This document shows, piece after piece, positions 1-64,000 of a stretch of 64,000 nucleotides of DNA. The DNA is from Phragmitibacter flavus (GTDB lineage: Bacteria; Verrucomicrobiota; Verrucomicrobiia; Verrucomicrobiales; Verrucomicrobiaceae), in assembly GCF_005780165.1 (NCBI RefSeq), contig NZ_VAUV01000008.1, positions 248,001-312,000 on the forward strand. Reading direction: 5' to 3'. The stretch's first letter is position 1. Each line of letters opens with the position of its first letter. The notes under the pieces are model-generated. The model made no database searches, had not been told where the DNA came from, and was given only the letters and a program-made list of their open reading frames with translations. A program made the translations under genes and the position numbers.

Positions 1-3000
1 ATCATGTCGCGGAACTCGATCTTACCACCGCGTTCGGTGATGATCGGCACGTTGTAAGGATCCCAAGTGACCACGGTCTCGCCTTTCTTGACCTTGTCGC
101 CCTCGGGTTTGGCGATGATGGCGCCAAGAACCAGTTTGTGCGATTCCAGTTCGCGGCCGTTGTCGTCGTGAATGCTGACGGTGCCGTTCTTGTTGAGAGC
201 GATCCAGCCTTCGGCGGTTTGCACCACGCGCATTTCGTTGAATTTGAGCGTTCCGGCGTTTTTGGAAACGATGATCGGTTTTTTGAACGCACCGGAAGCA
301 ACCCCACCAACGTGGAAGGTTCGCATGGTGAGCTGCGTTCCTGGTTCGCCAATCGACTGGGCGGCGACGATACCGACCGCTTCCCCGATTTTGACGGGGC
401 GGCTGGTGGCGAGGCTGAGGCCGTAACACTTGGAGCAGCAACCGCGCTTGCTTTCGCAGGTGAGCACGGAGCGGATCTTGAGTTTTTCGACACCGATTTT
501 CGTGAGCGAGTCGGCGCAGACTTCGTCGATGAGCTGATTGACCTGAACGATGTATTCGTCTTTGACCAGCGGGTTATGGACGGACTCACAGGAGACGCGG
601 CCATAAATACGGGTTTTGAGGTCGACCACTTCTTCGTCACCTTGATAGATGGAGGCGAGGGTGATGCCGTTGACGGTGCCGCAATCTTCTTCGGTAACAA
701 TGACGTCCTGTGCCACGTCGACCAGTTTACGGGTCATGTAGCCGGAGTCAGCAGTTTTGAGAGCGGTGTCGGAAAGACCTTTACGGGCACCGTGGGTGGA
801 GATGAAATATTCCAACACGGTCAGACCTTCACGGAAGTTCGACGTAATGGGCTGTTCGATGATCTCGCCCGAAGGTTTGGCCATCAAACCACGCATCCCG
901 GAGAGCTGCTTGATCTGGGTCTGGTTACCACGGGCACCGGAGGTGACCATGATGTAGAGCGGGTTGTGCAGTTTTTTGCCTTCATTGTATTCCAGGGTGC
1001 GGAACACTTCTTTGGAAATCTCTTCACCAGCACCGGTCCAAATGTCGATGACCTTCTGCTGACGTTCACCGTTGGTGATGATACCACGCTTGTATTGTTT
1101 CTCGACGACATCGACTTCACCACGAGCACGGGCGAGGGTCTTGTATTTGGCGTCGGGAATCACCATGTCAGTGATACCAATCGAACAACCGGAGCGCATG
1201 GCTTCGCGGAAGCCGAGCGTTTTGAGGCGGTCGAGGGCGGCAACGGTCTCCTGGTGACCGGAGCGCTGGAAGCAGCGCCAAATGAGGTCGGAGAGTTGTT
1301 TTTTGCCAACGGTGTTGTTGTAGAATCCGAGTTCTTCAGGCCAGATTTCGCTGAAACGCACGCGACCAGGGGTTGTCTCGATGACGGCCTTGGTCGGGTC
1401 GCCATAAGTGCGGCCTTTGGTCTGGTAGTCAGGGTTGCGGTAAAGGATCTTCTGGTTGACCTCGACGGAGTTTTCGCTGAGCGCGAACTCCACTTCGCTT
1501 GGATCGTTGAACAGAGGACGGCGGGCCTGGACGGCTTTCGGATCAGCTCCTGGAAGTTCACGCAAATAGGTAAGCGCAAAGCAGCCGAGGGGAATGTCCT
1601 GGGAAGGGGTGTTGACGGGCTTGCCGGATGCAGGGCTGAACAGGTTGTTCGGCGCAAGCATGAGCAGGCGGGCTTCCATCTGAGCTTCGATGGAAAGCGG
1701 CACGTGAACGGCCATTTGGTCACCATCGAAGTCGGCGTTGTAAGCCGTGCAAACGAGGGGGTGAACGCGAATGGCTTCACCTTCGATGAGTTTCGGTTCG
1801 AAGGCCTGGATGGACAAACGGTGCAGCGTAGGTGCACGGTTGAGCATGACCGGGTGACCTTTGGTGACTTCATCAAGGATGTCCCAGACTTCCGGGGTGC
1901 GGCGCTCGATCATCTTCTTGGCGGAGCGCACGGTGTGCACGAGGCCAAGCTCTTTGAGGCGGCGGATGATGAAGGGCTCAAACAACACGAGCGCCATTTT
2001 CTTCGGCAGACCGCACTGGTTGAGGGTGAGGTCGGGACCGATAACGATGACGGAACGACCGGAGTAGTCGACACGTTTGCCGAGCAAGTTCTGACGGAAA
2101 CGACCGGACTTGCCTTTGAGCATGTCGCTCATGGACTTCAACGGACGGTTGCCAGCACCGGTGACGGCGCGACCGTGACGGCCGTTGTCGAACAAGGCGT
2201 CAACGGCTTCCTGCAGCATGCGCTTTTCGTTGCGGATGATGACATCCGGGGTCTTGAGCGAGAGCAGGTTTTTGAGACGGTTGTTGCGGTTGATGACACG
2301 ACGGTAGAGGTCGTTCAAGTCGGAGGTCGCGAAACGACCGCCTTCGAGAGGCACCAACGGACGGAGGTCGGGAGGGATGACGGGAAGGACTTCCATCACC
2401 ATGTATTCCGGACGGGTGTGCGAGACGGCGAAACCCTGGCAGAGTTTCAAGCGCTTGGCGATCTTCTTGCGAAGCTGCTTGGAGCGGGTTTTGGTCATCG
2501 CTTCCTCGAGTTCCTTGACCATCTCGACGAGATTGGTCTGGGCCAGGATGTCGCGGATGGCTTCGGCGCCCATGCCGACCTTGAAGCTGTCGTCGCCGTA
2601 TTGGTCTTCGGCTTCGCGAAGTTCCATTTCGGTGAGGAGCTGGCCGCGGGTGAGCGGGGTGTTGCCTGGGCTGACGACGATGTAATCTTCGTAATAGATG
2701 ACGCGCTCAAGCGAACGGGCGGTCATGTCGAGCATGAGGCCGATGCGTGAAGGCATGCATTTGTAGAACCAGATGTGGGTGACAGGAACGGCGAGTTCGA
2801 TGTGGCCCATGCGCTCGCGACGGACGCGGCTGAGGGTCACTTCAACACCGCAGCGATCGCAGATCACGCCTTTGTGTTTGATGCGTTTATACTTGCCGCA
2901 GGCGCACTCCCAGTCCCGGGTGGGTCCGAAGATACGTTCGCAGAACAAGCCGCCTTTTTCGGGCTTGAACGTGCGGTAGTTGATGGTTTCTGGGTTCTTC

Positions 3001-3131
3001 ACTTCGCCATTGCTCCAGGACCGGATGCGGTCTGGGGAGGCGACGGTGATGGACACCATATCAAATCCGCCGGTCTTGTGCGACTCGCCGAAGAGTTCCT
3101 TCAAGTGATTGTCAAAGCTAATTTCTTGCAT
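1..3131 (-). CDS. rpoC: DNA-directed RNA polymerase subunit beta' (partial, C-terminus beyond window)
   Basis: Largest catalytic subunit of RNA polymerase. Translating the minus strand from the ATG at 3131 gives an open frame to the window edge (about 1043 codons), so the C-terminus is missing. Visible hallmarks are the N-terminal zinc finger ([13 protein letters not shown] followed by CDRCGVE, about 2825-2925) and the active-site Mg-binding motif [14 protein letters not shown] near 1693-1745, whose three Asp residues chelate the catalytic metal. It starts 31 nt after the rpoB stop and is the last visible gene of the rplKAJL-rpoBC block, so it is presumably cotranscribed with rpoB. The long plus-strand open frame over the same DNA is a composition artefact. 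Confidence 0.98.
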
Positions 3132-3162
3132 GGGATGAATCGGTGGTTTGAAGGTTACTTAC

Positions 3163-7008
<3,846 letters not shown>

Positions 7009-7365
7009 AGACGGGGAGGCTGGGTGTGGCAACTACTGGACGGGGCAAAACCGGACAAACGTCCGGTGGTGAAGTGATTTGGGGCGGAGGCGATGGTGAC
7101 CGGAATGGTCAACCGTCGCCGCCTATGTCAGGAGACAGAGACAAAAAGACCCACGGTTGCTGTTGCAGCCGCGGTGGTCACGCAAAGTTGCTTGATCGAC
7201 GTTGACACTGTGGACCAAACGGAAGCGAGCCTGGGGAACGCGGGGTTTGGAGCAGTGAGTCGAAAGGGGCAGCATTTGCGGATGTTGATCTTCTTTGATG
7301 AGGATTGGCACTGCGCCGCCGCGATGGCGACGCAGCACAAGTTGGGACTTTGCGAAAACGCGAAA
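7009..7365 (-). other. rplL-rpoB intergenic region
   Basis: A 357-bp gap without a convincing gene, unusual inside an otherwise tightly packed operon. In E. coli the equivalent rplL-rpoB spacer holds a partial terminator and an RNase III site that sets the ribosomal-protein:polymerase ratio; a similar role here is inference. Short minus-strand open frames (for example 7123-7338) resemble no family I know and are not annotated. Confidence 0.45.
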
Positions 7366-7746
7366 TTATTTGATTTCTGCTTTGGCGCCGGCTGCTTCGA
7401 TCTTTTTCTTGATCTCTTCAGCGACTTCCTTGGTAACACCTTGAGCGAGAGGCTGAGGAGCTTTTTCGACAAGGGCTTTGGCTTCAGCAAGGCCGAGGCC
7501 AGGAACCACTGCGCGAACTTCTTTAATCGCGGCGATTTTGTTGGAGCCAGCGTCGGTGAGGATGACGTCGAATTCGGTCTTCTCAGCAACGGCTTCAGCA
7601 GGGCCGGCGGCACCACCAGCGGCGGCAACGGCGACAGGAGCTGCGGCGCTAACGCCCCATTTGTCTTCAAGAGTTTTCACAAGTTCAGCGACTTCCAGGA
7701 CGGTAAGGGCGCTGAGTTCATCTACGAGTTTGGTAAGGTCTGCCAT
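7366..7746 (-). CDS. rplL: 50S ribosomal protein L7/L12
   Basis: Stalk protein of the large ribosomal subunit that recruits translation GTPases, 126 aa, matching the usual length. The N-terminal dimerisation domain begins [18 protein letters not shown]. It is followed by an Ala/Gly/Val-rich hinge ([19 protein letters not shown]) and the C-terminal factor-binding domain (EKTEFDVIL through [19 protein letters not shown]). The open frame extends 12 codons upstream, but the ATG at 7746 gives the canonical start. It follows rplJ in the standard order, with a 178-bp gap. Confidence 0.97.
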
Positions 7747-7924
7747 AATATTATCTTTCAGTGTGTCCGTTGGGCGAAGCATCGCTCATTTTAAGGTCAG
7801 CAGCCGCTGATCCGGCAAGGAACTGGGTTGGTATTTTAACGGTTCAAACAGCGGTGAAGCTGCTATCTGATCAAAGGGTTGGAATAATCGATTAGAAATT
7901 TCAAATTTGAGATCTGAAATCTCC

Positions 7925-8440
7925 TTAAGCGGCTTTGTCGGCCTTGGCTTGAAGAACGCGTGCCAGGGAGGCGGCGGGTTCGTTGAGCAAACGGACGAGC
8001 GTGCTGGCCGGGGCTTGAAGGGTTCCAAGCAATTTGGCAAGCAAGATTTCGCGGGAAGGAAGATCGGCAAGAGCCTGGACGCCGGATGGCTCAAGGTATT
8101 GGCCGTCAAGCACACCACCTTTAACTTCGGGCTTCTGGAACTCTTTGGCGAAGGTCTTCATGACCTTGGCGGCAGCGCAGACGTCTTTTTCACCAGTCAC
8201 AAAAGCGGACTGACCGGAGAGCACGCTGGCGAGCTTCTCTGGGTAACCGGCTTGTTCGGATGCTTTACGCACCAGGGTGTTTTTGTAGACGTGAAGCTCG
8301 GCACCAGCACCGCGAAGGCGCTTGCGGAGTTCGTCGAATTTATCCACGGTCAGCCCGGTGTAGTCCACCACAAGCAAGAACGGCGAAGCGTTCACCTTCT
8401 CAAGAAGGGCCGCAATCATCTCTGTTTTTTCAGCTTTCAT
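7925..8440 (-). CDS. rplJ: 50S ribosomal protein L10
   Basis: Anchors L7/L12 dimers to the ribosome. It is 171 aa with the expected N-terminal domain (FLLVVDYTGLTVDKFDELR, VYKNTLVRKA) and a C-terminal helix that binds L12. Only 19 nt separate it from the rplA stop codon, so there is no room for a long separate L10 leader; any L10-L12 autoregulatory site would have to overlap rplA or lie in the rplJ-rplL gap. Confidence 0.97.
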   Translation of the reverse strand: MKAEKTEMIAALLEKVNASPFLLVVDYTGLTVDKFDELRKRLRGAGAELHVYKNTLVRKASEQAGYPEKLASVLSGQSAFVTGEKDVCAAAKVMKTFAKEFQKPEVKGGVLDGQYLEPSGVQALADLPSREILLAKLLGTLQAPASTLVRLLNEPAASLARVLQAKADKAA

Positions 8441-8459
8441 CGTTGGTAGATTCTAAAGG

Positions 8460-9167
8460 TTAGGCAGCGGATTTGACGTATTTGGCGACATCCAAAGGAA
8501 GCGCAGGGGACATGGTGCCGGTGAGGGTGATGTTCTGGATGAACTTGCCTCTGGCGGTGGCGGGACGGGCGCGAACGACTGCGTCGATCAGGGCCTGGCC
8601 GTTTTGAGCGAGCTGCTCAGGAGTGAAAGCGGTTTTGCCGATGGCGGCGGCGATGTTGCCACCTTTGTCGAGTTTGAAGTCGGCGCGGCCTGCCTTGACG
8701 GCGTTGACCGCAGCAGCAGTGTCGTCGGTGACGGTGCCGGTTTTTGGGTTGGGCATCAAACCGCGAGGTCCGAGTTGTTTACCCAATTTACGAACTTCCA
8801 CCATGGCGGCAGGAGTGGCGATGGCGACGTCGAAGTTGGTGAAACCTTCTTTGACTTTGGCAATCAGGTCTTCGAAACCAACAAACTCAGCACCCGCAGC
8901 TTTGGCGGCGTCGGCAGCGTCGCCCACGGCGAACACGGCGACTTTGACGCTTTTGCCGGAACCGTTGGGGAGCGGGCAGGTGCCGCGAACCATCTGGTCG
9001 GATTTGCGTGGATCAACGCCAAGACGGAATGAGAGCGTGACACTCTGGTCGAACTTGGTGGCGGGAAGTTTTTTGAGGAGTTCAGCGGCTTCTTCAAGCG
9101 TGAACTTCTTGTCCGCCGGGATCATCTCGGCGGCCTTCTTGTATCGTTTGCTGCGTTTTTGGCTCAT
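8460..9167 (-). CDS. rplA: 50S ribosomal protein L1
   Basis: Component of the ribosomal L1 stalk and, in many bacteria, translational repressor of its own operon. It is 235 aa, normal for the family. Visible family blocks are MSQKRSKRYKKAAE at the start, the LGPRGLMPNPKTGTV motif in the middle (about 8740-8790), and the C-terminal FIQNITLTGTMSPALPLD. It is followed closely by rplJ and preceded by rplK with a gap of about 100 bp. Confidence 0.98.
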   Translation of the reverse strand: MSQKRSKRYKKAAEMIPADKKFTLEEAAELLKKLPATKFDQSVTLSFRLGVDPRKSDQMVRGTCPLPNGSGKSVKVAVFAVGDAADAAKAAGAEFVGFEDLIAKVKEGFTNFDVAIATPAAMVEVRKLGKQLGPRGLMPNPKTGTVTDDTAAAVNAVKAGRADFKLDKGGNIAAAIGKTAFTPEQLAQNGQALIDAVVRARPATARGKFIQNITLTGTMSPALPLDVAKYVKSAA

Positions 9168-9266
9168 GTTTGGGATGCAGTATTAGCGAATCGTTGTTTC
9201 AGGACTCTCCTGCTTGGTTGGGATTACGGATTTGAAATTTGAGATCTCAGATTTGAGATGCTTCGC

Positions 9267-9692
9267 TCAGTCAATGATCTCGATACCCATCTGACGGGCG
9301 GTGCCGGCCATGATGCGGGTGGCGGTTTCGAGGTCGCTGGTGTTCATGTCTTCGATCTTCAACTTGGTCACGTCGCGAAGCTGGGCTTTGGTGAGCTTGG
9401 CCACTTTAACTTTGTTGGGCTCTTTGGAACCAGAAGCAAGGTTGGCGGCTTTCTTCAGGAGCACGGAAGCAGGTGGCTGCTTGGTGATGAAGGTGAAGCT
9501 TTTGTCCTTATAAACGGAGATGACGGTTGGTAGAATGTCACCGGCGACTTTTTGGGTGGCGGCGTTGAACTCTTTGCAGAAGGCCATGATGTTCACACCA
9601 GCCTGACCGAGGGCAGGACCGATGGGTGGCGCTGGGTTGGCGGCGCCGGCTTTGATCTGGAGTTTGATTTGTTTGACGACTTCTTTGGCCAT
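9267..9692 (-). CDS. rplK: 50S ribosomal protein L11
   Basis: Part of the GTPase-associated centre of the 50S subunit. It is 141 aa, exactly the usual length, with the N-terminal [20 protein letters not shown] motif and the rRNA-binding C-terminal domain ending in [16 protein letters not shown]. It sits between nusG and rplA in the conserved nusG-rplK-rplA order. Confidence 0.98.
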
Positions 9693-9752
9693 AATGCAGG
9701 AGTGTGAACGTTGAAGGAGTAAAGGGGGGCGAGGTTGGTTGGGGGGCTTAAC

Positions 9753-10322
9753 TTAGGCTTTTTCGACCTGCCAGTATTCGAGGTCCACCGGAGTGGAGCG
9801 CCCGAAGATGTTGACGGCCACGCGCAGCAGGCCGCGGTCGGGGTCGATTTCTTCGATGATGCCGGTCTGGCTTTCGAAAGGACCATCGGCCACACGAACG
9901 TTGTCTCCGACGGAGAACATGACCTTCGGTTTGACACCTTCTTCACGGTCACGGACCTGGGCGAGGAGGCTCTCCACTTCTTTCGGACGAAGCGGAATCG
10001 GATGATCTTTGGTGCCGGCGAAATTGAGGAAACCATCGGTCTCCTTGATGAAGTGCCAGGTTTTGACGACCGGCTTGTTGTTCTCGTCGAGCAACCACAT
10101 GTTGGCGAGGATATAGCCAGGAAACACTTTGCGGGTCGTTTCGCTGCGCTTGCCCTTTTTGACTTCGGCAACGCGTTCGGTGGGGACAACGACCTCAAAA
10201 ACCAGGTCGCTCATCTCCTCGGTGGCGATGCGGCGCTCCATGTTTTCACGCACACGCTGCTCCAATCCGGCACGGACGTGGAGCACATACCACTGGTCTT
10301 TGGGTTCTGGGATGGCGGGCAT
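9753..10322 (-). CDS. nusG: transcription termination/antitermination factor NusG
   Basis: Binds RNA polymerase and modulates elongation, Rho termination and transcription-translation coupling. It is 189 aa. The NGN domain is recognisable (WYVLHVRAGLEQRVREN, FPGYILANMWL), followed by a KOW domain (FSVGDNVRVADGPFESQTGIIEEID). Direct neighbours secE and rplK confirm the assignment by context. Confidence 0.97.
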   Translation of the reverse strand: MPAIPEPKDQWYVLHVRAGLEQRVRENMERRIATEEMSDLVFEVVVPTERVAEVKKGKRSETTRKVFPGYILANMWLLDENNKPVVKTWHFIKETDGFLNFAGTKDHPIPLRPKEVESLLAQVRDREEGVKPKVMFSVGDNVRVADGPFESQTGIIEEIDPDRGLLRVAVNIFGRSTPVDLEYWQVEKA

Positions 10323-10347
10323 GGTGGTTTTCGGAGCCGAAAGTTGA

Positions 10348-10557
10348 TTAGCTGATGAAGAACTGGAAAAATTTGCGCATCACGAAGTCGAAAGACGCAG
10401 TGAATGCCGCAAGGATGATCATGGCGATGAGCACCACGGTGGTGGCGTCAGTGAGTTCCTTGTAGCGAGCGAACCCTTTTTCTTTGGGGTCCCAAGGCCA
10501 GGTGGCTTTTCTGAGCTCAGCCCAGACTTCGGAGAAGTAGCGCGATACACGGTTCAT
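10348..10557 (-). CDS. secE: preprotein translocase subunit SecE
   Basis: Small essential subunit of the SecYEG channel, 69 aa. It has the short single-helix form: an amphipathic stretch (SEVWAELRKATWPW) followed by one C-terminal membrane segment (TTVVLIAMIILAAFTASFDFV). The frame stays open upstream into the tRNA-Trp gene, so the ATG at 10557 (MNRVSRYFSEVW) is taken as the true start. It sits 33 nt after the tRNA-Trp 3' end. Confidence 0.93.
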   Translation of the reverse strand: MNRVSRYFSEVWAELRKATWPWDPKEKGFARYKELTDATTVVLIAMIILAAFTASFDFVMRKFFQFFIS

Positions 10558-10589
10558 TTTTTCGTCAAGCAAAGAGCAAATTACAAGGT

Positions 10590-10665
10590 TGGCACGCCAG
10601 GTAGGACTCGAACCTACAACCAATGGTTTTGGAGACCACTACTCTACCAATTGAGCTACTGACGT
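10590..10665 (-). tRNA. tRNA-Trp (anticodon CCA)
   Basis: The minus-strand sequence folds as a complete cloverleaf: acceptor ACGTCAG/CTGGCGT with a G-T pair, D-arm GCTC/GAGT, anticodon stem GTGGT/ACCAT with loop CTCCAAA, and T-arm GTAGG-TTCGAGT-CCTAC. The discriminator is G and the terminal CCA is genomically encoded. The anticodon CCA at 10630-10632 decodes UGG. Position between tuf and secE is a common bacterial arrangement. Confidence 0.97.
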
Positions 10666-10745
10666 GTTGAAGACTTGACGGAATGCTCAGGATAAATTGA
10701 AAGATTTAAATTGCAAGATTTTATGCCATTACCGGGCGACAAGAG

Positions 10746-10774
10746 CGCCGCAGGACTTTTTGAGCCCTGCGGCG
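10746..10774 (-). terminator. hairpin downstream of tuf
   Basis: A perfect 9-bp stem (CGCCGCAGG / CCTGCGGCG) with an 11-nt loop lies 22 nt past the tuf stop codon. There is no T-tract on the minus strand, so it may act as a processing or pause hairpin between tuf and tRNA-Trp rather than a strong intrinsic terminator. Confidence 0.55.
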
Positions 10775-10796
10775 GCATCACCCAAACGGCTTAAAA

Positions 10797-11981
10797 TCAA
10801 TCGAGGATGTTGGCAACGCGGCCTGCGCCGACGGTGCGTCCACCTTCGCGGATGGCGAATTTGTCAGCTTTGTCCATGGCGATCGGAGTGATGAGCTCGA
10901 TTTCAACGGTCACGTTGTCACCAGGCATCACCATTTCAACGCCATCAGGAAGCTTGACGGTGCCAGTCACGTCCGTGGTGCGGAAGTAGAACTGTGGACG
11001 ATAGTTGCTGAAGAAAGGCGTGTGACGGCCACCTTCGTCCTTGGAAAGGACGTAGACTTCGGCTTGGAATTTGCGGTGTGGCTTCACGGAACCGGGCTTG
11101 GCAATAACCTGGCCGCGCTCGATGTCGTTTTTCTTGATGCCACGAAGGAGAAGACCAACGTTGTCGCCAGCACGACCTTCGTCGAGAAGCTTGCGGAACA
11201 TTTCGATGTCAGTGACGGTCGTTTTGACGGTGTCACGGATGCCGATGATTTCGACTTCGGACATCTTTTTCACGATGCCACGCTCCACACGGCCGGTGCA
11301 AACGGTGCCACGACCTTCGATCGCGAACACGTCTTCAACTGGCATCAGGAAGTCCTGGTCAATCGGGCGCTCAGGGAGCGGGATGTAGGAGTCAACGGCT
11401 TCCATCAATTTGTAGATGTTGGCCTTCTGTTCGGCGTCACCTTCAAGAGCCTTGAGGGCGGAACCTTTGACGATCGGAATGTCGTCGCCAGGGAATTCAT
11501 ACTTGCTGAGGAGTTCGCGAACTTCCATTTCGACGAGGTCGAGGAGTTCTGCGTCGTCCACCATGTCCACTTTGTTCATGAACACGACAAGAGCGGGAAC
11601 GCCGACCTGACGGGCAAGAAGGATGTGCTCACGGGTCTGAGGCATGGGGCCGTCAGCGGAGGAAACGACAAGGATGCCGCCGTCCATTTGCGCTGCACCG
11701 GTGATCATGTTTTTGACGTAGTCAGCGTGCCCTGGGCAGTCGACGTGCGCATAGTGACGATTTTCGGTTTCGTATTCAACGTGAGCCGTGTTGATCGTGA
11801 TGCCGCGCTCTTTTTCTTCTGGAGCTGCGTCGATCTCGTCATACTTTTTCGCCTGGGCGAAACCTTTTTCGGCCAAGGTGTTCGTGATGGCGGCGGTCAG
11901 CGTGGTTTTGCCGTGGTCAACGTGGCCAATCGTGCCGATGTTGACGTGTGGTTTGTTCCTCTGGAAAGCTTCTTTAGCCAT
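10797..11981 (-). CDS. tuf: elongation factor Tu
   Basis: Delivers aminoacyl-tRNA to the ribosome. It is 394 aa, the standard length. GTPase motifs are all present: G1 GHVDHGKT, G3 [13 protein letters not shown]4 NKVD, and the G5 region GSALKALEG. Domains II and III follow, ending in the conserved [15 protein letters not shown]. It lies between tRNA-Thr and tRNA-Trp. Confidence 0.99.
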
Positions 11982-12045
11982 GGTGTTGGGTTGTGATTAA
12001 TGCACGTTTGGGTTTGGAGAGACTGAGCGCGAATCTGAGGGCCGA

Positions 12046-12120
12046 TGGAGCTCGTGAAGGGACTTGAACCCTTGACCTCGTCCTTACCAAGGACGTGCTC
12101 TACCACTGAGCTACACGAGC
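12046..12120 (-). tRNA. tRNA-Thr (anticodon GGT)
   Basis: Complete cloverleaf on the minus strand: acceptor GCTCGTG/CACGAGC, D-arm GCTC-AGTGGTA-GAGC, anticodon stem CGTCC/GGACG with loop TTGGTAA (anticodon GGT), and T-arm AAGGG-TTCAAGT-CCCTT. The discriminator is T and the CCA end is encoded. It lies 64 nt upstream of tuf and is probably cotranscribed. Confidence 0.97.
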
Positions 12121-12318
12121 GCACCACTTGCCGTAGAAACGCCTAACTTCAGCGGTAAAAACCAGAAAAATTGCAACCGCACCCCGAGGCGCAAAGACAA
12201 AAATTTCCCGCTTTTACCGAAAAAGTGGGGGGCAACCTAATGGTGTTACAGGTTCTGTCAAAAAAATTTCAAAAAAACTTTGAAGTATTTCACGTGGTGG
12301 GACAGACGGGGCATAGTT

Positions 12319-12921
12319 TCACGCGGGACGCTTCATTTCGAACATGTCGCGGGTGCGGGCATACCAGCCGGGACTTTGCATGCGAGCGATGGGATGATAG
12401 TTGGCCGGATCGATCAGCCAGCTCCCTGGACTGAAGATGCCGTCGCGGACATGAACGCGGAGAACTTCGCCGATGATCAACCGATTATCGCCAATCTCGA
12501 GGATGCCCCAGCTTTTGCATTCGAGCGAAGCGGGCGCTTCCGCAATGCGGGGTGGTTTGACCACCGATGAAGCAACGGCGGTGAGTCCGGCATGTTCAAG
12601 CTCGTTCTGACCGGGCGGCAGGGTCGCGGCACAGAGGTTCATCTGCTCCATGATGCCTTCATCGACCAGATTGACGACAAATTCATGCGTGAGCCGAATG
12701 TTGCGGGCGGTGTCCTTGGGGACTCCAGGCTCGCGGTCGCCGGGACAGATGCCGACAATAGGCGGGCTGTCGCCGAGCACGTTAAAGAAGCTGAACGGGG
12801 CGGCGTTGATGCGTCCCTCGGGATCGATGGTGGTGGTCAACGCGATAGGGCGCGGAGTGACCAGCCCCGCTAGGATCGAGTAGGCGTCTTCGCGATGGGG
12901 GCCGGTGAGATCGATTTCCAT
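12319..12921 (-). CDS. flavin reductase-like (FMN-binding split-barrel) protein
   Basis: About 200 aa from the ATG at 12921 (MEIDLTGPHREDAYSIL); the frame is open much further upstream, but those codons resemble nothing. The sequence shows the pattern of the flavin-reductase/flavoredoxin split barrel: LVTPRPIALTTTIDPEGRINAAPFS near the N-terminus, then NVLGDSPPIVGICPG and KDTARNI, features that bind FMN phosphate in this family. Members reduce flavin for partner monooxygenases or are NAD(P)H:acceptor reductases; the specific partner here is unknown. It is divergent from the dehydrogenase gene at 13152 with a 230-bp shared spacer, so joint regulation with that operon is possible but unproven. 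Confidence 0.8.
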   Translation of the reverse strand: MEIDLTGPHREDAYSILAGLVTPRPIALTTTIDPEGRINAAPFSFFNVLGDSPPIVGICPGDREPGVPKDTARNIRLTHEFVVNLVDEGIMEQMNLCAATLPPGQNELEHAGLTAVASSVVKPPRIAEAPASLECKSWGILEIGDNRLIIGEVLRVHVRDGIFSPGSWLIDPANYHPIARMQSPGWYARTRDMFEMKRPA

Positions 12922-13151
12922 GTTTAGCTTTACGCCTTGCAGAATTGACGCGCACCCAAAGAATTGGGGTGATTCACCAAGTCTCTCGCGGCGAGGTGTT
13001 GTAGGGGTCGGAGGGCGCAGGTTGTCGGCAACGGTCAATGTTTTCCATTGATGGTTATGTTTAAGGAGATAAGCGTAACTTCTTAAAACTCGGCAGGAGA
13101 TGTTAGAAATCCGGCCCTCCCGAACCGCCAAAACTCCCTTTTTTGTCATCC

Positions 13152-14321
13152 ATGTCAATTCAACGCCTCAATCCCGCTGAGCCTCCGCAACTTTGGACCA
13201 CCTGCCTGCATGGGGACAAAAGCAGGGCGTCCCGGTGCCCGACCAGGGATTTGCTTCTGGGAGCCATTCCCGGGGAGGGGGTGGGTCCGGAGGTGATTGC
13301 CGCCAGCCTTGAGGTGCTGCAAGCCGTCGCATCTGCGACAGGACTGACACTGCAGGTTCGCGAGGGAGGAGCCATTGGAAGGGATGCGGAACGGCAATGT
13401 GGACAGGTATTGACCCGGGATGTTGTGGAGTTTTGCCACGAGATTTTTGATGCTGGCGGCGCGGTGCTTTGTGGGCCGGGAGGAGGTCGTTTTGTGTATG
13501 ATGCAAGGATGGCCTTCGACTTGTTTTTCAAGATCAGTCCGCTGCAAAAGATCAACGGGTTGACGGATATCTGCCGCCTGAAACCGGAATGGGTGCGTGA
13601 TCTGGATATTCTGGTGGTGCGGGAAAACTGCGGCGGAGCTTATCAGGGAATCTGGCGCGAAACCGACGAGGCGGCGCATCACGAATTCAGCTATTCAGCG
13701 GCGGGGGTGCGTCGCTTTTTGACGGCGGCAGCGCGGTTGTCCGCGAGCCGGTCCAGACATCTTACCGTGGTCTGGAAGGAGTCGGGCGTGCCGGGCATCA
13801 GTCGTTTGTGGCAACGCTGCATGGCAGAGGTCGCCGAGACGGAGAACGTCACCTTCTCGATGGTGGACATTGATTTGATGTCCTATCGACTGATCAGTGA
13901 ACCTTCGGCTTTTGATGTGATCGCAACTCCCAACATGTTTGGCGACGTTCTGGGTGATCTGGGGGCGGTGTTGTTGGGCGCGCGCGGGATCTCATTCTCG
14001 GGCAATTACTCAGCGGACGGTCACCGCGCCATCTACCAAACCAACCATGGAGCGGCGTATGACCTGGCAGGCCAACAAGTGGCCAATCCTGCGGGCCAGA
14101 TCTTCTCTGCGGCGATGATGCTGCGCGAATCGTTTGGATTGTGGCGCGAAGCTGCAGCGGTGGAAAAAGCCGTGCAGACGGTTTGGAAAAACGGCTACAG
14201 AACGCGGGATGTGGCGGTGTCCGGCTGCAGGGTTGTTCGCACAGGGGAACTGGCAGCCATGGTGGCCGAACAAGTCCACGGGCAACTGGGCAGGGAAAGT
14301 TCAGCGGCTGCTTATTCCTGA
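13152..14321 (+). CDS. isocitrate/isopropylmalate dehydrogenase family enzyme, substrate unknown
   Basis: A 389-aa beta-decarboxylating dehydrogenase homologue. Family elements are IPGEGVGPEVI at the N-terminus, VRENCGGAYQG (compare VRELTGGIYFG of LeuB), the metal-binding acidic motif NMFGDVLGDLGAVLLG, and the NAD-binding NHGAAYDLAG with ANPAGQIFSAAMMLRE. The substrate loop differs from LeuB: GRFVYDARMAFDLFFKISPLQ replaces the Arg-rich LRKEL..FANLRP segment. Where LeuB has DKANVL this protein has WKESGV, keeping the Lys. It is therefore unlikely to be ordinary LeuB or Icd; tartrate- or homoisocitrate-like 2-hydroxyacid substrates are alternatives. It is the first gene of a tight operon: the next ATG lies 3 nt after its stop. 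A TTG at 13143 is a possible alternative start. Confidence 0.8.
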   Translation: MSIQRLNPAEPPQLWTTCLHGDKSRASRCPTRDLLLGAIPGEGVGPEVIAASLEVLQAVASATGLTLQVREGGAIGRDAERQCGQVLTRDVVEFCHEIFDAGGAVLCGPGGGRFVYDARMAFDLFFKISPLQKINGLTDICRLKPEWVRDLDILVVRENCGGAYQGIWRETDEAAHHEFSYSAAGVRRFLTAAARLSASRSRHLTVVWKESGVPGISRLWQRCMAEVAETENVTFSMVDIDLMSYRLISEPSAFDVIATPNMFGDVLGDLGAVLLGARGISFSGNYSADGHRAIYQTNHGAAYDLAGQQVANPAGQIFSAAMMLRESFGLWREAAAVEKAVQTVWKNGYRTRDVAVSGCRVVRTGELAAMVAEQVHGQLGRESSAAAYS

Positions 14322-14324
14322 TTT

Positions 14325-16226
14325 ATGGACCTGCCAGTTCCAGCATCCATGCTAGTCTTGGTGGACTTGCAAAACGACTTCCTGGGGCGTGCCGATTTGC
14401 GCCCTGCGGCGGGCGTTATCATTGAACGTGCGGGTTTCCTGCTGAATGCCTACCGGCACCACGCCATGCCCGTCATTCATGTCCGCACCACGGTGACCAA
14501 AGATCCCGACAATCGCATGGCCCATTGGCGTAGAGACGATCGCTGGACTTGCGTTGAGGGCAGCGATGGACACTCACCGCCGCCCTCCCTGCGCGAGATC
14601 GAGGGCGAAAAGCTGCTTCACAAACAGGGGTTCGCGGCACCCCGTCTGGTGGAAGAGGCTCGCGCCCATGCTTCATCAAAAGTCTTGATCGCCGGAGTGA
14701 TGACCCATGCCTGCGTGCGTCAGGCCGTGCTGGATTTTTTCCAGGCTGGATATGAGGTGTTTGTCGCCGAAGATGCCACAGGCAGTGACGACCCACTGCA
14801 TGTAGCTTCAACACGACGTTTTTTTGAGGAGCGCGGGGTCCACTTTGCCCCCAGTGCCACCCTGGCGGCCCGTTTGCTGGAGGGCAAGCCACCCGGTGGC
14901 CGAATGACTGACAAGCCCACGCTGCGCACGCTGTCGTCCGACGCATCCGACTTCGCCCGCGAATGGCGTCGCACCGATCTTGCCCATCGGACCGGGCTGG
15001 CCATGCGGTTGGTGCAGCCGCTTCGGGAACGTGCGGAAGCGCTCGCCCGTCAAATGGCGGTTGAAATCGGCAAGCCGGTTCATTTTGGGCAGATGGAAGT
15101 GCTGCGATCAGCGGAAATGATCGAAGCCATTGCCAGGCGTTTCGTCCATTTGGAAACTCCTGCCGAAAATGCGGTCATCAAAGTGCGCAGAAAGCCGCAC
15201 GGAGTGGTGGCGATCATTACGCCGTGGAACAATCCGGTCTACATCCCGCTCGGCAAAATCATCCCTGCCATTCTCGCCGGCAACACCGTCCTCTGGAAAC
15301 CAGCCCCAGAAGCCGCCTCCATCGCCCGCGAGATTATGGCGTTAACCCGGCAGTGCGGCTGGCCACCTGCCCTGCTGCAGGTGGTTGAAGGAGATGCCCA
15401 TGCAGGTCGTGCGCTGCTTTCACAACCAGAGATCGGCGCAGTGACCATCACCGCTTCATCGGGGGCAGGTTACGAGGTGGCTGAAGTCTGCGCCCGGCGC
15501 CACCTGCCATTTCAGGCAGAACTGGGTGGCAACAATGCCGCCATCGTATGGCGGGATGCTGATTTGAATCTGGCTGCCGAAAAAATCGCCGCCGGTGCTT
15601 TCGAAATGACCGGCCAGCGCTGCACCGCCAACCGCAGGGTGATCGTTCATGAATCGATCATGGAGGAATTGATGCGCCTGCTGATTGAGAAGGCCGCCGC
15701 CATGTCTTGGGGGGATCCACTTGACCCCAACACCCGCATCGGGCCGATGGTGAGTGCAACGCAGCGGGATCGTGTGGACTTGCTGGTGCAACGCGCCATC
15801 CGCGAAGGGTGTTCCACTTTTTATCCCCTGGGTCAGCAGCCGTTCATCACGTCAGATTTCACCGGGTCCCATTCGTGGCTGGCTCCAGTGGTGATCATTT
15901 GCCCTGATCCCGGCCTCGAAATTGTCCAGGAGGAGACTTTCGGCCCCGTTTTGGTCGTGCAGACCGCCCGCGACTGGGAACACGCCCTCGCGCTGTGCAA
16001 CGGCGTTTCACAAGGACTCGCGGCCGCTCTGTTTTCCACTTCCGCTGACCTCATCCGCAGCTTTCTCGACGAGGCCCAGGCCGGCATTCTCAAAATCAAT
16101 GCCTCCACTTCCGATGCCATGGTGGACGTTCCGTTTGGAGGATGGAAGGCCTCGGGCAGCGGACCGCCCGAACATGGCAGCCACGATCTTGACTTTTTCA
16201 CGCGCATCCAAACCGTTTACCTATGA
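14325..16226 (+). CDS. fusion: isochorismatase-like cysteine hydrolase + aldehyde dehydrogenase
   Basis: One 633-aa open frame with two enzyme domains. Residues 8-185 form an isochorismatase-fold hydrolase with the expected triad candidates: Asp14 (LVDLQNDF), Lys100 (LLHKQGF) and Cys130 (GVMTHACVRQ, with the cis-peptide position before it). Residues 200-633 are an NAD(P)-dependent aldehyde dehydrogenase: ITPWNNPVYIPLGK, LAGNTVLWKPAPEA, general-base Glu399 (ELGGNNA), nucleophile Cys433 (MTGQRCTANR), EETFGPVLVV, and a C-terminal FGGWKASGSG. The linker (about 185-198) contains an in-frame ATG at 14904 that could allow internal initiation of the ALDH alone. The last four bases overlap the next gene (ATGA), implying translational coupling. 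The substrate is unknown; an amide or ester hydrolysis feeding an aldehyde oxidation is a natural guess. Confidence 0.88.
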   Translation: MDLPVPASMLVLVDLQNDFLGRADLRPAAGVIIERAGFLLNAYRHHAMPVIHVRTTVTKDPDNRMAHWRRDDRWTCVEGSDGHSPPPSLREIEGEKLLHKQGFAAPRLVEEARAHASSKVLIAGVMTHACVRQAVLDFFQAGYEVFVAEDATGSDDPLHVASTRRFFEERGVHFAPSATLAARLLEGKPPGGRMTDKPTLRTLSSDASDFAREWRRTDLAHRTGLAMRLVQPLRERAEALARQMAVEIGKPVHFGQMEVLRSAEMIEAIARRFVHLETPAENAVIKVRRKPHGVVAIITPWNNPVYIPLGKIIPAILAGNTVLWKPAPEAASIAREIMALTRQCGWPPALLQVVEGDAHAGRALLSQPEIGAVTITASSGAGYEVAEVCARRHLPFQAELGGNNAAIVWRDADLNLAAEKIAAGAFEMTGQRCTANRRVIVHESIMEELMRLLIEKAAAMSWGDPLDPNTRIGPMVSATQRDRVDLLVQRAIREGCSTFYPLGQQPFITSDFTGSHSWLAPVVIICPDPGLEIVQEETFGPVLVVQTARDWEHALALCNGVSQGLAAALFSTSADLIRSFLDEAQAGILKINASTSDAMVDVPFGGWKASGSGPPEHGSHDLDFFTRIQTVYL

Positions 16227-17236
16227 GCCTGACCACCGACCACTACCTGCCATCATTGCGCCCTGTTCCCCCGGATCTCGGTCGCAAGCTTCATCACAAT
16301 CACATGGAACAACTGGGCATCGCCGACACCATGCGGCTCGCTTACGCCTGCAACCAGGTCGAGAATTGCGCGCAAGACGAGTGGCGGCGGCAGCTTTACC
16401 AAGATCAGCTGCAGGAGTTGATGACGGCCAACGGGCAATTCACCGTCCCCGCCATCCACCTCAACGACGGCTGGGCGATCGATGATTCCATGTCGCTCCC
16501 CCATTTGGACCGCATCCTTGCGTCCTCGGAAAAAATCATCGCTGAACGGTCAGGCCAGCGCAAGTCCGAGCCCGGAACCTATCGCAGTTACTTTCAAGAT
16601 GTGTGGAAGCCAGGCAGCGATCCTCTCGACTACCCGGAATTCCTCGATTTCGCCACCTCCAGCGACATCCTTGCCCCGATCTGCCACTACGTGGGCTGCA
16701 TCCCGGCGCTGTCGACCACACTCCCCTCGGGCATCCGCTTTGTTGAATCCAATGCCGCTTTCGATGATCAGCCCGACCGCCCCCATGACAGCCAGCTCTA
16801 CCACATCGACTACTATTCCCTGCCCAATGTCTACGTTCTGGTGCTGTTGCGTGACACCACTCGTGAACACGGACCCTGGACCTTCCTGCCCCGATCCATC
16901 TCCCAGCATGTGAAAGAACAACTGGGTTACTGGAAACACGCTCGTGGCTACCGTCTCAGCGACGAAGAAGTATTCTCCGTCGCCAACCCCGCCGATGCGA
17001 TCGAGTTCACCGGTAAACGTGGCACCGTGCTCTTTATCGAATCTTCAGGCTGCCTGCATTTTGGCAGCCGCAACTCCATCCAGCCGAGGTTCCAGCTCAT
17101 GCTTGGATACACGGGTGCCTGTCGAACCGATTTTTCAGAGACCTTCATGCCCCCCAAAGTTTATCCTGTCCAAGAACACGACTCCCTGTTGCGCAAACTG
17201 GTATTACAAAAGTCACTGCTTCCCGGTCCGGTCTGA
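16223..17236 (+). CDS. phytanoyl-CoA dioxygenase-like Fe(II)/2-oxoglutarate oxygenase
   Basis: A 337-aa protein of the PhyH type. The iron ligands are recognisable: His194 and Asp196 in LYHIDYY, followed by the strand LPNVYVLVLLRD and TREHGPWTFLP. The distal His279 lies in ESSGCLHFGSRN, and Arg289 (QPRFQLML) is the likely 2-oxoglutarate anchor. Such enzymes hydroxylate or halogenate small molecules, acyl chains or carrier-bound amino acids. It overlaps the upstream fusion gene by 4 nt and ends 16 nt before the stop of the convergent NRPS-like gene. It probably performs an oxidative tailoring step in this locus; the substrate cannot be read from the sequence. Confidence 0.82.
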   Translation: MSLTTDHYLPSLRPVPPDLGRKLHHNHMEQLGIADTMRLAYACNQVENCAQDEWRRQLYQDQLQELMTANGQFTVPAIHLNDGWAIDDSMSLPHLDRILASSEKIIAERSGQRKSEPGTYRSYFQDVWKPGSDPLDYPEFLDFATSSDILAPICHYVGCIPALSTTLPSGIRFVESNAAFDDQPDRPHDSQLYHIDYYSLPNVYVLVLLRDTTREHGPWTFLPRSISQHVKEQLGYWKHARGYRLSDEEVFSVANPADAIEFTGKRGTVLFIESSGCLHFGSRNSIQPRFQLMLGYTGACRTDFSETFMPPKVYPVQEHDSLLRKLVLQKSLLPGPV

Positions 17237-17252
17237 TCCAGCCCGGTCCACC

Positions 17253-19790
17253 TCAGCGCGACGCCGCGCCATCCTCAGACAAAATTTCATCCAGCACCCT
17301 GGCCAGATCCGCCCGACGCTCACGCAGATAAGTGGCGTGATCGCCAGGCGCTACGCGGCCAATGCAGGCGCTGCCGAGCCTGGCACTCCACCATTCGAGA
17401 CAGGGGCCAAGCCGCTTCGATTCCTGCGAACAGACCAAATGCACCGGCTTGGGATACCGCCCGGGAGCCGCTGAACGCAAAAGCTTGTAGTAGCGATCCA
17501 TTGCCGCGCCATGCCGAACATCATTGGGCGGTGCAAAACGCGGCAGCCAGGGATCAAGCAGGATCAGGGATGGAGTGACACCGGCCTTTTTCGCGAACCA
17601 ACGGGCCGTTTCGCACGCCAGAGTCGATGCCTGACACTCGCCGACGATCACCGGTTGCTGCATCGGAAAACGCTCGTGCCAGGACTGCCCCACTTTCCTC
17701 GCCAGCTGACACAGGGACCACGGAGGAATCACCTTTTTGGCCCGCAGATTCAACCGTATTCCAAACACCTGGCATTTTGTTTCCATTTTTGCGATCAGCT
17801 GCATGAACACCAACAGTTCTGCCTCACCGGTATACCCACCGGGAATCACAAGCAGCGGAGTTCCCGTGCCGGAAGGCCGAAGTTCCAGCAGACTCGCCGT
17901 CACCCTGCGGAACCAAGGTTCTCGCCTTTGTCGAACAATCCCGCTGTCCACCGCATCGGCCATCTGGGCAATGGTGGGAAAGTAAATCAGTGTCCCTGCA
18001 TCAATTTCCAGGTCCAGCGTTTTTGACAACCGCAGGGACAGATCCACCGCTTGAAGCGAGTCAGCCCCTGTTTCAAAAAAATTCTGATAGACCCCGACCG
18101 ACAATCGATTCAACACCTCGCACCACACCTTCGCAATCCGCTCCTCCGTGCGCGTTCGGGGCAGCACTTCGAAGGTCGAAATCCGTTTCTCGTCCTCAAT
18201 CCTCAGCGCCGAGAGGTCCGGCTTGCCATTCGCCGTAAATGGAATGGCCGGCAATGAAACAATTCTGCCAGGCACCATATAAGCCGGCAGCAAACTTCGC
18301 AAACCATCCCGCACCTTCTGTTCCACCTCCTCGCCACAACCCTCGTCCGGCACCAACCATGCACACAACTCCACTCCACCACCAGGCTTGTCCATCACGA
18401 CCACCACCGCCTCCCGGACCATGGGCATCGACAACAACACTTCTTCAATCGCCCGCAAATCCACGCGGTTGCCCATCAATTTCTGCTGTCGGTCCCTGCG
18501 TCCCAGATGTTCAATCAAACCGTCTCCCCCCATTCTTCCGCGGTCGCCCATTCGAAACATTCGCTCACGACTTCCCGGCACCATGTGAAAGGACTGGGCT
18601 GTGGCCACCGGATTGTTCCAATAGCCTGGAGACAAAAAATCGCTCACCACCACCAGTTCCCCCTCCGTTCCATCCGTGACCAACTGGCCGTTCTCGTCCA
18701 TGATCATCAAATGCTTGCCCTCAACCGCAGACCCGATGGGAATCACCCCACCTCGCGGCGCGTCCCCTACCCGACAGACAAACTGCGTCACATTCCCCGT
18801 TTCCGAGGAAGAGAGAACGTTGGCAAACTGACAATGCTCCTCCGCGATCCTTCGGCTCGCCTCCAAATCCGCCAGCAGTGTCCGCTCCGCCCCCAGTCGG
18901 ATCAGCCGCAGATGAGGCAGCTTCACGCCCATAGGCACCGCCTGCGCAAAACGCCTGAACGCCGAGGCCGATGAGACAAATGCGGTGATCTTGTGTTTCA
19001 CCACCCAGTCTGCCAGCGGAGCCGCCCCCCGCTTGCGCAACGCATATGGATACAGGGTCGCCCCATTTAACAACGCGCAAAAAGTGGTCATCATTCCCTG
19101 CCCCCCCGAAAGCGATCCCAGCAACACCACCCGGTCTGACTCGCAATAACCCAACCTTCGGCGGTAACCCCTCACCGAATGCAACAGGTTGCGGTGATTC
19201 TGGATCACTCCCATGGGCCTTCCCGTCGATCCCGAAGTGAAAATCAGATAAGCAGGCGCTTCGGGCCGAAGCTCCATTCGTGGATTCGCATCCGCGTCTG
19301 CACTCAAACCCACGTCCAAATCCCTGTCATCATAACACCAGGTGGCAAAAGCATGCTCCGCCAGCCCCGGTAGCCAGTCTTCATGCTCCTTGTCTACGAA
19401 CAACCATCGAGGCTTCGTATCCTCGACTACCTGCCCGAGCCTTGCAGGTGGATCCGCCGTGTTTAAAACTAAAACCACCCTGCCCGCCTTCAACACTCCC
19501 AGCAGCACCGCAAAAAGAGGCAAATCATGTCGCATCAAAATTGCCACCAGATCTCCCGTCCCGCCGCCATTCGCCAATATAAAATGGGCAACCTGATTGG
19601 CCTTCAGGTTCAACTCCGCGAAAGTTGGCTGCCAGCCACCGGCACCAATGGCGCGTTTCGATCCCCAGCTTCGCACCACCCCTTCAAACACCTTCGGAAT
19701 CGATTGCTCAACACTCTCCCACATGGCCCCCGCACTACCGGCACCCGCGATCCTTGCTGTATGAACGATTTGCTGCAAAGTCTGAACCAC
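17253..19790 (-). CDS. single-module NRPS-like protein: adenylation - carrier - thioesterase
   Basis: An 845-aa protein (GTG start; an ATG at 19724 is an alternative). The adenylation domain spans about 30-530: A3 loop TSGSTGRPMGV (184-194, with Met where the second Lys of TGKPKG is usual), A5 SSSETGNVTQ, A7 MFRMGDRGR, A8 GRRDRQQKLMGNRVDL, and A10 NGKPDLS with catalytic Lys523. The carrier domain (about 540-615) has phosphopantetheine Ser578 in FFETGADSLQ. The alpha/beta-hydrolase thioesterase (about 635-845) has Cys719 in VGECQAS in place of the usual Ser, with Asp746 (LLDPW) and His818 (GDHATYL) completing a triad. There is no condensation domain. The protein should activate one carboxylic or amino acid, tether it and release it. 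It is convergent with the three-gene operon at 13152-17236. Confidence 0.9.
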   Translation of the reverse strand: MVQTLQQIVHTARIAGAGSAGAMWESVEQSIPKVFEGVVRSWGSKRAIGAGGWQPTFAELNLKANQVAHFILANGGGTGDLVAILMRHDLPLFAVLLGVLKAGRVVLVLNTADPPARLGQVVEDTKPRWLFVDKEHEDWLPGLAEHAFATWCYDDRDLDVGLSADADANPRMELRPEAPAYLIFTSGSTGRPMGVIQNHRNLLHSVRGYRRRLGYCESDRVVLLGSLSGGQGMMTTFCALLNGATLYPYALRKRGAAPLADWVVKHKITAFVSSASAFRRFAQAVPMGVKLPHLRLIRLGAERTLLADLEASRRIAEEHCQFANVLSSSETGNVTQFVCRVGDAPRGGVIPIGSAVEGKHLMIMDENGQLVTDGTEGELVVVSDFLSPGYWNNPVATAQSFHMVPGSRERMFRMGDRGRMGGDGLIEHLGRRDRQQKLMGNRVDLRAIEEVLLSMPMVREAVVVVMDKPGGGVELCAWLVPDEGCGEEVEQKVRDGLRSLLPAYMVPGRIVSLPAIPFTANGKPDLSALRIEDEKRISTFEVLPRTRTEERIAKVWCEVLNRLSVGVYQNFFETGADSLQAVDLSLRLSKTLDLEIDAGTLIYFPTIAQMADAVDSGIVRQRREPWFRRVTASLLELRPSGTGTPLLVIPGGYTGEAELLVFMQLIAKMETKCQVFGIRLNLRAKKVIPPWSLCQLARKVGQSWHERFPMQQPVIVGECQASTLACETARWFAKKAGVTPSLILLDPWLPRFAPPNDVRHGAAMDRYYKLLRSAAPGRYPKPVHLVCSQESKRLGPCLEWWSARLGSACIGRVAPGDHATYLRERRADLARVLDEILSEDGAASR

Positions 19791-19877
19791 TCCCTCTTTT
19801 CCATGCGGGTGTCAACCTCAACCAGCCCCCGCAAATTACCGCTGGTCACCCCATCAAATCTGGGCAATCTGAGGTCC

Positions 19878-20342
19878 ATGCCGAACCTCGCCGATGACCT
19901 CACGCTTTTGGGCCACTCTGAAAACCAGCTGCCCTCCTCCCCTGATGATGCCAAGCTCGAATCGTTTCCGAATCGCACGCCTGGCCGCAACTACCGCATC
20001 ACCCTGAACTGCACTGAATTCAGCTCCGTCTGCCCCGTCACCGGCCAGCCGGACTACGCCAGCCTGGAAATCGTTTACGTGCCCAATGAACGGTGCATCG
20101 AAACCAAATCCCTCAAATTTTACCTCGCCTCCTTCCGCAATCTGCCCGCTTTCAATGAAGTGATTGTGAATCGGATTCTCGACGATTTCGTGAAAGCCTG
20201 CTCACCGAAACAAGTGCATGTGCGTGGCGAATTTGGCGCGCGCGGCGGCATCCAGCTCACCTGCGACGCCCGCTTCCCCGACTGGCATGATCACGAAGAT
20301 GCCGAATGCGAAGGAGGCGGCGGCGGTGGCTGCTGCCATTAA
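19878..20342 (+). CDS. queF: NADPH-dependent 7-cyano-7-deazaguanine reductase (preQ0 reductase)
   Basis: Reduces preQ0 to preQ1 in queuosine biosynthesis. It is 154 aa from the ATG at 19878 (MPNLADDLTLLGH), matching the unimodal QueF class; the open frame extends 117 codons upstream over the NRPS-like gene start and is not coding there. The thioimide-forming Cys lies in SSVCPVTGQPD, and the NADPH-binding signature reads ETKSLKFYLASFRN. The C-terminal end is unusual: after FPDWHDHEDAECE comes a run of Gly residues ending in CCH. A long hairpin element follows 6 nt after the stop. Confidence 0.95.
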   Translation: MPNLADDLTLLGHSENQLPSSPDDAKLESFPNRTPGRNYRITLNCTEFSSVCPVTGQPDYASLEIVYVPNERCIETKSLKFYLASFRNLPAFNEVIVNRILDDFVKACSPKQVHVRGEFGARGGIQLTCDARFPDWHDHEDAECEGGGGGGCCH

Positions 20343-20348
20343 GGAAAG

Positions 20349-20406
20349 TAGAAGGTCCGTCTCGGGCCTTTCATCCAACTCCAAAAGGCTCGAGACGAGC
20401 CTTCTA
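20349..20406 (+). repeat. long hairpin element, copy 1 (terminator-like)
   Basis: Two arms of about 23 nt (beginning TAGAAGGTCCGTCTCGGGCC and ending GGCTCGAGACGAGCCTTCTA) pair almost completely, with two G-T wobbles and one C-A mismatch, and are followed by TTTTTG. A second copy occurs at 58083-58140. It follows queF by 6 nt and probably terminates its transcript. Confidence 0.85.
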
Positions 20407-20501
20407 TTTTTGTGCGTGAATTTTTGAACACATCACAAAAGTATTAGTATCCATGATCCGATGCACAGGTTTGAACGACGCTCATTCGTTCTACCTACAT
20501 C

Positions 20502-21914
20502 ATGGGAAAAGAATTTTGCATCACACCTGTCGACGTGCCGTTCGTTCTGACGCGTCATCGCTCCATTGTTACGCCACTTCCCCACCCGGACAGCGTGCCT
20601 GTTTTGGAAAAACTTCGCGCCTTGGAGCCGGCCTCCATGCGTGGCATGCCGCCGTTGGTGTGGAACTGTGCTGAAGATTTTTCCGTTTACGATGACTACG
20701 GTAATCGCTGGATCGACTGGAGCAGCGGCGTGCTCGTCACCAATGCCGGTCATGGCATGCCGGAAATCCGCCAGGCCATCATCGACCAGGTGCGCAACGG
20801 TCTCCTTCACAACTACGTTTTCCCCAGCGAACAACGCGCCACTCTGGTGGAACTCCTCGCTTCCGTTGCCCCAGAAGGACTGGATAAAGTCTTTCTCCTG
20901 ACCACCGGTTCCGAATCCGCCGAGGCAGCCATCAAACTCTCACGCGCCCACGGCATCAAGGTCGGTGGAAGGCGCAAGATTGGCATCATCGGTTTTGACC
21001 GAGGGTTCCACGGGCGCACCCTGGGTGCCCAACAAGCCGGCGGCATGGACGAACAAAAGGCATGGATCGTCAACACGGATCCCGCTTTCATCCAGGTGCC
21101 CTTCCCCGACGGTTACTGGCAGAAAGAGGTGGGATTTGAAACCTTCCTCGACGCCTTGCAGGAACACGGACTCGAACCTGCCGACATTGCCGGCGTGATG
21201 ATGGAAAGTTACCAGGGTGTGGGCCCGGACTTCGCCCCGGTGGCCTATGTCCAGGAACTGGCGGCCTGGTGCAAACAACACGACGTCATTCTCGCCATGG
21301 ACGAAGTGCAGGCGGGGTTCGGTCGCACCGGCAAATTCTGGGCCTTCGAACATTACGGCATCACGCCCGACCTGATCTGCTGCGGCAAAGGCATCAGCTC
21401 CTCTCTGCCCATCAGCGCCGTGATTGGTCGCGCCGAGGTGATGGATCAATTTCCGCCTGGAGCGATGACCAGCACACACACCGGCAACCCGGTTTGCTGC
21501 GCCGCCGCCACGGCTTCGGTTCGCCGAATCCTCGAGCACCATCTTACCGAAAACGCCGCCTCGCTGGAGCCATTGCTGGTTGCTGCATTGGAAAAACTCC
21601 AGGCTGCCCACCCACAGCATATTGGCCGCGCCACGGCCAAAGGTCTGGTCGGCGGATTGCAGATGGTCGACCCTGTCACCGGACAACCGGACCACGACAC
21701 GGCACACGCCATCATCGAACGCAGCTTCCACAAGGGTGTTCTCCTTTTTGCCCCAGTCGGAGCTTGGGGCCAGACCATTAAAATCGCCCCGCCGTTGAGT
21801 ATCAGTCGTGCTGCTCTGGTGGAAAGCATCGACGCCTTTAGCGAGGCCGTGCACGAAATTTTGGGCGGTGAGAGCGCCTCTATTTCGAGCGGCATGATGG
21901 AAGTGGCTGTCTGA
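20502..21914 (+). CDS. class III PLP-dependent aminotransferase
   Basis: A 470-aa aminotransferase of the 4-aminobutyrate/ornithine/acetylornithine superfamily. It shows the class III blocks: IDWSSGVLVTNAGHG, TTGSESAEAAIKLSRAHG (phosphate-binding), FHGRTLGAQQ, MDEVQAGFGRTGKFWAFEH (PLP Asp), and the Schiff-base Lys in ICCGKGISSSLP. Its N-terminal 40 residues are longer than in a minimal GabT. The substrate is not obvious: a gamma-amino acid, a 2,2-dialkylglycine-type amine or an aminophosphonate-related substrate are all possible. It is read in the same direction as queF but is separated from it by the hairpin element, so it is likely independently transcribed. Confidence 0.88.
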   Translation: MGKEFCITPVDVPFVLTRHRSIVTPLPHPDSVPVLEKLRALEPASMRGMPPLVWNCAEDFSVYDDYGNRWIDWSSGVLVTNAGHGMPEIRQAIIDQVRNGLLHNYVFPSEQRATLVELLASVAPEGLDKVFLLTTGSESAEAAIKLSRAHGIKVGGRRKIGIIGFDRGFHGRTLGAQQAGGMDEQKAWIVNTDPAFIQVPFPDGYWQKEVGFETFLDALQEHGLEPADIAGVMMESYQGVGPDFAPVAYVQELAAWCKQHDVILAMDEVQAGFGRTGKFWAFEHYGITPDLICCGKGISSSLPISAVIGRAEVMDQFPPGAMTSTHTGNPVCCAAATASVRRILEHHLTENAASLEPLLVAALEKLQAAHPQHIGRATAKGLVGGLQMVDPVTGQPDHDTAHAIIERSFHKGVLLFAPVGAWGQTIKIAPPLSISRAALVESIDAFSEAVHEILGGESASISSGMMEVAV

Positions 21915-22019
21915 ACGCGTTGATAATCCAACGCTTGATCGCATGCAAGGAAGCCCATCACCTGATGGACGCCATTGCATGCGAATCCATTCCCGCCAAT
22001 TGCCCGCACGATCATCGAC

Positions 22020-23414
22020 ATGAATATTCCCGCTTCCTCCCCCTCATCATCCTCCTCCAGACGCGATTTCCTCAAAACCACCACCAAAACAGCCGCCGGA
22101 CTTTCCGTGCTGTCGGGCATCACGCTCCCCCATGTTCACGCCGCCGTGGATGACACGGTGCGCATGGCCTTGATCGGCTGTGGTGGACGTGGAGGCGGTG
22201 CCGCCAGCAACGCCCTCTCCGTCAACGGGGCGCCCACCCGTTTGGTTGCCATGGCCGATGTGCAGCCCAACCGGCTCAATGCGGCGCACGATGCGTTGTC
22301 CAAAAAGCATCCCGACAAGATGTCCGTGTCGGAGGATGCCAAATTCATCGGCTTCGACGCCTACAAAAAAGCGGTGGACGTGCTCAAGCCCGGCGACATT
22401 GCCATGTTCGCCACCCCTCCGGCGTTCCGCTGGGTGCATTACCAATACGCCATCGAACGCGGCATCAACATTTTCATGGAAAAACCTCTTTCCGTTGATG
22501 GCCCCACGTCCAAACGCATGCTGGAGCTGAACGAGCTAGCCAAAAAGAAAGGGCTCAAAGTCGCTGTTGGCCTAATGTGCCGCCACTGCAAGGTGCGCAA
22601 AGATCTTTACAATCGTGTTCAGGATGGCGAAATCGGCGACATCGTTCTCGCCCGCGCCTATCGCATGCAGGCACCGGTTGCCTCCTGCTTTTCCAAACGA
22701 CGCCCCCCGGAAACCCCGGAACTGATCTGGCAGATTCAGCGTTTCCACTCCTTCCTCTGGGCCAGCGGTGGTGCTTACAGCGACTTCTTCATTCACAACA
22801 TCGACGAAGCCTGCTGGATGAAAAATGACTGGCCGGTTGAAGCCCAGGCCAGCGGCGGACGCACTGATCGCGGCGAGTTTGTCGACCAGAACTTCGATCA
22901 CTATTCGGTCGAATACACCTGGAAGGACGGCAGCAAATTTTTCTTCGAAGGCCGCAACATCACCGGCTGCCGCAACGAATTTTCCACGCACATCCATGGC
23001 ACCAAAGGCAATGCCATCGTCTCGAATGCCGGTCACCTTCCAGCCCGCAGCGCCATCTTCAAAGGCCTTGGTCGCAAAGTTGAAGATCGCGTGTGGAGCG
23101 CCCCACAGCCCGAGCCAAACCCGTATCAATTGGAGTGGGACGACTTCCTTGCGGCCATCCGCAACAACGAAGACTACAACGAAATGGAGCGCGGGGTGAA
23201 AGCCAGTCTGGTCACCTGCATGGGTCGCATGGCAGCGCATACCGGACAGATCATCACCTACGATCAAATGCTCAACTGCCCCCACGAGTTCGCGCCTGGA
23301 GCCGACAAATTCACCCTCGACGGACCCGCTCCGATTCGCGAAAACGCCGAAGGCCGCTACCCGGTTCCCATCCCCGGCAAACTTCGTGATCGCGAATATG
23401 CTGACGCTGTCTAG
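22020..23414 (+). CDS. Tat-exported Gfo/Idh/MocA family oxidoreductase
   Basis: A 464-aa NAD(P)-binding oxidoreductase with a twin-arginine signal: from the ATG at 22020, SSRRDFLKTTTKTAAGLSVLSG precedes VHAAVDD. After the signal come the Rossmann motif LIGCGGRGGG, the family EKP motif (IFMEKPLSVDG), and a C-terminal Gfo/Idh/MocA domain with the YSDFFIHNIDEACWM His region. Members oxidise or isomerise sugars and inositols. Tat export fits a cofactor-bound periplasmic sugar enzyme, a family that is abundant in Planctomycetota and Verrucomicrobiota. An in-frame start at 21975 exists but would bury the Tat motif. Confidence 0.9.
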   Translation: MNIPASSPSSSSSRRDFLKTTTKTAAGLSVLSGITLPHVHAAVDDTVRMALIGCGGRGGGAASNALSVNGAPTRLVAMADVQPNRLNAAHDALSKKHPDKMSVSEDAKFIGFDAYKKAVDVLKPGDIAMFATPPAFRWVHYQYAIERGINIFMEKPLSVDGPTSKRMLELNELAKKKGLKVAVGLMCRHCKVRKDLYNRVQDGEIGDIVLARAYRMQAPVASCFSKRRPPETPELIWQIQRFHSFLWASGGAYSDFFIHNIDEACWMKNDWPVEAQASGGRTDRGEFVDQNFDHYSVEYTWKDGSKFFFEGRNITGCRNEFSTHIHGTKGNAIVSNAGHLPARSAIFKGLGRKVEDRVWSAPQPEPNPYQLEWDDFLAAIRNNEDYNEMERGVKASLVTCMGRMAAHTGQIITYDQMLNCPHEFAPGADKFTLDGPAPIRENAEGRYPVPIPGKLRDREYADAV

Positions 23415-23472
23415 GAAGCTTTTGCCATCCTGATTGGTGGTTCAGTCTTTGGCTGGCCCCCAAATTGGGAAA

Positions 23473-23766
23473 TTAATTCACGCCCGGAATCCACTTGAAC
23501 GGAGCCTTAAGCGCTCCGCCAGTTTTTTTCAGCAGGCCGGGCTCGGGCGTTTCCTCTGTTCCATCTGGAGCCGGAGCCGTCTCAGCCACTGCCACTGGCT
23601 TGGCAAGCTGTGCCGGGGCGGTCACCACCACGCGTTCACTGGTCACCCATTGACTGGTCGATGGATTAAACTCCTGCGTCCGCGAAATGCCGCCAGGGGT
23701 CGGTGAAGATGAGCAGCAAGCCAGCAAGCCGGAGGCGCAGATACCAAGAATTCGAAGCGTGGACAT
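23473..23766 (-). CDS. small putative lipoprotein
   Basis: A 97-aa protein from the ATG at 23766 (MSTLRILGICASG). Its lipobox LLAC is followed directly by CSSSPTPGG, so lipidation at the first Cys is expected. The mature part is Pro/Ala/Thr-rich and low complexity, ending in LKKTGGALKAPFKWIPGVN. No function is recognisable. It lies between two Gfo/Idh/MocA genes but on the opposite strand. Confidence 0.65.
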   Translation of the reverse strand: MSTLRILGICASGLLACCSSSPTPGGISRTQEFNPSTSQWVTSERVVVTAPAQLAKPVAVAETAPAPDGTEETPEPGLLKKTGGALKAPFKWIPGVN

Positions 23767-23938
23767 ACCGATTGATAAACTCAATTGGCACAAGGCACAA
23801 GGTCTTGTCGTCACTTGATCCGCGAAAACTGACACCGTTCCCACGCCGTTTCGACAAGATGAATGAAAATTTATTTAGCCACAGGCTCGCCATCTGACCG
23901 GCGACCATTTTATGCTGCTCATGCGCACACACAAAATC

Positions 23939-25222
23939 ATGAGCCAACCCATCAAAATTGCCCTCGTCGGCGTCGGCATGTTCGGCGGCGATGTCCACGC
24001 CCGCACCTATGCAGATCTGCAGCGCTTCGGCATTGGTGGACAACTTGCGCGCATCGGTCTCGACGCCTGGACCCGCGACCTCGCCCCACTGCACTTCGAA
24101 CTCACCGCCATCGCCGCCCGCACAGAGAAGTCCGCCGTCAAAGCAGCGACGCAATTTCATGATTCGACAGGCCACCGCCCCCTCATCTTTCATGGCGACG
24201 AGCCCTGGCTTGAACTGCTCGATGCCGTGCCCGATCTCGACATTCTCGCCGTCGCCACTCCCGATCATCTGCACACCCAACCGATCCTTGCCGCCCTTGC
24301 ACGTGGCGTGCATGTGATCACCGAAAAACCGATGTGCCTCAGCATTCACGAGGCCGACACCATCATCGAACTCGCCGCGCAAAAGAAGTGCATCGTCGCC
24401 GTCGACATGCACAAACGCTATGATCCCGATCACCTGCGCATCCGCCACGACATCCAACATCGCATCGGCACTCCACTCTACGGCTCCGCCTATCTGGAGG
24501 AACCGCTGGAAGTCAGCGCTTCCACCTTCAAATGGGTCGAATCCAGCGATCCTTTCAGCTACGTGGGCCCGCACTGGACCGATCTCATCTGGCACTACTA
24601 CCGTAGCAAACCCGTCGCCCTCACCGCCGTTGGACAAAAACGACGGCTCATTCGCGACAACATTGATGCCTACGACGCCGTGCAGGTCCGCGTGGACTAC
24701 GCCAACGGCATGAGCATTCATTTTCACAACAACTGGATCACCCCCTCCGATTTCGAAGGCCCGGTCAATCAAGGCCACGAAATCGTCGGCACCGATGGCA
24801 AGGTGGAAAGCGATCAGCAATACCGCGGTTTCCGGTTTTGGAATCAGGGTGGCGGTTCTCGCACCAGCAACAACCACTTCACCCGCGACATCCCCCGTCC
24901 CGATGGCTCCAGCGCCTACCTCGGTTATGGAGTCGACAGCCTCACCGCCTGCGTCGCCGCCATTTGTCGCGTGGCCCGCTTCAACGATTCGCCGTCAGAC
25001 GTTGCCACCATCTACCCCACCGCCGCCGACGCCCGCATCAGCACGGCGATCATCCATGCCGCCGCCATCGTGCGCGACCTCAACTTCAAATACCTCAACG
25101 AGGGCAAGGGCACACCGGTCACTGCCCGCTTCGGCGACGATGGCATCACCATCATCGATCCCACGCGAGCCGAACAAGGACTGGAGCATGTTTTTCAGCG
25201 CATTTACTCGCTGCCACTCTGA
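23939..25222 (+). CDS. Gfo/Idh/MocA family oxidoreductase (cytoplasmic)
   Basis: About 427 aa from the ATG at 23939 (MSQPIKIALVGVGMFGGD); ATGs at 23912 and 23921 are alternatives. The Rossmann motif is VGVGMFGGDVHA, and the family motif is VHVITEKPMCLS, followed by VDMHKRYDPDH. A DLIWHYY segment provides the His usually found in the catalytic C-terminal domain. Unlike the exported paralogue at 22020, there is no signal peptide. It is probably a sugar or inositol dehydrogenase; the substrate is unknown. Confidence 0.87.
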   Translation: MSQPIKIALVGVGMFGGDVHARTYADLQRFGIGGQLARIGLDAWTRDLAPLHFELTAIAARTEKSAVKAATQFHDSTGHRPLIFHGDEPWLELLDAVPDLDILAVATPDHLHTQPILAALARGVHVITEKPMCLSIHEADTIIELAAQKKCIVAVDMHKRYDPDHLRIRHDIQHRIGTPLYGSAYLEEPLEVSASTFKWVESSDPFSYVGPHWTDLIWHYYRSKPVALTAVGQKRRLIRDNIDAYDAVQVRVDYANGMSIHFHNNWITPSDFEGPVNQGHEIVGTDGKVESDQQYRGFRFWNQGGGSRTSNNHFTRDIPRPDGSSAYLGYGVDSLTACVAAICRVARFNDSPSDVATIYPTAADARISTAIIHAAAIVRDLNFKYLNEGKGTPVTARFGDDGITIIDPTRAEQGLEHVFQRIYSLPL

Positions 25223-25292
25223 CTGACCCAACAACGGTTGTTCAAGCGACTTGTCTTTTTCAGCACGGGCAGGTAGGGTGCGTTTTTATTGC

Positions 25293-27293
25293 ATGCTCTG
25301 GACGCGATGGATCATTTTTGGACTTCCGACCTTGCTGGCCCTGCTCATCGTTTGGGCGGCGCTGCAATCCGTGGCGAGTCGTGATTCCGGCGGAGACGAG
25401 CTGGTGGTGGCGTCGGGCGAAGGCGTGCCGCCGACGTTGAACCCTTTTTTGCCCATGACGACGGTCGATCGCGAAGTCGCGGCGCTGGTGCATGAGCCTT
25501 TGCTGCGAATTGGCGCGACTGGAGAACTGGAAGGAGCATTGGCAAGTTCGTGGTCATGGACCCAGCAAACGCGTTTCTGGTTTTCGAATGCGTCGTTTGC
25601 CACCAAAGCGGCCGCAAAACTGAAGGCTTTGTCTCCCGAACAATGGCAGTTGTGGCAGCTTCAGGAAGCCGTTGCGGTCGACGCGGAGTTGCGGTTGCAA
25701 TTGAGCGCGGTCAACACCACCACGGGACCGGCGGTGCATGAGTTGATTTCCGAGTTTGGTCCCCTGCCGGTCGAAGTGCTGCGGGTGGAGTTGAATGGCG
25801 AGGCACGCGAACATCATGAGTTTTTCATGAGCGGTGCGGTGGAAGCGGCACAGGTGAAAGGTGTGCGGTTTGAAGGATCCACGGCTTATGAACTTCAGGT
25901 GAGCGGGGAGACCGTGAAATTTTTCGAGGAGTTGAACAAGTATTTCCGCAACCTCCCGGACCTGGAAGCGAGGTTGAGGTTTGTCCGGCGGGTGCCGATG
26001 CAGGACCGGCCGAGGCTGGAGTGGGCGTTGCGCGAAGACGCGGTGTTTCAAGATGGCTCAGCGGTGACGGCGGCAGACGTGGAAGCTTCGGTGAACTTGG
26101 TGCTCAGTCAGGGCTGGCCGGTGGACGGGGTGGAGGCGTTGCGTTTGATCGAAGCATGGGACACTTCCGCTCCGCGAAGGCCGCGGGTGACGTTTCGTGA
26201 GGTGTATGGTCCGGCGCTGATGGCTTTCGTGGATTTACCAGTGCTGCCGCACCGTTGGGTAGAAGCTTATGCGAAGCGGGTGGCAGCGGGCGAGAATCCG
26301 TTTATCGATCTGCCGCCGGTGGGAGCGGGCATTTTTCAGCTGGATGGTGATGTGGAGCGATCGCTGTTCCTCAGCCGCAAAGGCGGCGGTGCACGCGTGC
26401 AGTTTTTGTTGGATCAGAATCCCATGTCGATTCGCGCCGGATTTGCAATGAATCGTGTGGATGTGTTCTGGCCCGGCTCTGGCAGCACGGCCATGTTGGA
26501 TCGGGAACGTGGCGTCACCCTGCGCTCCGCACCGCCGCGCAACCGGTTGTTGGTGATGTGGAATTGTCGCAAGGCCCCGCTGAATGACTTGCGGGTGCGC
26601 GAAGCGCTAGCCCTTGGATTGGATCGTGAAGCGTTGGTGCAGGAATGGTTGCAAGGGCAGGGCTCGGTGGTGGAAGGCATTTTTCAACCAGGTTTGTGGT
26701 TCGCGGCCAATGTGCCCAATCAGGCAGTGGATCGGGCGAAGGCGCGGCAGATGTTGTATGATGCTGGTTGGGTGCCGGATGCGGCAGGCATGTTGAGCAA
26801 AAACGGAAGCGCGCTGCGGATCGAACTGCTGACCGTGGCAGGCAACGCGCAGCGAATCAATCTGGCGACCCGCCTGCAGGAACTGTGGCGTGAGTTGGGG
26901 GTGGAGCTGGTGGTGAAGGCGGTGCCATGGGACGAGATGCTGGATCGTCAGCTTCCGTCGCGACAATTCGATGCGGCTTTGATGGGATTGAACTTTGAGC
27001 GCAGTTGGGATCAGATGGAATTTTGGCATTCGAGCCGGGCGCGGCGCGGCATGAATTTCGCGGGGATTGAAGACGGTGGATTGGACACCCTGCTGACGGC
27101 GCTGCGGGTGGAGCAGGACCCGGTCAAGGTTGGCGAACTGGCACAAGATCTGGAAACCCGGCTGCTGGCTTTGCATCCCTTTTTGTCGCTGTTTGCTGGA
27201 GGCAACGTGGTGGCGCTCCGTGAAAATGCATTGCCTGAAACGCAGATTGGGAATGGGTTCAACCTTCGCCAGATTTTGGAGGCGCAGCGCTGA
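25293..27293 (+). CDS. ABC transporter substrate-binding protein, oligopeptide (family 5) type
   Basis: A 666-aa extracellular solute-binding protein. From the ATG at 25293 the N-terminus (MLWTRWIIFGLPTLLALLIVWAAL) is a hydrophobic membrane anchor or signal without a lipobox. SBP_bac_5 features include GEGVPPTLNPFLPMTTVDREV, WALREDAVFQDGSAVTAADVEAS, and LNDLRVREALALGLDREALVQEWL. It is larger than a typical OppA/DppA (about 540 aa), with an insertion around residues 90-210. Its TGA overlaps the permease ATG by 1 nt. It probably binds peptides or another family-5 ligand. Confidence 0.88.
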   Translation: MLWTRWIIFGLPTLLALLIVWAALQSVASRDSGGDELVVASGEGVPPTLNPFLPMTTVDREVAALVHEPLLRIGATGELEGALASSWSWTQQTRFWFSNASFATKAAAKLKALSPEQWQLWQLQEAVAVDAELRLQLSAVNTTTGPAVHELISEFGPLPVEVLRVELNGEAREHHEFFMSGAVEAAQVKGVRFEGSTAYELQVSGETVKFFEELNKYFRNLPDLEARLRFVRRVPMQDRPRLEWALREDAVFQDGSAVTAADVEASVNLVLSQGWPVDGVEALRLIEAWDTSAPRRPRVTFREVYGPALMAFVDLPVLPHRWVEAYAKRVAAGENPFIDLPPVGAGIFQLDGDVERSLFLSRKGGGARVQFLLDQNPMSIRAGFAMNRVDVFWPGSGSTAMLDRERGVTLRSAPPRNRLLVMWNCRKAPLNDLRVREALALGLDREALVQEWLQGQGSVVEGIFQPGLWFAANVPNQAVDRAKARQMLYDAGWVPDAAGMLSKNGSALRIELLTVAGNAQRINLATRLQELWRELGVELVVKAVPWDEMLDRQLPSRQFDAALMGLNFERSWDQMEFWHSSRARRGMNFAGIEDGGLDTLLTALRVEQDPVKVGELAQDLETRLLALHPFLSLFAGGNVVALRENALPETQIGNGFNLRQILEAQR

Positions 27294-28861
27294 TGGAAAG
27301 ATTGCCTGCCCATCCGAAAAGACTGCCACTGTTGACCTTTGTAATCGGCGCACTGGTTGCCTTGCTGGTGCTCGGATCGGGCGGAGCAAGTGCGGGTGAT
27401 GCCTTGCGTTTGTTGAGCGGCGTGCTGCCGGTTGGAGGCGAGGGCGATGGTTCGCTGCGAGTGCTCTTGTGGCGGATGTGCCGCACCTTTTTGCTGGTCA
27501 CGCTGGCGATGCTGACGGGAATGAGTTTTGGCCTCGCGGTCGCGGTTTTGCTGGCCGGGTGGTGGCGACCATTGCGACTGGTGATCGGCTGGACGTCACG
27601 CACGCTGGGAGCAATTCCCCCGATGGCGTGGGCGTTGGGATTGCTGTTCCTGCTGGTGCAGGTGTGGCGACTGCCCGTGGAATCTTTATTTCCGAGTCGA
27701 CCGGGTGCCGACTTGGATTCCTGGATGATGAAGTCTGGACGCGCCTTGTGGTCGATTCTCGCCCCCGCACTCGCCTTGGCCCTGCCGGTTTTTGCGCTGA
27801 CACTGCGTGCCTGTTTGTTGCGCCTCGATTACCTTTGGAAACAACCGTTGGCCCTGTCGCTGCGGGCGAGAGGCTGTTCCAACCGCCTGATTCGAAGTCA
27901 GCATTGGGTGCCGCGCCTGTGGCCACACGTGGTGCGTCTGGCCTGGCCGGTGGCGGCGCTGTGTCTGGCGTTTTCCATCCCGGTGGAAGAAGTTTTCAGG
28001 CTGGATGGCTGGGGGCTTTTCATGGCAGAGGCACTGCGACAACGGGAATCCACCTCGCTCGCCGCCGGCATCTACGGGGCGTGCATGCTGCTGGCCCTTT
28101 GGTTCGCCCTTTTTGCATGGCTGGAAAAACCTCTGGCTGCAACTGGCCGCCTGACTCGACTGCGACTGCCCAAAAGTCGCGGCCCCTGGATCGCGGGTGC
28201 TGTCTTGCTGCTCTTGCTGACCAGCGCTCCTGGGTGGGGCGTCGATCAGAGTTGGTGGCTGCCTTCGCTGGCTCCACTTTGGGGCGAACTGAAGACGGCC
28301 CTCACCCTTGCAGCACTCGGTTGGATTGCTGTCGTGCTCGGATTGTTCAGCCCCCTGGCCATCGTCGCCTGGGTGGTGGTGGCCTTGCTGCTGCCGGTCG
28401 AAGGCTCGCTTCTCTTATTGCTGGCACTTGCCCTCGCCCTTCCAGAATGGTTACAGGCCCGCGGAGAATTGCAGCGCGTGCGGCAATCGGGATTCATGAT
28501 GGCATCAAGGATGATGGGAGGCAATGTCCGGCTCCAGTTCTGGAGGCACGCATCACGTCTGCTGGGTCCCTCACTTGGTGCCGGATTTTTCCGCATGGCC
28601 GCCTCCGCTTTAATATGGATGAGCCTGCTGACCTTCTTCGGCTTTGGCTTGGCTGAAGGTTTGCCGGATCCTGCCTGGGGCGCGCTGGTGCATGCGAATT
28701 CCGCTTCCGTCCTGGATGATCCCCTGCCCGCTCTCGCTCCGGCCTGCTGGGTGGCCTTTTGGTGCTTGTGTTTCCAATGGTTCGCGCGAGGGTTTGGCTT
28801 TGGCGGACCACCGATCCCCTCGACTCAACCTCCTGTCACCACGTCCACGTCCCGAAAATGA
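27293..28861 (+). CDS. fused double permease of oligopeptide-type ABC importer
   Basis: A 522-aa polytopic membrane protein. It appears to carry two binding-protein-dependent permease units in tandem. The first half (about 1-290) has an EAA-like loop in ARGCSNRLIRSQHWVPRLWPHV. The second (about 295-510) has a matching loop near MMGGNVRLQFWRHASRLLGPSL. In typical dpp/opp systems these are separate DppB and DppC proteins. The gene is sandwiched between the binding protein (1-nt overlap) and the ATPase (4-nt overlap), so all three are translationally coupled. Confidence 0.83.
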   Translation: MERLPAHPKRLPLLTFVIGALVALLVLGSGGASAGDALRLLSGVLPVGGEGDGSLRVLLWRMCRTFLLVTLAMLTGMSFGLAVAVLLAGWWRPLRLVIGWTSRTLGAIPPMAWALGLLFLLVQVWRLPVESLFPSRPGADLDSWMMKSGRALWSILAPALALALPVFALTLRACLLRLDYLWKQPLALSLRARGCSNRLIRSQHWVPRLWPHVVRLAWPVAALCLAFSIPVEEVFRLDGWGLFMAEALRQRESTSLAAGIYGACMLLALWFALFAWLEKPLAATGRLTRLRLPKSRGPWIAGAVLLLLLTSAPGWGVDQSWWLPSLAPLWGELKTALTLAALGWIAVVLGLFSPLAIVAWVVVALLLPVEGSLLLLLALALALPEWLQARGELQRVRQSGFMMASRMMGGNVRLQFWRHASRLLGPSLGAGFFRMAASALIWMSLLTFFGFGLAEGLPDPAWGALVHANSASVLDDPLPALAPACWVAFWCLCFQWFARGFGFGGPPIPSTQPPVTTSTSRK

Positions 28862-29721
28862 TGCCTGCGCCGGATTCCACCCCACTGCTGGAGATTGAAG
28901 ATCTCAAGATCGCATTTCAGCGCTATCGGCAGGAGCCGGTGCTGGCGGTGAAAGGCATTGATCTGCAACTTTTGCGCGGTGAAAGCCTGGCCATTGTCGG
29001 CGAAAGCGGCAGCGGCAAAAGCGTCACTGCCTTGTCCCTGGCAAGACTGCTGCCTGAGCCACAAACCAAAATCACTGCGAAAACTTTGCGAGTGAACGGC
29101 CACGACGTGCTGAATATGAACGAGCGGGCCCTGCGCCGCATGCGCGGCAAAGAAATCGCCTACGTTTTCCAGGAACCGTCATCCTCGTTAAATCCGGTAT
29201 TAACCATTCGCACCCAAATGGCCGAGGCTCTGCGCCTGCATCGGCCCGACGTGACCAATCTCGACGAGGAAATTATCCAGTGGCTCTACAAGGTCGGCAT
29301 CGTCGAACCCGAAAAACGCCTGCGCGCCTATCCCCACGAACTCTCCGGCGGCATGCAACAACGCGTCATGATCGCCATGGCCCTGTGCTGCCAGCCACAG
29401 CTGCTGATCGCCGATGAACCGACCACCGCGTTGGATGTGACCATTCAAAAACAGATCATCGACCTGCTCGCCGACCTGCGCACCAGTCTCGGCATGAGCA
29501 TCGTGTTGATCACCCACAATTTCGCCATCATCCGCAACATCGCCGACAAAGTGGCCGTGATGTTCCGGGGGCAGATCGTCGAAAGCGGTTCGACTGAGGA
29601 AGTGCTCGCCAATCCCCAGCACCCCTACACGAAAGCGTTGATCGCCTGCGTCCCTAAACTCGGGGTCCAGCAGGACAAGCTGCAAACCATCGACTACGCC
29701 GCCGTCGAAGCGGCACTTTGA
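28858..29721 (+). CDS. oligopeptide-type ABC transporter ATP-binding protein
   Basis: A 287-aa ATPase from the ATG at 28858, which overlaps the permease stop by 4 nt; a second ATG follows immediately at 28861. It has Walker A GESGSGKS, the signature LSGGMQQRV, Walker [13 protein letters not shown], and the H-loop LITHNFA. The C-terminal part shows the oligopeptide-type HPYTKAL motif, but the tail is shorter than in DppD/OppD. Only one ATPase is encoded here, so it may act as a homodimer on the fused permease. Confidence 0.9.
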
Positions 29722-29773
29722 GAGGGAACACACACGCATTTCGCGCCAGTTCCCCAACATCGATCGAATCCGA

Positions 29774-30199
29774 TCAATAAGCGAAAATCTCGCCGTCCTT
29801 GAAGAAGCGCTTCAACTCGGCCGCCGCAGCTTCCGGAGAATCGCTGGCGTGCACCACGTTGATCATCGAATCTTCACCAAAATCACCACGGATCGTGCCT
29901 TTGTCGGCCTTGCGTGAATCGGTCGGTCCGAGCAAGTCGCGAACACGGGGAATCACTTCCTCACCGCTCAACGCCAGCGCCACCACGGGAGCGCTTTTCA
30001 TGAACTGCACCACGTCAGGGAAAAACGGACGCTCCACAATGTGCGCGTAATGTTCCTTCAAGAGTTCATCCGTCAGTTGCAACATCTTGAGACCACGAAC
30101 GCGAAAGCCTTCGCCTTCAAAACGCTTGAGCACTTCGCCACACAAGCTTTTGGAAACAGCGTCTGGCTTGAGGAGAATGAGAGTGGTTTGTTCGGGCAT
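29774..30199 (-). CDS. ndk: nucleoside diphosphate kinase
   Basis: Transfers the gamma-phosphate between NTPs and NDPs. It is 141 aa, the normal length, starting MPEQTTLILLKPDAV. The phosphohistidine lies in the conserved NVVHASDS, preceded by GTIRGDFGE. It is a single gene between the importer operon and a secreted protein gene. Confidence 0.97.
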   Translation of the reverse strand: MPEQTTLILLKPDAVSKSLCGEVLKRFEGEGFRVRGLKMLQLTDELLKEHYAHIVERPFFPDVVQFMKSAPVVALALSGEEVIPRVRDLLGPTDSRKADKGTIRGDFGEDSMINVVHASDSPEAAAAELKRFFKDGEIFAY

Positions 30200-30248
30200 G
30201 GGGCGCGTTTCATACGGTCAATCCGGCCTTCCGTCAAGCCCGCAAGCA

Positions 30249-31067
30249 TCAAAACGGCTTGCCATAAGCCCGGCAACGGTTCGCCCAGCCCGCCATCCAA
30301 CGTTTCTCTCCACGCTCGGGCGGACTGTTCGCCACCCGTCGCGCCAGCATCCGTTCCGACGCCGCTGCAAATGCCGCCGGTGCCCGCGCCGCATCTGGAG
30401 TCTCCATCGCAGTCAGCACCTGCAACAATCCCCAACCCTCACCACGATACCGTTCCTTCGGATTCAAACCTTCGCCCTTGAAGTTTACGTAATCGATCAT
30501 CGCAAAATTCCCCGCTGCCGACATCCGCAGCAGCGCCATGTTGCGCGCCACCTTTTCCCCCTGCCGACCCGCCGCCTGACGAAACTTCGGCTCTGCCTGT
30601 TGCAGCCGGTGCATGATAAACAAGGTTTGCTCCCGCACTGTCGCTGCCAGCAAGGTGCGCAAATCCCGTTGCCACGGACCCTGACTGTCCTTCAAAAACG
30701 CCGCCCGGGTTGGCCAGGGACAATCACGCATCCCAGCCAGCCAATTCGGCAGCCTCACCCCACGCGAACCCAGCCACTGCACCAGTTTCGGAAAACTTTC
30801 CTCAAACGGTCCCTCCACGCCTTCAGGATACCAGATAAAGTGACCGATTCCCAACGACGCAAAATTCTCCCCCGTGTTCCAGCTCGTCAAACCTTCCACT
30901 GTGCCCGCGCACTCATTTTGCCAGATTCTTTTGCCCACACGATCCAGATCCCCGCCACTCAACGCCGGTTGCGCCATCAAAAACGCAGGAGCCAAAACTG
31001 CCACCATCACCGCCAGAAACCGCACGGATGGGTCAAAAAATGTAAATGATCTCTTCATGTTTCGCAT
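30249..31067 (-). CDS. secreted protein of unknown function, possibly lysozyme-like
   Basis: A 272-aa protein with an N-terminal signal (hydrophobic FLAVMVAVLAPAFLMAQPA). The mature protein opens with GKRIWQNECAGTVEGLTSWN and GENFASLGIGHFIWYPEG. A conserved Glu followed some 20 residues later by a GIGHFIWYP block is reminiscent of lysozyme/muramidase active-site layouts, but I cannot assign it to a named family. A second ATG at 31058 is an alternative start. It reads away from the FHA protein gene. Confidence 0.6.
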   Translation of the reverse strand: MRNMKRSFTFFDPSVRFLAVMVAVLAPAFLMAQPALSGGDLDRVGKRIWQNECAGTVEGLTSWNTGENFASLGIGHFIWYPEGVEGPFEESFPKLVQWLGSRGVRLPNWLAGMRDCPWPTRAAFLKDSQGPWQRDLRTLLAATVREQTLFIMHRLQQAEPKFRQAAGRQGEKVARNMALLRMSAAGNFAMIDYVNFKGEGLNPKERYRGEGWGLLQVLTAMETPDAARAPAAFAAASERMLARRVANSPPERGEKRWMAGWANRCRAYGKPF

Positions 31068-31177
31068 TGATTCGTTTCCATAATCGCCTCAAGTAGGCTT
31101 TCTGCGCGGAAGGCAGCGTCCAACCCCCACCAAAGATCCAATCGCACCCAAAAGCAACCTCACATCAAAGACAGCTC

Positions 31178-34100
31178 ATGCCCCGTCTGGCGTTCACCCT
31201 AAACAACGGTAAAGAGTTCATCCACGAACTCAACGCCCAACGCATTTCCATCGGTCGCGATCAACGCAACGAGATCCACGTCGACAGCACTTTCGTCTCC
31301 AGCTTTCACGCCGAACTCGTCAGAAAAGACCCGGACCAGACTTACTACGAACTGGTCGATAAAAATTCGACCAACGGCACCTTCGTCAACGGCGAACGCA
31401 TCCGGCGCATCAACATCGCCGTCGGAGACAAGATCCGCTTCGGGGAACTTGACGCCGTGCTGCTGGATTCCCCTTCCCCATCATCTGCTCCTGCACCTGC
31501 TCCTGTCCCGACACCTTTCCCCTCCGTCTCCACCTCTCCTCCCAAACCGGACGGCAGTTCCACCATGATGTTGCAAGGAACTGCCTCCGCTGCTCCGGCA
31601 CCCGTCCTCTTTCCAAAACCCCTGGCCGCCAGCTCCCACCCCCCCGCACCGACCGCCCTAAAAGGCTCGTCGACGTCAAAACCTGGCACCTCAAAACCAA
31701 GCCCGCCAGCCCCCGGCATTTCCAAGGCATCCGCCGCATCTACTCCCGTGGCCCCTTCCACCACCTTAGCTCCCCCCGCCGTCGCCCTCTCCAGAACCGA
31801 CCCTCCGGCAGACAACATCGCTCCCGCTGCAGCACCAGTGCCCGCCCCAAACCGGGACGCTTTGGAAGCGCTTCAAGCCGAAGAAGCCGCCGTCCGGACT
31901 GAACTCGAATCGCTCAAAAAACAGACCGCCGCCCACCAGCGCGATCTGGACAAACTCGAGGCCACCAAACAGGAACTCAGCGCCAACGAATCGCGCCAGC
32001 TCGAACTCAACGCCGCCCTCGCCCTTCTGCAAAATCAATTCAGCGAACGCGACAACCGGCTCAAAAAGACCAACGACTCCCTCCTCGAACGTCAACAGGC
32101 CCTTGAAGCCGCCCGCACCCAGGAGAAAAAACAGCAGGCCGCCCTTGATGCCGTCAACAAACAGCTGGCCGACGAACGACGCCAGCTCGAGACGCTGCGC
32201 GCCGACGCCGCCAAAAGCACCACCGCCCTCAACGAACGCATCGCCGCGCTCGACCACACCCTTTCCGACAAACAATCCGAACTGCGCACCGCCGAGGAAA
32301 AGCTCGAACTCGCCCGCAAATCGGAGGCCGAGACGATGCTCAAAGTCGAGGCCCTGTCCGACACCGACAACCGCCTCAAAGACACCACGGTCGCCCTCCA
32401 GGCTCTCGAAGAGCAGAAACAGAAGACCGAACAGCAGCTCATCTCCCTGACTCAGGAACGCGAGGAAAAAGACAACCTTATCGCCTCCATCACCGAGCTC
32501 AGCACCGCCCAAAACACCCTGCTGCAAACCCTCACCAGCAAGCGCACCGATCTCGAAGCCACCCTGGCCAATCTCGAATCCACCGCCACGGAAAAACAGA
32601 CGCGCATCCGCGATCAGGAAGCCGACATCGCCAGCCTCAAGGAACGCACCGAGGCCATGGAGAAGAACCTCGCCGGCGAAAAAGCCGCCCAGGAGGCCTT
32701 CACCAAAATCCAGGAGGACCTCAGCGCCGCCGAGACCCAACTCAAAAACACCCAGCAGGAACTCAGCGACGAGCAGTCCGCCCTCAGCAAAACCACCGCC
32801 GAGATCCAGGCCCTTGTCCTCGCCCTCGCCACCCACCGCGAAGAAACCAGCGCCGCCGAAAAAAACCATCAGGAAGCCACCGCGAAACTCACCGCGACCC
32901 AGGCACGCATCACCGAGCTCGCACCGACCGAACAAAAACTCGACGAAATCCTCAAGCAGGTCGAATCCGTCACCCAGGAAAGACAAACGCTGGATACCGC
33001 CGTCTCTGCCCTCCAAAAAACGCGCGACGAACTTCAGTCCGCTATCGACCAGCTCAACGCCGATCAACTCACGCTGACTGAGAAAAACGCCAGCCTCACC
33101 GCGCAAATCAAAGCCGGCGAAGAAAAAAACCGTCAGCTCACCGCCAGCATCCACACGACGGAAAACGACCTGAAAACCGTCCAAACCCTTCTCGAAGACA
33201 CCCAGCAAAACCTGCAAAAAACCCAGGGTGAAGAAAAGAGCTCACGCGACCAGCTCGCCGCCGTCACCTCCGAGTTCAACACCACCAAAACCTCTCATCA
33301 AGCCCTCCTCGAACAGAGCACCCGCGAGCAAACCCGGCTCACAAAGCTCAACGACGACATCGAGCAGTCCACTCAAAAAATCGCCGCACTCCAAAAGCAG
33401 GAAACCGATCTCACCCAAACCATCGCCACCCTTAAAGACAACACGGCGAAGCTCGAAAAAGACCAGGCCGACCTCGTCGACCGCAACCACAAAGCCCAGG
33501 ATCAGCTCGCGAAACTTCAGGAGGAAGAAAAATCCTCCCGCAGCCGACTTCCCCTCATCACCGGCGAAATCACCACGGCCCAAGCCGCCCTCGCCGCCCT
33601 CCTGACCCAAAACACCAGCGAACAAACCCGGCTCACCGACTCTACCAAAGAAGCTGAAGCTGCCGCCAAAAAACTCGCCGAACTGCAGAAACAGCAAGCC
33701 GAACTCGAGCAATCTCTGACCACGCTCAAAGAGAGCAAAACCAAACTCGAAGAAGAACAGGCCAACCTGCAGACCAGCACCAAGGAAACCCAAACACGCC
33801 TGACCCAGCTTCAAACCGACGAGAAAAGCGCACGCGACGCCAACGACAAAGCCCAGTCCGCCCTCAAAGAGAGCAGCTCCGCCCTTGAAAAACTTCAGAA
33901 GGAAATCGCCGCCAACACCACTCGTCTTGAGACCGAATTGAACGAGGGCGATCAATTGCTGACCATCACCGCGGCCCTCGGCCTCGCCAAGGAACGCCAG
34001 AAAGACAGCACCGCCAAGCTCAACGAAACCACCGAAAAAGAAGCCGCTCTGAGTGTCCAGGTCACCAGCCTCGAAGAACGCATCACCCGCCAGACCAAGG

Positions 34101-34603
34101 CCCTCGAACAACAACAGGAAGATGCCCGCAACAAAGAGGCCGAGGCACAACAGGCCCTCGCCAAAGCCAAAACCGAACTCGCCAGCAGCACCAGCCGCGT
34201 CACCGAGCTTCAGCAGAAAGAAAAGCTCCTCGCCGACAAACTCGCCACCGGCACCGACAGCCAGACCGTCATCCTGTTTGCCCACGACCTCATCAACCGC
34301 CTCGAGTTGCTCGACTTCGTCATCCAGCGTTACTCCTCCTCAAACGAAAACGCGGATGTCGTCGATCAGCTCCAATCGCTGCGCCAGTCCTTCGAGGACA
34401 TCCTCGCCCAGCACAACGTCAACGAATTCACCATCCGCCCGGGTCTTGAAGCCGATGCCGCCCTTTACCATCGCATCAACCTGATCGGCGAAGCCCCGGA
34501 AGACGCCCCCCTCCGCATCCGCGAAACCATCCGCCCCGGCTACCTTTACCAAAGCCCCAACGGGTCCTCCGTGGTCCTCCGCAAAGCCGACGTCAAAGCG
34601 TGA
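31178..34603 (+). CDS. FHA-domain protein with very long coiled coil
   Basis: A 1141-aa protein. Residues 5-95 form a forkhead-associated phosphothreonine-binding domain: ISIGRDQRNEIHVD, SSFHAELVRK, NSTNGTFVNGERI, and VGDKIRFGE carry the expected Arg, Ser-His and Asn residues. Residues about 95-220 are a Pro/Ala/Ser-rich flexible linker. About 225-1030 is almost uninterrupted Glu/Lys/Gln/Ala/Leu coiled coil. The last 100 residues (from TVILFAHDLINRLELLDF) look like a small globular domain. No signal peptide or membrane segment is visible, so it is probably a cytoplasmic scaffold that docks onto phosphorylated proteins; no kinase gene lies nearby. Confidence 0.85.
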   Translation: MPRLAFTLNNGKEFIHELNAQRISIGRDQRNEIHVDSTFVSSFHAELVRKDPDQTYYELVDKNSTNGTFVNGERIRRINIAVGDKIRFGELDAVLLDSPSPSSAPAPAPVPTPFPSVSTSPPKPDGSSTMMLQGTASAAPAPVLFPKPLAASSHPPAPTALKGSSTSKPGTSKPSPPAPGISKASAASTPVAPSTTLAPPAVALSRTDPPADNIAPAAAPVPAPNRDALEALQAEEAAVRTELESLKKQTAAHQRDLDKLEATKQELSANESRQLELNAALALLQNQFSERDNRLKKTNDSLLERQQALEAARTQEKKQQAALDAVNKQLADERRQLETLRADAAKSTTALNERIAALDHTLSDKQSELRTAEEKLELARKSEAETMLKVEALSDTDNRLKDTTVALQALEEQKQKTEQQLISLTQEREEKDNLIASITELSTAQNTLLQTLTSKRTDLEATLANLESTATEKQTRIRDQEADIASLKERTEAMEKNLAGEKAAQEAFTKIQEDLSAAETQLKNTQQELSDEQSALSKTTAEIQALVLALATHREETSAAEKNHQEATAKLTATQARITELAPTEQKLDEILKQVESVTQERQTLDTAVSALQKTRDELQSAIDQLNADQLTLTEKNASLTAQIKAGEEKNRQLTASIHTTENDLKTVQTLLEDTQQNLQKTQGEEKSSRDQLAAVTSEFNTTKTSHQALLEQSTREQTRLTKLNDDIEQSTQKIAALQKQETDLTQTIATLKDNTAKLEKDQADLVDRNHKAQDQLAKLQEEEKSSRSRLPLITGEITTAQAALAALLTQNTSEQTRLTDSTKEAEAAAKKLAELQKQQAELEQSLTTLKESKTKLEEEQANLQTSTKETQTRLTQLQTDEKSARDANDKAQSALKESSSALEKLQKEIAANTTRLETELNEGDQLLTITAALGLAKERQKDSTAKLNETTEKEAALSVQVTSLEERITRQTKALEQQQEDARNKEAEAQQALAKAKTELASSTSRVTELQQKEKLLADKLATGTDSQTVILFAHDLINRLELLDFVIQRYSSSNENADVVDQLQSLRQSFEDILAQHNVNEFTIRPGLEADAALYHRINLIGEAPEDAPLRIRETIRPGYLYQSPNGSSVVLRKADVKA

Positions 34604-35058
34604 TGTGCGACATCGTTTCACCCAGCATGACAGCTTTCGTGCCCTTTAACGGACGAAAAGTGAGCCCTACATTATAGACTTCCATCAATGCGGGAAGCTG
34701 TTGGCGGACAAGGGAAAGCTCAATATAAGGCCTATCTGACGCGCTGCTTAAAACGGATAAATCCAATATAAAAGACAAGCGACATCAGTAACAACAAAAA
34801 TACCTTCTGCGCTACTACACTCATCATCTCTAAATTAGGCCTTAAAAAGGTGAGTAAGATTCCCGTAAGAAAAAGCATGATCAAGACTTCCAATGAAGTT
34901 TTTAGAAAGGCTTTAAGATATTCCACGATGGTTTTCTCATTGAAGATTTCAACTGGCGCTCATTGAGGCCTGAAAGCGATGGATTTTCTTTATCCCGCTG
35001 CTGAACCTGCCGACCGTTTCCAATAATTCCAGCAGGGAGTCCACCCGCCCCACATCCC
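34604..35058. other. AT-rich intergenic island
   Basis: 455 bp that are visibly more AT-rich than the flanking genes, suggesting foreign or decayed sequence. Two short minus-strand open frames overlap here: 34732-34926 (annotated separately) and 34593-34778, a TTG-start 61-codon frame without recognisable similarity that I do not call. Confidence 0.5.
34732..34926 (-). CDS. possible small two-helix membrane protein
   Basis: A 64-codon frame with a GTG start. It encodes two hydrophobic segments (VLIMLFLTGILLTFL and KVFLLLLMSLVFYIGFI) and a basic C-terminus FKQRVR, which is the shape of a small inner-membrane protein. No family is recognised, there is no strong ribosome-binding site, and base composition differs from its neighbours. 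It may be a remnant. Confidence 0.3.
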   Translation of the reverse strand: MEYLKAFLKTSLEVLIMLFLTGILLTFLRPNLEMMSVVAQKVFLLLLMSLVFYIGFIRFKQRVR

Positions 35059-35400
35059 ATGCCTATCCCTCAACCCGACCCCTTCGTCAAACTCGTCGAT
35101 CACCGCATGCCCGACGGCTCACGCCTCTTCATCGAATTCCCCATCCGCCACCCCTGGTCGCTCATCCACTCCCATCTCGCCACCCTGGACGAACTCACCA
35201 TCACCAGGTTCGTCACCGACGATATCACCGAAGGCTGGCTAGACTTCACCTTCCTCCATCACGAGTTCACCGTCCACGATCCACTCGATAGCTACCTCGT
35301 CTTCGTCAAAGCCCCCGCCTGCGACATCTTCATCCAGCTTGAGATCCTTGAGCATCTTCGCAACCTCCCCCTTCCCTCTCCACCTTCATCCGCCGCCTGA
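35059..35400 (+). CDS. hypothetical protein
   Basis: A 113-aa soluble protein, MPIPQPDPFVKLVDHRMPDG at the start, with a central acidic stretch and aromatic residues (GWLDFTFLHHEFTVHD). I do not recognise a family. Its 3' end overlaps the convergent DUF3592-like gene by 71 nt; both frames look plausible, so the overlap may be real, or the Pro/Ser-rich tail (LPLPSPPSSAA) may reflect read-in to the other gene. Confidence 0.5.
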   Translation: MPIPQPDPFVKLVDHRMPDGSRLFIEFPIRHPWSLIHSHLATLDELTITRFVTDDITEGWLDFTFLHHEFTVHDPLDSYLVFVKAPACDIFIQLEILEHLRNLPLPSPPSSAA

Positions 35401-35926
35401 TCCGCCGCCACTCAAGCAATCCAATAAAAAACACCCCCAACCCCAGCCCCGTCAGCGCCCAACCCACCCACACCCTGCCCCGCATCAGCACCGCCTGCGC
35501 CGGATCCTTCGGGTCGTAATAAACCCTCACCCGCTTCCCAGGCTGCCAAGCCGCAAACGCCGCCTGCGTCCCAAACTCTTGCCGCGCCCGAGCTTCATCC
35601 GCCTCTGGCACACCCGGCGTTGCTGACGAATGCGAAAACCGCTCCCCGCGATACTCCATCCCGTCCACCTCATAGCGGTAAACCACCCCCACCGCAGGCC
35701 GCGCGCCCTTCGAGTGATACTCCGATACTACCCGCGTTGCCACCACCCGCCCCTCCACCGACGGCCACGAAGTTGAACGCATCGCCGGCCACAAGCCCGC
35801 CACTCCCATCCACAACATCGAACCACCCCCGAAAAGCAACGTCATTGTCACCACCCAGGCCCCCCTGATGGTCAAACCCCTTTTCAGCCCCCTCCCGCCT
35901 TGCTTACTCTTTTTCATTCGCTCCAC
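35330..35926 (-). CDS. DUF3592-like membrane protein
   Basis: About 198 aa with an N-terminal membrane segment (AWVVTMTLLFGGGSMLWMGV) and a C-terminal one (GWALTGLGLGVFFIGLLEW). Between them lies an extracytoplasmic beta-rich domain with the DUF3592 pattern: WPSVEGRVVATRV, VVYRYEVDGMEYRGERF, WQPGKRVRVYYDPKDPAQAVL. Function is unknown for the family. ATGs at 35926 and 35917 are both possible; either overlaps the 3' end of the upstream gene (stop at 35904). Confidence 0.75.
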   Translation of the reverse strand: MERMKKSKQGGRGLKRGLTIRGAWVVTMTLLFGGGSMLWMGVAGLWPAMRSTSWPSVEGRVVATRVVSEYHSKGARPAVGVVYRYEVDGMEYRGERFSHSSATPGVPEADEARARQEFGTQAAFAAWQPGKRVRVYYDPKDPAQAVLMRGRVWVGWALTGLGLGVFFIGLLEWRRIRRRMKVEREGGGCEDAQGSQAG

Positions 35927-36392
35927 CTTTCTTCCAGCCGGTCACCTTCCCATCCCATCTTCCGAACGTTTCCAGCACATCCTTCAAAAAACTCCGTCGC
36001 CCCATCAACAGCGCCAGCCCCCATGCCGTCATCAGCGACACCAACCCCAAACCCAACAAAAAAACGCCACCCCCCAAATGAGCTTCGAGCCCACCCACCT
36101 TCCTTCCCAAAAATTCCGACATCGCCATCTGAAAAAGCGAATCGGTATTGCGCCGTGCATACATCAACTGGCCCACCAACCCAATCCACAAAACCACCAT
36201 CCACACCACTCCCTCACGATCCCGGTAAAACCACCAGGACAACGCGCCACCCAGCAGCACCGCCATCGGCACCGCCAGCATCATGAGCGCCTGCAACGGC
36301 ACCTCCCCACCAAGCCATCCCCAGCCCAGCCACTGGATACCTACCAGCAAAGCCGCTAAAACAAACCAGGCCCCCTTCATACCACTCTTCAT
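35904..36392 (-). CDS. hypothetical membrane protein
   Basis: A 162-aa protein with about four hydrophobic segments: GAWFVLAALLVGIQWLGWGW, LQALMMLAVPMAVLLGGALS, VVWMVVLWIGLVGQLMY and GGVFLLGLGLVSLMTAWGLAL. The tail is basic (KVTGWKKGGANEKE). I do not recognise the family. Its end overlaps the start of the DUF3592-like gene, so the two form a coupled pair. Confidence 0.6.
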   Translation of the reverse strand: MKSGMKGAWFVLAALLVGIQWLGWGWLGGEVPLQALMMLAVPMAVLLGGALSWWFYRDREGVVWMVVLWIGLVGQLMYARRNTDSLFQMAMSEFLGRKVGGLEAHLGGGVFLLGLGLVSLMTAWGLALLMGRRSFLKDVLETFGRWDGKVTGWKKGGANEKE

Positions 36393-36643
36393 AAAACACT
36401 CCCTTCATGCTGACAACCCCCAAACACCGGGCGGCGGAATTCCCGCGTGACCGTTTTTATACGATCATTGATTCCCCCAGGGTCTGTGCGAATCCTACTG
36501 GAAATGATCCATCCCCACACCACGACTCTCACCAAGTTGCTGGCACAGTTGCGCCGTCGTTTGGTTCGATGTTTCAACCCCAAGACGTATTGCTCTGAAT
36601 TGATGTCGGTCACATGGAACGGCACCACTCCCAGGGCCTTATC

Positions 36644-37540
36644 CTAGAGCACGATTTCGGTCCCGATTCCTTTGTCGGTAAAGATCTCCAGCACAACAGA
36701 ATGGGGAATGCGACCGTCGATCATGTGAACTTTTCCGACCCCGCCGCGCAGGGCATCGAGCGCACTATCGACCTTGGGGATCATCCCGCCTGAGATGATG
36801 CCTTCGCGTTTCAACTGGCCGACAAAGTCGGTGTTTAGCGTTGGGATCAAAGTGCCGTTGTCTTTCGGATCACGCATCACCCCCAGCACGTCGCTGAGGA
36901 AAATCAGTTTGTGTGCCTTCAGCTTCTTCGCCAAGGCACAGGCCGCGATGTCGGCATTGACGTTCAGTGTGTTGGCCGATCCCACTTCACGGGCCACTGG
37001 AGAAACCACCGGAACCACTTCCCCCGCGACGGCCAGTTCGACCACCTCGGTGTTGCAGTCGACCACCTCACCAACAAAGCCGACGTCGTGCTCTTCGCCT
37101 GTTGCTGGGTCCGTGGCGAGCATGCGTTTGCCTTGAAAAACGCTGGTGCCCGCCAATCCCAAAGCACGGCCCCCAAGAAATTTGATGCGCTTCACCAGGT
37201 CCGGATTGATCACCCGCGCCAGCGTCTCCTCGACAATGCTGATCGTCTCCGCATCCGTCACCCGCATCCCGGCGATGAACTTTGCCTCCAGTCCGGCATC
37301 TTTCATGGCTTTGTTGATGGCCTTGCCACCCCCATGCACCAGCACCGGATTGATCCCCACCGCCTCAAGAAACACGATGTCGCGCAGCAGGCTCTCCACC
37401 AGCGACTGCTCCTCCATGGCACTGCCGCCGACCTTGATCAAAAAGGTCTGGCCACGAAAATTTTGGATGTAGGGCAACGCTTCTAGGAAGACGTCGGCTT
37501 TGCGAATGTGGGAGTCGAGATTCAATGGAGTATTGGTCAA
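36644..37540 (-). CDS. argB: acetylglutamate kinase
   Basis: Second step of arginine biosynthesis, ATP-dependent phosphorylation of N-acetylglutamate. It is 298 aa. The amino-acid-kinase fold is clear: FLIKVGGSAM, PVLVHGGGKAINKAM, NVNADIAACALAKKLKAHKLIFLSDV split over the nucleotide site, and ISGGMIPKVDSALDALRGGV. The N-terminal extension (HIRKADVFLEALPYIQNFRG) matches hexameric, arginine-sensitive ArgB enzymes. Last gene of argC-argJ-argB; the gap to argJ is 11 nt. Confidence 0.97.
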   Translation of the reverse strand: MTNTPLNLDSHIRKADVFLEALPYIQNFRGQTFLIKVGGSAMEEQSLVESLLRDIVFLEAVGINPVLVHGGGKAINKAMKDAGLEAKFIAGMRVTDAETISIVEETLARVINPDLVKRIKFLGGRALGLAGTSVFQGKRMLATDPATGEEHDVGFVGEVVDCNTEVVELAVAGEVVPVVSPVAREVGSANTLNVNADIAACALAKKLKAHKLIFLSDVLGVMRDPKDNGTLIPTLNTDFVGQLKREGIISGGMIPKVDSALDALRGGVGKVHMIDGRIPHSVVLEIFTDKGIGTEIVL

Positions 37541-37551
37541 AGAATTTTGGA

Positions 37552-38832
37552 TCAGACGAGTCCCGTCTGCCGTTTTGCAAATACCGCCGCCGAGTATTCT
37601 GCCGCATTAAAATCGACAAACTCCTCGCTGAGATCGGTGGTGAACACGTGATAGTTCGCGCTTCCCAAATTGAGATCAATGGTCACGGCAAACTCCGGCT
37701 GCTGGGTGACTTTCTCCAGTTCCCGCACCGGCGTGGTGCTGGCAAGCCCATTCTTCGCAGCGATCAGTCCGCCAAAATAAATGTCGATGAACTCTTCCCG
37801 GATGCGGGCACCTGAATAACCCACCGCATGAATCACCCGGCCCCAGTTGGGATCGCCACCATGCCACGAGCATTTCACCAGCAACGACTTGGCCACCGTT
37901 TCCGCCACCTTCTTGGCGTCCTGATAGGTGCGGGCGTTCTGCACGCGGATTTCGACAAACTTGGTTACTCGCTCGCCGTCGCGGACCATCATCTTGGCCA
38001 GCTCACGCATCACATGACGCAGCGCTGCACGAAAGATCGGGGTGCAGGCCGAACGACTCTTGATCACCGGAGCCTCGCTGGCACCGTTGCTCATCACGAT
38101 CACCGTGTCGTTGGTGCTGGTATCGCCATCAATGGTGATGCGGTTGAAACTTTGCTCCACCGCCGCCAACGTCGCGCGCTTCAGTTCAGCGGGATCAACC
38201 TTGGCATCGGTCGTGATGACGCACAGCATTGTCGCCATGTTGGGACAGATCATGCCCGCGCCTTTGGCAATGCCGCCAATGCGAAACGTCGCCCCCTCAC
38301 ACTCCACTTCCACCGCATAAGTCTTCGGTTTGGTGTCGCTGGTCATGATGGCCGCCGCCGCCGCATCCGATCCATCTGCACTGATCGCCAGCGCCAGCTC
38401 GGGAATGCGAGGAAGAATCCGCCCCATCGGCATGGTCATGCCAATGATTCCTGTTGAACACGCCAGCACCTGCCGCATCCTCACGCCCAACTCTTCGGCT
38501 ACCGCTTTCGTTGTGGCTTTGGTGTCCGCAATCCCCTGATGGCCCGTGCAGGCATTGGCATTGCCACTGTTGGCCACCACAGCACGAATGTCGCCCGTTT
38601 TGATGTGCTGTTGCGAAACCCGCACCGGGGCAGCCTTGACCCGGTTCGTCGTAAAACAACCCTCGGTCGCCGTTGGCAGATCCGATACCACCAGCGCGAG
38701 ATCGAGACGCGTCGCGTCGGGATTTTTGATGCCACACGAAATCGCCCCCGCACGAAAACCATAAGCCGCCGTTACTCCACCAGGGATGTCCTTGAAGACC
38801 AGTTCCGTTTCCTGTGATGCCAGCTTGCTCAT
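37552..38832 (-). CDS. argJ: bifunctional ornithine acetyltransferase / N-acetylglutamate synthase
   Basis: Recycles the acetyl group from acetylornithine to glutamate, making a cyclic arginine pathway. It is 426 aa. The self-cleavage site is visible as NMATMLCVITTDA, where the Thr becomes the N-terminal nucleophile of the beta chain; the upstream KGAGMICP is also canonical. The C-terminus ends with the expected NSAEYSAAV-like segment (NAAEYSAAVFAKRQ). It lies 33 nt downstream of argC. Confidence 0.97.
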   Translation of the reverse strand: MSKLASQETELVFKDIPGGVTAAYGFRAGAISCGIKNPDATRLDLALVVSDLPTATEGCFTTNRVKAAPVRVSQQHIKTGDIRAVVANSGNANACTGHQGIADTKATTKAVAEELGVRMRQVLACSTGIIGMTMPMGRILPRIPELALAISADGSDAAAAAIMTSDTKPKTYAVEVECEGATFRIGGIAKGAGMICPNMATMLCVITTDAKVDPAELKRATLAAVEQSFNRITIDGDTSTNDTVIVMSNGASEAPVIKSRSACTPIFRAALRHVMRELAKMMVRDGERVTKFVEIRVQNARTYQDAKKVAETVAKSLLVKCSWHGGDPNWGRVIHAVGYSGARIREEFIDIYFGGLIAAKNGLASTTPVRELEKVTQQPEFAVTIDLNLGSANYHVFTTDLSEEFVDFNAAEYSAAVFAKRQTGLV

Positions 38833-38865
38833 GATAAAATTGCTCCTGAAATGCCGCGCGGCAGG

Positions 38866-39915
38866 TTATCCAAGCACCAAACCTGTAGTTTCCGGAAAAC
38901 CATGGGCAAGGTTAAAATTCTGCACCGCCTGTCCAGACGCGCCTTTGATCAAATTGTCCTCCGCGCTCATCAAAATGAGCTGCCCGGCGCGCTCATCGAA
39001 CGACCAGCCGACATCAATAAAATTGGTGCCCGTGACGTTCTTGGTGTCAGGACATTGATTGGTCCCGAGCAACCGCACAAACGGCCTGCCTGCATAAGTG
39101 CCACGCAATGTCTTCTCCACATCACCCGCCGTGATGCCCTCGCGCAGTGCTGCAAAAATCGTCGTGCAAATACCCTGATTCACCGGAACCAGATGCGGCA
39201 CGAAAGATATCCGCACATGTCGTCCGGCAGCGCGATCCAGTTCCTGGCCGACCTCACTCAAATGACGATGTTTCGGCACCCCATAACTGCGCACGCTCTC
39301 GTTGCATTCGCAAAACAAAAACGGCACGCTCTCCTTGCGCCCGGCTCCGCTCACGCCGCTCATGCTGGCGACGGAAATCGGACTGTTCTCCAACAGATCC
39401 GCCCGCAACAAAGGCACCAGCGGCACCAGCATGCTGGTCGGATAACACCCCGGACACGCCAGCAACTGAGCACCGGCAATCGACTCTCCGTTCAACTCGG
39501 GCAATGCATAAACCGCTTGCGACAGCAGTTCAGGAGCCGGATGAGGATGCCCATAAAATGCTTCGTATAGCGCGGCATTACGCAACCGGAAATCCGCGCT
39601 CAGGTCAATCACCTGAATGCCCGCATTCAACAACGGAGCTGCAAATTCATGCGCCAATCCGTGAGGCAACGCCAAAAACGCCGTTTGCGTTCCCGCCGCT
39701 TTGAGAGCCGCGATGTCGGGAGCGACAAAAGTCAGCGAATCCGCATTGGCCACCCCGCGCCAGCGAGGAAACTCCGCCACCAGAGGCTTGCCCGCGTGCG
39801 CCCGCGATGTCACTGCCACGATTTCCGCCTGCGGATGCAACAGCAACAAACGCAACAATTCCCTTCCAGAATAACCACTGGCTCCGACGACGGCGACTTT
39901 AACTTTGGTAGACAT
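38866..39915 (-). CDS. argC: N-acetyl-gamma-glutamyl-phosphate reductase
   Basis: Third step of arginine synthesis. It is 349 aa from the ATG at 39915 (MSTKVKVAVVGASGYSGREL), the canonical NADP-binding start; the frame is open 14 codons further upstream. The catalytic Cys lies in LLACPGCYPTSMLVPL and the conserved VSGVSGAGRK-like segment is present (SMSGVSGAGRKES). First gene of the arg operon. Confidence 0.97.
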   Translation of the reverse strand: MSTKVKVAVVGASGYSGRELLRLLLLHPQAEIVAVTSRAHAGKPLVAEFPRWRGVANADSLTFVAPDIAALKAAGTQTAFLALPHGLAHEFAAPLLNAGIQVIDLSADFRLRNAALYEAFYGHPHPAPELLSQAVYALPELNGESIAGAQLLACPGCYPTSMLVPLVPLLRADLLENSPISVASMSGVSGAGRKESVPFLFCECNESVRSYGVPKHRHLSEVGQELDRAAGRHVRISFVPHLVPVNQGICTTIFAALREGITAGDVEKTLRGTYAGRPFVRLLGTNQCPDTKNVTGTNFIDVGWSFDERAGQLILMSAEDNLIKGASGQAVQNFNLAHGFPETTGLVLG

Positions 39916-40094
39916 GAAAGCGAGCCGTGAAGATGCTGCGATGCGCCTTTCGCGCAAGATGATTTGCGGTGCTTTGTGCTCACTGACTACTTAAGGCACC
40001 AAACATTCAGCCCTTAAACTCTAATCTGAGCCCGATGCCATCCGGGCACGGGCTTCCACCACTTCAATGAACGCTGACTTTGATCCGATTATCC

Positions 40095-40733
40095 TCAGAT
40101 GCCAGGAGCTGGCAAAGCCGCACCCTCAGGCGCTTCATGATCCGTGGGAGGCTGCACCTCGGCATGCGGTTGCACATTGGGAACCGAGGGTCCGCGTGCC
40201 TGCGCAAACTTGATCTTCGAACGCAATAGCAAGGTGCCCATGAAAAAATCCGCGAGAGGGAACACCACGTTGAAATTTTTGTGCATGTAACGGTGATGCA
40301 ACAAATGGTGACCATTGAGGCGGAAGAAAATGCCTGAACGCTCAATGTGGCGTTTGCGGGGAAGGTGCATGCACCAGTGAATGTATTCGTAAACGACGTA
40401 GTAGCCGGTCACCGCCGTCAATGATCCGGCAAGAATCGCCCACTGACCCGCCAACAACGCCACCGGCAGCATCGGAATCTGCGCCAGCATGATCAAGACC
40501 GGACCATTCCACCAGGCCATCGGGATGGTTTCCTTATCCGACTCCTTTACCAAATGATAAGTGTGATCCGCCTTGAAAACCTTGTGATGCACCACGGCAT
40601 GCGCACGAAAAGCATAATCAAACTTGCCAACTGGCTTGTGCATCACAAAACGATGAATCGCCCATTCAAAAAAAGAAGTCATCACCACCGAAATGGCGAA
40701 TCCGACTGCGGACCAAAATAAGAAAGATTGCAT
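40095..40733 (-). CDS. membrane fatty acid hydroxylase / sterol desaturase family protein
   Basis: A 212-aa integral membrane di-iron enzyme. The histidine boxes are all present: HRFVMH, HAVVHHK, HTYH, HWCMH, and HHLLHHRYMHKN. Membrane segments surround them (SAVGFAISVVMTSFFEWAI, VLIMLAQIPMLPVALLAG). The C-terminal 30 residues are Pro/Ala-rich and dispensable-looking. Homologues hydroxylate fatty acids, carotenoids or sterols; the substrate here is unknown. Confidence 0.88.
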   Translation of the reverse strand: MQSFLFWSAVGFAISVVMTSFFEWAIHRFVMHKPVGKFDYAFRAHAVVHHKVFKADHTYHLVKESDKETIPMAWWNGPVLIMLAQIPMLPVALLAGQWAILAGSLTAVTGYYVVYEYIHWCMHLPRKRHIERSGIFFRLNGHHLLHHRYMHKNFNVVFPLADFFMGTLLLRSKIKFAQARGPSVPNVQPHAEVQPPTDHEAPEGAALPAPGI

Positions 40734-40898
40734 GTGGAGTCAGTAACTGTATCTGGGCTCCAACAGGGATTTGCCCGCCGGAGGAGCGCAAAAGTTACCC
40801 TCCATTTCGCGATTTGGCAACAGGAATCACTAGCCAGTCGGCGCGTGCGATGGTCAACATTGTGACATATTTGTCTCCACCCCGACAAAGCCGCTCTT

Positions 40899-40922
40899 CC
40901 AGCCTCGTTGTATGTAGGCTGG
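40899..40922. repeat. short inverted repeat upstream of alkaline phosphatase
   Basis: CCAGCCT and AGGCTGG form a 7-bp stem around a 10-nt loop. The following bases GTGAGGCCCCTTCTAC share the CTTCTAC end with the hairpin elements at 20349 and 58083, so this may be a degenerate relative. Its role is unknown. Confidence 0.35.
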
Positions 40923-40967
40923 ACGTGAGGCCCCTTCTACAAGTAAAATCCGTCACCCGCTTCCCAT

Positions 40968-42356
40968 ATGACCGCTCCTGCCTCCTCATCTCGTCGCGAC
41001 TTTCTGCGCGCGTCCGTTCTCGCCTCCGCCGTGTTCGGCTCGGAAGCCGCGCTGGTCGCCAACGACAGCCGGAAAGCGGACGGCAACTCGGGCAAGGCGC
41101 GTAACGTCATTTTCATGGTCAGTGACGGCATGAATCACGGTGCCCTCACCCTTGCCAAAAATTACCGGTCCCTCTTCGAACAAAAATCCACCCACTGGAC
41201 CCAGCTTTATCGCGAACGCCCCATCGTTCGTGCCTTGATGGAAACCTTCTCGGCCAACAGCATCGTCACCGATTCCGCCGCCGCCGCCAGTGCTTGGGGT
41301 GCAGGGCATCGCGTTCAGAACGGCAAGATCAACGTGCTGCACGACGGACGCCACGCCACTCCGCTGCATCAGGTTCTGCAAAAAGCTGGCTTCAAAACCG
41401 GCCTGGTCAGCACCGCCACCATCACCCACGCCACCCCCGCCGGTTTCGCCGCCAATGCCGAAAGCCGCGCCAGTGAAGAAATCATCGCCACCCAATACCT
41501 CGACCGACGAGTCGACGTCCTGCTCGGAGGCGGTCAAAAATTTTTCAGCCCCCAGCTCTGTCAATGGTATCGCGACGCCGGTTATGATCTGGTGCAAAAT
41601 CGCGACGCCCTGCTCAAACTGCCCGCTGGCAAAACCGACCGGCTGCTCGGCCTGTTCAGCGACAGCCACATTCCCTTCACCATCGACCGCAACCACGACG
41701 CCAAGCTCGCCGCCGAGGTCCCCACCCTCGCAGAACTTACCCAAGTCGCCCTCAACCGCCTCGCCCCTTCGGCCAATGGCTTTTTTCTCTTGGTTGAAGG
41801 TGCCCGCATCGACCACGCCGGACACCACAACGACGCTGCCGCCTCGATCCACGACCAGCTCGCGTTTGATGACGCCATCTGCACCGTCGTTGAATTCATC
41901 GACAAACATCCCGACACCCTGCTCATCATCACCACCGACCACGGCTGCGGCGGCATTCAGATGAACGGCGTCAACCCGACCGACAAACAAGCCATGAACC
42001 CTGGCGTCTACTCTGCCAGCAACGCCGCCTTCGAGCGCATCCGCGGTTTCAAACATTCCTTCGAGTGGATGAAACAACAAGGCGTCGATGGACTCAGCGG
42101 CCCCCGACTCGGGGACACCCTCCATCAACACACCGGCATCAGGTTCGACGAAAAAGATCTCAAGGAGCTCCAGGGCCTCAAGCTTTCCGTCGCCCCCGTG
42201 TTTCAAAAATACCACGGCATCGGCTGGACCAGCGGCAACCACACCGGAGAACTCGTCGAATTTTGCGCCCTCGGACCCGGCTCCCAACACTTTCCCGCCT
42301 ACATGGAAAACCGTGAAATCCACGATCTTGTTCTCAAGGCCATGGCTCTCGCTTAG
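40968..42356 (+). CDS. Tat-exported alkaline phosphatase (PhoA family)
   Basis: A 462-aa phosphomonoesterase with a twin-arginine signal (SSRRDFLRASVLASAVFGS). Metal-site and nucleophile motifs are in order: VIFMVSDGMNHG (first metal Asp), VTDSAAAASAWGAG (nucleophile Ser), VEGARIDHAGHHND, TTDHGCGG, and SGNHTGE (final zinc His). It probably releases phosphate from periplasmic esters for the Pst importer at 44834-48240. The family is usually phosphate-starvation regulated; I see no clear Pho box upstream. Confidence 0.93.
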   Translation: MTAPASSSRRDFLRASVLASAVFGSEAALVANDSRKADGNSGKARNVIFMVSDGMNHGALTLAKNYRSLFEQKSTHWTQLYRERPIVRALMETFSANSIVTDSAAAASAWGAGHRVQNGKINVLHDGRHATPLHQVLQKAGFKTGLVSTATITHATPAGFAANAESRASEEIIATQYLDRRVDVLLGGGQKFFSPQLCQWYRDAGYDLVQNRDALLKLPAGKTDRLLGLFSDSHIPFTIDRNHDAKLAAEVPTLAELTQVALNRLAPSANGFFLLVEGARIDHAGHHNDAAASIHDQLAFDDAICTVVEFIDKHPDTLLIITTDHGCGGIQMNGVNPTDKQAMNPGVYSASNAAFERIRGFKHSFEWMKQQGVDGLSGPRLGDTLHQHTGIRFDEKDLKELQGLKLSVAPVFQKYHGIGWTSGNHTGELVEFCALGPGSQHFPAYMENREIHDLVLKAMALA

Positions 42357-42370
42357 ATTTGCATAAGGAA

Positions 42371-42390
42371 AGGCGGTCTCCAGCCCGCCT
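42371..42390 (+). terminator. weak hairpin after alkaline phosphatase gene
   Basis: AGGCGG and CCGCCT form a 6-bp stem with an 8-nt loop, 14 nt past the stop codon at 42356 and before the SUI1 gene. There is no T-tract, so it is only a possible attenuating structure. Confidence 0.3.
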
Positions 42391-42410
42391 CCCAAGACGC
42401 CCAACCTCTG

Positions 42411-42698
42411 ATGAACCCCAAAGACGATCCTGCATCACCACAACACACGTGGAAGATGGGTCGCGTTGTGCTCCAACGCGAAACCGCGCATCGCGGCGGC
42501 AAAACCGTCATCGTCATCAAAGACTTCGCCACTCACCTCCCTTTGTCAGTCATTGAAACCATCGCCAAACGCGTCCGCTCTGCCTGTGGTTGCGGAGGCA
42601 CCGTGCGCGATAAACGCATCGAAATTCAGGGCGACCAAGCCGCCAAAATTCGCACCGTTCTCGAAGCCGAAGGTTTCGAAGTGCGGGGGGTGAAGTGA
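42411..42698 (+). CDS. SUI1/eIF1-family translation factor (YciH-like)
   Basis: A 95-aa protein with a SUI1 domain: GGKTVIVIKDFATHLPLSVIE, KRVRSACGCGGTVRDKRIEIQGD, and KIRTVLEAEGFEVRG. Bacterial YciH-type proteins are linked to start-codon fidelity and stress translation, but their role is not settled. It is a short stand-alone gene between the alkaline phosphatase and the restriction-modification module. Confidence 0.92.
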   Translation: MNPKDDPASPQHTWKMGRVVLQRETAHRGGKTVIVIKDFATHLPLSVIETIAKRVRSACGCGGTVRDKRIEIQGDQAAKIRTVLEAEGFEVRGVK

Positions 42699-42841
42699 TG
42701 ATTGGCGTCATCGTCTTCCTTGGCCCTACAAAACGATTGAGGAAAACGGTTTCACCAGTCGGAGTATTACGATAAGCTTCCAGGGATGACAAACCCTAGG
42801 TTTCCATTGTTCTTATGAACATATTGCTGTAGCCTTCACCT

Positions 42842-43924
42842 ATGAAATTGCTGACCGAATCGCACCCTTTTATTCTAAGCGCTCTCGGCGGTCTTCCCGA
42901 CCAGATGGTTAAATTTCCCAGGTTCCGGTATATGGGGAGCAAGTTCAAACTATTGCCTTGGATTCACGAGGTGTTAAGCGACATTCCGTTCGAGTCGGTG
43001 ACGGATGCATTTTCGGGGTCTGGAGTGGTGTCCTATTTATTCAAGTCCATGCGCAAGCAGGTGTTCAGCAACGATGCCTTGGCGTTTCCGTCAGTGCTTT
43101 CAACGGCAACTATTGCAAACAATACAACTCATTTGACTGAGAATGATCTGGAGGAACTGCTCGGTGCAAAAGCGAGGGGGAAAAGCGAGGAATTTATTCG
43201 TCAGACTTTCCAAGGGATCTTTTATACAAATGAAGAACTTGTTTTCCTGGATGATTTATGGGCGGGGATCCGGTGCATGGACGCCCCAATGAAGCAATCG
43301 ATTGCGATCGCAGCTATTCTTCGATCTGCTGTTAAACGGCAACCGCGTGGTTTATTTACTGTGGCCGGTGATCCCGAGCGTTATAAAGACGGGAGAAGGG
43401 ATCTCAAACTGACACTGAGAGAACATTTTATTGAGCAGGTTGGGTGCTACAACTCCGCTGTTTTTAGCAACGGGAAACGCAACACCTCAACATCAGGCGA
43501 TGTGTTTGATGTCTTAGTGGGTAACGACCTTGTCTACATGGATCCTCCCTATGTTCCACTAGCTGATGATAACTGTTACATGAAACGCTACCACTTCCTT
43601 GAAGGGTTGGCTTGCTACTGGCAGGATAAGGAGATCATGACAACGTCCAAGGTGCGAAAAATCACCAAACCCTTCACACCATTCGCCTATCGCCACACTG
43701 CACTTGATGCTTTTGATCGCTTGTTTAGGAAATTTGCTGACTCTACACTTGTGCTTTCTTACTCGTCCAATGCATATCCGGACCTCGGCAGCTTGAGAAA
43801 GTTGATGCAACGCTACAAATCGTCGGTTGATGTGTTTGAAAAAACACATCGGTATCATTTTGGAAACCATGAAGCATCCAAACGCAACTTAGTGCAAGAG
43901 TATCTTATCATCGGAACTTCATGA
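42842..43924 (+). CDS. D12-class adenine-specific DNA methyltransferase
   Basis: A 360-aa N6-adenine methyltransferase of the D12 (Dam/DpnII-like) type. Motif X-like FRYMGSKFKLLPWI opens the protein, motif I (AdoMet binding) is DAFSGSGVVSYLF, and the catalytic motif IV is LVYMDPPYVP. It is visibly richer in AT than surrounding genes. Its stop overlaps the start of the next gene by 4 nt (ATGA), as expected for a restriction-modification pair. The recognition sequence cannot be inferred. Confidence 0.92.
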   Translation: MKLLTESHPFILSALGGLPDQMVKFPRFRYMGSKFKLLPWIHEVLSDIPFESVTDAFSGSGVVSYLFKSMRKQVFSNDALAFPSVLSTATIANNTTHLTENDLEELLGAKARGKSEEFIRQTFQGIFYTNEELVFLDDLWAGIRCMDAPMKQSIAIAAILRSAVKRQPRGLFTVAGDPERYKDGRRDLKLTLREHFIEQVGCYNSAVFSNGKRNTSTSGDVFDVLVGNDLVYMDPPYVPLADDNCYMKRYHFLEGLACYWQDKEIMTTSKVRKITKPFTPFAYRHTALDAFDRLFRKFADSTLVLSYSSNAYPDLGSLRKLMQRYKSSVDVFEKTHRYHFGNHEASKRNLVQEYLIIGTS

Positions 43925-44757
43925 AACGTTATCGACAGACCTTCGAAGAAATTGTCGCATCTCTTATTCCCATTGAGGCGTCTTGGCTCGATCCACACGC
44001 CGAAGGAGTGATTTTGGCCCTGAAAAATCTGCCGAAAAAACCGACCTATGAAGCTGCTGATGTAGCGGCCCTGTTGGCGGGGGATTTCGCCACCGCACTC
44101 ACAACCATCAGGCTATTTTTAGATCTCTCTAAAGATGATTTCACCCACCGTATGAGGGACGCTATGGGCGAAGGCGGTATCGGGATAAAAAGATATCTAT
44201 CGGATCCGCCCGCCTACTTAAATGCCCTCGACTCCATGGGTCTTTGCGAAAAGATGTCGACACTAATCCATCATCCGCCTCACTGGTCCGATGTATTGGT
44301 CGAGCGACTGAAGGGAGGACGTGGCAGTGCCATCAAGGGCCAGACGCGCGGTCGCGGCATGGAGGATTTTGTAGAAGAAATTGTCAAATCAGTGTTTGTA
44401 TCCCAAGAAGTCGCCGTGCGACATCGTTTTACTGGCGCCAACGGACGCAGCACGGAAAAAGCCGATTTTTGCGTGCCCTCAGCAATGGACCCACGCATTC
44501 TAATCGAAGTTAAAGCTTACGGCGCTACTGGAAGCAAACAAACAGATGTGTTGGGCGACATTGCGAGGATTGTAGAAGAAAAAAGACACGATACGGTGCT
44601 TTTGTTAGTGACGGATGGTATTACATGGAAGCAACGTCCAAGTGACCTTCGTAAGCTGATTAGACTACAAAATGAAGGGAAAATACAGAGAATATACACC
44701 AAATCGATGTCTGAAGAGTTGCGCGAAGATTTGGAAACGTTAAAAGCGGAAATTTAA
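43921..44757 (+). CDS. putative type II restriction endonuclease
   Basis: A 278-aa protein. A PD-(D/E)XK-type nuclease core is visible: EKADFCVP followed by RILIEVKAYGATGSKQTD, giving the Asp...Glu-x-Lys triad, with an upstream helix GRGMEDFVEEIVKSVF contributing a Glu. The N-terminal half (1-130) is helical and may bind DNA. Translational coupling to the D12 methyltransferase strongly suggests it is the cognate endonuclease. No family name can be assigned from the sequence alone. Like its partner it is AT-richer than its neighbours. Confidence 0.78.
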   Translation: MKRYRQTFEEIVASLIPIEASWLDPHAEGVILALKNLPKKPTYEAADVAALLAGDFATALTTIRLFLDLSKDDFTHRMRDAMGEGGIGIKRYLSDPPAYLNALDSMGLCEKMSTLIHHPPHWSDVLVERLKGGRGSAIKGQTRGRGMEDFVEEIVKSVFVSQEVAVRHRFTGANGRSTEKADFCVPSAMDPRILIEVKAYGATGSKQTDVLGDIARIVEEKRHDTVLLLVTDGITWKQRPSDLRKLIRLQNEGKIQRIYTKSMSEELREDLETLKAEI

Positions 44758-44833
44758 CTCTGCATCAAAGCATCTTTCGGCTTTTTCTATTTCAAAGACG
44801 TTGATCTGAGACTTGAGATTGATCTGCTGTGTC

Positions 44834-45640
44834 TCACTGACAACAAACATACTCATCCAGCTCCGTCAGCCGCGTGTTGTCCAGCACCTCGCTCACCGTC
44901 CCCCCACACAACAGCTGCCCAACCCCGTCCCGCACGCCGACAAAAGCTACCCGATCCGCCAACTCACGAGCCTGTCTCAAATTGTGGGTCACCAAAACAA
45001 TCGTATGCGTCTCCCGCAGTCGACGCACCAACCCCTCAATCGCCTCCGTGCTACGCGGATCCAAGGCACTCGTCGGCTCGTCCATCAAAATCACCTCCGG
45101 CTCCGTCGCCAAAGTCCGAGCCAAACACAAACGCTGCTGCTGCCCCACCGACAACTTCATCGCCGGTGCCTTCAACCGATCCTTCACCTCCTCCCACAAC
45201 GACGCCTCCCGCAACGAACGTTCCACACACGCCTCTTCATCCGCCCGTGACATCCTCCGCAAACGCTTCGCCCCGAACAACACATTCTCCCGAATGCTCG
45301 TCGGAAAAATCACCGGCTGCTGAAACAACATCCCCACCCGCGCCCGCAACGCATCCACATCGGTCCCTGATGCAAAAATCGACGATCCGTGCAAGACAAC
45401 ATCCCCCGTCACCTTCAACCCCGTCAGATCCGTCAAGCGGTTCATTGCCCGCAACAAAGTGCTTTTCCCACCCCCTGACGGCCCAATAATCCCAAAAACC
45501 TCATGCCTCACCACTTCGAATGAAACCCCGCGTAACAACTCTCGCGCCCCCGCCCTCACCCCGAGCTCGCGCACGTCCAGCATCGCCGAACCAGTTCCCG
45601 CACAGCAATTCTCTGCCTTATCTTTCCTTTGATCAATCAT
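44834..45640 (-). CDS. pstB: phosphate ABC transporter ATP-binding protein
   Basis: The ATPase of the high-affinity phosphate importer, 268 aa. It has Walker A GPSGGGKS, the PstB-typical RAMNRLTDL, signature LSVGQQQRLCLART, Walker B VILMDEPTSALDP and H-loop VLVTHNLRQA. Its ATG overlaps the pstA stop by 8 nt. It is the last gene of pstSCAB; no phoU follows. Confidence 0.94.
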   Translation of the reverse strand: MIDQRKDKAENCCAGTGSAMLDVRELGVRAGARELLRGVSFEVVRHEVFGIIGPSGGGKSTLLRAMNRLTDLTGLKVTGDVVLHGSSIFASGTDVDALRARVGMLFQQPVIFPTSIRENVLFGAKRLRRMSRADEEACVERSLREASLWEEVKDRLKAPAMKLSVGQQQRLCLARTLATEPEVILMDEPTSALDPRSTEAIEGLVRRLRETHTIVLVTHNLRQARELADRVAFVGVRDGVGQLLCGGTVSEVLDNTRLTELDEYVCCQ

Positions 45641-46496
45641 GAAACTCCTCGTGCATTTTTAATCTCCACGGCAACGCCAGCAAACTCAGCGCAAAAACCA
45701 TCCCCAACAACACCAGCGCCGCCCCCCAAAGATTCGATCCCACCGCCGGATCAAACGAATCCTGCGCCAATACAAAAATGTGATACGGCAGCGACAACAC
45801 CGGGCTCTCCTTCACCGCCGTCGGCCACGTCACCCCCGCAAAAATTGTCGCCGTAAACATGATCGGTGCCGTCTCCCCCGCCGCCCGCGCCACTCCCAGC
45901 AGTGACCCCGTCACCAACCCGCCCACACTCTGCGGCAAAATCACCGACCACACCACCTGCGCCCGATTCAGCCCCAAGCCAGCCGCCGCCTCCAGATATT
46001 TCGCCGGAATCGCCTGCATGCGCTCCATCAACGCCAGCGTCACCGTCGGCAACATGCTCATCGCCAACGCGATCCCCCCCGCCAGCCACGACTTGCCCCA
46101 TCCAAACCATTGCACAAACACCATAAATCCAAACAACCCAAACACGATGCTCGGCACCCCGTTCAACGTGTAAAACAGCGTCCTCATGCATTCCCCGCGC
46201 CGCGTCCCCTTCCACCACACCTGCTGCAACAACGCCAATGCCAATGCGGAAGGCGCACACAAACCCCAAGCCGACACCATTAAAATCACCGTCCCCACCG
46301 CATGCCAGAAGATCCCCCCCTCAGCCCCCCCTTGTTCCATCGCCCCCGTCAAAAACTCCCACGAAATCGCACCCCACCCCTTCACCACCAACACCCCCAC
46401 CAATCCCAGCAACAAGCCCAGCACCACCAGCCCACAGGCCGAAAGCAACACCACCACCCCTCCATCGATCAATCCCCGCCGCCTATGCCTACGCAT
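45633..46496 (-). CDS. pstA: phosphate ABC transporter permease PstA
   Basis: A 287-aa membrane permease with six or so hydrophobic segments. PstA hallmarks are GGIFWHAVGTVILM, NGVPSIVFGLFGF, and the EAA loop AAAGLGLNRAQVVWSVILPQSVGGLVTGSLLGV, read in parts. GETAPIMFTATIF is a typical PstA motif. It overlaps pstC and pstB by 8 nt each. Confidence 0.94.
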   Translation of the reverse strand: MRRHRRRGLIDGGVVVLLSACGLVVLGLLLGLVGVLVVKGWGAISWEFLTGAMEQGGAEGGIFWHAVGTVILMVSAWGLCAPSALALALLQQVWWKGTRRGECMRTLFYTLNGVPSIVFGLFGFMVFVQWFGWGKSWLAGGIALAMSMLPTVTLALMERMQAIPAKYLEAAAGLGLNRAQVVWSVILPQSVGGLVTGSLLGVARAAGETAPIMFTATIFAGVTWPTAVKESPVLSLPYHIFVLAQDSFDPAVGSNLWGAALVLLGMVFALSLLALPWRLKMHEEFHD

Positions 46497-47364
46497 TCGC
46501 GTTCCTCCTCGACCTAAAAATCGTTCCCAACAACGTCACCACCCCTGTCAAAACCAGCAGCAACACCCCCAGCCCCATCATCGCCCCCCAATGCAAATCA
46601 TCGGCATAAGCGATGCTCGTCTCCGCCCCGCCCAGCTTGCTCGTCAGCGTCTGACCCGACTCCAACAAAGGCTGCATCGACCACCACCGCTCCGGCAACT
46701 GATTGTCCTGCCGACCCACCACCAAAAACACCGCCACCGTCTCCCCCAAGGCCCGACCAAACCCCAACAACAACGCCGCCCCCATCCCTCTCGCCGCCTG
46801 TGGCAGCGCCACACTTCCCACCACCTCCGCCCGGGTCAGTCCCAGACCCCGCGCCGCCCTTCGCTGTGTCGATGGCACCGCCCGCAACGCATCATCCCCC
46901 AATGTCACCACCGTCGGCAACACCATCACCGCCAACAACAAACCCGCCGTCAACAGCGTGTCCCCACTCAACAAATCAAATGCCTCAAATGAATCATAGA
47001 CCCACTCCCGCAGCAGCAAAATCCCCAGCAATCCGTAAACTACCGAAGGCACCCCCGCTAAAAGCTCCACCAACACCTTCATCCCCCAACGCAGCCGGTT
47101 CGGCAAATACTCCGACATCAACACCGCCGTCCCCAGCCCCAAAGGAGCCGCCACCAGCAGCGCCACCAGCGCCACCATCGCCGATCCATAAATCATCGCA
47201 GCCGCCCCAAACTCCTGCTGCCGGAAAAACCACCGGTTCTTCGTCACATACCCCACGCCCTCCGCCTGCCACACCGGCAGGCTCTGCCACAGGAACACCG
47301 CAAGCAAACCGCCAAATGCCAACAAAGCCAGCAGGCTGAATACCCAACAGAAAAAGCGTGTCAT
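46489..47364 (-). CDS. pstC: phosphate ABC transporter permease PstC
   Basis: A 291-aa membrane permease. PstC features are PLGLGTAVLMSEYLP, VELLAGVPSVVYGLLGI, and the EAA loop AARGLGLTRAEVVGSVALPQAARGM, followed by GFGRALGETVAVFLVVG. It starts 30 nt after the pstS stop and overlaps pstA by 8 nt (ATGCGTAG). Confidence 0.94.
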   Translation of the reverse strand: MTRFFCWVFSLLALLAFGGLLAVFLWQSLPVWQAEGVGYVTKNRWFFRQQEFGAAAMIYGSAMVALVALLVAAPLGLGTAVLMSEYLPNRLRWGMKVLVELLAGVPSVVYGLLGILLLREWVYDSFEAFDLLSGDTLLTAGLLLAVMVLPTVVTLGDDALRAVPSTQRRAARGLGLTRAEVVGSVALPQAARGMGAALLLGFGRALGETVAVFLVVGRQDNQLPERWWSMQPLLESGQTLTSKLGGAETSIAYADDLHWGAMMGLGVLLLVLTGVVTLLGTIFRSRRNANA

Positions 47365-47394
47365 CTCTGGCGTCGTAGGTCCTCTGTCGTTTCG

Positions 47395-48240
47395 CTATTT
47401 CAACTCCGAAAGCATCAGATAACCATGCTTCTTCACCAACGCCTGCCCCCTCTCGCCCAACATGAAATCGACAAACGTTTTGGCAGTCCCAGCGGGTTCA
47501 CCATTGGTCAGGAGATACAACGGACGCGACAAAGGATACCTCTTGCTCGAGATCGCCTCCGCCGTCGGCTCCACCACCTCGCCTGCCTCCGTCTTGATCC
47601 CCAAGGCAAAAATTTTCTCGTTGTCCACCCAGGTCGACGAGAGCTGGCTCACCGCCCCACGTGTCCCACCCACCTTGCTGCGCGCCTCTTCATTGCCGCC
47701 CACTTCGGGGAAATTGACCTGCGGTGCCTTCTTCGAATCGCCATACACCCAATGCGTAAACACCTCCCAAGTGCCCCGACCCGGCTCCTTGTTAAAAAAC
47801 GCAATCCGCCGGTCCGCCCCGCCAAGCTCCTTCCAGTTCGTGATCCGTCCCTCATAAATGCCCGCTGCCTGCTCTTTGGTGATCGACTTCACCCCACCTT
47901 CCCAAACATCCGCCGAAACAATCATCGCCACCGCATCTTCGCCCACGTGGATGGATTTGAAGTCGCACTTCGGAAACTTCGCCTTGTCCTCATCCTTCAC
48001 CGGCTTCGAGGCCATCCCAATCTGCACCAGCCCCTCTCCCAGCATGGAAATTCCTCCCGAGCTTCCTCCCTGGGTATCGATCTGAATATCCAAACCCTGC
48101 TCTTTCCTCAGCGCCTCCGCCGCTTCAGCCGCCGGCAAATTCACTGTCGTCGACCCATTGATTTTCAGAGTCTCCGCCTGCGCTGCCGCACCGACCGCCA
48201 AGCCCATCATCAACATCAAATGCAGGAAATTCTTTGTCAT
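47395..48240 (-). CDS. pstS: periplasmic phosphate-binding protein
   Basis: A 281-aa binding protein from the ATG at 48240 (MTKNFLHLMLMMGLAVGAAAQAE), a clear Sec signal; the frame is open upstream. Phosphate-binding loops are visible: INGSTTVNLP at the mature N-terminus, QGGSSGGISML, and EPGRGTWEVFTHWVYG, where an Arg and Ser/Thr side chains contact phosphate in the family. It is first of pstSCAB and diverges from the rhodanese gene with a 68-bp spacer. Confidence 0.93.
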   Translation of the reverse strand: MTKNFLHLMLMMGLAVGAAAQAETLKINGSTTVNLPAAEAAEALRKEQGLDIQIDTQGGSSGGISMLGEGLVQIGMASKPVKDEDKAKFPKCDFKSIHVGEDAVAMIVSADVWEGGVKSITKEQAAGIYEGRITNWKELGGADRRIAFFNKEPGRGTWEVFTHWVYGDSKKAPQVNFPEVGGNEEARSKVGGTRGAVSQLSSTWVDNEKIFALGIKTEAGEVVEPTAEAISSKRYPLSRPLYLLTNGEPAGTAKTFVDFMLGERGQALVKKHGYLMLSELK

Positions 48241-48308
48241 ACATGCGCATTCACGCATATTCGCAAAAACCTCGCAAGTCAAATTCTCGCCACCCATTTC
48301 CATCCAAC

Positions 48309-49226
48309 ATGAATCGCCTCATCGCCCCGCTTGCACTTCTTTGCCTCGTCACTTCCCTGGCTCAGGCCGAAATCAAATCCATCTCCCCTGCCGACGCCAA
48401 AGCCCTCATTGAAAACCCCGACCCCTCCCAACGCCCGCATGTCATCGACACCCGCGGCGGTTACAAAGACTACTTCCGGGCTCACCTCCCCAACGCCCAC
48501 CACCTCAATTTCGATACCCTTCGCGGCACTGATCACGGCGTTCCCGTGCAATACCTCCCCGACGACCTCACCCAAATCCTCCTCACCCGCGCCGGAGTCG
48601 ACAAAACCCGCCCCCATCTCCTTTATGCCGATGGTGCCGCCCTTCCCAACGACGAAATCCTCAGCGCCACCATGGTTGCTTATGTCCTCGAAAAGTTTGG
48701 CGTCAATGACATCCTCATTCTCGACGGCGGCCTCAGCGCCTGGAAAGCCGCCGGATACGCCACCACCCAAGAGTATCCCGACACCAAATCCGGCAACCTT
48801 TCCACCGCTTCTCCCCTGCCCATCTCCCTCTCCGTCGACGAGGTTCTCAAGCTCAAAGACCAGCCCGGTCATGTGCTTGTCGACGCCCGTCCCATCAATG
48901 AATACCTTGGCAAAGACGACGTTTGGCTTCGCAAAGGCCACATCCCCGGAGCCATCAGCTTTCACTGGGCCAAACTCATGGCGGCTGACAACACCCACCA
49001 ATTCAAACCCTTCGACAGCGTCAAAGCGGAACTCACCGCCGCCGGTCTCACCCCCGACAAAAACATCCTCGTCTACTGCGGCACCTCACGCGAGGGCAGC
49101 CTGCTACGGTTTTATCTCAAACATGTCGCCGGTTATCCCCATGTCCGACTCTACGAAGGCTCCTGGAAAGAATACGCGTCGCTCAAACAACACCCCGTCG
49201 AAACCAAAGCGAACGAGCCCAAATAG
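48309..49226 (+). CDS. exported tandem-rhodanese sulfurtransferase
   Basis: About 305 aa from the ATG at 48309; the signal peptide is LIAPLALLCLVTSLAQAE. Two rhodanese domains follow. The first (about 25-150) has HVIDTRGGYKDYFRAHLPNA but no Cys at the active loop (LLYADGAALPN), so it is structural. The second (about 165-295) has VDARPINEYLG and the persulfide Cys in VYCGTSREGS. This layout matches thiosulfate:cyanide/mercaptopyruvate sulfurtransferases. It diverges from pstS. Confidence 0.88.
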   Translation: MNRLIAPLALLCLVTSLAQAEIKSISPADAKALIENPDPSQRPHVIDTRGGYKDYFRAHLPNAHHLNFDTLRGTDHGVPVQYLPDDLTQILLTRAGVDKTRPHLLYADGAALPNDEILSATMVAYVLEKFGVNDILILDGGLSAWKAAGYATTQEYPDTKSGNLSTASPLPISLSVDEVLKLKDQPGHVLVDARPINEYLGKDDVWLRKGHIPGAISFHWAKLMAADNTHQFKPFDSVKAELTAAGLTPDKNILVYCGTSREGSLLRFYLKHVAGYPHVRLYEGSWKEYASLKQHPVETKANEPK

Positions 49227-49280
49227 CCCTCCAAAGCGCCCCCCATTGACGTCACGCGAGAATTCCCGTATTCTTGGTGC

Positions 49281-50003
49281 ATGAAAACCGCGCTCGCCAT
49301 GGTTCTCGCGATCCTGTCCCAGGCGCTTCCCTTGTCGGCTGAAGAGAATCAAAACCCCGTCGAACCAAGCCGCTTCGACATCAGCACCCTCTCCGGCGAA
49401 ATTTACAAAAACAGCCGCCTCATCAAAGTCACCCCGGCCGACCTCACCGTCATGCACGACGCAGGCGTTGCAAAAATAGGCTTCGAAAATCTCAATCCCA
49501 CCTGGCAGCAAAAGTTCGGTTACGACCCCGCCAAAGCCGATGCCTATCGCGAAAAAATCGCCATCCAAAACCGCGAAGCCGAAGACCGTCGCCAGCAGCT
49601 TTCCCTCCAGCGCGAGCGCACCGAGCGCCTCGCCATCGCCAAAATTGAAGCCGAAGAACGTCGCCTCGCCGCCCAGAGCAAAGACCCCGCTCCACTCGCG
49701 CCACTGCCCGGTGAAGAAAACCGCCCGCTCCTTCCGGCTCCCACCACCACGGTCGAAATCATCCCTTCCGCCCCACCCCTTGGAGCTGTGCATGATCCCG
49801 GCATCAGCACTCGAAACAGCAGCAGCCGCAGGTGGCGTTCCGGCGACGGCATTTACAGCGTCGACGGCTATTATCCCCCGTTCATTTGGAGTTCCCCTTC
49901 CCGCCCTTGGTCTCCTCACTACCATCCCCATCACCACCATCATCACCCGCATCATCACAGCGGTTCCTTCATAAGCCCGCCCATCATTCGCATCACCCGC
50001 TGA
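49281..50003 (+). CDS. secreted protein with His-rich C-terminus
   Basis: A 240-aa protein with a signal peptide (ALAMVLAILSQALPLSAEE). Residues about 75-130 are a charged helix/coiled coil (AYREKIAIQNREAEDRRQQL, then RTERLAIAKIEAEERRL). A Pro-rich linker leads to a C-terminal segment containing a dense run of His (HYHPHHHHHHPHHHS) about 20 residues from the end. The His cluster suggests metal binding, but no family is recognised. Confidence 0.7.
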   Translation: MKTALAMVLAILSQALPLSAEENQNPVEPSRFDISTLSGEIYKNSRLIKVTPADLTVMHDAGVAKIGFENLNPTWQQKFGYDPAKADAYREKIAIQNREAEDRRQQLSLQRERTERLAIAKIEAEERRLAAQSKDPAPLAPLPGEENRPLLPAPTTTVEIIPSAPPLGAVHDPGISTRNSSSRRWRSGDGIYSVDGYYPPFIWSSPSRPWSPHYHPHHHHHHPHHHSGSFISPPIIRITR

Positions 50004-50018
50004 GTTTCCAACTCTGAC

Positions 50019-51497
50019 CTACAAAAACGGAATGAACAGCCGCGCCAGGCCGTTCCGCAGTCGCACCAACACCGGCGCCTCATCCAGCATTTTCTGGGTA
50101 ATCCTCACACTGCATTCAAGACTCTCCTGAAACCTTGCGCCAAGATCGCGCGCCAGCATGTCGTCAAAGCAGGCGAGGTTGAATTCGTAGTTGAGGTGCA
50201 GACTGCGTGAATCCCAGTTGGTCGACCCGATCAATGACCACGCCCCATCGACCACCATGAATTTGCTGTGGTCAAAATGACCCGTTGCCTCAAACATCTG
50301 CACCCCATGCCGCAGCAGTTCCGGATACAGCGTGTGCGATGCCCATTGCACAAACCCAATATTGTTCTTGCTCGGCGTGATGACACTCACCCGCACCCCT
50401 CTTAAGGACGCCAACGTGAGCGCCCAGGTCAGCCGCGTATTCGGCAGGAAATACGGCGTCATGATTTGGATCTCCTCCTTCGCAGCACCAATCGCCGCCA
50501 GCATGGTGCGGATCAACACATCCGCGTCCTCATCCGGACCATCCGGCAATCCAATCGCCGCCACCTCGCCTACCGGTTCCAATGCCGGATACCATTTTTC
50601 GCCCGACAGCACCTCCTTCGCACAGAATGCCCAGTCCTCGGCAAACACCCGCTGCAACTGCCGCACCACCGGCCCTTCCACCTGAAAATGCATGTCCTGC
50701 ACCGGATGCGACGGATTCGCCGCCAGCATGTTGCCCTGGCGAATGTTCATCCCGCCCGTGAATCCAACCTTGCCATCCACCACCAGAATCTTGCGATGGT
50801 TGCGCAGGTTCATGGTGAGAATGCGCAGCACAAACCGCAGTGGCATGTAACGCTTCGCAAACACCCCGCGCTTGCGCAGAATTCGCGTCACCGGAGGAAA
50901 CGAATAACGCGTCCCCGCATCATCCACCAACACCCGCACCTCCACGCCCCGCTCATGCGCTTTCGACAGTTCCTCCACAAATTCTGCGCCGATCCCCTTC
51001 GCCTCAAAAATGTAACTGCACAGACTTACCGAAGTCTCCGCCGCACGGATCGCATCCAGCATCGCAAACATCGCTTCATCGCCATTGCGTAGCGACGTCA
51101 CCCGGTTGCCAACGGTAAATCCAAAGCGCGAGATCCGCCCCAAAGTCGCTGCCAGTCCCCGCATCTGCGTCAGTTCCGGAGCCATCTCCCATGGATTCAC
51201 CGGACACGCCGCCCCCACGTCGCCCTTACCCATTTCGGCCTCCAGATGATAACGTTTCCCCCAACGCTGCAAACTGTTGATGCCAAACAGCACATAAAAA
51301 ATCGCGCCCACCACCGGCACAAAACAAATGATCACCGCCCAGAACGCGGCTGACCGCGCATCGCGATGCCGCAGCAGCACATGCCCAAACGCCACCGCCA
51401 CCAGGCTGACCGCCATCGCGATCACCAGCCAATGCCATACATGTTGTAAAATCGGCCAAACTTCCGCCAAAGTCATACTTGGATCCACCTTCGCCAT
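50019..51497 (-). CDS. cls: cardiolipin synthase (phospholipase D family)
   Basis: Condenses phosphatidylglycerol to cardiolipin at the membrane. It is about 492 aa from the ATG at 51497 (MAKVDPSMTLAEVW); a TTG at 51566 gives a longer frame. Two N-terminal membrane segments (WHWLVIAMAVSLVAVAFGHVL, AFWAVIICFVPVVGAIFYVLF) precede two HKD motifs, NHRKILVVDGKVGFTGG and DHSKFMVVDGAWSLIGSTN. The length and architecture match bacterial Cls. It is convergent with the His-rich protein gene. Confidence 0.92.
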   Translation of the reverse strand: MAKVDPSMTLAEVWPILQHVWHWLVIAMAVSLVAVAFGHVLLRHRDARSAAFWAVIICFVPVVGAIFYVLFGINSLQRWGKRYHLEAEMGKGDVGAACPVNPWEMAPELTQMRGLAATLGRISRFGFTVGNRVTSLRNGDEAMFAMLDAIRAAETSVSLCSYIFEAKGIGAEFVEELSKAHERGVEVRVLVDDAGTRYSFPPVTRILRKRGVFAKRYMPLRFVLRILTMNLRNHRKILVVDGKVGFTGGMNIRQGNMLAANPSHPVQDMHFQVEGPVVRQLQRVFAEDWAFCAKEVLSGEKWYPALEPVGEVAAIGLPDGPDEDADVLIRTMLAAIGAAKEEIQIMTPYFLPNTRLTWALTLASLRGVRVSVITPSKNNIGFVQWASHTLYPELLRHGVQMFEATGHFDHSKFMVVDGAWSLIGSTNWDSRSLHLNYEFNLACFDDMLARDLGARFQESLECSVRITQKMLDEAPVLVRLRNGLARLFIPFL

Positions 51498-51610
51498 CGA
51501 CAAGACAACCGCAAGGCGAAACACAAATGACAGCACCGTCACCACTCCCCCCTCCCGCCTTCCCAAAACTCATTGCACATCGCCCGTCCCCCGACTAACT
51601 CTCTGGCCCC

Positions 51611-52429
51611 ATGAACCGTCTCGACCAACGCTTCGCCGACCTGCGCGCCTCCGGCAAATCCGCCTTCATCGCCTACATCGCCGCCGGTGATCCCACGCTC
51701 GAACGCACCCGCGAGATCGTCCTCACCCTCGAAAAATGCGGGGCCGACATCATCGAACTCGGCCTCCCCTTCAGCGACCCGCTCGCCGACGGCATCGTCA
51801 ACCAAATGGCCGCCGACCGCGCCCTGCGCTCCGGCACCACCACCGCCAAAGTCCTCTCGTTCATCAAAGAGCTCCGCCAGGAAACCCAAATTCCCCTGGT
51901 TCTCTTCACCTACCTCAACCCCGTCTACACCTACGGTTTCGAGCGCTTCCATCAAGACGCCGCCGCCGCCGGAGTCGATGGCATCCTGCTCCTCGACCTT
52001 CCTCCCGACGAAGCTTCGCTCAACCTCGAAACCACCCTCGGCCCCAACTCCGTCGAACACCCACGTCCGGCCACCATCCGCCTCATCGCCCCCACCACCC
52101 CCGCCGAACGCATCCAGCTCATCGCCTCCAAAGCCGAGGGATTCATCTACTACGTCTCCCGCGAAGGCGTCACCGGCGCCCAGACCAGCCTCGCCACCGG
52201 CATCCAGGAGCAGGTCAAACTCATCCAGTCCGCAGGCAGCGTTCCCGTCGCCGTCGGATTCGGCATCTCCACGCCCGAACAGGCCCGCACCGTCGCCACC
52301 ATGGCCGATGGAGTGGTCGTCGGCAGTGCCATCGTCAAGCTCATCGAACAACACGGCCACGCAGAAGATCTCGCCGCAAAACTCACCGCTTTCGTAAAGC
52401 CTCTTGTAGACGCCGTGAAATCCGCTTAA
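51611..52429 (+). CDS. trpA: tryptophan synthase alpha subunit
   Basis: Cleaves indole-3-glycerol phosphate, passing indole to TrpB. It is 272 aa, normal length. Family motifs are FIAYIAAGDPTLERT, catalytic Glu in DIIELGLPFSDPLADG, LVLFTYLNPVYTYG, YYVSREGVTGAQ, and VAVGFGISTPEQA (phosphate-binding). trpB is not in the window. It is followed after 20 nt by dapF in the same direction. Confidence 0.97.
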   Translation: MNRLDQRFADLRASGKSAFIAYIAAGDPTLERTREIVLTLEKCGADIIELGLPFSDPLADGIVNQMAADRALRSGTTTAKVLSFIKELRQETQIPLVLFTYLNPVYTYGFERFHQDAAAAGVDGILLLDLPPDEASLNLETTLGPNSVEHPRPATIRLIAPTTPAERIQLIASKAEGFIYYVSREGVTGAQTSLATGIQEQVKLIQSAGSVPVAVGFGISTPEQARTVATMADGVVVGSAIVKLIEQHGHAEDLAAKLTAFVKPLVDAVKSA

Positions 52430-52449
52430 CTTCACCGCCCTCCACACCC

Positions 52450-53265
52450 ATGGCCTCCACACTCTCATTCTGGAAAATGAACGGCGCGGGCAATGACTTC
52501 GTCATGCTCGACAACCGCAACCTCGCGCTCAACCTCGACCGCGACGCCATCGCCAAACTCTGCGACCGCCATCGCGGCATCGGAGCCGACGGACTCCTCG
52601 CCGTCGAACCCGCCCAAGCCACCGGCGACTTCCGCATGCGTTATTACAATGCCGATGGAGGCGAAGCCGAAATGTGCGGCAACGGCGCCCGCTGCTTCGC
52701 CCGTTTCGTCAATCATCTCCACGACAACTCCCTCGAACACGTCAGCTTCGAGACCCAGGCCGGCATCATCTCCGGCGAATTTCTCGAAGACCAGGTGCGC
52801 ATCAACATGAGCACCCCGCACGACCTCAAACTTCACCAGGAGCTCATCGTCGAAGGCCTGCCGCTCATCGTCCACAGCGTCAACACCGGCGTTCCCCATG
52901 CCGTCGTCCTCGTCGAAGACCTCGACCACACGGATGTCAATCGCCTCGGTGCCGCCCTCCGCTACCACGAAGCCTTCGCCCCCAAAGGCACCAACGCCAA
53001 CTTCGTTCAGGTCATCGAACCCGGCTACATCCGCATCCGCACCTATGAACGCGGCGTCGAGGACGAAACCCTCGCCTGCGGCACCGGCATGGTCGCCTGC
53101 GCCCTCATCCATCACGAACTCATCGGAGCCGAATCCCCCGTCTCCGTCCTCGTCAAAGGCGGCGACACCTTGCTCATCGGCTTCGAAAAAATCGATGGCA
53201 TCTACCACGACGTCACCCTTCACGGCCCCGCCGACTTCGTCTTCAACGGCGACGTCACCATTTAA
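52450..53265 (+). CDS. dapF: diaminopimelate epimerase
   Basis: Converts LL- to meso-diaminopimelate for lysine and peptidoglycan. It is 271 aa from the ATG at 52450 (MASTLSFWKMNGAGNDFVML); the frame is open far upstream across trpA but is not coding there. The two catalytic Cys are in EMCGNGARC and LACGTGMVAC. The gap to dapA is 32 nt, so trpA-dapF-dapA appear to form one transcription unit. Confidence 0.97.
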   Translation: MASTLSFWKMNGAGNDFVMLDNRNLALNLDRDAIAKLCDRHRGIGADGLLAVEPAQATGDFRMRYYNADGGEAEMCGNGARCFARFVNHLHDNSLEHVSFETQAGIISGEFLEDQVRINMSTPHDLKLHQELIVEGLPLIVHSVNTGVPHAVVLVEDLDHTDVNRLGAALRYHEAFAPKGTNANFVQVIEPGYIRIRTYERGVEDETLACGTGMVACALIHHELIGAESPVSVLVKGGDTLLIGFEKIDGIYHDVTLHGPADFVFNGDVTI

Positions 53266-53297
53266 CCCATTCATTCATCCCAGACACCCCACCCATC

Positions 53298-54176
53298 ATG
53301 TTCGCCGGAACCCACACCGCCATCGTCACCCCCTTCAAAGACGGACAGCTCGACGAAGCCGCCCTGCAAAAGCTCGTCGACTTCCAGTTCCAAAGCGGCG
53401 TGCAAGGCATCGTCCCCTGCGGCACCACCGGCGAATCCCCCACGCTCGACTACGACGAACATGAACGCGTGATCCAGCTCTGCGTCGAGTTCGCCCGCGG
53501 TCGCGGCATCGTCATGGCCGGCACCGGCAGCAACTCCACCGCCGAAGCCATCGAAATGACCCAGGAAGCCGAAGCCGCCGGAGCCAATGCCATCCTGCAA
53601 GTCGCCCCTTATTACAACAAACCCACCCCCGAGGGCCTGTTCCGCCACTTCAAAGCCATCGCCGCCGCCACCAAACTGCCCATCATGCTCTACAGCATCC
53701 CCGGCCGTTGCGGCATCGAAATCCCCATCGAGACCATCCAGCGCCTCGTCGCCGAATGTCCCAACATCGTCGCCATCAAAGAAGCCGGTGGCAGCCTTGA
53801 CCGCGTCAGCGCCATCAAACAAAACCTGCCCGCCAGTTTCGAAGTCCTCTCCGGCGACGACTCCCTCACCCTGCCCTTCATCAGCGTCGGCGCTGTCGGT
53901 GTCGTCAGCGTTGCAGCGAACGTGATCCCACGCGAAATGACCCATCTCGTCCAGGCCGCCCTGCAAGGCAAATGGAACGAAGCCCAGGCCGTCCACGCCA
54001 GGTTCAACCCGCTCTTCAGCGCCTTTCTCAAACTCGCCACCAACCCCATCCCGATCAAAACCGCGATGGGACTCAAAGGTCTGTGCGAACCTGAACTGCG
54101 CCTGCCCCTCTGCGAGATGACCGACGCCCAAACGGCCGAGCTGAAAGCCGTCATGGAAAAACTACGGCTTCTTTAA
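53298..54176 (+). CDS. dapA: 4-hydroxy-tetrahydrodipicolinate synthase
   Basis: First committed step of the lysine/DAP pathway, condensing pyruvate and aspartate semialdehyde. It is 292 aa. Motifs are GTHTAIVTPF, VPCGTTGESPTL, APYYNKPTPEG (catalytic Tyr), and the Schiff-base Lys in IVAIKEAGGS. Its 3' end overlaps the convergent membrane glycosyltransferase gene by 15 nt. Confidence 0.97.
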   Translation: MFAGTHTAIVTPFKDGQLDEAALQKLVDFQFQSGVQGIVPCGTTGESPTLDYDEHERVIQLCVEFARGRGIVMAGTGSNSTAEAIEMTQEAEAAGANAILQVAPYYNKPTPEGLFRHFKAIAAATKLPIMLYSIPGRCGIEIPIETIQRLVAECPNIVAIKEAGGSLDRVSAIKQNLPASFEVLSGDDSLTLPFISVGAVGVVSVAANVIPREMTHLVQAALQGKWNEAQAVHARFNPLFSAFLKLATNPIPIKTAMGLKGLCEPELRLPLCEMTDAQTAELKAVMEKLRLL

Positions 54177-56684
54177 AAACAGCCGGCGCACCGACTCCTT
54201 CACATCAAAGTGGTATTTGAACCAGCGGATCTCATCCAGCCGGGCCTCCACCTCATCTGGTGATCCACTCTCGCGCGTCGGACAAATCCCCAGCACTTCA
54301 AAAAGCTCCATCTCCATGCCGAACTTGTCCGCATAGCCCCGATTGTAGACTCCCACCACCAGCAACGGCTGCTCAGACGGGATGCCCTTCAGGTCGCCCG
54401 GGATCTGCAACCCCAGCCGCCTTTCGCCCGACGTCGAATTCAGCACCCGCGCCTCCACCACCCAGCGCGCATGGTCCCGACGCTCAAACACCCGCGTCAT
54501 GCTGTTCAGATCCTCGTGTTTCCCAATGCGCACCCGGTAGTCATCGAACTGCACCAGCTTCACCGCAAAACCCTTCTCTGGAATGTCCCTCACCCGTTGA
54601 TCGGGATGCCCGGTCATCGTCCGTTCCACCAAGGCCCGCGCTTCCCCTTCCTTCAAAGTGATCCCCTCCGGCGGATGGATCGAACGCCAGCCATACGCCC
54701 CCAGTGCCCCCACCACGGAAAGACCACACAGAGCCGACATCACCCAAGCCGCACGCGCTGACCAACGCCAACCATGCGCCCTCCACGCCCCCGCCCTCGC
54801 CACCAAACGCCGCGGCACGGGCTGTCTCCAACCCGGCACTTTCGCCCATAACCAGTCGAGTCCCTGAGAAGACGTTACCAAAACCCGCTCCCAAGCCCCG
54901 CACCAGATGAGAAACAACAGCCAGTCGCCCGCCGTCTGGAATCGGTCCGTTGCCACATTCCCCGACATCGCCGCCAGCAGCAAAAACGAAACCGCCGTGG
55001 CCACCACCAGCCACCATCCCACCCGCTGCCGCCGCGATGCCAAAATCAAAACGATCAACGACCCCGCTGCGAGGCTTTGAACCGACGGCAAGTGATCCAC
55101 GTGATGCAACAACAACAACGCCAGTGCCGCAGGCAACGCGGGCAACCAAAACTTGCGTCTCACACACTGACCCAGCGCCACCAGCACGATCAACCATCGC
55201 GTCAGCCACTGCCACACCGGATTGGTCCTTGGCGTGTATTCCGCCGCCCGCACAAACGCCTCCGACAACTGCTTCACATATCGCACCGGATGCTCCGTCA
55301 CCAGCGCCACATACTTCTGCATGAAATAGTTGTAACGCCGCCCCGTCGTTCCCGGACCAAACCCATCCCTGCGCGCCTCATCATGGATATTGCTCGTCAG
55401 CCGCTTCTCCACCGGATGCGCCCCCCCATACAACAACTCCGACGTGTTCAGCGACTGCGTAAACGCCCCATACTTCACCTGCTGACGAAACATCCACGGC
55501 AAAAACAACGCACAAACCATCACACAAAACATCGCCGCGCACTTCGCCACCCGCCCCCAACCCCAACCCTGCCACCAACCAAACACCACAATCAGAATGG
55601 GATACAACGGCACCGTCAGCAAAAACACTCCCGACGCCAGATTGCCTAACCCCACCACCAAACCCGCCGCCGCCGCCGCGCCCACCGTCCGGCGACGCAA
55701 CAATCTCCAAAACACCAGCAACCCCAACACCCCAAACGTCGCCCCCATGTTCTCCGTCAAAACCACCTGCGCCAGCGCCACCTGCATTGGACAAAACATC
55801 ATCCAACTCGCCACCGTAAAGGCGACAAAACGCGATCCCAAAATCCCCCCCAACACCAGCACCGTCGTCGCCGTCAACGCCTGCAACAAACAGTTCGTCA
55901 TCAACGAAACCCAAATCCCCGAACCAAAAACCTGATGAAACAGCGACAAAAACAAACTGTAAAACGGCCGCTGCGTTCCAAACGACGAATCAAATCCCCG
56001 CCCATCCGCCAACGCCTCTGCCATCTCATGCCATCCCCCCGCATCACTCGCCGGCACCCCTCGGATCGACATCACCCCATCATTGTAATCCGATCCATGC
56101 AACTGCATTGCGCGCACCCCCAGACACAACACAAAAAACGCCGCCACCTTCATCCAAGGCGGCACCCTGCGCCATGATCGCGCCGCACCTTCCACCGGCA
56201 CCCTCACCTCCCCACGCGTCAAAGCAAACCCCAACGCAAACGCCCCCGCCAGCAGCCACCACACCTTGTCTCTCACCTCCACCGGCAGTTGTAACGAATA
56301 CCTTCGACCATTTACCCGTGGATCCGATCCGTCCATCGGCGAAAAACGCAGCTGCGACCCCTTCAGTCGATACCACCCCGGCCCCCGGTCCAGTTCACTT
56401 CCCCGCCGCGCCTTGCTTCCCGTTGGTTTGCCGTTCTCCAGCAACACCCCCGCCCTTTCCTCTGCGGGTGTGAACTCACGCTTCCCCAAACTCCACATCC
56501 ACAGTCCCCCTCTTTCCCGCATATTCTGCGGCGAGATCTCCCGTTCCTCCATCAATCCCCAGCCGCTGTATTTTTGCATGATCGCCGCCAGCAACCCCAA
56601 CAAAGCCACCAATAACACCAGCCGACCCACCACTCTCCGCACTTGGAGCGGCTTCGTAGCACTTTGATCACACACTGATTCCAT
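54162..56684 (-). CDS. large GT-C-type membrane glycosyltransferase-like protein
   Basis: An 840-aa polytopic membrane protein. After a first membrane segment and a periplasmic stretch, the core resembles the ArnT/PMT (GT39, RgtA/B/C/D-like) fold: an acidic first loop with SDAGGWHEMAEALADGRGF, then FGTQRPFYSLFLSLFHQVFG, followed by many hydrophobic helices. The C-terminal 200 residues are soluble and unusual for the family. Such enzymes transfer sugars from polyprenyl-phosphate donors to lipids or proteins; acceptor and donor are unknown. It interrupts the dap genes on the opposite strand. Confidence 0.72.
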   Translation of the reverse strand: MESVCDQSATKPLQVRRVVGRLVLLVALLGLLAAIMQKYSGWGLMEEREISPQNMRERGGLWMWSLGKREFTPAEERAGVLLENGKPTGSKARRGSELDRGPGWYRLKGSQLRFSPMDGSDPRVNGRRYSLQLPVEVRDKVWWLLAGAFALGFALTRGEVRVPVEGAARSWRRVPPWMKVAAFFVLCLGVRAMQLHGSDYNDGVMSIRGVPASDAGGWHEMAEALADGRGFDSSFGTQRPFYSLFLSLFHQVFGSGIWVSLMTNCLLQALTATTVLVLGGILGSRFVAFTVASWMMFCPMQVALAQVVLTENMGATFGVLGLLVFWRLLRRRTVGAAAAAGLVVGLGNLASGVFLLTVPLYPILIVVFGWWQGWGWGRVAKCAAMFCVMVCALFLPWMFRQQVKYGAFTQSLNTSELLYGGAHPVEKRLTSNIHDEARRDGFGPGTTGRRYNYFMQKYVALVTEHPVRYVKQLSEAFVRAAEYTPRTNPVWQWLTRWLIVLVALGQCVRRKFWLPALPAALALLLLHHVDHLPSVQSLAAGSLIVLILASRRQRVGWWLVVATAVSFLLLAAMSGNVATDRFQTAGDWLLFLIWCGAWERVLVTSSQGLDWLWAKVPGWRQPVPRRLVARAGAWRAHGWRWSARAAWVMSALCGLSVVGALGAYGWRSIHPPEGITLKEGEARALVERTMTGHPDQRVRDIPEKGFAVKLVQFDDYRVRIGKHEDLNSMTRVFERRDHARWVVEARVLNSTSGERRLGLQIPGDLKGIPSEQPLLVVGVYNRGYADKFGMEMELFEVLGICPTRESGSPDEVEARLDEIRWFKYHFDVKESVRRLFLKKP

Positions 56685-56758
56685 CGCAAAACTTCAAACA
56701 GCATAGGGGAAGTCCCCCCTTGCGCCAATTAAAAACGTTGATTACATCGCCCTGTCTT

Positions 56759-57499
56759 ATGAGTCAAACCCGCATCCTCGTCACCGGAGCCAAAGGCCGC
56801 ATGGGCCAGGCCGTCATCGCCGCCGTCGAAAACAACCCCGACACCGTCATCGGTGCCGTCATTGACGTGGGCGACTCCCTCGAAGAGGCCCTCGCCCAAA
56901 GCGACATCGTCATCGACTTCACCGCCCATCACTTCAGCCCCACCCTCGTAGCCGCCTGCCTCGCGACCAACAAACCCCTCGTCATGGGCACCACCGGGCA
57001 TACCGACGCCGAACTCGCTCAAATCCGCACCGCCTCCCTGACCCTTCCCATCGTCCACGCCCCGAACTTCAGCGTCGGCGTCAACACCCTCTTCTGGCTC
57101 ACCCGCCAGGCCGTCCGCATCCTCGGTGAACCCTTCGACCTCGAAGTCGTCGAAATGCACCACCGCCACAAAACTGACTCCCCCAGCGGCACTGCCCGCC
57201 GTCTTGTCGAAATCCTCTGCGAAGAAACCGAGGTCAGCTACGACACCGACACCCGCCACGGTCGTTTTGGCGACGTCGGAGCCCGCACCAAAAAAGAAAT
57301 CGGCGTCCACGCCCTGCGCGGCGGCGATGTCGTCGGCGACCACACCGTCGTTTTTGCGAACACCGGCGAACGCGTCGAACTCACCCACAAAGCTTCCAGC
57401 CGCGACACCTTCGCCAACGGCTCCGCCCGCGCCGCCGTGTGGCTCGCCGGAAAACCTCCCGGCCTGTATGACATGCAGGACGTCTTGGGGCTGAAATAA
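56759..57499 (+). CDS. dapB: 4-hydroxy-tetrahydrodipicolinate reductase
   Basis: Second DAP-pathway step, NAD(P)H-dependent. It is 246 aa from the ATG at 56759 (MSQTRILVTGAKGRMGQAV), with Rossmann motif GAKGRMG. The catalytic region reads EVVEMHHRHKTDSPSGTA and NFSVGVNTLFWL. The protein ends GLYDMQDVLGLK, as expected for DapB. folK begins 51 nt downstream. Confidence 0.97.
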   Translation: MSQTRILVTGAKGRMGQAVIAAVENNPDTVIGAVIDVGDSLEEALAQSDIVIDFTAHHFSPTLVAACLATNKPLVMGTTGHTDAELAQIRTASLTLPIVHAPNFSVGVNTLFWLTRQAVRILGEPFDLEVVEMHHRHKTDSPSGTARRLVEILCEETEVSYDTDTRHGRFGDVGARTKKEIGVHALRGGDVVGDHTVVFANTGERVELTHKASSRDTFANGSARAAVWLAGKPPGLYDMQDVLGLK

Positions 57500-57550
57500 A
57501 AGATAAGATAGCGAAAGATCGAGGATAAGGGCGAAAGGCCAAAAGAACCC

Positions 57551-58075
57551 ATGGACGACTCCCTTCATCCCTCTTCCCTCTACATCGCTCTTGGTTCCAA
57601 CCTAGGTGACCGCACGGAAAACCTGCGCCGCGCCGTCACCGCGATCTGCCAGCTCCCCGGCACCCACCTCATCGACGCCGCCCCCCTTTACGAAACCGAT
57701 CCCGTCGACTGTCCCCCCGATTCGCAACCGTTCTACAACAGCGTCATCGAAATCCGCACCACCATCGCCTTGGGCCAGTTGCTGCGTCTTCTCCGTGGCA
57801 TCGAATCCCGCTTCGGTCGACGTCACGATCACGGACACAACGCCCCCCGCACCATCGATCTCGACATCCTCTGCTCCGGCGAACTCGTCCTCAACACCCC
57901 CGAGCTCACCATCCCCCATCCGCGGATGACCCAACGCGCCTTCGTCCTCCAACCCCTCGCCGACCTCCATCCCGGCCTCATCCTCCCCGGCCACGACGAC
58001 ACTGTTTGTTCCCTTCTCGAAAACCTCACCACCACCGAATCCCCCCTCCTCCTCGTCGACACCCACTGGCTATAA
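57551..58075 (+). CDS. folK: 6-hydroxymethyl-7,8-dihydropterin pyrophosphokinase
   Basis: Folate biosynthesis enzyme, 174 aa. HPPK signatures are YIALGSNLGDRTENL, PLYETDPVD, QPFYNSVIEI, and the family pattern GHNAPRTIDLDIL, with the catalytic Asp pair. It is followed 7 nt later by the second hairpin element, which probably ends the dapB-folK transcript. Confidence 0.95.
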   Translation: MDDSLHPSSLYIALGSNLGDRTENLRRAVTAICQLPGTHLIDAAPLYETDPVDCPPDSQPFYNSVIEIRTTIALGQLLRLLRGIESRFGRRHDHGHNAPRTIDLDILCSGELVLNTPELTIPHPRMTQRAFVLQPLADLHPGLILPGHDDTVCSLLENLTTTESPLLLVDTHWL

Positions 58076-58082
58076 AGCAAAC

Positions 58083-58140
58083 GTAGAAGGTCCGTCCCGG
58101 GCCTTTCATCACAGCGCAAGGCTCGGGACGAGCCTTCTAC
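58083..58140 (+). repeat. long hairpin element, copy 2 (terminator-like)
   Basis: Same element as at 20349, beginning GTAGAAGGTCCGTCCCGGGC and ending GGCTCGGGACGAGCCTTCTAC. Arms of about 22 nt pair with the same two G-T wobbles and one C-A mismatch. Relative to copy 1, a T-A pair is replaced by C-G. It lies between folK and the convergent ATPase gene. Confidence 0.87.
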
Positions 58141-58162
58141 TTTAGCCTTTAGCCTTTCGATC

Positions 58163-58909
58163 TCACCATTTGAGTTCCCGAGCCGGCAACCTCTTCTCAT
58201 TTCGCGTCTCCTTCACGATCTGACCATCGGACAAATGCAGCACCCGGTCCGCCATTTCCGCCATCGACGCATTGTGCGTGATGATGATCGCCAAAGTCCC
58301 AATCTCGCGGTTGATCCGTTCAATCGCCTCCAGCACCGCAATCCCCGTCGTCACATCCAGCGCCCCCGTTGGTTCATCGCATAAAAGCACCTCCGGTCGC
58401 TTCGCAATCGCCCGCGCGATCGCCACCCGCTGCTGCTGCCCGCCTGACAGTTGCGACGGAAAATGATCCATCCGATCCCCCAGTCCCACCATCTCCAGCG
58501 CCTCCTCCGGTGTCATCGGATCACGCGCAATCTCCGTGATCAACGCCACATTCTCCCGCGCCGTCAGACTCGGAATCAAATTGTAAAACTGGAACACAAA
58601 CCCCACACAATTGCGCCGGAACAACGTCAACACCCCCTCATCCGCATCCGTCAATTCCCAGCCCTTGTAACGCATCTGCCCCGTCGTTGGCACATCCAAC
58701 CCACCCAAAATATTCAGCAAAGTGCTCTTGCCACTCCCCGATGCCCCCAGCAACACCACCAGCTCGCTGCTTGAGAAATTCACATCCACCCCGTTCAACG
58801 CCACCACCTCCACCTCGCCCGTCGGATACACCTTTCTCAAACCACGCGCCTCAAAAATCACCTCGCCAATGAGCGGTTGGGATTCAGCAACAGAAGACTT
58901 CACAGACAT
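58163..58909 (-). CDS. ABC transporter ATP-binding protein, LolD/MacB type
   Basis: A 248-aa ATPase from the ATG at 58909 ([17 protein letters not shown]); an ATG at 58924 and a TTG at 58948 are alternatives. It has Walker [10 protein letters not shown]-loop [18 protein letters not shown], signature [15 protein letters not shown], Walker [13 protein letters not shown] and H-loop [11 protein letters not shown]. The VFQ..NL..TA..NV pattern is typical of lipoprotein- or macrolide-export type ATPases. No permease partner lies downstream before folK, so the partner gene would be elsewhere. Confidence 0.9.
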
Positions 58910-59018
58910 TCGCGCCCGCAACATGCCTCCCACATCGAACGTAGTCAATTCCCCACACCTGCATTAAACTTCCTTTACCGCACACTTCCGCATTCCGACT
59001 TCCCACCTCCGACTTCCC

Positions 59019-61178
59019 ATGTCCTCCTCGACGCCCAAACACACCAACGCCCTCGCCAGCGAAAAATCCCCCTACCTTCAGCAGCACGCGCACAACCCCG
59101 TCAACTGGATGCCCTGGGGCGAAGCCGCCTTCAAAAAAGCCCGTGACGAAGACAAACCCATCCTCCTCTCCATCGGCTACTCCACCTGTCACTGGTGCCA
59201 CGTCATGGAACGCGAATCCTTTGAAAACGAAGCCATCGCCGCCGTCCTCAACGAACATTTTATCAATGTCAAAGTCGACCGCGAAGAACGTCCCGACGTC
59301 GACCTCACCTACATGACTTATGTCCAGGCCGTCAATGGCAGCGGCGGCTGGCCCATGAATGTCTGGCTCACTCCGGAATTAAAACCCTTCTTTGGCGGCA
59401 CCTATTTCCCCCCCGAAGACAAGGCTGGTCGCATGGGCTTCAAGCGCCTCAGCGAAGAAATCGCCCGCGTCTGGCGCGAAGACAAGGCCAACGTCATCGC
59501 CCGCAGCCATGAAACCGTCGAAAAACTCCAGGGCTACATCAACGACGAACAAAACGCCCACGACGCCTCCTTCGACACCGTCTCCAAAAAAGCCTACGAC
59601 GACATCTCCGGTGCCTTCGACTACCACGAAGGCGGTTTCAGCACCGCCCCCAAATTCCCCCGACCCGTCACCCTCAACCTTCTCTGGCGTTTAAAAAGCC
59701 ACCTCGCCCGCAAGGAAGAAACCAGCGGCGACGCCAACTGGGCCGAGGCCATGGCCAAAACCACCCTCACCAAAATGGCCCACGGCGGCATGCGCGACCA
59801 CCTCGGCGGCGGCTTCCACCGTTATTCCGTCGACGGCTACTGGCACATCCCTCACTACGAAAAGATGCTCTACGATCAGGCGCAGCTCGCCGTCGCCTAC
59901 CTCGAAGGTCATCAAATCACCGGTAGCCCCTTCTACGCCAGCATCGCCCGCTCCACCCTCGAATACTGCCAGCGCGACCTCGGCCATCCCGACGGTGGAT
60001 ACTACTCCGCCGAAGACGCCGACAGCTACCAAGACCACACCCTTACCGAGAAATCCGAAGGGGCTTATTACATCTGGACCGCCGCCGAAATCGACGAACT
60101 CCTCGGCAAACAGGAAGGCAGCATCTTCCGCTACGCCTACGGAGCCCGACGCGACGGCAACGCTCGTCCCGAAAGCGATCCTCAGGGCGAACTCAAAGGC
60201 ACCAACACCCTCTTCCGCGCCTTCTCCGTCAAAAAAACCGCCGAATTCTTCAAACTCGAAGAACCCCAAATCGAAGACATCCTCACCCGCGGCCGCGCCA
60301 CCCTCCTCGAAGCCCGCGGCAAACGTCCCCACCCCCATCTCGACGACAAAATCATCACCGCCTGGAACGGCATGATGCTCAGCGCCCTCGCCAAAGCCGC
60401 AAGCATCCTCAACGACCCGGCCTACCTCACCCGCGCCAAAAACTGCGCCACCTTCCTCAAACAAAACCTCAGCACCGACGGCAAAAACCTCCGCCGCAGC
60501 TGGCGCAACGGTCAGGCCGACGACCTCGCCTTCGCCCCCGACTACGCCCTTCTCATCCAGGGCCTCCTCGACCTCTACGAAGCCACCTTCGAACTCCCCT
60601 GGCTGCAATGGGCCGTCGACCTCCAGAACGAATTCGACACCAGCTACGGCGACCCCGAAAAAGGCGGCTATTACACCGTCAGCAAAAACATCCCCAACTC
60701 CGTCCTTCAGGTCAAAGAAGACTACGACGGCGCCGAACCCAGCCCCAACTCCATCGCCTCCCTCAACTTGTTGCGCCTCGCAAGCATGCTCGCCCGCGAC
60801 TCCTATCGCGACACCGCCGCCAAAACCCTCAATCTCTTCGGTCAAAGCATGGAAAAAGCCCCCATCACCGTCCCTGCCATGGTCACCGCCCTCGACTACC
60901 AGCAGCACGGCAACATGGAAATCGTCTTTGCCGGCAACCTAGCCGACCCCACCATGCAAGACCTCGTCAAGGAAGTCCGCCAAAAATTCCTCCCCCACGC
61001 CGTCCTCCTCCACGCCGATGGCGGCGAATCCCAAGCCTTCCTGGCTCAAGCCAACGAAGCCATCGCCCACATGCAACCCGTCGGCGGCAAACCCTCCGTC
61101 TACGTCTGCAAAAACCACACCTGCCAGGCCCCCGTCACCACCGTTGAAGCCTTAAACAAAGCCCTGCAACTCGCCTGA
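59019..61178 (+). CDS. thioredoxin-domain protein of the YyaL/DUF255 (SSP411) family
   Basis: A 719-aa protein. The N-terminal thioredoxin-like domain begins [21 protein letters not shown] and carries the family CxxC in [14 protein letters not shown]; the conserved [15 protein letters not shown] and [11 protein letters not shown] follow. From about residue 200 an alpha/alpha toroid (six-hairpin glycosidase-like) domain extends, with [14 protein letters not shown]-like [15 protein letters not shown] and [13 protein letters not shown]. The biochemical role of the family is not established. It is a single gene in this context. Confidence 0.93.
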
Positions 61179-61219
61179 AGAATCACTGGAGCGCCAATTG
61201 AGAGTGCCAACACTGGGAG

Positions 61220-61238
61220 TGCCGACGTGTCGTCGGCA
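61220..61238. repeat. perfect short hairpin TGCCGACG-tgt-CGTCGGCA
   Basis: An 8-bp perfect stem with a 3-nt loop, 41 nt past the end of the YyaL-family gene. It lacks a T-tract. A partial GAGTGCC repeat precedes it at 61203. It could be a terminator or an interspersed element. Confidence 0.5.
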
Positions 61239-61367
61239 AGAACCTTCCATTAGTCATCAAGCCGTCAAAATACTAATTATGGCCAGCACGTCCGTCCGGA
61301 TTCCCGAACCGCTCCACTGTGCCATCAAGGATTCGACGTTTGGCGCTGCCGCACACCTCAACTGAAT

Positions 61368-61640
61368 ATGTGGACACCCTATCGCAAGTGGAAGCATTCT
61401 CTTATCTTCCCGCTCGTCGTCTTGGCGTGGCTCTTAATGAAAGGTGAGCCTGAGTTGTCTCCGCAGTGGTTTATCGGATTGGGTATTGCTGTAACGTTGG
61501 GAGTCGCCTACCTCGCCGAGGAGATTTGGTGGATATCCCAGCGCCAAGGACGACCTTGTGGGCATTGCGGCCAGAAGGTCCAGATGAAATCTCTCCGTGT
61601 GCACACCGCTTGTCCTCACTGCGACCAGCCACTTGAATAG
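61368..61640 (+). CDS. small membrane protein with C-terminal zinc ribbon
   Basis: A 90-aa protein with two hydrophobic segments (LIFPLVVLAWLLM and FIGLGIAVTLGVAYLAEEI). A C-terminal C4 ribbon follows: CGHCGQKVQ and then CPHCDQPLE. I do not recognise a named family. It begins the accessory-looking right end of the window. Confidence 0.65.
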   Translation: MWTPYRKWKHSLIFPLVVLAWLLMKGEPELSPQWFIGLGIAVTLGVAYLAEEIWWISQRQGRPCGHCGQKVQMKSLRVHTACPHCDQPLE

Positions 61641-61827
61641 TTTCCATGGAATTGATTGGTAGTCCGACGAAGCTCGCCGCGCCGAACAAGGTTTTATTGG
61701 GCAACCGCTGGGGTTGCTCTGTCGGTTATTCTCTCCACCAATCTAACCCGCCATCCCGTCTCGACGCTCACCCCGCCCCATCAGTGCCAGCGCTTGAACG
61801 TCAGGCCTCTTCCACGTTCACCCCCAT

Positions 61828-62694
61828 ATGAAAACCTATCGCTTTCTACTGTGGATACTGAGCTGGCTTGCGGGACATGCTTTGAGTGCGGAACTGCCGA
61901 ATCTGAATGCGCTTACGCCTGACCTCACGGTTCCCAAGGTCACTCGTGAGGAGGCAGCAGCAGGACGCCGCGTGGAGGCGGTTACCACTGGCTGGGAGCA
62001 AACGCAGGTCAGGCACGCGCTCTATTTGCCGCGCGACTGGAAGCCGGGAACAAAATTGCCTGTGCTTGTGGAGTTTGCGGGGAATGGCGGTTTTCGGAAC
62101 AAGCTGGGTGATGTCTCGGATGGGACGGTGGATGGCTGTGTGCTGGGCTACGGGCTGAGCGGAGGGGAGGGTTTCATTTGGGTATGTTTGCCTTTTGTTG
62201 AGATTGCCGCTGATGGGACCAAGCAAAACTGCACAACCTGGTGGGGAGAGGTGGCCGAGACCAGGCGATACTGCCTGGCGACGGTGCGCGACGTGTGCGC
62301 CCGCTATGGTGGCGATGTTTCGCGGGTGGTGCTCTGCGGCTTTTCACGCGGAGCGATTGCGTGCAATTACGTCGGTTTGCATGACGAGGAAATAGCGTCG
62401 CTGTGGCGGGCCTTTTTTTGCCACAGCCATTACGATGGGGTGCGCGTGTGGCCTTATCCCCATTCGGATGAGGCCGCCGCCATCAAACGACTTCAGAGGC
62501 TTGGAGGTCGCGAACAGTGGATTTCCCATGAAGGAACGATTCTCGCCGCGCAGAATTTTATCGAGCGCAGCGGCGTGCAGGCTCCGTTCACTTTCGTCCC
62601 GATTCCCTATGCCAATCACAGCGCCGCATGGGTGCTGCACAACATCCCGGAGCGCCAGCAAGCGCGCGACTGGCTGGCGCGCGTCATCCATTAA
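61828..62694 (+). CDS. secreted alpha/beta-hydrolase-like protein
   Basis: A 288-aa protein with a signal peptide (FLLWILSWLAGHALSAE). The hydrolase core shows YLPRDWKPGTKLPVLVEFAG (strand and oxyanion region), nucleophile Ser in LCGFSRGAIACNY, and a C-terminal His in PYANHSAAWVL. The pattern fits esterases/feruloyl-esterase-like hydrolases; the substrate is unknown. A 187-bp spacer precedes it. Confidence 0.78.
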   Translation: MKTYRFLLWILSWLAGHALSAELPNLNALTPDLTVPKVTREEAAAGRRVEAVTTGWEQTQVRHALYLPRDWKPGTKLPVLVEFAGNGGFRNKLGDVSDGTVDGCVLGYGLSGGEGFIWVCLPFVEIAADGTKQNCTTWWGEVAETRRYCLATVRDVCARYGGDVSRVVLCGFSRGAIACNYVGLHDEEIASLWRAFFCHSHYDGVRVWPYPHSDEAAAIKRLQRLGGREQWISHEGTILAAQNFIERSGVQAPFTFVPIPYANHSAAWVLHNIPERQQARDWLARVIH

Positions 62695-62895
62695 CGGCTT
62701 TCCATACGTTGACACTTGCTTCCAGAGGGACTGACCACTTTCGCCGAAATCTCCATTTTTGAAGAATAACACCCGAATATCCGAGTTATTTTGCAGGGGA
62801 AATCGGATAGAACATCGATAAATCTTCAAAATTGAAGCATGTAGGGTGATCTTATCCTCCAAAACGTCATATTAACCGTCTGTTCTGCTAAACCT

Positions 62896-63444
62896 ATGTC
62901 AGACATTGATCTCATAAACCACAGCCGTATAGGTCAATTTGGTCGGATTCCAGTATACCTTTGTCATGAAGATGGTTGCTGGCTTGGTCAACCAACCCGT
63001 GAACCGTCAAGCGTTGCCATCCGCAATGCCATTTGTATCGGAGGAGGCAGTGGTGAACATCCAGCCGCAGTATACAACGCCCCTTGGCACTGCGTTCAGG
63101 CATTCGTCTCACAAACTTTGGAAGTGAATCCAGAGGTTATTTTTTGCGAAGGACTCACCGAGGCCGAATGGAAGCATCGCTTCTATTCTGATTTCGAACC
63201 ATACAAAGAGGATATGACTTTTCCGAGGTGGATGGCTGAATGTGTTGGGGAATTTCTTTTCTTTATGGTTCAAGACATTGATGAGAGAATCCAAGACTTA
63301 CGCTTAGAGCATTCTGAGATCGTTCATCCTATTTACGAAATGATTTCGATTCCCTGGCATCCATATTCAGCCAGACCTGAATACTGGAAAATTCAGAAGC
63401 AGAACAAGTCGCTCCATCCAACGGCGGGTAACGCTCCTGTTTGA
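62896..63444 (+). CDS. hypothetical protein, C-terminus reading into an attC-like element
   Basis: A 182-aa protein (MSDIDLINHSRIGQFGRIPV), cytoplasmic, with no recognised domain. It is AT-richer than core genes here. The last 13 codons (NKSLHPTAGNAPV) are encoded by the left arm of the palindrome at 63402-63488, so this tail may be element-derived and the natural protein may end earlier. Confidence 0.6.
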   Translation: MSDIDLINHSRIGQFGRIPVYLCHEDGCWLGQPTREPSSVAIRNAICIGGGSGEHPAAVYNAPWHCVQAFVSQTLEVNPEVIFCEGLTEAEWKHRFYSDFEPYKEDMTFPRWMAECVGEFLFFMVQDIDERIQDLRLEHSEIVHPIYEMISIPWHPYSARPEYWKIQKQNKSLHPTAGNAPV

Positions 63445-63488
63445 ATTCGGGCTTCCTTCCCCGCCGTGGATGAGCTAAACGTTAGTGC
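63402..63488 (+). repeat. attC-like imperfect palindrome
   Basis: Left arm GCTCCATCCAACGGCGGG (63411-63428) and right arm CCCGCCGTGGATGAGC (63460-63475) pair with two extra bases in the left arm. The element is flanked by GAACAAG on the left and AAACGTTAGTG on the right, resembling the R'' and R' core sites of integron cassette attC sites (consensus GTTRRRY, here one mismatch). The next ORF starts 16 nt later. Confidence 0.5.
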
Positions 63489-63503
63489 AGGAAATTGAAG
63501 AGC

Positions 63504-64000
63504 ATGGACTACAAAGCAACCGTTGAAGCCTGGGCTTCTCCTGACTCCGTTGACTGGGTAACCGTTCGTGACGCGCTGGGCCAATACCTACGAACAGTCG
63601 TCGCGACATTCAGTATGCAGAACCCACAAGAGGAGGTGTATGGGATTTTGATCTCGCGTGGGCAGAACTGGGAGCTATCGACTTACCTTAACACCGAGAG
63701 GGGATACGCTAGCATGCCCGCTCGTTTCCGTCCCATGACGAGAAACAGCCCTGAGAGGACCGATGAAGAGATTCTGGCCATGCTGGGGCGATGGTATTTC
63801 GAGGCCTGGGAGTTTGATCTCTACGAGTTCAAGTGCGCTCACGAGGTTGGCGAAGTCAACGAAGCCAATTACGAGCTCTTTGATCGCCTGAGCGCCGTTG
63901 ACTCGGTAGACCATGATGATCTGAGTAACCGATTTCTCCATGTGTGTGCTGGCTCCGTGGCAGCCTTGGAGCAGAGTCCCGAAATTCAGGTCCTGCGCAA
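63504..64000 (+). CDS. hypothetical protein (partial), DUF4303-like
   Basis: Starting at ATG 63504, an open frame of 165 codons runs off the right edge. It begins MDYKATVEAWASPDSVDWV and contains VYGILISRGQNWELSTYLNT and RWYFEAWEFDLYEF. This layout resembles small DUF4303-type proteins, but that is recalled similarity only. There is no signal peptide. It follows the attC-like element by 15 nt, the usual position for a cassette ORF. Confidence 0.55.
   Translation, partial: MDYKATVEAWASPDSVDWVTVRDALGQYLRTVVATFSMQNPQEEVYGILISRGQNWELSTYLNTERGYASMPARFRPMTRNSPERTDEEILAMLGRWYFEAWEFDLYEFKCAHEVGEVNEANYELFDRLSAVDSVDHDDLSNRFLHVCAGSVAALEQSPEIQVLR

Follow-up and report, generated by a model that had tools for sequence, protein, structure and literature searches.

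We propose that four genes in the window, a stretch of 64,000 nucleotides from Phragmitibacter flavus, very likely act in a single pathway. They encode an IPMDH-like dehydrogenase, a fusion of an isochorismatase-family hydrolase with an ALDH, a PhyH-type oxygenase, and an NRPS-like protein composed of adenylation, peptidyl carrier and thioesterase domains (A-PCP-TE). The gene set recurs in other genomes, in which NRPS genes are coupled to it; therefore, one pathway is the most likely reading, rather than an operon for catabolism that happens to adjoin an unrelated gene. The arrangement in the window goes beyond chance because it is found again elsewhere. We lean towards the view that the set forms a compact, self-contained pathway that makes a single unusual derivative of a carboxylic acid.

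Arrangement and recurrence of the gene set

The four-gene set was re-derived at 13152–19790, and its coordinates, gaps and motifs were all confirmed. The dehydrogenase gene (13152..14321, forward strand) starts with ATG at 13152 and has an in-frame TTG at 13143. The isochorismatase-ALDH fusion gene (14325..16226, forward) follows after a gap of 3 nt and is overlapped by 4 nt by the gene for the PhyH-type Fe(II)/2-oxoglutarate (Fe/2OG) oxygenase (16223..17236, forward). The A-PCP-TE gene (17253..19790, reverse) converges on the oxygenase gene, and 16 nt separate their ends; the operon and its convergent neighbor were thus recovered as the initial annotation had described them. The A-PCP-TE gene of the window lies on the opposite strand and outside the three-gene operon, which counts against a single pathway. 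Scans of the locus for promoters (1 against a shuffle mean of 2.1) and terminators (8 against 8.8) showed no excess. We excluded the upstream, divergent flavin reductase-like gene (12319–13158, reverse) and the downstream QueF and class III aminotransferase genes from the cluster; none of them was noticed when the ORF lists of the relatives were read by eye.

Of the 387 genomes sampled, the same 2 carry the dehydrogenase, ALDH and oxygenase subfamilies, one being the query genome itself and the other a distant genome (G109); in both, the genes are adjacent with an A-PCP-TE gene behind them. The dehydrogenase subfamily was counted at E<=1e-62 (2/387 genomes), a limit chosen after solved IPMDHs had appeared at 3.1e-56 in another database, and the limit for the fusion, 1e-80, was chosen after paralogues had appeared at 3.8e-64 or weaker. 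A search for the oxygenase in the class of G109 returned G109 only (1/288 genomes). On one strand, G109 carries genes for an IPMDH-like protein, an ALDH (74-nt gap), the oxygenase (4-nt overlap), an FHA-GAF histidine kinase and an A-PCP-TE protein. However, its oxygenase lacks roughly 175 internal residues, HxD motif included, and its ALDH lacks the hydrolase half; both points weigh against the single pathway.

All four gene types are present on JARGOP010000025.1, from a Verrucomicrobiales MAG, as A-PCP-C, IPMDH-like, isochorismatase-ALDH (4-nt overlap) and A-PCP-TE (4-nt overlap), followed by a piece of a 4'-phosphopantetheinyl transferase gene and a convergent oxygenase gene. In two similar MAG genomes, G433 and G434, the isochorismatase-ALDH gene overlaps an A-PCP-C gene by 4 nt and the oxygenase gene is on other contigs; the stretches read showed no IPMDH-like gene, which is a point against the set. 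Upstream in G434 is a gene of the DUF3500 type. In sum, an NRPS gene overlaps the fusion gene by 4 nt in two other lineages, represented by three genomes. Some relatives stand alone and also count against the single pathway: a 40% identical A-PCP-TE protein in G018 and a 47% identical oxygenase in G012, each with the other gene types absent in the 20 kb read, and an oxygenase relative (39%) in a Hyphomicrobiales MAG that lacks the gene set. Therefore, parts of the set can work apart. The initial annotation had proposed one pathway and had pointed to co-occurrence outside this strain as the matter to check; the gene set does recur in distant genomes, and this joint recurrence, together with the 4-nt overlaps of NRPS and fusion genes in three genomes, supports its proposal.

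Domains and residues of the four proteins

The A-PCP-TE protein has 845 residues from a GTG start, with an internal Met23, and was delimited using Pfam, alignments and a model of the TE. It comprises an adenylation domain (residues 28–530; 18201..19709, reverse) aligned to LgrA and nine relatives, a peptidyl carrier domain (residues 550–614; 17949..18143, reverse) identified by Pfam PF00550 and a residue check, and a thioesterase domain (about residues 640–845; 17256..17873, reverse) identified by alignment, model and Foldseek. Pfam scored AMP-binding at 177, AMP-binding_C at 45 and PP-binding at 44 bits. The three domains lie in one chain with A10 Lys523 and carrier Ser578, and the residue check located both where they had first been placed. 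In the alignment with LgrA and the nine relatives, Gly230 replaces the amino-binding Asp (Asp235 position), and this position is Gly in 8 of the 10 aligned A-domain rows. Gly at this position has been described for an α-hydroxy-acid A domain and for an α-keto-acid A domain (PMC11253843 and PMC5238615, respectively). Judged from its residues, the window A domain likely takes an acid without an α-amino group, which is consistent with the acid-loading role first suggested for it.

No condensation-domain match was returned by a search of the query genome (0 matches), and the description of the A-PCP-TE protein as stand-alone holds in this genome; it does not extend to the family, as an A-PCP-C protein adjoins the fusion or the dehydrogenase in two other lineages. 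A PF01648 search of the query genome found no Sfp-type PPTase, and the sole ACPS-family match was the AcpS beside pdxJ. Carrier priming is therefore unexplained, which counts against the pathway; AcpS might prime the carrier, or a divergent PPTase might have escaped the search.

Pfam did not detect the TE of the window protein at E<=1, whereas it matched 4 of the 5 aligned TE domains. Its model (pLDDT 83) matches NRPS/PKS thioesterases, the best being the Vlm2 TE (E 5.6e-11). In its GEC motif, Cys719 takes the place of the nucleophilic Ser and is accompanied by Asp746 and His818. Cys occupies the nucleophile position in 5/7 TE rows, including the window TE, and the cluster relatives have Ser or Arg; in the JARGOP TE, Arg stands at the nucleophile position and also at that of the His, which counts against the pathway. 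By sequence and model, Asp746, which all five GEC-type TEs share, sits after the strand following the nucleophile helix.

The dehydrogenase, a member of the β-decarboxylating dehydrogenase family, matches Pfam PF00180 (Iso_dh) with 218 bits but misses the cut-off for LeuB (197 against 353 bits, NCBIfam leuB), and its cluster relatives, to which it is 45 and 44% identical, score 215 and 196 bits. Alignment to solved IPMDHs indicated that Lys212, Tyr167, Asp244/268/272, Arg122 and Arg160 are retained, which we take to be the catalytic Lys, Tyr and Asp residues and substrate arginines. A conserved substrate Arg of IPMDH is replaced with Ser132, and with Val in both cluster relatives; a Lys two residues before the lost Arg is invariant across the three members. 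Identity as LeuB (3-isopropylmalate dehydrogenase) was rejected on the low score and the loss of this Arg.

In the fusion protein, Pfam detected Isochorismatase (101 bits) and Aldedh (379 bits). The hydrolase half (residues 8–166) has Asp14, Lys100 and Cys130, and the ALDH half (residues 204–631) has Glu399 and Cys433, all presumably catalytic. Full-length fusions with 44% identity were found in two other lineages, so that both enzymes form a single polypeptide in three lineages; in a third other lineage, a 47% identical ALDH lacks the hydrolase. Identity within the cluster set of ALDHs and fusions was 44–52% (91% between G433 and G434), and members of the set were at most 37% identical to the five paralogues compared, five of the six paralogue loci tried having entered the comparison.

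Neither Pfam nor NCBIfam matched the window oxygenase at 1e-3, and a search of PDB sequences returned no relative at E 10. At E<=1, Pfam PhyH was detected in 4 of the 7 members of the family, with 3.1e-4 as the best value; the window protein was not among them. The metal ligands His194-x-Asp196 and His279 are present in the alignment; HxD is conserved in 6/7 rows, the exception being the deleted G109 copy, and His279 in 7/7. The model, with a mean pLDDT of only 65.6, is predicted to adopt the double-stranded beta-helix fold of the PhyH-type Fe/2OG family and matches the Fe/2OG oxygenases ColD, H11, KanJ, GriE and EctD with Z 13–14. Across the 50 entries listed, matches had Z 12.6–14.1 over 192–233 residues with rmsd 3.8–5.4; this comparison drew on the 1000 best chains of Foldseek itself, among which the absence of a family is uninformative. 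The ligands and the fold match of this model bear out the PhyH-like oxygenase of the initial annotation.

Candidate pathway and alternatives

In the pathway that we infer, including every reaction, its order, substrate and product, the IPMDH-like enzyme would use NAD+ to oxidize a 2-hydroxy acid resembling malate, and CO2 might or might not be lost in this step. The isochorismatase half would hydrolyze an amide- or enol-type bond, and the ALDH half would turn an aldehyde into a carboxylic acid. The A domain would adenylate that acid, which would lack an α-amino group, and load it onto carrier Ser578; the oxygenase may hydroxylate it while carrier-bound or free, and the Cys-type TE may release it by hydrolysis, ring closure or the joining of two units. 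A more specific version, which we regard as a long shot, is that Verrucomicrobiota use a new, minimal logic of biosynthesis. The dehydrogenase, having lost one carboxylate-binding Arg, would act on a malate analogue bearing an amide or a thioester, the hydrolase-ALDH would unmask and oxidize it, the lone A-PCP would hold the acid for hydroxylation by the PhyH enzyme, the Cys-type TE would cyclize or dimerize it, and the housekeeping AcpS would prime the carrier. If this were true, the A-PCP-C proteins of the relatives would represent this core extended to two modules.

The three-gene operon might instead be a module for catabolism that turns a hydroxy acid into an aldehyde and then into an acid, with the A-PCP-TE gene as an unrelated neighbor; we consider this highly improbable. 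The strand of the window NRPS gene would fit such a module, as would the best family matches of the ALDH, which are catabolic semialdehyde dehydrogenases, though it scores far below their cut-offs. However, the NRPS genes overlap the fusion gene in JARGOP, G433 and G434, the NRPS gene of G109 follows the set and shares its strand, and the cluster-linked A domains fall on one side of a 100/100-supported split in a tree that included 9 of the 12 further NRPS loci tried. This coupling of NRPS genes to the gene set in other genomes led us to reject the catabolic reading, which recurrence largely refutes.

Within the biosynthetic reading, the A-PCP-TE protein could act like the A-T-TE quinone and furanone synthetases, loading an α-keto acid from the dehydrogenase and joining two units at the TE; the tri-domain layout is identical, the genome has no condensation-domain match, and IPMDH-type enzymes give α-keto acids. 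In addition, the A-T-TE part of fungal PpaA1 is followed by a predicted Fe/2OG dioxygenase domain, for which that study saw no evident function (PMC10316625). The same study gives Val as the first code residue of α-keto-acid enzymes, whereas the window protein has Gly230, and we rejected the assignment on this residue, although AulA-A2, which has Gly, is known to break the Val rule (PMC5238615). Inspected by eye, the remainder of the pocket is unlike the α-keto codes tabulated in PMC5238615, and the acid may come from the ALDH instead; we therefore regard such a synthetase as unlikely. A β-lactone closed by the Cys-type TE from a β-hydroxylated carrier-bound acid, as by ObiF for obafluorin, with the PhyH enzyme giving the hydroxyl, seems less likely still. 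The Cys at the nucleophile position and an oxygenase with its metal motif would suit it, but cluster relatives have Ser or Arg at that position, and the Asp of the ObiF1 and SulM TEs is located elsewhere (strand 6, position II, versus strand 5; PMC6668435 and PMC11298585). An ObiF/SulM-type assignment was rejected on this Asp position.

Comparison with known systems

The preferred reading, a biosynthetic pathway for one acid, sets out a small group of recurrent genes, amenable to experiment, around an NRPS-like protein. No description was found for two of its subfamilies, that of the IPMDH-like enzyme and that of the PhyH-like oxygenase, which escapes Pfam; genome mining with Pfam only would miss this oxygenase and the TE of this protein. 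No paper on such a gene combination was found in an open-access library, which lacks most subscription journals. If a product were found, it would add a bacterial route for tailoring a non-amino acid on a carrier protein.

The window dehydrogenase shares its family and the catalytic Lys, Tyr and Asp with 3-isopropylmalate, homoisocitrate and tartrate dehydrogenases but falls far below the listed NCBIfam cut-offs. The fusion keeps the catalytic residues of both isochorismatase-family cysteine hydrolases and semialdehyde-type ALDHs, which are joined in three lineages of the cluster set. The oxygenase has the HxD...H motif and fold of ColD, KanJ, H11, EctD and GriE; however, it is 10–17% identical to the solved relatives listed, and its model has a long helical N-terminal part unlike theirs. 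The TE shares a Cys nucleophile with those of ObiF (obafluorin) and SulM (sulfazecin) but has a GEC motif, an Asp at the ordinary NRPS position and no C domain upstream.

The closest synthetases are the A-T-TE NRPS-like enzymes for atromentin and polyporic acid, which, like the window protein, have a single A-PCP-TE, no condensation domain and an expected non-amino acid substrate. The ralfuranone synthetase RalA is also of this type. Compared with these synthetases, the window protein, which has a Cys-type TE, differs in its first code residue (Gly rather than Val), and its gene stands with those for a dehydrogenase, a fused hydrolase-ALDH and an oxygenase on a chain of its own.

Distribution of the four-gene set

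The genome holding the window comprises 5.9 Mb in 44 contigs, and the locus adjoins genes reading as ribosomal proteins L1 and L11, NusG and EF-Tu. We re-derived the layout given in the initial annotation and found it correct: an IPMDH-like dehydrogenase (13152-14321, +) is followed after 3 nt by an isochorismatase-ALDH fusion (14325-16226, +), which overlaps a PhyH-type Fe/2OG oxygenase (16223-17236, +) by 4 nt; the oxygenase converges, 16 nt apart, on a gene for an adenylation (A), peptidyl carrier (PCP) and thioesterase (TE) protein (P0004; 17253-19790, -). Pfam matches cover the dehydrogenase, the hydrolase and ALDH parts of the fusion and, in P0004, the A and PCP domains. Elsewhere in the window, an ORF of 1141 aa (31178-34603, +) shows by eye an FHA domain and then a long Lys/Glu/Ala/Thr-rich stretch, and is the probable cause of the peak in AT skew at 32-36 kb.

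The four-gene set is real and conserved; its chemistry we infer. In 387 genomes of the phylum, the oxygenase (E<=1e-3), fusion/ALDH (E<=1e-80) and dehydrogenase (E<=1e-62) were each found in two genomes, every time the query genome (G000) and a distant genome, G109. Since the former is the query itself, the informative result is that G109 is the sole other positive for all three families. On one strand, G109 carries the IPMDH-like gene, an ALDH gene (74-nt gap), the oxygenase (4-nt overlap), an FHA-GAF histidine kinase and an A-PCP-TE gene. A search of 57 genomes taken as relatives, G000 among them, found the oxygenase in G000 and G012, in the latter without the other gene types within the 20 kb read.

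Genome contigs were then scanned with the oxygenase alignment, using two narrow patterns that may miss more distant relatives; 117 matches yielded five confirmed loci. One is on JARGOP010000025.1 (JARGOP, a Verrucomicrobiales MAG; 71%), one on the G109 contig (43%) and two are on contigs that bear the title Akkermansia muciniphila (71% and 80%). The fifth belongs to a Hyphomicrobiales MAG (39%); around it, the other cluster genes were not seen by eye. The genomes of the two contigs titled A. muciniphila (L025, L026) measure 6.4 and 5.9 Mb and are rich in NRPS-like matches (27 and 18 hits, respectively, to P0004); the species name appears to be incorrect.

In JARGOP, one strand carries an A-PCP-C gene (C, condensation domain), the IPMDH-like gene 633 nt on, the isochorismatase-ALDH fusion, an A-PCP-TE gene and a phosphopantetheinyl-transferase-like gene, with 4-nt overlaps at the dehydrogenase/fusion and fusion/A-PCP-TE junctions. 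The oxygenase is convergent, as oxygenase and A-PCP-TE are in the window. The transferase-like gene (L049, approximately 2450-2970, -) is split over two reading frames; its first piece matches the N-terminal phosphopantetheinyl-transferase family at 2.4e-7 and its second piece has no match, reflecting either a broken gene or a sequencing error. By eye, a short repeat coding for ...HCPGLEGGN... occurs in the region at two places (L049 7500-9300 and 401-838), and an integrase-like fragment adjoins the oxygenase; these are possible mobile-element traces.

In two similar MAG genomes, G433 and G434, the fusion shares 4 nt with an overlapping A-PCP-C gene, and the oxygenase sits on a different contig. 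Fusion/ALDH proteins share 44-52% identity within the cluster set and at most 37% with the five paralogues compared; G433 and G434 were counted as one lineage because their fusions are 91% identical. At least the ALDH, oxygenase and a related NRPS-like gene occur in four lineages, three of which (G000, JARGOP, G109) also have the dehydrogenase. Confinement to this strain, which the initial annotation had named as evidence against its proposal, is thus not what we found.

Dehydrogenase and oxygenase

The window dehydrogenase scored far under the listed NCBIfam cut-offs (197 bits vs 353 for LeuB), and two relatives reached LeuB scores of 215 and 196 bits. Lys130 is invariant in all three proteins. 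Ser132 aligns with one conserved substrate arginine of solved IPMDHs and is Val in both relatives; given this replacement, standard malate-type decarboxylation is uncertain.

The window oxygenase had no match in Pfam, NCBIfam or PDB sequences. In an alignment of seven family members, all have the distal His and six have the HxD motif; four match Pfam PhyH at E<=1 (best 3.1e-4). The AlphaFold model is middling (pLDDT 65.6), but the 50 Foldseek and 50 VIA-align rows listed for it have titles of Fe/2OG-type oxygenases or of enzymes of that type. The G109 oxygenase (L023 10268-10723, -) is missing, in frame, an estimated 175 residues from its interior, the HxD motif among them, through either natural deletion or assembly error.

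The A-PCP-TE protein and its substrate

P0004 was aligned to LgrA and, separately, to nine relatives (10 rows). A10 Lys523 and carrier Ser578, previously described as intact, are invariant in all 10. Its TE residues are Cys719, Asp746 and His818. Leaving out three A-PCP-C rows, which end in condensation domains and have no TE, the nucleophile position is Cys in 5/7, Ser in G109 and Arg in JARGOP, where Arg likewise replaces the His. An invariant Gly-Glu-Cys in place of the usual GxSxG marks P0004 and four A-PCP-TE proteins from G018 (two), G012 and G002 (L016 5292-7808; L017 8620-11136; L018 8109-10883; L019 5006-7504); across these five aligned TE domains, the Asp and the His do not vary either. 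Gene neighbours differ among the four loci.

A whole-genome search of the query gave no condensation-domain matches; therefore, P0004 seems to act without peptide-bond formation of that type. Eight AMP-binding matches were found, with domain make-up known for P0004, and one ACPS-family match, an AcpS adjoining pdxJ.

In a tree of 19 A domains, rooted at its midpoint, a split with 100/100 support separates six cluster-linked domains, three other family A-PCP-TE and one further G433 NRPS from eight other NRPS domains and a long-branch A-PCP-TE. Inner groups had moderate support (G000, G018 and JARGOP A-PCP-C, 89/81; G109, JARGOP A-PCP-TE and G002, 87/82). In G018, an isopropylmalate/homocitrate-synthase-like gene (L016 7811-9451, -; HMGL-like domain and a further C-terminal part) converges, 2 nt apart, on a 40% identical A-PCP-TE, a further hint that acid-building enzymes sit near this A-domain type.

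We found no description of the gene combination in searches of one open-access library and rate it as an NRPS-like small-molecule gene cluster. In both alignments, Gly230 replaces the alpha-amino-binding Asp; across the 10 A domains this position is Gly in eight, Ile in one and Thr in one. A review (PMC11253843) describes a Phe-activating domain with Val there, so the argument from this residue falls short of proof. That review and the auriculamide paper (PMC5238615) place Gly there in one A domain for an alpha-hydroxy acid, in one for an alpha-keto acid, and for anthranilate; Gly230 therefore speaks against an ordinary amino acid as the substrate, without naming the acid.
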